Shown piece after piece: positions 1 through 21,123 of a DNA stretch of 21,123 nt (positions are counted from its first letter, which is position 1; every line of letters starts with the position of its first letter). Source of the DNA: a virus; the IMG/VR virus record IMGVR_UViG_3300003702_000055, positions 1 to 21,123 of that record, one strand, 5' to 3'. The notes under the pieces are model-generated. The model ran no database searches, was not told the origin of the DNA, and saw only the letters and a list, made by a program, of their open reading frames with translations. The position numbers and the translations under genes were made by a program.

Positions 1-1
1 T

Positions 2-523
2 ATAGGATTACAACTCCCATTGAGATATGAGGATCCACATCAAGGAAGTGCTCTTGACCCCAACGATCCAAGGCGTTCAGCTAACGTTGCACAGGCCGGA
101 GTAGACGGATTTTTTCCAAGAACAAGGACAATACGTGAACAGGCCATGTATAATATTATAATGTTATTACAGACTATTCCAGGTGAGAGATTAGGAATGC
201 CTGAATTTGGTTCAAGACTACATCATTTACTTTTTGAACCAATGACTGAAGAATATTCAGATATAGTTGAGCAAGAAATTAGAACCGTTATGGGAAGATG
301 GTTATCTTATATAGTTGTTAATGATATAAAAATTAATTTCCCTGATACTAATTCTAATCAAGTTGATGTATCTATTAAATTTTCGTTGGTAAATGATCCA
401 GATGAGTCTGAAGTTAGTGCTAATTTCAGTCAATGGTCAGATTATATACCAACAGATATTGGTATGAATGTAGGTGGCGGACAGGGATATGAATTACCAA
501 AACCACCTGGTGAATTAGAATAA
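2..523 (+). CDS. 25: gp25-like baseplate wedge protein (5' partial)
   Basis: This is a baseplate wedge protein of the T4 gp25/GPW family, which in T4 sits in the inner wedge with gp6 and gp53 and provides the platform from which sheath assembly starts. The frame is open to the left edge: codons before the TTG at 20 read IGLQLPL, which fits the usual start of this family, so the true start lies outside the window and TTG 20 is internal. The diagnostic stretch is GERLGMPEFGSRLHHLLFEP (residues about 54-73 counted from TTG 20), followed by an EEYSDIVEQEIR helix and two beta strands. The EPR motif described for gp25 homologues is not visible; RWLSYI stands at about the expected place. The protein ends in a Gly/Pro-rich tail. 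It lies 18 bases upstream of the gp6-like gene, an adjacency common in T4-like phages. Confidence 0.88.
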   Translation: MGLQLPLRYEDPHQGSALDPNDPRRSANVAQAGVDGFFPRTRTIREQAMYNIIMLLQTIPGERLGMPEFGSRLHHLLFEPMTEEYSDIVEQEIRTVMGRWLSYIVVNDIKINFPDTNSNQVDVSIKFSLVNDPDESEVSANFSQWSDYIPTDIGMNVGGGQGYELPKPPGELE

Positions 524-541
524 AATAAGTGGAGAAGATTA

Positions 542-2470
542 ATGCCGCAAACAATTAATAAGGATATTAAATATTTAAATAAAGACTTTGGTGCTTTTAG
601 AGACAGTTTAATGGAATTTGCAAAAACATATTTTCCAAATACATATAATGATTTTAATGAGGCCTCACCTGGTATGATGTTCATAGAAATGGCATCATAT
701 GTTGGTGATGTTTTATCATATTATATTGATGAACAATTTAAAGAAAGTATGTTAGCTTATGCAGAAGAAAAGAAAACTATATATGAAATTGCACAAGGAT
801 TCGGATATAAACCAAGACAATCTTCACCCGCATCTGTAAAACTTAATGTTTTTCAAACCGTACCTTCAGATCCAAATAATATAAAAGATGGTAAAAGACA
901 ACCAAATGAAAATTATTGTCTTACAATTCCTGCAGGTATGAATGCAACAGCTATAAATGGAACAGCTTTTAGAACTACCGAAGAAGTTATGTTTGCAGAT
1001 TCAAGTTCAGTAAGTCCACGACAAGAGGACATTTTTGAAGTAGACGATGATAGTAATATTACAAAATGGTTGTTACAAAAATCAGTAAAGGCGGTTAGTG
1101 GAAATGTTATAACTGATTTTTATACGTGTGGAGCAGCAGAAAAATATAAAAGAATAGTATTAGCAAATAGTCCTGTATTAGAAATACTTGCAGTTACAGA
1201 TAGTGATAATAATAAATGGTATCAAGTTCCATTTTTAGCACAAGATACAGTATATGCAGATTTTGAGAATACATCTTTAAATTCTCCTGATTTAGTAGAA
1301 GGTAGAAATTTTGCACCATTTTTATTAAAACTTGTTAAGACACCAAGACGATTTACAACTTATATAAGACCAGATGGTAAAATGGAATTAAGATTTGGTT
1401 CAGGAATATCATCAAATTCAGATGAAGAAATTATTCCAAACCCATCAAATGTTGGTTCAAATTTACCAGGATCACCGAGCTTTCTTGATACAGCATTCGA
1501 TCCTGCAAATTTTCTTAATACGGCTACATATGGACAGGCACCAGCAAATACAACACTTACGATTAAATATTCTTATGGTGGTGGGGGAGGTGGAAATGTT
1601 ACCGCTAACAGTATAAAAAATATTACTGGTAATCCTGGTATAAGATTTGATAGTTCATTATCTTTAGATTCTAATTTAAAAACTATTACAAAAAATTCTG
1701 TAGCAGTAAGTAATCCTACACCGGCAATGGGAGGTAGTGGGGCAGAAACACTTGAGGACGTAAGAGTAAATGCACTTGCTTATTTCCAAGCACAAAGTAG
1801 GGCAGTAACTAAAGATGATTATATAACACGGATTTATTCATTACCATCAAAGTATGGTAATATAGCAAAAGTTTATATCATTCAAGATGAACAAGTAGCA
1901 GCCGCAGGTCAAAATGAGTCAGATCCAACATTCCAACCGAATCCACTGGCATTAAATATGTATATGATTGGATATAATCAAGCCGGAAAGTTAGCAAGAT
2001 TAAATAGTGCAGTTAAAGAAAATATAAAAATATATTTAAGTCAATATAGAATGATGACTGATGCAGTACAAATTAAGGATGCGTGGATATGTAATATTGG
2101 AGTGGATTTTGCAATTTTTACTAAAAAGGGATTCAACAAAAATGAAGTATTATTGGGATGTGTTACAGTTTTGAAATTATATTTTAATATAGAAAAACGG
2201 CAAATAAACCAACCTATTATTTTAGCTGATGTAATAGCTGAAATATTATCTGTAGAAGGAGTTGCAACTATAGTTAAACCACAAGAAGGTAGAGATGAAT
2301 TGGTTATCGTCACTAATAAATGGGGATCAACAAACGGATATTCTAATAATATTTATGATATTAGAGCAGCAACTTTTAATGGAGTGGTGTACCCGTCTAC
2401 AGACCCATCAATATTTGAAATTAAATTACCAGATACAGATATTCGTGGTAGAGTCTTAGGAGATATCTAA
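542..2470 (+). CDS. 6: gp6-like baseplate wedge protein (baseplate J family)
   Basis: This 642-residue protein is close in length to T4 gp6 (660). In T4, gp6 dimers link neighbouring wedges into the ring around the central hub. The N-terminal signature is clear: FRDSLMEFAKTYFPNTYNDF, then a GMMFIEMASYVGDVLSYYID helix (about residues 43-62) and a GYKPR turn. A baseplate-J-like core follows in the second half, with LEDVRVNALAYFQAQSRAVT and DDYITRIYSLPSKYG (about residues 402-436). A glycine run (YGGGGGGNV, near residue 346) probably marks a loop. The ATG is preceded by GGAG at 531-534. The stop codon shares one base with the next start (TAATG), indicating translational coupling. Family assignment rests on motif recognition and gene order, not on an alignment. 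Confidence 0.9.
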   Translation: MPQTINKDIKYLNKDFGAFRDSLMEFAKTYFPNTYNDFNEASPGMMFIEMASYVGDVLSYYIDEQFKESMLAYAEEKKTIYEIAQGFGYKPRQSSPASVKLNVFQTVPSDPNNIKDGKRQPNENYCLTIPAGMNATAINGTAFRTTEEVMFADSSSVSPRQEDIFEVDDDSNITKWLLQKSVKAVSGNVITDFYTCGAAEKYKRIVLANSPVLEILAVTDSDNNKWYQVPFLAQDTVYADFENTSLNSPDLVEGRNFAPFLLKLVKTPRRFTTYIRPDGKMELRFGSGISSNSDEEIIPNPSNVGSNLPGSPSFLDTAFDPANFLNTATYGQAPANTTLTIKYSYGGGGGGNVTANSIKNITGNPGIRFDSSLSLDSNLKTITKNSVAVSNPTPAMGGSGAETLEDVRVNALAYFQAQSRAVTKDDYITRIYSLPSKYGNIAKVYIIQDEQVAAAGQNESDPTFQPNPLALNMYMIGYNQAGKLARLNSAVKENIKIYLSQYRMMTDAVQIKDAWICNIGVDFAIFTKKGFNKNEVLLGCVTVLKLYFNIEKRQINQPIILADVIAEILSVEGVATIVKPQEGRDELVIVTNKWGSTNGYSNNIYDIRAATFNGVVYPSTDPSIFEIKLPDTDIRGRVLGDI

Positions 2471-3591
2471 TGCATTATTTTGAATACGCAACAAAAGATA
2501 CAACTTTATATGAAGAAAGTCAGAGTATGAATACTGGACTTGATCAAATACTTGAAGTTAGAAAGGATATGAATTCAGCAGGAACGATAATTTATGTTTC
2601 GAGGGCACTTATTAAGTTTGATTTATCTTACATTTCATCATCTATAGTTTCTGGTATGATACCATCTTCTTCTATATTTCCAAAATATTATTTAAATTTA
2701 TATGATGCAAATTCTGAAGCTTTAAATACATCACAAAGTTTATATGCATATCCAGTTAGTCAATCTTGGACAATGGGTTCTGGATATAAGAGTGCAAATC
2801 CTAAAATTGAAGATGGGGCAAGTTGGAAATGGAAAGATAATTCTACTATAAGAACTCAATGGCATACACCCATTTCAGCATCAGGTGGAACTTGGTATAG
2901 TAGTAGTACTTATGAAGCTTCTCAATCTTTCAACCACGAACCATCAGATTTAAGAATGGATGTAACTGATATTGTTAATAAATGGTTAGGAAAAGTTGTA
3001 CCGAATGAAGGATTTATGATAAAGAGAAGTGGTAGTATTGGAAATTCTGGATCAGCAGAAGAGGCAAATACTACAAGGTATGGTAATTTCAAATTTTTTG
3101 GTAGAGAAACTCATACTATTTACCAACCAAAACTTGAAGTAGTTTGGGATGATTCAAAATGGGTAACTGGTTCTTTATCAGCACTTTCATCTGCTAATTT
3201 AGAAGATATGGTTCTTTATATGAGAGGATTCAGGCCAGAATATAAAGAAAAATCAAAAGTAAAATTTAGAGTAGTCGGTAGAGAAAGATATCCAGAAAAG
3301 TCGTATTCAACAAGTGGATATAGTACGGGATATATAACAGCAAAAACTTTACCAAGTGGAAGTACATATTATCAAATTAAAGATGCATATACAGAAGATA
3401 TTATTGTACCTTTTGGAAGTGGTTCAAAAGTAAGTTGTGATTCTACTGGAAACTATTTTAATTTGTGGATGGATGGATTACAATCAGAAAGATTTTATAG
3501 AATAGAATATAAAATTGTAAGTGGTAGTGGAACTACAGATGAAACTATTCAATATTTCGATGAGAAACATTCGTTTAAAGTAGTGAGATAA
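2470..3591 (+). CDS. DNRLRE-like virion structural protein
   Basis: This 373-residue protein has no signal peptide. Residues 1-230 look like a DNRLRE-type beta-sandwich: an early DTTLYE...TGLDQILEVRKD segment, then SRALIKFDLSYI (about 44-55), a Trp-rich middle (SWKWKDN, GGTWYSSSTYEAS), DVTDIVNKWLG (about 161-171) with GFMIKRSG, and a closing strand QPKLEVVWDDSKW. In bacteria such domains occur in extracellular and adhesive proteins. Residues 240-373 form a second, unrecognised beta-rich region beginning LEDMVLYMRGFRPEYKEKSK. The gene starts within the gp6 stop codon, so it is co-translated with the wedge genes and is probably a baseplate or tail-tip component. It occupies the place where T4 has gp7/gp8, but I see no clear resemblance to either. 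The domain label is an inference from pattern; the structural role follows from context. Confidence 0.7.
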   Translation: MHYFEYATKDTTLYEESQSMNTGLDQILEVRKDMNSAGTIIYVSRALIKFDLSYISSSIVSGMIPSSSIFPKYYLNLYDANSEALNTSQSLYAYPVSQSWTMGSGYKSANPKIEDGASWKWKDNSTIRTQWHTPISASGGTWYSSSTYEASQSFNHEPSDLRMDVTDIVNKWLGKVVPNEGFMIKRSGSIGNSGSAEEANTTRYGNFKFFGRETHTIYQPKLEVVWDDSKWVTGSLSALSSANLEDMVLYMRGFRPEYKEKSKVKFRVVGRERYPEKSYSTSGYSTGYITAKTLPSGSTYYQIKDAYTEDIIVPFGSGSKVSCDSTGNYFNLWMDGLQSERFYRIEYKIVSGSGTTDETIQYFDEKHSFKVVR

Positions 3592-3594
3592 AAA

Positions 3595-3903
3595 ATGCCA
3601 TATACTAAAGAAGAGTTAAAAAATCATCAATATTATCAAGAGATTCAAAGAGAAGATGAGGTAAAGTATTTACAAATGATTAAGAATAGGACCGAATTTG
3701 GAAGGGTATCAGATGGAACTTTAAGAGATTCAAATTCTGGAAAAATTCTTTTATTTGAAAGAATAATTACAGGACAAGGAACGGATGGTACAAGTTATAC
3801 CGTAGGAGATTTACATACCATTGAATATGAAGATGGTTATTTTGATTATGAAGAAGGTGAAGAACTTAATAACATAATAGATAGAGAATTTACGGAATTC
3901 TAA
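3595..3903 (+). CDS. Small acidic protein of the baseplate operon, unknown function
   Basis: I do not recognise this 102-residue protein. It starts with a charged, probably helical stretch (YTKEELKNHQYYQEIQREDE), continues with RTEFGRVSDGTLRDSNSGK, which looks like a beta-hairpin, and ends with an acidic segment (YEDGYFDYEEGEELNN). There is no signal peptide, membrane segment or cysteine. It lies three bases after the preceding gene, and its TAA overlaps the ATG of the giant downstream gene (TAATG). Tight coupling on both sides suggests a cofactor, chaperone or small structural partner of the giant protein. Confidence 0.75.
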   Translation: MPYTKEELKNHQYYQEIQREDEVKYLQMIKNRTEFGRVSDGTLRDSNSGKILLFERIITGQGTDGTSYTVGDLHTIEYEDGYFDYEEGEELNNIIDREFTEF

Positions 3904-6900
3904 TGCCTAAAAAACAACTAACAATAGATCCAAGAACTGGTAAATTATCAAGATTAACTGCAGAACATTTACCATTGGTAGAATTAAATGGTTTAAATGA
4001 AGGTGATCCTGTTGCTCCATTTGGTTCTCTTACGACAGATATAATAGAATATTGTTTATATGATTTACAAGACAATTACATTGGAAGTGGTCAACTTCGT
4101 TCCCCATTACCAGATAAATTAGATGTAGGTGCTCATGTTAGAGACCTTGGTTATGAACGTGGAACTTATAAAATAGTATATAATTTTTTAAGAGAAATTG
4201 GTGGTAGTGATCAAGTTGTTTTAGTTAAGAAATCAGATAAAACTATATGGGAAGGTCAATATTATATAGATACTGATGGTATAATTTATGCTGGTACTAT
4301 GAATTCACCTATCCTTGAATTACCTTCTACTACTGAACAAAAAAGTAAAGATTCAGAAACATCTAAAGATGTAGAAGGAAGACGTATAGAACTTTCAACA
4401 GAGGATGACAAATATTGGTTACAGGATATATCTGGTGATAGAACTGAAATAAGAATTCGACCAAATCCAGCAATAAATGATATTGATGTAAATGAACGAT
4501 TTAGATTATTAGGATATACTTGTTTATGTCAGGCGGATATAAACGGTGAATCACCTTTAACATTTGATCAATCAGGTAAAATAGTTACAGTAAATTGGGT
4601 TCTTAATGAAGGACAGGAAGTATCATTAAATGAATTGATGAAAGGTGGAACTCTAATTGTAAGAGATGCCTTTGTTATAGATTATGCAGAAAATCCAGAA
4701 ACTATATCAACATATATTCCTGTTGTTGAAACTATTCCTATTGCACCAGCTAACAATTTAGTAACTAATGGTCATTTTAATTCTGAAGAGGGTGTTGCTG
4801 AAGAAAATGATAGTAGTCCAATATATGAGATAGTTGAATTTCCAAATCCAGGTCATAGTAAGTGGTGTTTAGAAACCAGTCCAGAATCGAGTAGGGGTGG
4901 AACTAAAGATGTAGAATATGAAATGAGTTTTGAAGTAATACCTGGTGAAACTTATGTGTTGAGTTGTTGGGTATATCATGGTGATAGATGGAATGGTAAT
5001 ATAAATGCACATTTTTCTTCAAAGGCATTTATTGATAGTTTAACTGGTCCTACAATAGGTGGTGCTGGAACTGTATTAGAAACAAAGGTTGTTGATGGTA
5101 AAACTTGGGAGCGTCAATATAGTCGTATAACTATTCCACCAGAAGGAACAGGAAAATTATCATGGTATTTAGGTAAGGGTGTTGAACAAGGAGATAGAGA
5201 TCGTGATGAACAAGATAATCCTATTACTTTAGTTGGTAGTAGATATTATACTGATATACAATGTGAACCTGGTTCATCAACATCATTACCAACTCCGTAT
5301 ATGTCAGTAGAAAGACCTGAAGAAATTGAAGTTCCATCTACTGGAATTATTACTTTTATAGATGATGCTACGGTATCAACAACTATTACTGGTACCGAAG
5401 AAGGATTTACTGAATTGATGTCATCAGATGGTGGTGATAGAGGAAATGGTAAAATTACCATTAAAGATGCAATTGTTACGGATGAAACATTTGATATTCA
5501 AACAGATAGAACTGTTACAATGGATATACCAACTGATAATTCTGATTCTTCACTTATTAGAGAAGGTGGTAATGAAACTGAATTTAATAAGAGTCCATTT
5601 CATGGGGAAGGTCAAAGTGATTCAACTGATTTAGATATAACAATACAAACAAATGACATTTATAGATTAATTAAAGTAAACCCAGATGGTAATGAAGAAG
5701 AAATAGGAAGATATGATTTACCAGTTGATGTAACGGTAGTGGATGAAATACCAGTAGAACCTTCAGTATCCCCCGAGGTAGTTGTAGATGAAAAGAATTT
5801 ACATAAGAGTTCATTTCATGGTGATATACAAGATGATTCTAATGAATTAACGGTTACTATACATACTAATGACATTTATAGATTATATAGAATAAGTTCA
5901 GATGGGGAACTGCAGTCAGAAGAATTAATTAATGAATATAGTATTCCTGAAGAAGTTAGGGAAATCGATGATTTAGAATTAACTAATCCTGATGGTAGTG
6001 AGATACGGGAAAATCGTGAAGAGGGAGAATGGTACGCTACAAAAAGTCCGTATCATAATACTACAGATAATAAAATTAGATTACAAGTTGATGAAAAATA
6101 TGATTTGTATAGACTTAGACCAAATGGACAAGAAATTCTTATTGGTTCTCATAATAAATGGAAAGAATCAAAAGAATGGTCTTTGGATTCTCTTGTAGAA
6201 GGTGATAGGTTAAGAATTTATACAGAGAATACGGGTGGAAAAAACGGTTTCATTGCAAAAGTATGGTATAACAATCAGATATATAGAACTGGAGATCCAA
6301 GAACAAAATTTCAATCTGATGATGACCAAGAAATTTCTATCACAAATGATGGTATCTGGGAAGCAACAGCTTTTACTTTAAGAAGAAGATCCAGATGGTT
6401 TAGTTTCTGGCGAGATGAAGTATTTGATTGGTTTGATATGACGGCAGTATATGGAGCGGATGCATTTTTTCCAACAAAAACTTATGGTATTCCAGAAAAA
6501 ACAAAAACATGGAAAGGTAAAGTACATAAAGATTTAAAAGATTGTAAAGTAATATGGGTTGTGTTAAATTTTAAAGAGCTTAGATGGGAATGGGAGCCAG
6601 CAACTGGTGTATACGCTCAAATATGGAAACGACAAGATCCAGCATTAAATGTTCGTTCTGTTCATCCTGTAGATTGGAGTTCTGGTCTTTCAACATATAA
6701 TTGGGGCAGTACAACTTCTTCTTGGTATTGGAGAACAGGTTGGTTAGGTCATCAAGCAAAATGGGTTAAGGGTGAAGGTCATGGTGGCGGCCCCGCTATG
6801 AAATTCATAGATCAAAATTCACAATTTCAAAATCCAAATCATCCAGGATATAATGGTAGATATTTTGATATAGATGGAAATAGAATCCCAGATTATACTG

Positions 6901-9900
6901 CCGGGTATGCATACGGGCCGAGATCTGGGTATGGAAGTTCAAGTCATAACATTACATTAGAACATCGTTGGCAGGGTATTGATCAAAGACCACCTTTTAG
7001 TTTTGAATCACAAGGAATACAAACCGGAAATAAACTAAAAATTTCTTGGTGGCAAAAATCTGATACGGTTGGTAAGGGTGCAAGAGTAGGTATAAGATAT
7101 TGGGTAAAAGAAGCACCAATTGATGCAGCATTTTGGTCATCAACTACCTGGGGAGATACTCTTAAATTTATTCCAGTATCAAAGGATGGTGAATGGGAAA
7201 AGGCAGAATATACTATTGAAATTTCAGAAGATTGGGATCTTGCAAGAATGGGTTCGTCAATTTATGGAGATAGAAATATAGGCCCCCTGTTTCGTATAGC
7301 AGGTCAATATGGTCCTGAAGGAATATTATGGGTAAGTGAACCAAAAATTACATTAGTTTCCGATGTAGATAATCCAGAAGTAATTAATACAATTACTCTT
7401 GATGATTTTGAACCAACTGATAAATTAAAACTCTATACTACCAATCTTGGTACAGAACCACGTGGTTTTCTTGCAAAAGTAAATTATAAAGGTAAAGAAT
7501 ATAGAACAGGTGACCAAGATAAAGAACATTATTATGATGATTTTGCAGGTTCAACTTTAACTGTAGATTTACCTGGTACTTGGCAAATAACAGATGCAGA
7601 AAATAAGAATTGGACAGACCTCGGAGAAGTAACAGATGATAAAATAGATCCAGAACTTAAAGATTCTAAATGGATTTGGAGTTCGGAAGATACAAATGAT
7701 GTGGTATGGCAATGGATTCCAAATAATAATATTGTTGATGGTATATGGAATTATCCTGATCCTGTTACATATGAAGATGCAGTAGATATAAATGGTTGGA
7801 GTGATGGTTTTAATCCTTTTCATTGGGGTGGTGCACCAAGTAAACAAAGTGAGTTATTCTGGCATAGTGGTTGGGTAGGACACCATGCAAAGTGGGTACG
7901 AGATGAAGGTCAATTTGGTACTTGTATTAAATTTGTTGATATGAATTCACAATTTCTATCACCGAATCACGAAGATTATGATGGACTTTATAAGACAGGA
8001 AATAACTCAGGAGCACAGGGTACATTAGAACATAGAGATATGTTTGTCTATGCAGATTTACCAAATAAATTAGCATCACAAGGAATACAAGAAGGAAGTT
8101 TTATAAAGATTTCTTGGTGGCAAAAAACTAATGTAGAAGGTAAAGGTGCAAAAGTTGGATTACGACATTTAAATAAAGATGGTCAAATTTCTTGGGGACC
8201 AGATAATGAATTTTATAGAATGATTCCTTGTACAACTGTAGATGAATGGGAACAAGTTAGTTATACAGGTGTTGTTGATGAGGATTGGGATTTAACTAAA
8301 ACTGATAAAATTTATGTAAAAGGTCATTTTGGTCCAGAAGGAATGTTGTGGGTAGAGAATGTAATTATTGAAATAGTTTCCGGAATATCAGCAGATCCAG
8401 ACCAAACTAATACATATACAATTTATAATTTTAATTCAGATAATACATTAAAACTTTATACTACAAATCTATTAACAGAACCAAATGGGTTTATATCAAA
8501 AATAAATTATCGAGGTACGGAATACAAGACGGGAGATAGTGGTGTAGATTTTTATACGGATCCAATAACTGATGAAACGATAACTATTAATTTACCAGGA
8601 GTTTGGAAAATTCCAGGAGAAAATTGGAAAGTACTTGGAAATTCTGATGTAAATTCTGATTTGATTGTAGATCCCAATTTATCTGATAGTAAATGGATTG
8701 GAAATGTTATTGAAACAGAAGATCAACAAATATGGAATTGGTCACCACTTGGTGATATTGGTGACTATATATGGAATTATCCAAATCCAACTTTACGAAC
8801 TGATGCAGTTTGGCCAGATAATTGGTCTAATGGATTTCAAAATTTTGATTTTAATGATGCTAATAATAATTTTTGGCATACAGGTTGGGTAGGACACCAC
8901 GCTAAGTTTGTTCCAGAAGATGGTCGTGACGGTGAAACCGCCATGAAATTTATAGACCAAAACTCTGAATTTGATTCACCCAATCATCAATATTATACGG
9001 GAGATTATAAAACAGGTAATTCGTCTGCCGATGACCAAACTCTGAAACATCGACCAATAATGCTTTCACAACAATTAACACATACTTTGTTAACAAAGGG
9101 AGTACAAGTTGGTGATCAACTTACTATTTCGTGGAGGCAGAAAACAGAGACTAATAGTATAGGAAAAGGTGCAAGAGTTGGTATTCGTCATTATGATAGT
9201 GATGGAAATATAACATTTGGAGAAGAAACAACTAATGAATATACTAGCATAGAAAATACGGTAAAGGATAAAGAATGGTTAAAATACCTTCCTACTACTA
9301 CGGGAGAATGGCAAGATGTTAGTTATTCAGTAACAATAACTGAAGATTTTGATTTATCCCGACCCATATGGGTGGTAGTTTATGGACATTTTGGTCCAGA
9401 AGGAATATTATGGGTAGAGAATGTAGAGATTAAGGTAACTGTTGATACCCAAGAGATAACTGTAAGTCCTGTTCTTGGAGATTTTGTAGCAGAAATTGAT
9501 ACATGGATTGATAGAAATACTTTAACGATAAAAGATGGTTATAATATTGTTGCTGATAATTTAGGACACGTTTCAACCAATAATGCTAATATTCGGTCAT
9601 ATAGTATATTTGATGGATTTTCTGTAGAATATACTTCGTCTCTTTATAGTTCAGAACCTATATTTGGATCATTGAGGGGAGAAATTGATAGTATAGAAGG
9701 TGATAATACAATAAACCTTGTTCATTCTTTTGAAGAACTTGCGATAGAGGCCGGACACGATTTAGATAATTATCCACTTGATGAAATGCAATCTGGTGAG
9801 GGAACTTTCACTTTTGCTAATTGGTTTATTCAATATCCAACTGATAGTACTGAAAATTTAAGTAAATTAGTTAGAATGGGACCAAATAATTATATTGTAA

Positions 9901-12900
9901 TAACTAATTTTAAACCAGACATTGTAACTTATCCAGAATATCCACATGCTCTTATATATAAATTATATGAACCATTACCAGATGATAAGGTACAAGGAAA
10001 TTTTATTAATATAGTTAGGGAGATGATTCCACCGATAGAAGAAATTTGTACTTTAGTTCCATTTGTTGATGAATGGGTTAGTGATATTGTTCTTAGAACT
10101 CCTGAACGTGGTAATGTTAATAGTCCGATAGGAAATAAAACTACTGAATTTAAAAATTATTCGCAATTAGCAACTACCAATGAAGGAATTAAACAAGCAG
10201 TTGAAGATGAACTTTTAAGTGGTAGTTTAAGTGCTGACATTAATGTGGACTTTTCTTCATTTGCAAATTTTGTACATTTTAGTTCGATAGAAAAAAGACT
10301 TAAAAATTTCAAATATAAATTAGAGAATATAGAATTATATACAGATAGAAGTGCGTCTTTAGCGGGTACAAGTAGTGGTTCAACTGGTATAATACCAATA
10401 GTTGCAGACCCAGGAAAGGGTTCTTATTTAACCGTATCTGGTTCGGATGTAAACAACCCATCGTTTACTCCAATAAGTGGTTCATTAACACAAATTCAAT
10501 CATGGGAAAAGAAACGCCGAGAACTTGTAAATACATTTGATAAGTTTGAAAAATATATGTACAAACAAAGTTCATCGTATTCTGATGACCCAGTAGGTAG
10601 GATTTATGACAATAGTTGGCCGAAAAGAGGTGGAACAGGAAAATTTTCAGATCCATATATTTTAACACGAACAACACAATCAGCGGCTACATCTTGGTAT
10701 GATACTCAGATAATTTCTGCGTCAGATTATGATAAAGCAAACAAGAATTTATTAAGAAACCATCTTCCAACTTTTGTTGTAGATGATACACAAAATAAAA
10801 CATTTCTTAATTTTGTAGATATGATTGGCCATCATTTTGATAACATTTGGGTATTCATTAAATCTATTACAGATGTTCATGATAAAAGAGATAAATTAAC
10901 AGAAGGTATAGCAAAAGATTTATTAAAACCTGTAGCGGCATCACTTGGTTGGGAACTCCATGATGGAAAAGATACAATGTCTATTCAACGATATATACTT
11001 GGAATGGAACAGACTGGATCTGAAGTGCCATGGAAATATTCTGATACTCCAGACAGAGATATATCAAGAGAAATATGGAGTCGTATTATAAACAATATGC
11101 CATTTTTCTTAAAAACAAAAGGAACGGCACGGGCAATAAAAGGTTTAATAAGTTGTTATGGTATACCATCAAGTATTTTACGAGTAATGGAATATGGTGG
11201 ACCTAAATTAGCAGGACAGCCTGCTGATTTCATGATATCAAGGAAATTTACAAGAGCATTAGATTTCTTTGGTGCACCAAATAATACATATGTTCAATAT
11301 AATGCTTGGAGTCCAGTAATATCAGGAAGTGCACCAACTAACAGAGTTCCTGATACGGTAGAATTTAGATTTAAAGCTGCCACAGGATCAAATCAAGTTT
11401 TGGTTAGACGAGGTGATGATTGGGCAATTAGATTATTGGACAATGGTTCTTCGGATAGATATGGTCGTGTATCTTTTAAATTAAGTGGTAGTCATGGATA
11501 TAACGAAGTTTCATCATCTGAATTACCAGTTTATGATGGAGAGTTTTGGTCAGTAATGTTGACACGAGAATTATCTGGATCAAGAGCAGACGGACAACAA
11601 TTTTTAACAAGTGATTTCTCTGGATCAGATGTAATTTATAGTTTATATGCAAAACAATATGATGCTGGTAGAAGTAAAATTGTATATGAATCTAAAGTTG
11701 ATTTAATGATAAGTGGTTCTCAATCAGTAGCATCAGCTTCATATAATTTAGCATATTCTGGAAGTGCTACAACAGTTACAATAGGTGGCCCTGAAGAGAA
11801 TACTTATTTCGGAGAGTCATTTAGTGGTTCTATGATGGAGTTTAGAAATTGGACTACACCATTAAATTCTAGCTCATTTGACAATCATGTATCTGCCCCA
11901 TCAGCGTTTGATGGTAATACACCATCTGCTTCATATATGGATATGGTCACTCGATATTCGTTTGATGATAATAAAGATTTAAGTGTAGCGGCCAATCAAT
12001 GGATTCAAGATGCAAGTGGAGATACATCATTTACAGCATCTGCAACTCCATATAATTTTTCAAGTGGACTTGCAACTAATTCATCACATTTTTCATCTGT
12101 AGTAGATGAAACGAAAATGAAAGTTCCTAATTTAGGACCAAGTATGAAGTCATCTAATAAAATAAGAATTGAAGATGATACACTAATAGATAAAGCTCAG
12201 TCTGGCAATCCAATATTAAAATTTAAAGAAAGTATAACAATTCCGGCCTATGATAACGCCCCAATAGATTCTAATAAACTTGGAATTTATTTTTCACCAT
12301 CAAAGGCTATAGATGAAGATATTATACAATCAATGCCTAATCTTGACTTTGACCAATACATTGGTGATCCACGTGACCAATATAAAGAACAATATACGGG
12401 ACTGGTAGAGGCTAGAAATTTATATTGGCAAAAATATAGCGCCCCAAATAATTTTTGGGATTATCTGAGATTATTAAAATATTATGATAATTCATTATAT
12501 AAACAATTAAGATCATTAATTCCTGCCCGTGCAAATGCAAATATTGGTATATTAATTGAACCTACTATACTTGAACGAGATAAAGTAATTATAGGAAAAA
12601 AACCTTCATTTGAACCACAACATTATAAGAGTGATATAGATTTATATTATGTTTCTGAAAGTGCTAGATATACACCATTAGAATCAGATATAAATTATAG
12701 TCATCCATTTAGACCAAGTTCATTAACAGATAAAACTGGTTCGTATATTTCAGCATCTTCTGAATATATTCCACTTGAATCAGATTTAAATTATAGTAAT
12801 CCGTTTAGAATTAATTTCCATACACAAGAAACTGGTTCGTATATCTCAGCATCTTCTGAATATATACCGTTAGAATCTGATTTAAATTATAGTAATCCGT

Positions 12901-13757
12901 TTAGAATTAATTTCCATACTCAAGAAACAGGTTCTTATATTTCGGCATCATCTGAGTATATTCCACTTGAATCGGATATAAATTATGCTAATCCGTTTGG
13001 TGTTAATTTTCATACTAACGAGACTGGATCATTTATTTCGGCATCATCTGAATACATTCCATTAGAAAGTCAAATGGGATATACTGATCCATTTAGAGTT
13101 AATTCTCATACATTAGAAAGTGGTTCATACATTTCAGCATCTGCTATGTATGAAAATATAGTTGCAAAACTTAATTTATATAATCCATATGACCTTAATA
13201 ATAATACACAATTGAGTGGTTCTGGAATATCAATGTCTGCAGATTTTAGTTCGTTAAGTGCACCGAGTGATACTATTGCAGCCAACGCCAGTGGAACTGG
13301 TTCGTTTGTATTAAAACATATTTTAGAAAGACCAGCATTATATGGTATAGGTGATAGAGATACAAGTGGTTGGTATGGAAGTGATTATTATAACTCAACT
13401 ATACAGGCAGGAAGTCAAAAATCAATTTTTGAAGAAGTGGTAATGCCAAGAATTATGGATAATGTAGAATCAGAATTTAATCGTGAAATTCAATATGCTT
13501 ATTCATCTTCTTTAAGTGCTTCTTTGGGGATATATTATTCATCAAGTTTTGTAACTACTGATTTGGATAATAGATGGGACGAAGCAATTGGAACTGATAG
13601 ATTATTTTATCTTGGGTGTGTTCATAGTGATAATTCTACAGTTGCTGATAAGGGAAGAAGATATAAAGATAGAGCACCAGTAGTAGAGGTGACAATTACA
13701 TCACCAACGAGGTTGGTAACTACAGATTCACCATCTACACCACTGGAAGTTAGATAA
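3903..13757 (+). CDS. Giant modular tail/baseplate protein with adhesin-like repeats
   Basis: This 3284-residue protein appears to combine tail assembly and host-contact modules. In rough residue order: 1-275, an unrecognised N-terminus; 280-475, a carbohydrate-binding-like sandwich (NLVTNGHFN ... YVLSCWVYHG ... YYTDIQCEPG); 557-750, three repeats of about 65 aa containing SPFHG...TNDIYRL; 757-1850, three copies of a 340-400 aa module with GWVGHHAKWV, MKFIDQNSQF, ISWWQKT and FGPEGILWVENV; 1850-2170, an unassigned beta-rich part; 2280-2440, a region resembling tail protein I (LLKPVAASLGWELHDG, then KGTARAIKGLISCYGIPS); 2480-2690, a LamG-like lectin fold; 2810-2906, a helical stretch (NNFWDYLRLLKYYDNSLYK); 2922-3113, six 32-residue repeats; and a C-terminal domain. 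It is coupled to the preceding gene by TAATG. The frame is intact throughout. It may serve as wedge extension plus receptor-binding fibre. The domain names are inferences from sequence pattern. Confidence 0.85.
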   Translation: MPKKQLTIDPRTGKLSRLTAEHLPLVELNGLNEGDPVAPFGSLTTDIIEYCLYDLQDNYIGSGQLRSPLPDKLDVGAHVRDLGYERGTYKIVYNFLREIGGSDQVVLVKKSDKTIWEGQYYIDTDGIIYAGTMNSPILELPSTTEQKSKDSETSKDVEGRRIELSTEDDKYWLQDISGDRTEIRIRPNPAINDIDVNERFRLLGYTCLCQADINGESPLTFDQSGKIVTVNWVLNEGQEVSLNELMKGGTLIVRDAFVIDYAENPETISTYIPVVETIPIAPANNLVTNGHFNSEEGVAEENDSSPIYEIVEFPNPGHSKWCLETSPESSRGGTKDVEYEMSFEVIPGETYVLSCWVYHGDRWNGNINAHFSSKAFIDSLTGPTIGGAGTVLETKVVDGKTWERQYSRITIPPEGTGKLSWYLGKGVEQGDRDRDEQDNPITLVGSRYYTDIQCEPGSSTSLPTPYMSVERPEEIEVPSTGIITFIDDATVSTTITGTEEGFTELMSSDGGDRGNGKITIKDAIVTDETFDIQTDRTVTMDIPTDNSDSSLIREGGNETEFNKSPFHGEGQSDSTDLDITIQTNDIYRLIKVNPDGNEEEIGRYDLPVDVTVVDEIPVEPSVSPEVVVDEKNLHKSSFHGDIQDDSNELTVTIHTNDIYRLYRISSDGELQSEELINEYSIPEEVREIDDLELTNPDGSEIRENREEGEWYATKSPYHNTTDNKIRLQVDEKYDLYRLRPNGQEILIGSHNKWKESKEWSLDSLVEGDRLRIYTENTGGKNGFIAKVWYNNQIYRTGDPRTKFQSDDDQEISITNDGIWEATAFTLRRRSRWFSFWRDEVFDWFDMTAVYGADAFFPTKTYGIPEKTKTWKGKVHKDLKDCKVIWVVLNFKELRWEWEPATGVYAQIWKRQDPALNVRSVHPVDWSSGLSTYNWGSTTSSWYWRTGWLGHQAKWVKGEGHGGGPAMKFIDQNSQFQNPNHPGYNGRYFDIDGNRIPDYTAGYAYGPRSGYGSSSHNITLEHRWQGIDQRPPFSFESQGIQTGNKLKISWWQKSDTVGKGARVGIRYWVKEAPIDAAFWSSTTWGDTLKFIPVSKDGEWEKAEYTIEISEDWDLARMGSSIYGDRNIGPLFRIAGQYGPEGILWVSEPKITLVSDVDNPEVINTITLDDFEPTDKLKLYTTNLGTEPRGFLAKVNYKGKEYRTGDQDKEHYYDDFAGSTLTVDLPGTWQITDAENKNWTDLGEVTDDKIDPELKDSKWIWSSEDTNDVVWQWIPNNNIVDGIWNYPDPVTYEDAVDINGWSDGFNPFHWGGAPSKQSELFWHSGWVGHHAKWVRDEGQFGTCIKFVDMNSQFLSPNHEDYDGLYKTGNNSGAQGTLEHRDMFVYADLPNKLASQGIQEGSFIKISWWQKTNVEGKGAKVGLRHLNKDGQISWGPDNEFYRMIPCTTVDEWEQVSYTGVVDEDWDLTKTDKIYVKGHFGPEGMLWVENVIIEIVSGISADPDQTNTYTIYNFNSDNTLKLYTTNLLTEPNGFISKINYRGTEYKTGDSGVDFYTDPITDETITINLPGVWKIPGENWKVLGNSDVNSDLIVDPNLSDSKWIGNVIETEDQQIWNWSPLGDIGDYIWNYPNPTLRTDAVWPDNWSNGFQNFDFNDANNNFWHTGWVGHHAKFVPEDGRDGETAMKFIDQNSEFDSPNHQYYTGDYKTGNSSADDQTLKHRPIMLSQQLTHTLLTKGVQVGDQLTISWRQKTETNSIGKGARVGIRHYDSDGNITFGEETTNEYTSIENTVKDKEWLKYLPTTTGEWQDVSYSVTITEDFDLSRPIWVVVYGHFGPEGILWVENVEIKVTVDTQEITVSPVLGDFVAEIDTWIDRNTLTIKDGYNIVADNLGHVSTNNANIRSYSIFDGFSVEYTSSLYSSEPIFGSLRGEIDSIEGDNTINLVHSFEELAIEAGHDLDNYPLDEMQSGEGTFTFANWFIQYPTDSTENLSKLVRMGPNNYIVITNFKPDIVTYPEYPHALIYKLYEPLPDDKVQGNFINIVREMIPPIEEICTLVPFVDEWVSDIVLRTPERGNVNSPIGNKTTEFKNYSQLATTNEGIKQAVEDELLSGSLSADINVDFSSFANFVHFSSIEKRLKNFKYKLENIELYTDRSASLAGTSSGSTGIIPIVADPGKGSYLTVSGSDVNNPSFTPISGSLTQIQSWEKKRRELVNTFDKFEKYMYKQSSSYSDDPVGRIYDNSWPKRGGTGKFSDPYILTRTTQSAATSWYDTQIISASDYDKANKNLLRNHLPTFVVDDTQNKTFLNFVDMIGHHFDNIWVFIKSITDVHDKRDKLTEGIAKDLLKPVAASLGWELHDGKDTMSIQRYILGMEQTGSEVPWKYSDTPDRDISREIWSRIINNMPFFLKTKGTARAIKGLISCYGIPSSILRVMEYGGPKLAGQPADFMISRKFTRALDFFGAPNNTYVQYNAWSPVISGSAPTNRVPDTVEFRFKAATGSNQVLVRRGDDWAIRLLDNGSSDRYGRVSFKLSGSHGYNEVSSSELPVYDGEFWSVMLTRELSGSRADGQQFLTSDFSGSDVIYSLYAKQYDAGRSKIVYESKVDLMISGSQSVASASYNLAYSGSATTVTIGGPEENTYFGESFSGSMMEFRNWTTPLNSSSFDNHVSAPSAFDGNTPSASYMDMVTRYSFDDNKDLSVAANQWIQDASGDTSFTASATPYNFSSGLATNSSHFSSVVDETKMKVPNLGPSMKSSNKIRIEDDTLIDKAQSGNPILKFKESITIPAYDNAPIDSNKLGIYFSPSKAIDEDIIQSMPNLDFDQYIGDPRDQYKEQYTGLVEARNLYWQKYSAPNNFWDYLRLLKYYDNSLYKQLRSLIPARANANIGILIEPTILERDKVIIGKKPSFEPQHYKSDIDLYYVSESARYTPLESDINYSHPFRPSSLTDKTGSYISASSEYIPLESDLNYSNPFRINFHTQETGSYISASSEYIPLESDLNYSNPFRINFHTQETGSYISASSEYIPLESDINYANPFGVNFHTNETGSFISASSEYIPLESQMGYTDPFRVNSHTLESGSYISASAMYENIVAKLNLYNPYDLNNNTQLSGSGISMSADFSSLSAPSDTIAANASGTGSFVLKHILERPALYGIGDRDTSGWYGSDYYNSTIQAGSQKSIFEEVVMPRIMDNVESEFNREIQYAYSSSLSASLGIYYSSSFVTTDLDNRWDEAIGTDRLFYLGCVHSDNSTVADKGRRYKDRAPVVEVTITSPTRLVTTDSPSTPLEVR
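5572..6155 (+). repeat. Three diverged repeats of about 65 residues within the giant protein
   Basis: The repeats begin near 5572, 5787 and 6025. Each has (K)S(P/S)(F/Y)H followed by an acidic Asp/Ser/Thr stretch, a strand ending in TNDIYRL or KYDLYRL, and a (N/S)(P/S)(D/N)G turn. Examples are KSPFHGEGQSDSTD, KSSFHGDIQDDSNE and KSPYHNTTDN. The copies have diverged at DNA level, so this is an old protein-level triplication that probably forms small stacked beta domains. Confidence 0.7.
6170..9450 (+). repeat. Three tandem modules of 340-400 residues in the giant protein
   Basis: Module starts lie near 6170, 7390 and 8410. Each opens with KLKLYTTN-like and GF(I/L)(A/S)K(V/I)(N/W)Y strands, then YRTGD, WNYP(D/N)P (modules 2 and 3), a GW(V/L)GH(H/Q)AK motif (its leading Trp at residues 943, 1320 and 1658), (M/I)KF(I/V)D.NS.F, a SPNH or NPNH turn, LEHR/LKHR, ISW(W/R)QK, GKGA(R/K)VG(I/L)R, and a closing (G/Q)(H/Y)(F/G)GPEG(I/M)LWV. 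The Trp- and His-rich surface strands and beta pattern resemble carbohydrate-binding modules. Module 1 is longest because it has an extra Tyr/Gly-rich insertion at about 6850-6960. Confidence 0.8.
12666..13241 (+). repeat. Six tandem 96-bp (32-residue) repeats in the giant protein
   Basis: Units start at 12666, 12762, 12858, 12954, 13050 and 13146 with an exact 96-base period; a degenerate seventh unit begins at 13242. The consensus is EYIPLESDLNYSNPFR, then a variable N.HTQE, then TGSYISASS. Units 2 and 3 are identical in protein sequence but differ at several silent positions, so the repetition is under protein-level selection and is not a recent DNA copy. The constant period suggests a repeating fibre or solenoid fold. 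Confidence 0.9.
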
Positions 13758-13786
13758 AAATAAATGATAAAAACAAAAAAAGATTA

Positions 13787-13794
13787 TATTTATA
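13787..13794. promoter_or_regulatory. TATTTATA octamer, gap element 1
   Basis: The octamer lies in the 111-base AT-rich gap after the giant gene, 75 bases before the ATG at 13869. It is the reverse complement of the T4 late promoter box TATAAATA. The same octamer recurs in the other larger gaps, suggesting a shared control element. The orientation in which it acts is unknown. Confidence 0.35.
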
Positions 13795-13854
13795 AGAGAA
13801 GAATAACAAGTTTTAGTATTTGAATCTTATAAAAAAAATCCGAATTTATTACAT

Positions 13855-13859
13855 AGGAG
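13855..13859 (+). promoter_or_regulatory. AGGAG ribosome binding site fixing the 13869 start
   Basis: AGGAG stands 9 bases before ATG 13869. It shows that the first array gene starts at 13869 with MGYLDNSS, matching its paralogues, and not at the internal GTG 13927. Confidence 0.75.
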
Positions 13860-13868
13860 AAAAAACAA

Positions 13869-14018
13869 ATGGGATATTTAGATAATTCAAGCAGAGTATT
13901 GGACGCTATATTGACAAAGAAAGGTCGTGAGATTTTGTCAAGTGGTGGAGACTTTGAAGTCACTAAATTTGCACTCGGTGATGACGAAATTGATTATGTA
14001 TTATGGTGCAGTGATTGA
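13869..14018 (+). CDS. Array paralogue A, N-terminal fragment (frame broken)
   Basis: From ATG 13869 the frame encodes 49 residues beginning MGYLDNSSRVLDAILTKKGR and ending FALGDDEIDYVLW plus three unrelated residues and a TGA. The first 46 residues match the N-termini of the three following paralogues (14781, 15477, 15908). Homology then continues in the +1 frame (YYGAVIDNLPALEPF, from about 13999), so this is the 5' part of a disrupted gene. The break coincides with TATTATGG (13999-14006). In the paralogue at 14781 the two equivalent sites lie 35 bases apart, and losing 35 bases between them would give exactly the observed frame change. The fragment may be translated but lacks most of the protein. 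Either the gene is dead in this genome or the sequence has an assembly error here. Confidence 0.75.
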   Translation: MGYLDNSSRVLDAILTKKGREILSSGGDFEVTKFALGDDEIDYVLWCSD

Positions 14019-14742
14019 TAATTTACCAGCACTTGAGCCTTTTAATGATCCTTCTGAGATTATGAAGTATAAACTCGTATCGCGTACAGACGGTATTCGT
14101 GCAATGGCAAAGATAATTGAAACCCCTGGTTCACAAACATCTCTTAATGCTTTGAAGTTTTATGCAGATGATTTGTCAGGAGATGGTGGAACGAGAGTCC
14201 AATGTGGACAAACGGCCTATTATCTTGGATTAGGAACACAATTTGGGGTTGGTCATGTTAATAATAGTGATCTTACAATAGATTATGTTGGTGGTGAAGA
14301 TTCAATTTTCGAAGGTGGATATAAAGGCGAAGAATATACTATAACAGTATTGGATACAACCGTGGCAGTATTGGCACCGTTATATAGATCTGTTGAAGGT
14401 AGAGAGTACCCAGTAGTAGCAATGGGTGGTGGTGGAATGAGATCATCTGATAGAGCAAAATGGTTTCCATTCGTAAAATCAGTACAACATCTTTCACAGA
14501 CAATAAAGGGATGTAGGATAGACGCTGGTGGTGTTTTTAGACACCGTAGAGGTAATAGGTTTGCACCAACATTGAATGGGGCATTAGCACTATATCCGAA
14601 GAAGATTACATCGGCTTCGTCACCTGCAAAGACTTCCATATTGATTTCTGGGGAAATTTCAGGAGCAGTTTTAGAGTTTGATATCACAATAACATTTAGG
14701 CCAACAGGTACAAGACCAGCTGACGACGCAACATCTGCATAA
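13927..14742 (+). CDS. Array paralogue A, remainder in the +1 frame
   Basis: This open frame carries the rest of paralogue A. Its first 24 codons (from GTG 13927) are out-of-frame reading of the N-terminal domain and are probably not real protein. Homology to paralogue B begins at YYGAVIDNLPALEPF and EIMKYKLVSR. A Gly-rich middle follows (DSIFEGGYKGEEYTITVLD, VVAMGGGGMRSSDRAKWFP, FRHRRGNRF), then the C-terminal domain KTSILISGEISGAVLEFDIT, which aligns with the ends of B and of the ORF at 16839. A restart at the ATG near 14062 (MKYKL) is possible but has no good ribosome site. No signal peptide or membrane segment is seen. The role is probably a small virion or tail-associated protein, inferred from position. 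Confidence 0.7.
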   Translation: MRFCQVVETLKSLNLHSVMTKLIMYYGAVIDNLPALEPFNDPSEIMKYKLVSRTDGIRAMAKIIETPGSQTSLNALKFYADDLSGDGGTRVQCGQTAYYLGLGTQFGVGHVNNSDLTIDYVGGEDSIFEGGYKGEEYTITVLDTTVAVLAPLYRSVEGREYPVVAMGGGGMRSSDRAKWFPFVKSVQHLSQTIKGCRIDAGGVFRHRRGNRFAPTLNGALALYPKKITSASSPAKTSILISGEISGAVLEFDITITFRPTGTRPADDATSA

Positions 14743-14766
14743 TAAATAAAAGTAATTTTTATTTAT
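14742..14766 (+). terminator. AT-only hairpin between paralogues A and B
   Basis: Arms ATAAATAAAA (14742-14751) and TTTTATTTAT (14757-14766) are perfect complements around the loop GTAAT. It has no GC pairs, so it would be weak as a terminator. It also contains the gap octamer (14760-14767), so it could equally be a two-sided protein-binding site. It overlaps the end of the A frame and lies just before the ribosome site of B. Confidence 0.35.
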
Positions 14767-14767
14767 A
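14760..14767. promoter_or_regulatory. TATTTATA octamer, gap element 2
   Basis: The octamer lies 13 bases before ATG 14781 and just before AGGAG (14771-14775). It forms part of the 3' arm of an AT hairpin whose 5' arm contains AATAAATA, similar to the NATAAATA late box reported for cyanophages. It is too close to the start for a conventional promoter of this gene, unless it acts in the other orientation or at RNA level. Confidence 0.3.
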
Positions 14768-14780
14768 AAAAGGAGTCCTT

Positions 14781-15470
14781 ATGGGATTTATAAATAACAC
14801 TTCGTATATACTGAATGCAGTATTAACAAAGAAAGGTAGAGAATATCTTGCAAAAAGTAGTGGTAATTTTAATATAACAAAATTTGCCTTATCAGATGAT
14901 GAGATAGATTATACTTTATGGGATCATGCACATCCCAAAGGGTCAGATTATTATGGGGCCGTTTTAGAGACAACTCCGATGTTAGAACCATGTGTAGATC
15001 CAGAAGTGGTGATGAAATATAAGTTAATTAATCTTCCAATTGGAACGAAGGCATTACCTTATATAGAAAACATTACACAAATTATAGGTGATAATAAATT
15101 AAAATCTATAATAAATGATGATGGTTGGATAATGACTGATGCCGCATTAAATCCAACAACAGTTGGAGCGGATAGTGCTTTTACATCAGAAGATTATAGT
15201 TTTTTGGTATTAAACAATAATGTAATTGATATTAGAGTTGGAGCAATAAATCCAACAACTGCCCCTACATTTAGTGATTTACCAGAAACAGGAGCAGTTT
15301 ATGGTGAAGAGAGCGGTAGAACAAGTAAGAAGGTAGTAGGAAAAATCGCAACAATTAGAGCAAAACAAATGACATTTAATAGAGAAACTTCTATTATTGT
15401 AACAGGTCAATTGTCCGGAGCAATTTATGTAATTAGAGTTCAAGTTAATTATGATGACCAAAGGACATAA
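14781..15470 (+). CDS. Array paralogue B, the complete member (229 aa)
   Basis: This is the only intact member of the tandem family. Residues 1-45 carry the shared signature: MGFINNTS, LTKKGREYL, NITKFALSDDEIDYTLW. A linker DHAHPKGSDYYGAVLE follows, then MLEPCVDPEVVMKYKL. The middle is variable and contains EDYSFLVLNNNVIDIRV, which resembles EEYEFFLEHDNLVEMYN in paralogue D. The C-terminal domain (about 175-229) reads TSKKVVGKIATIRAKQM then TSIIVTGQLSGAIYVIRVQV. There is no signal peptide or membrane segment. A strong AGGAG lies at 14771-14775. Similar proteins occur, to my recollection, in uncultured marine phages as structural proteins of unknown role. Position between a giant tail protein and further structural genes supports a virion role. 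Confidence 0.82.
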   Translation: MGFINNTSYILNAVLTKKGREYLAKSSGNFNITKFALSDDEIDYTLWDHAHPKGSDYYGAVLETTPMLEPCVDPEVVMKYKLINLPIGTKALPYIENITQIIGDNKLKSIINDDGWIMTDAALNPTTVGADSAFTSEDYSFLVLNNNVIDIRVGAINPTTAPTFSDLPETGAVYGEESGRTSKKVVGKIATIRAKQMTFNRETSIIVTGQLSGAIYVIRVQVNYDDQRT

Positions 15471-15476
15471 TAAGAT

Positions 15477-15902
15477 ATGGGATTTATTAATAAGACTACT
15501 TTGACATTAGATGCAATACTTACAAATAAAGGTAGAGATTATTTAAGAACTGCAGTATTTGGTGAAAATCAAGAACAAGAGCATGTAATTACTAAATTTG
15601 CTTTAAGTGATGATGAAATAGATTATGGGTTATGGGATGAAACACCGAGTGGTTCAAATTTTGTAAAACCACTTGGTCAGATAATAGACAATCAACCACT
15701 AACAGAACCGATGGTTACAGATAATGAAACTATGAGATATTTTTTATTTAAAAATGGAATAGATTTTACTGGAACGGTAGAGGCACCACCTCCTATAATT
15801 GCACCATTTGCAAATTTTAATATGAGTGTAAAACTGGAAAATGAAAAATTTAATTTATTTAAAGGTGGCACTCCAAAAAGTTTATATGAAGGTAGGAAAT
15901 AG
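15477..15902 (+). CDS. Array paralogue C, C-terminally truncated (141 aa)
   Basis: The N-terminal domain is complete (MGFINKTTLTLDAILTNKGR, then VITKFALSDDEIDYGLWDE), with a few extra residues between the two halves (FGENQEQEH). It continues to IIDNQPLTEPMV and ETMRYFL. A Pro-rich segment with FANFNMSV follows, resembling the start of a PKD strand seen three times in paralogue D. The protein stops at TPKSLYEGRK, just where B and the ORF at 16839 continue into their C-terminal domain (compare EKTLYGRGIRLKA). TAG is followed at once by TAA. Start ATG 15477 has only a weak AAGGA 11 bases upstream. It is probably a shortened but possibly still expressed copy. Confidence 0.75.
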   Translation: MGFINKTTLTLDAILTNKGRDYLRTAVFGENQEQEHVITKFALSDDEIDYGLWDETPSGSNFVKPLGQIIDNQPLTEPMVTDNETMRYFLFKNGIDFTGTVEAPPPIIAPFANFNMSVKLENEKFNLFKGGTPKSLYEGRK

Positions 15903-15907
15903 TAAAA

Positions 15908-16468
15908 ATGGGATATTTAAATAAAACAACTCAAACCGTAACAGCACATTTTACTAAAAGGGGACGAGAGATTTTAGCAAACGCACTTTCAGGAGCCATT
16001 GATGATTCTTATGTGATTACACAATTTGCACTTGGTGATGATGAAGTAGATTATGGTTTATGGGATGAAGCACAACCAGATAATTTACAAGGTAGAGTTA
16101 TAGATAATATGCCAGTATTAGAGTCATTTGTAAATCAAAAAGAAATTATGAATTCGTTTATCATGGTTGAGACACCATCAATTCCCTATGGATCCACAAT
16201 TTCAAATGTTCAAAGTGCAATTACATTTGAGGGTAAAGATGAGATTATTGATATAATACCATCAACAGAAAATCATGATGATACGGAAGAATATGAATTT
16301 TTTCTTGAACATGATAATTTAGTTGAGATGTATAATCCGTTTACGAATCCAATTTCAAATTTTAGTATGAGTATTTATATTGGAGATGCTCCTACATCAG
16401 ATTTTAATATGAGTGTTGCAACACCCGCAGGTGTTCCACCAGTCGCTAATTTTACCATGGCAATATAA
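15908..16468 (+). CDS. Array paralogue D, ending inside a PKD domain (186 aa)
   Basis: The N-terminal family domain is present (MGYLNKTTQTVTAHFTKRGR, VITQFALGDDEVDYGLWDE, then VIDNMPVLESFVNQKEIMNS) and a middle strand EEYEFFLEHDNLVEMYNP. After this come three similar short segments: SNFSMSI, SDFNMSV and ANFTMAI. The last, with its Pro-rich lead-in GVPPVANFTMAI, reads as the first strand of a PKD domain whose remainder starts the next ORF. The family's C-terminal domain is absent here but appears in the ORF at 16839. The start follows paralogue C by five bases. Confidence 0.78.
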   Translation: MGYLNKTTQTVTAHFTKRGREILANALSGAIDDSYVITQFALGDDEVDYGLWDEAQPDNLQGRVIDNMPVLESFVNQKEIMNSFIMVETPSIPYGSTISNVQSAITFEGKDEIIDIIPSTENHDDTEEYEFFLEHDNLVEMYNPFTNPISNFSMSIYIGDAPTSDFNMSVATPAGVPPVANFTMAI

Positions 16469-16472
16469 GGAG
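16468..16472 (+). promoter_or_regulatory. AGGAG between the two halves of a PKD domain
   Basis: The site begins at the last base of the stop codon of D and lies 7 bases before ATG 16480. It shows that the second half of the PKD domain is set up to be translated from its own start, so the split is not simply a sequencing slip. Confidence 0.7.
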
Positions 16473-16479
16473 AAAAGTT

Positions 16480-16821
16480 ATGGCTATTACAGGAAATATA
16501 CCTTTAATCGTAGAGTTTACTGATAGTTCTACGGGTGATAATTTAACATATGTATGGGATTTTGGAGATGGACAAACATCTATTGAACAAAATCCAACTC
16601 ATGAATATACAGTAGCAGGTGACTATACCGTTTCATTAACTACAACTAATAATTATGGTTCAGATATTAGAACTGATATGATTAGTGCGGCATCTACTGC
16701 AAATGGTGGAAATGGTGGAAATGGCGGAAATGGCGGAAAAGATTTTGGTGGAAATGGTGAAAATGGTAAAAATGGTGGAAATGGCGGAAATGGTGGAAAA
16801 GATTTCGGTGGAAATAAATAA
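16480..16821 (+). CDS. PKD-domain protein with Gly-Gly-Asn tail (113 aa)
   Basis: Residues 1-70 are most of a PKD domain: PLIVEFTDSSTG, then the hallmark YVWDFGDGQTS, EQNPTHEYTVAGDYTVSLTT and a closing NNYGSD. PKD domains are immunoglobulin-like folds common in surface adhesins and phage tail proteins. The expected first strand (P.ANFT) is missing here and is found at the end of the preceding ORF. Residues 75-113 are low-complexity GGN repeats broken by two GKDFGGN segments, probably a flexible or polyglycine-type linker. The C-terminal domain of the array family follows in the next ORF, so this gene looks like the middle part of one larger protein. Confidence 0.72.
   Translation: MAITGNIPLIVEFTDSSTGDNLTYVWDFGDGQTSIEQNPTHEYTVAGDYTVSLTTTNNYGSDIRTDMISAASTANGGNGGNGGNGGKDFGGNGENGKNGGNGGNGGKDFGGNK
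16705..16815 (+). repeat. GGN-coding 9-bp repeats with a 60-bp higher-order repeat
   Basis: The basic unit is GGTGGAAAT with third-base variants (Gly-Gly-Asn). The block ending in GATTTTGGTGGAAAT at 16741 recurs exactly 60 bases later as GATTTCGGTGGAAAT at 16801. Such tracts can change length by replication slippage. Confidence 0.8.
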
Positions 16822-16838
16822 TGGAAAAGTGTTAGATT

Positions 16839-17156
16839 ATGTTATCAGCGAAACAAATTCCAAAGGATGGATATGGAAAAGAAAAAACTTTATATGGACG
16901 AGGAATTCGTTTAAAGGCAAGGGATTTAACTAAAACTGCATCAACCACTTTAAAAATAACAGGAATGACAAGTGGAGCAGTATGGTATATTGATCTTGTT
17001 GTACGAAATGGTCAACCTGCAAGATTTAGTCCTCCATCAATGACACCGCCTGGTGGACCTCCACCTGATGGACGAAAACAAGAAAAAGGTGAACGAAAAC
17101 AAGAAAAGGGTGAACGGAAACAAGAAAAAGATGAACGAGAGACAGAAAAAAAGTAG
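16839..17156 (+). CDS. Orphan C-terminal domain of the array family with charged tail (105 aa)
   Basis: Residues 10-60 match the C-termini of paralogues A and B: EKTLYGRGIRLKARDLTKTA, then TTLKITGMTSGAVWYIDLVV aligns with SIIVTGQLSGAIYVIRVQV of B. This ORF lacks the N-terminal family domain, so with the two ORFs before it, it would make one full member. The tail is Pro-rich (PPGGPPPDG) followed by near-perfect RKQEKGE repeats. An ATG at 16821, overlapping the previous stop as TAATG, is in the same frame but is followed by TAG after four codons, so the usable start is 16839 with only GGAAAAG 9 bases upstream. Expression is therefore uncertain. Confidence 0.62.
   Translation: MLSAKQIPKDGYGKEKTLYGRGIRLKARDLTKTASTTLKITGMTSGAVWYIDLVVRNGQPARFSPPSMTPPGGPPPDGRKQEKGERKQEKGERKQEKDERETEKK
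17070..17153 (+). repeat. Four 21-bp repeats coding a charged tail
   Basis: Three near-identical 21-base units, beginning near 17070, 17091 and 17112, encode RKQEKGE-like heptads, with a fourth degenerate unit up to the stop codon. The translated tail alternates Arg/Lys with Glu and would be helical and highly charged. Confidence 0.75.
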
Positions 17157-17192
17157 ATCTCGTTAAATAATTAATGATTTTAAACAATAACA

Positions 17193-17200
17193 TATTTATA
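17193..17200. promoter_or_regulatory. TATTTATA octamer in a palindrome, gap element 3
   Basis: The octamer sits inside the palindrome ACATAT-TT-ATATGT (17190-17203), 19 bases before ATG 17220 and just ahead of AAGGAG (17207-17212). It is the third occurrence of the octamer in the larger gaps. Confidence 0.35.
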
Positions 17201-17219
17201 TGTAACAAGGAGATAAACA

Positions 17220-18314
17220 ATGGCAAGTAATTTCTTCACAGATATAACTGAAGAAGATAAAAGGACTAATGTATTAAGTACTATATCTTCCCCCGTGTGG
17301 TCCAACGCAGCAGCAACTTTAACTGCGTTTTATACTGGATCTACACAGAGTGGAAGTAGTGGTGATTATTACTATGATGTGTTCGATAAAGCTGGTAGTG
17401 ATGGCACAAGAGCAGTCCAGTTCGCAGTAGCCTATGGACATATTGAAGGTAGTGGTTCATTATCTACTACTGCTGGAAATAATCCAACAAAGGCAATTTA
17501 TCGTCAATTCAGAAATATCTGTTTAAAAAATGCATCAAGTAACACAAAATGGAACTTTAATGCAAATGGTGATGGTGATGACTTTTTAGCATCAGATGTT
17601 TTCATAATCAATATAAATCGAGCACGATATAGAGAAAAGTTGGATCCAGGAAACTGGGAACTTCATTTAAGTGGAAGTAATGCAGCTGGAACTCTTGGTG
17701 GAACTGGTCTTGGTGGTAATTCATTATTGAAACTCATTGATGATAGTGGAGCAACAGCAGATTCATCTATCAAAGCATCACAGAGAGTTTTTAATATAGT
17801 TAGTGGTTCTATTTCAGATGGAACTGCTAAAATAAAAACTACCGCAGTAGCACAGTCAGCAACTAATGGTTCATTCGGATATATGTATCCAGAACTTGGT
17901 ATTATTGTGTTGAACGCAACAGCTATTTCAGCATCAGTTGTTGGTGGTTCACCTGCAGGAGCAGTTAATTTAACTCGTTCAACTGCAACTAATGATAATA
18001 CTGCATATGAATTAGTAAATTCTATTTCATTTGGTGGTAAATTCCAAGCCCGTAGAGAAGAACAAATTAAATCTTCTCATTATTTTTGTAGAGTGAAATC
18101 TGACCAGTATAATTATAGTCAAAATCCGACTTATTATACAGGTTCAAACGCTGAGTTGAAAAATTCAACTTTTGTTCAAGATCCAAAAGCGTATATAACT
18201 ACGGTTGGACTTTACAATAATAAAAATGAGTTGTTAGCAGTAGCTAAGTTAAGTCAACCATTATTAAAGTCTAAAGATAGAGAAGCTGTAATTAAAGTTA
18301 GATTAGACTTTTAA
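17220..18314 (+). CDS. Tail-associated structural protein, family G copy 1 (364 aa)
   Basis: This protein is clearly paralogous to the next gene along its full length. Shared blocks are an N-terminal FFTDI.EEDK...VLSTI with W(S/T), YYYDV, VQFAV.YGH, NPTKAIY.Q.R, then RARYREKLDPGNWELHL, LIDDSGA, a YPELGIIVLN strand, FQARREEQ, NPTYYTGSNA, and the C-terminal TTVGLYNNKNELLAVAKLSQ ending KVRLDF. There is no signal peptide or membrane segment; it is rich in Ser/Gly/Thr. AAGGAG lies at 17207-17212, 7 bases before the ATG. I do not know the family function. Position after tail genes and the virion-like composition suggest a baseplate, fibre-base or decoration protein. Confidence 0.8.
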   Translation: MASNFFTDITEEDKRTNVLSTISSPVWSNAAATLTAFYTGSTQSGSSGDYYYDVFDKAGSDGTRAVQFAVAYGHIEGSGSLSTTAGNNPTKAIYRQFRNICLKNASSNTKWNFNANGDGDDFLASDVFIININRARYREKLDPGNWELHLSGSNAAGTLGGTGLGGNSLLKLIDDSGATADSSIKASQRVFNIVSGSISDGTAKIKTTAVAQSATNGSFGYMYPELGIIVLNATAISASVVGGSPAGAVNLTRSTATNDNTAYELVNSISFGGKFQARREEQIKSSHYFCRVKSDQYNYSQNPTYYTGSNAELKNSTFVQDPKAYITTVGLYNNKNELLAVAKLSQPLLKSKDREAVIKVRLDF

Positions 18315-18331
18315 GGAAAGGAGAACCTTAA

Positions 18332-19399
18332 ATGTCTTTTAAAGTTTTTGCAGACGAGGACAAGTTAGAGAATGTAGTCAGCACGATAGCTGAAAGAATG
18401 TGGACAGATTCCACAGGAACTTTAACTACATTTTTTACAGGATCCATCCAAGATTCTAATAGCGGTAAATACTATTATGATGTCCGGGCTGAGGATGATC
18501 AAACCAAAGATGTGCAATTTGCAGTAACATATGGTCATCGTCTTGGTTCTGGTTCAGAAGGCTCATCTACCACCGGAACAACAAATCCAACTAAAGCAAT
18601 ATATTCTCAATTAAGACAAGTTTTACTTCCAGCTCAAACTACTCAGTTTAATTTTAATGGTAGAGGTTCTGGAAGTCATCTCAGCGACGATGTTTTTGCC
18701 ATTGTTTGTAACAGAGCTCGCTATAGAGAAAAAATGGATCCTGGTAATTGGGAATTACATTTGGCAAGTGGAAGTAAACGTTCACCTGGTGATACAAGTG
18801 GAAGTGTAACTATTAAGTTAATTGACGATAGTGGAGCAGGATCAGACCCAACTGTTGGAGCTGCAAAACGAGAATTTAATGTAGTTAGTGGTTCAATAGC
18901 AGATGGAATATATGAAACGGCAATAACTCGTGCGACAGCAACAAATTCTGGTTCGTATGGTTTATTTTATCCAGAAATGGGTATGATTGTTCTGAATCCT
19001 GTAGCTTTAGCATCTGGATCAGGTAATTTAGCGGGTGCTGGAGTAGTTGCACCACTTGTAAAAAGTTCGGCAACTAATAATTATGAACATAGAAAATTGT
19101 TACATTCGGTAGGAAGTGGTTCATATTTTGCAGCAAGAAGGGAAGAACAAAAACGAAGTTCATTTTATTTTTGTAGAGTTCCAAATTTTGAATTTAATCA
19201 TAGTCAAAATCCTTCATTTTACACAGGTTCAAATGCACAATTAGTTAATAATGATTTTATTAGTGAGCCAGTTACTTATATAACTACGGTAGGATTATAT
19301 AATGGTAATAATGAGTTATTGGCAGTTGCAAAAATGTCTCAACCATTCAAAAAAGATCCAAATACTGAAGCACTTATCAAAGTAAGACTTGATTATTAA
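18332..19399 (+). CDS. Tail-associated structural protein, family G copy 2 (355 aa)
   Basis: This is a close paralogue of the gene at 17220 and starts 17 bases after it, with AAGGAG upstream. Conserved blocks are YYYDVR, VQFAVTYGH, NPTKAIYSQLRQ, RARYREKMDPGNWELHL, IKLIDDSGAG, REFNVVSGSIADG, YPEMGMIVLNP, FAARREEQKRSSFYFCRV, NPSFYTGSNAQL and TYITTVGLYNGNNELLAVAK, ending KVRLDY. Differences concentrate in the Ser/Gly-rich loops at the N-terminal third and around residues 150-220, as expected for exposed loops. The pair could form hetero-oligomers or be alternates at one site in the particle. Confidence 0.8.
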   Translation: MSFKVFADEDKLENVVSTIAERMWTDSTGTLTTFFTGSIQDSNSGKYYYDVRAEDDQTKDVQFAVTYGHRLGSGSEGSSTTGTTNPTKAIYSQLRQVLLPAQTTQFNFNGRGSGSHLSDDVFAIVCNRARYREKMDPGNWELHLASGSKRSPGDTSGSVTIKLIDDSGAGSDPTVGAAKREFNVVSGSIADGIYETAITRATATNSGSYGLFYPEMGMIVLNPVALASGSGNLAGAGVVAPLVKSSATNNYEHRKLLHSVGSGSYFAARREEQKRSSFYFCRVPNFEFNHSQNPSFYTGSNAQLVNNDFISEPVTYITTVGLYNGNNELLAVAKMSQPFKKDPNTEALIKVRLDY

Positions 19400-19410
19400 A
19401 GGAGATTCCC

Positions 19411-20583
19411 ATGTATAAGGATATATCTCCTGACGATAAATCAATAAAAGCCTTTAAAACTTATAAAAAATTTACTTTTACAAATGCTGATAGTGGAAGT
19501 GGAGTATATGGGTTGGAAGGTATAAGTGGAAGTTTTCATAATTTTATTCCACCAAGTGGTTCTACAAGGTCCCCAGAAGCTTCTCAAAGTTATGGTACAT
19601 TTAATGAACTTTCACAGAGTCAAGGTAAAGAATGGCATACTTGGTGGAGTGATGGAACATTTTTTAAACTTCCACTGTATTATGAAATTAGAAATCTGTA
19701 TTATCAATATGATCAACCTAATAATCCAAAAGCAAACAATACAAGATACCCTTTATATGCCGGTGGGAATTGGAGTAGAAAATGGCCTCATGGTAGAGAA
19801 GATTCTGATTGGGGCACAATAAATCCTCGTAAACTTGAAAGTAAAGTAAATGTTATAACAATTCCACAAGAGTATTTCGGTGAAGAAATAAAACCATATT
19901 CAGTTAGAATTTTAGATGATAGTTGGACGGAAACATTAGATTTACGAGATGATGGCCACGGACAACTTTATGATTATAAATATTCATCAAGTTTTGCAGC
20001 AGGAACTCCGTCAGGAACACCACTATCTGGAAGTGTTATTGGTAATGTATTTTATGAACATGGAATTATAACAATTACTGATACTGGTTCTGCATATATA
20101 TCAGCCAGTCTTGGAGATGGCACATTACCAAGTGGACAATATGCGGGAAGTGATGGATTTGAAGTAGAGTTTCAGGCAACAAAAACTTCTTATGAATATG
20201 AATATATGTGTCACATAGATGAATATCAATATACGGGTACTACAAATCCAAGTGTAGTTGTTGGTAGAAGTGGTAGTATTTTTGTTCCAGAAGGTGCTAA
20301 ATATATTTATGATGGCCAGATGTTTCCAGGTTATGGTAAAGAGCCTAAGTATGAAAGTACTATAGATTTGGTATTAACACCGGCAAGTGGTTCTTATAAA
20401 TCATTTTATAATTCAGGAAATTATTATCAAAATTTTACAACACATTCAGAATTTGGGACTTATGTTACTAATATAGGTCTTTATAATGATGAACGAGAAC
20501 TATTAATTATAGCAAAGTTATCAAAACCGATTAAAAACGATAAAGATTTACCACTATCATTTTTAATTCGTTTTGATTCGTAA
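19411..20583 (+). CDS. Diverged member of family G (390 aa)
   Basis: This protein shares the C-terminal signature with the previous two (YVTNIGLYNDERELLIIAKL, then SKPI and a final FLIRFDS) and a similar middle order: IPQEYFGEEIKP, VRILDDSWTETLDL in place of the LIDDSG block, and NVFYEHGIITITDTG in place of YPEMGMIVLN. The N-terminal 130 residues are different: aromatic-rich (KEWHTWWSDGTFFKLPLYYE, NWSRKWPHG) and without the YYYDV and VQFAV blocks. This suggests the same fold with an exchanged N-terminal portion. An AGGAG lies 8 bases upstream of ATG 19411. It is probably a third virion component attached through the common C-terminal part. Confidence 0.78.
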   Translation: MYKDISPDDKSIKAFKTYKKFTFTNADSGSGVYGLEGISGSFHNFIPPSGSTRSPEASQSYGTFNELSQSQGKEWHTWWSDGTFFKLPLYYEIRNLYYQYDQPNNPKANNTRYPLYAGGNWSRKWPHGREDSDWGTINPRKLESKVNVITIPQEYFGEEIKPYSVRILDDSWTETLDLRDDGHGQLYDYKYSSSFAAGTPSGTPLSGSVIGNVFYEHGIITITDTGSAYISASLGDGTLPSGQYAGSDGFEVEFQATKTSYEYEYMCHIDEYQYTGTTNPSVVVGRSGSIFVPEGAKYIYDGQMFPGYGKEPKYESTIDLVLTPASGSYKSFYNSGNYYQNFTTHSEFGTYVTNIGLYNDERELLIIAKLSKPIKNDKDLPLSFLIRFDS

Positions 20584-20601
20584 AATTCGCCGTATATATT
20601 A

Positions 20602-20609
20602 TATTTATT
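20602..20609. promoter_or_regulatory. TATTTATT variant octamer, gap element 4
   Basis: It differs from the other gap octamers by the last base. It is followed about 16 bases later by AATATAATATAGGAG, which holds a TATAAT box overlapping the ribosome-site region of the next gene. The promoter call is tentative. Confidence 0.3.
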
Positions 20610-20645
20610 AGTATAACGAAAACAATATAATATAGGAGAATACTC

Positions 20646-20993
20646 GTGGACAACCAAGCACAAGGTCTTATCGAGGGGTTGATAGGACAATATGGTTGGT
20701 TATTTTTAGCAGGAGTGGTAACACTCATCTTTCAAAATACCATAAGAGAAGCAGTTGATGGTTTCATGGTCTTTTTAGGTAACGACTATAACGAAGATGA
20801 TGTCGTAACAGTTGATGGAGAACCTGGTCGTATAGTACGAGTCAGTATGTGGAAAACTGTATTTTTTATCTATCATATAATAGATGGTAAAATAGTAGGT
20901 GGTTCTAAATTAGTAGTAGCAAATTCTAAATTAAAAGATCTAAAAATCGAAAAACCATTGGCCAATCTTGATTTATCCAAATATGAAAAATAA
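20646..20993 (+). CDS. Miniature MscS-like membrane protein (115 aa)
   Basis: It probably forms or mimics a membrane pore. Residues 16-44 form one hydrophobic helix (WLFLAGVVTLIFQNTIREAV) in the place of the pore-lining third helix of MscS, with NTIREAVDGFMVFLG corresponding to the N..aG..i...E part. Residues 47-96 match the MscS beta domain: YNEDDVVTVDGEPGRIVRVS corresponds to the vGD.i...G..G.V.eI pattern, and a KLVVANSKLKD end resembles the iPNs.l motif. E. coli MscS has 286 residues; the first two helices and the C-terminal cage are missing here. The start is GTG with AGGAG at 20634-20638, 7 bases upstream. It follows virion genes and precedes a secreted-protein gene, so a role in lysis, osmotic protection or DNA entry is possible but unproven. 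Confidence 0.72.
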   Translation: MDNQAQGLIEGLIGQYGWLFLAGVVTLIFQNTIREAVDGFMVFLGNDYNEDDVVTVDGEPGRIVRVSMWKTVFFIYHIIDGKIVGGSKLVVANSKLKDLKIEKPLANLDLSKYEK

Positions 20994-21003
20994 GCAACTT
21001 TGA

Positions 21004-21011
21004 TATTTATA
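21004..21011. promoter_or_regulatory. TATTTATA octamer, gap element 5
   Basis: It lies in the 48-base gap before the last gene, 30 bases before ATG 21042. A GTATAATATT sequence follows at 21021-21030, before GGAG. The spacing from octamer to TATAAT-like box is similar to that in gap 4, which may indicate a composite element. Confidence 0.35.
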
Positions 21012-21041
21012 ATTGTAAAAGTATAATATTTTTGGAGAAAT

Positions 21042-21123
21042 ATGATGAAAAAATTACTTATTTTGTTGCTATTATCAACAACATTATATAGTCAAGATTT
21101 TATAGTAAACTTTTTTAAGTATT
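21042..21123 (+). CDS. Secreted protein, 3' truncated by the window edge
   Basis: The frame runs open to the right edge and encodes 27 residues. It begins MMKKLLILLLLSTTLYSQ, a textbook type I signal peptide with a KK n-region, a Leu-rich core and a likely cut before Gln19, then DFIVNFFKY. Gln directly after cleavage is common in Bacteroidota exported proteins. GGAG lies at 21034-21037; either ATG 21042 or ATG 21045 may be used. Nothing can be said about the mature protein. Confidence 0.7.
   Translation, partial: MMKKLLILLLLSTTLYSQDFIVNFFKY

Follow-up and report, generated by a model that had tools for sequence, protein, structure and literature searches.

A virus-specific protein homologous to the pore-helix and beta-domain module of MscS channels

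Near the end of a 21,123-base stretch of viral DNA lies an open reading frame that was originally predicted to encode just the pore helix and beta domain of MscS. This raises two questions: is the protein a true relative of the MscS channels, and what might so reduced a protein do for a virus? The stretch, called the window below, is a complete virus record, in which baseplate-type genes are followed by a very large tail-region protein, several tail-type genes and then the gene of interest, vMscS (minimal MscS-like protein). The reading frame lies exactly where it had been placed, beginning at a GTG codon with an AGGAG ribosome site upstream, and the encoded protein is MDNQAQGLIEGLIGQYGWLFLAGVVTLIFQNTIREAVDGFMVFLGNDYNEDDVVTVDGEPGRIVRVSMWKTVFFIYHIIDGKIVGGSKLVVANSKLKDLKIEKPLANLDLSKYEK. 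The features are as follows.

19411-20583, + strand: upstream virion/tail-region gene, 390 aa, marking the insertion slot
20601-20610, + strand: promoter-like element ATATTTATTA upstream of vMscS (enrichment upstream of family genes)
20646-20993, + strand: minimal MscS-like protein (vMscS), 115 aa (open reading frame, Pfam, fold, dN/dS 0.05-0.13)
20691-20735, + strand: hydrophobic helix, residues ~16-30, counterpart of MscS TM3a (model helix 2-46; hydropathy and acidic N-terminus in 39/39)
20736-20783, + strand: TM3b-like segment, residues ~31-46 (in-register profile alignments; near-invariant L27, F29, I33, G39, F43)
20784-20939, + strand: beta domain, residues ~47-98, with a lengthened hairpin and the motif (A/Q/E)N (modelled strands and helix; invariant residues)
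21043-21123, + strand: first part of the downstream signal-peptide protein, which runs past the end of the window (relatives; predicted fold of homologues)

With the window protein as sole query, 95 related stretches of viral contigs were confirmed. Searching viral contigs with an alignment gave 387, and two further alignment searches gave 183 and 148 that overlap the earlier sets. Nearly all complete members are 110-150 aa in length. Comparison of the window gene with 14 close relatives gave dN/dS values of 0.05-0.13; vMscS is under strong purifying selection and, with its hundreds of viral relatives, is a real gene. One contig (L019, shared with L099 and L312) has a second, diverged minimal MscS-like gene at L019:6709-7035, 360 bp past the first, whose IIPN motif is nearer to that of cellular MscS.

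The carriers are uncultured viral sequences, many of them large (70-200 kb). The single match in an 84,980-species genome collection (L159, NZIO01000021.1) is a contig in a Candidatus Pelagibacter MAG. This contig carries phage-type genes together with the same vMscS neighbours as the viral loci, and probably belongs to a phage that was binned together with its host. Five queries of 50,697 deposited phage records gave no vMscS match but one by chance, a plasmid search gave none, and no PHROGs family matched. The vMscS family is thus essentially viral, and virus-specific.

The MscS superfamily is recognized by a region of ~90 residues comprising the pore-lining helix and the upper vestibule (PMC4560390), and homology to this region was found for vMscS by Pfam, profile and structural comparison. 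On its own the window protein matches Pfam PF00924 over residues 31-73 with E 0.038 and 14.6 bits, below the curated cut-off of 20.2 bits. The family is however matched by 38 of 39 relatives (best E 5.3e-6), so that the predicted profile match holds for the relatives but falls short for the window protein alone. Homologues above the cut-off are L336 (30.0 bits), L052 and L159 (25.4), the second copy in L019 (24.1), L332 (22.6) and L156 (20.7). A subfamily B, comprising L332, L336, L422-L438 and the tandem second copy in L019, is without the long hairpin and mostly retains the classical PN motif (VVPNEKL); the motif is VPN in subfamily B, and N only in subfamily A, to which the window gene belongs.

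In a profile-profile comparison the joint vMscS profile and that of Pelagibacterales MscS stayed in register all the way from the pore helix through the PN motif. The score was 39.1 (single-comparison E 4.7e-5), and none of 60 column-shuffled controls scored above 21.1. The viral profile was also used to search 399 genomes of the phylum to which the Pelagibacter MAG with the single cellular-bin match belongs. This retrieved two MscS proteins of the ordinary kind (E 4.1e-9 and 5.6e-7, in frames of 300 and 594 aa) as well as the phage-like contig of that MAG. The profile of the window-type subfamily alone found only chance acyltransferase matches in the PDB; when subfamily B was added, MscS came to the top of the search. 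Matches to NifZ, Csx20 and tape-measure proteins were dismissed as chance. The resemblance to MscS exceeds chance and, on the basis of the Pfam matches in relatives, the profile alignments and the structural matches given below, vMscS is homologous to the MscS pore-helix-plus-beta-domain module.

The assembly-bearing beta domain is common to vMscS and MscS, and would allow dominant-negative interference with the host channel through mixed assembly, one of the roles originally suggested. We regard this as very improbable. Identity to Pelagibacterales MscS, the one cellular set compared and possibly not that of the hosts, is ~20% over the aligned module, and a single, highly conserved viral family spread across many phage lineages is unlike a part that is matched to the channel of each host.

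The AlphaFold (AF2) model of the vMscS monomer (pLDDT 77.5, pTM 0.54) has a helix at 2-46, strands at 53-56, 59-66, 70-79 and 82-92, and a short helix at 93-98, so the expected beta domain is predicted rather than lacking. On comparison of the model with the PDB the first 40 matches were all MscS-family channels, with E from 2.5e-4. The match to MSL10 extends over 86 columns with an rmsd of 2.3 Å, and must therefore include part of the helix. In agreement with the membrane helix originally proposed, residues ~12-31 form a hydrophobic helix in 39/39 aligned members. Their N-termini are all net acidic, which fits an N-out, C-in orientation like that of MscS TM3.

Within the beta domain D51, D52, G58, R62, R65, F73, K88 and N93 are invariant in the family, while L27, F29, I33, G39 and F43 are near-invariant in the stretch equivalent to TM3. 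We take the aligned register to place the polar residue 30 of vMscS at MscS Q112, position 31 at G113 and G39 at G121. The hinge position 31 is S, N, T or A in all members; the equivalent of the G121 kink is G in 35/39. The family therefore lacks the canonical combination of G113 hinge and G121 kink. The TM1-TM2 tension sensor is absent, there being one helix where a canonical MscS channel has three, and so is the C-terminal alpha/beta cage, since the chain ends shortly past the beta domain. Both absences had been predicted, and vMscS consists of almost nothing but the module that defines the superfamily. The helix is poorer in Gly and Ala than TM3a, and across the family the beta domain is better conserved than the helix.

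The near-invariance of the beta-domain residues while the helix drifts could mean that the MscS module has been reused as a non-conducting, membrane-anchored beta-ring adaptor, that is an oligomeric platform at the inner membrane for a partner from phage or host. The loss of the hinge and sensor elements is in keeping with this, as is the extended hairpin, a subfamily-specific addition not found in subfamily B. But L27, F29, the polar residue 30, I33, G39 and F43 of the TM3-equivalent stretch are kept as well, and would be unneeded in a plain anchor. We think an adaptor unlikely, though it deserves consideration.

When might the gene be expressed? The window has five intergenic gaps of at least 38 bp, and each contains TATTTATWW on the coding strand, at positions 13787, 14760, 17193, 20602 and 21004. 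These sites precede three tail-gene units, the vMscS gene and a downstream gene encoding a putative barrel protein (below), placing the element before every transcription-unit start of the tail region. In a 106-kb relative 12 of the 34 coding-strand copies fall in intergenic bases, which make up 2.1% of the sequence; of the 19 copies on the opposite strand, 1 does. For this and other context counts we used 115 distinct vMscS genes from the fetched loci; TATTTAT lies no more than 100 nt upstream of 66 of these, against 230 of 1714 other open reading frames. TATTTATWW is a candidate promoter of this phage group, and reads as the reverse complement of what we take to be the T4 late element, TATAAATA. 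The sequence suggests that vMscS has its own promoter resembling those of the tail genes, and because the element is common to both, expression is probably late.

We note in passing that the tail-region gene at 13869-14742 of the window is split across two frames, and is unsplit in relatives. The ATG at 13869 opens MGYLDNSSRVLDAILTKKGRE, which stops near 14015, and the remainder is found in a 271-aa reading frame from 13927. This is a frameshift, arising by mutation or in assembly.

In the window lineage vMscS lies between the 390-aa tail-region gene and the gene of the signal-peptide protein. Nothing lies in the slot between these two genes in L337 and L340. L339 has an unrelated small reading frame there, L332 and L336 have a subfamily B gene, and the window, L331 and L334 have one of subfamily A. 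The varied filling of the slot indicates an accessory cassette, and vMscS, preceded by a promoter-like element of its own, behaves as a single-gene accessory unit. It does follow a tail gene, as the original prediction of a late virion-gene operon has it, but it is more than a plain member of the tail operon. Likewise the gene keeps its place within some lineages, but many other contexts are found elsewhere. In other lineages its neighbours include ribonucleotide reductase (RNR), AAA ATPase, pilin-like, TonB-like and nuclease genes, and in 38/115 cases both flanking genes are on the opposite strand. With such varied neighbours the context indicates no single process.

Gain and loss from a slot, an individual promoter-like element and flanking genes on the opposite strand would all suit a membrane protein of the moron type that keeps the genomes of competing phages out, giving superinfection exclusion or protection. 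Exclusion proteins are however usually early, whereas the promoter-like element of the tail genes suggests late expression, and sequence comparison connected vMscS to no known exclusion protein. This role seems to us distinctly unlikely.

The downstream neighbour had been called a secreted-protein gene. It has a signal peptide, but its homologues are predicted to be outer-membrane beta-barrels, with autotransporter barrels and porins as PDB matches; the model is moderate (pLDDT 68.5) and the TM-scores to these matches are low. The barrel protein (L083:8403-9686 and relatives, starting at 21043 in the window) is widespread, with 305 related stretches in viral contigs, and has no Pfam or PHROG match. 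An obligate pairing with vMscS was rejected, as the vMscS gene is present within 4 kb in just 7 of 43 fully flanked barrel loci.

Two further groups of genes were observed around these loci. Type IV pilin-like clusters with GFTLIEL signals (L083:11519-13586, L116, L125, L126 and L132) adjoin thioredoxin-like, TonB C-terminal-like and lipoprotein genes, forming an envelope-directed gene set. A conserved hydrophobic protein of 73 aa (L126:8562-8783 and relatives), for which no family match was found, is often the opposite-strand neighbour of vMscS.

A connection with lysis is seen in one lineage, to which the holin linkage is confined. Of the 115 distinct genes, 29 are divergent from a PF23987 holin gene across a gap of 33-55 bp (mostly 36-37), and 30 have a LysM/lysozyme endolysin nearby. 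A Phage_lysozyme search of 15 large relatives gave one sub-threshold match. A small, single-helix membrane protein that is probably late, and adjoins holin and endolysin genes, might itself be a holin-like or pinholin-like pore acting directly in lysis. Yet a separate, recognized holin stands beside vMscS in that very lineage, most lineages have no adjacent lysis gene, and strong conservation of a folded beta domain is not typical of holins; we therefore consider a direct lysis protein improbable. No holin family matched vMscS apart from one PHROG at chance level (E 0.29, one member). The Pfam-recognized holin gene next door led us to reject vMscS as sole holin in this lineage, where it is not the only small membrane protein of the lysis cassette.

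The reading that we favour, tentatively and at somewhat less than even likelihood, is that vMscS is an oligomeric inner-membrane pore or valve that acts late on turgor or on the timing of lysis. We infer its orientation, oligomerization, conduction and function as follows. The single helix would insert N-out, C-in, the beta domains would join subunits into a ring, and the helices would line a pore in the inner membrane through which ions or small solutes leak, either under tension or constitutively. Less certainly, vMscS would act late in infection, bleeding turgor or setting the time or manner of lysis; a role at the lysis stage is favoured by the holin linkage in the one lineage. Against a pore we count the lower Gly and Ala content of the helix relative to TM3a, the replacement of the G113 hinge by S, N, T or A, and the lack of a tension-sensing TM1-TM2 paddle. 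The greater conservation of the beta domain over the helix also counts against it, and could mean that partner binding matters more.

A fuller version of the valve seems to us doubtful. In this version vMscS proteins would be the smallest natural MscS-type channels, with one helix per subunit and no paddle, serving as a late inner-membrane valve that controls turgor and lysis timing together with the holin and, in some phages, with an outer-membrane barrel. In any event, nature has isolated in vMscS the defining module of the superfamily, pore helix and beta ring. If it conducts, it would offer a minimal system for testing which features are essential to an MscS pore and whether gating by tension requires the sensor paddle, and would give tailed phages a new channel family and uncultured phages a possible control point for lysis.

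No single-helix, phage-specific MscS family was found described in the open-access literature or in curated phage families. If vMscS forms a pore, it may be the smallest of MscS type in nature. In giant algal viruses MscS- or MscL-like genes of unknown function have been reported (PMC6163359); the single MscS-like protein in that account, from an algal virus, has 261 aa and three transmembrane helices, the others are MscL-like, and none is from a tailed phage. A virome paper of 2026 mentions viral mechanosensitive channels, naming MscL (PMC13288924). Three unnamed small viral proteins in BFVD (A0A1B1IQW5, A0A516MLU7 and A0A516LVN0) resemble vMscS in fold (Foldseek E 4.5e-10 to 3.4e-6) and in size, and A0A1B1IQW5 may belong to the family. 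Phage holins (such as PF23987, the Pam3 gp28 family) are likewise small phage proteins of the inner membrane, encoded next door in one lineage, but they are unrelated in sequence and have no MscS beta domain. The closest comparison is with the MscS superfamily itself (E. coli MscS, YnaI, YbiO and plant MSL10; PF00924), whose pore-helix and beta-domain module is in register with vMscS and has the same predicted fold. By contrast with those channels, vMscS has a single transmembrane helix where they have at least three, has no paddle, cage or G113 hinge, carries a longer beta hairpin in the subfamily of the window, and is specific to viruses.
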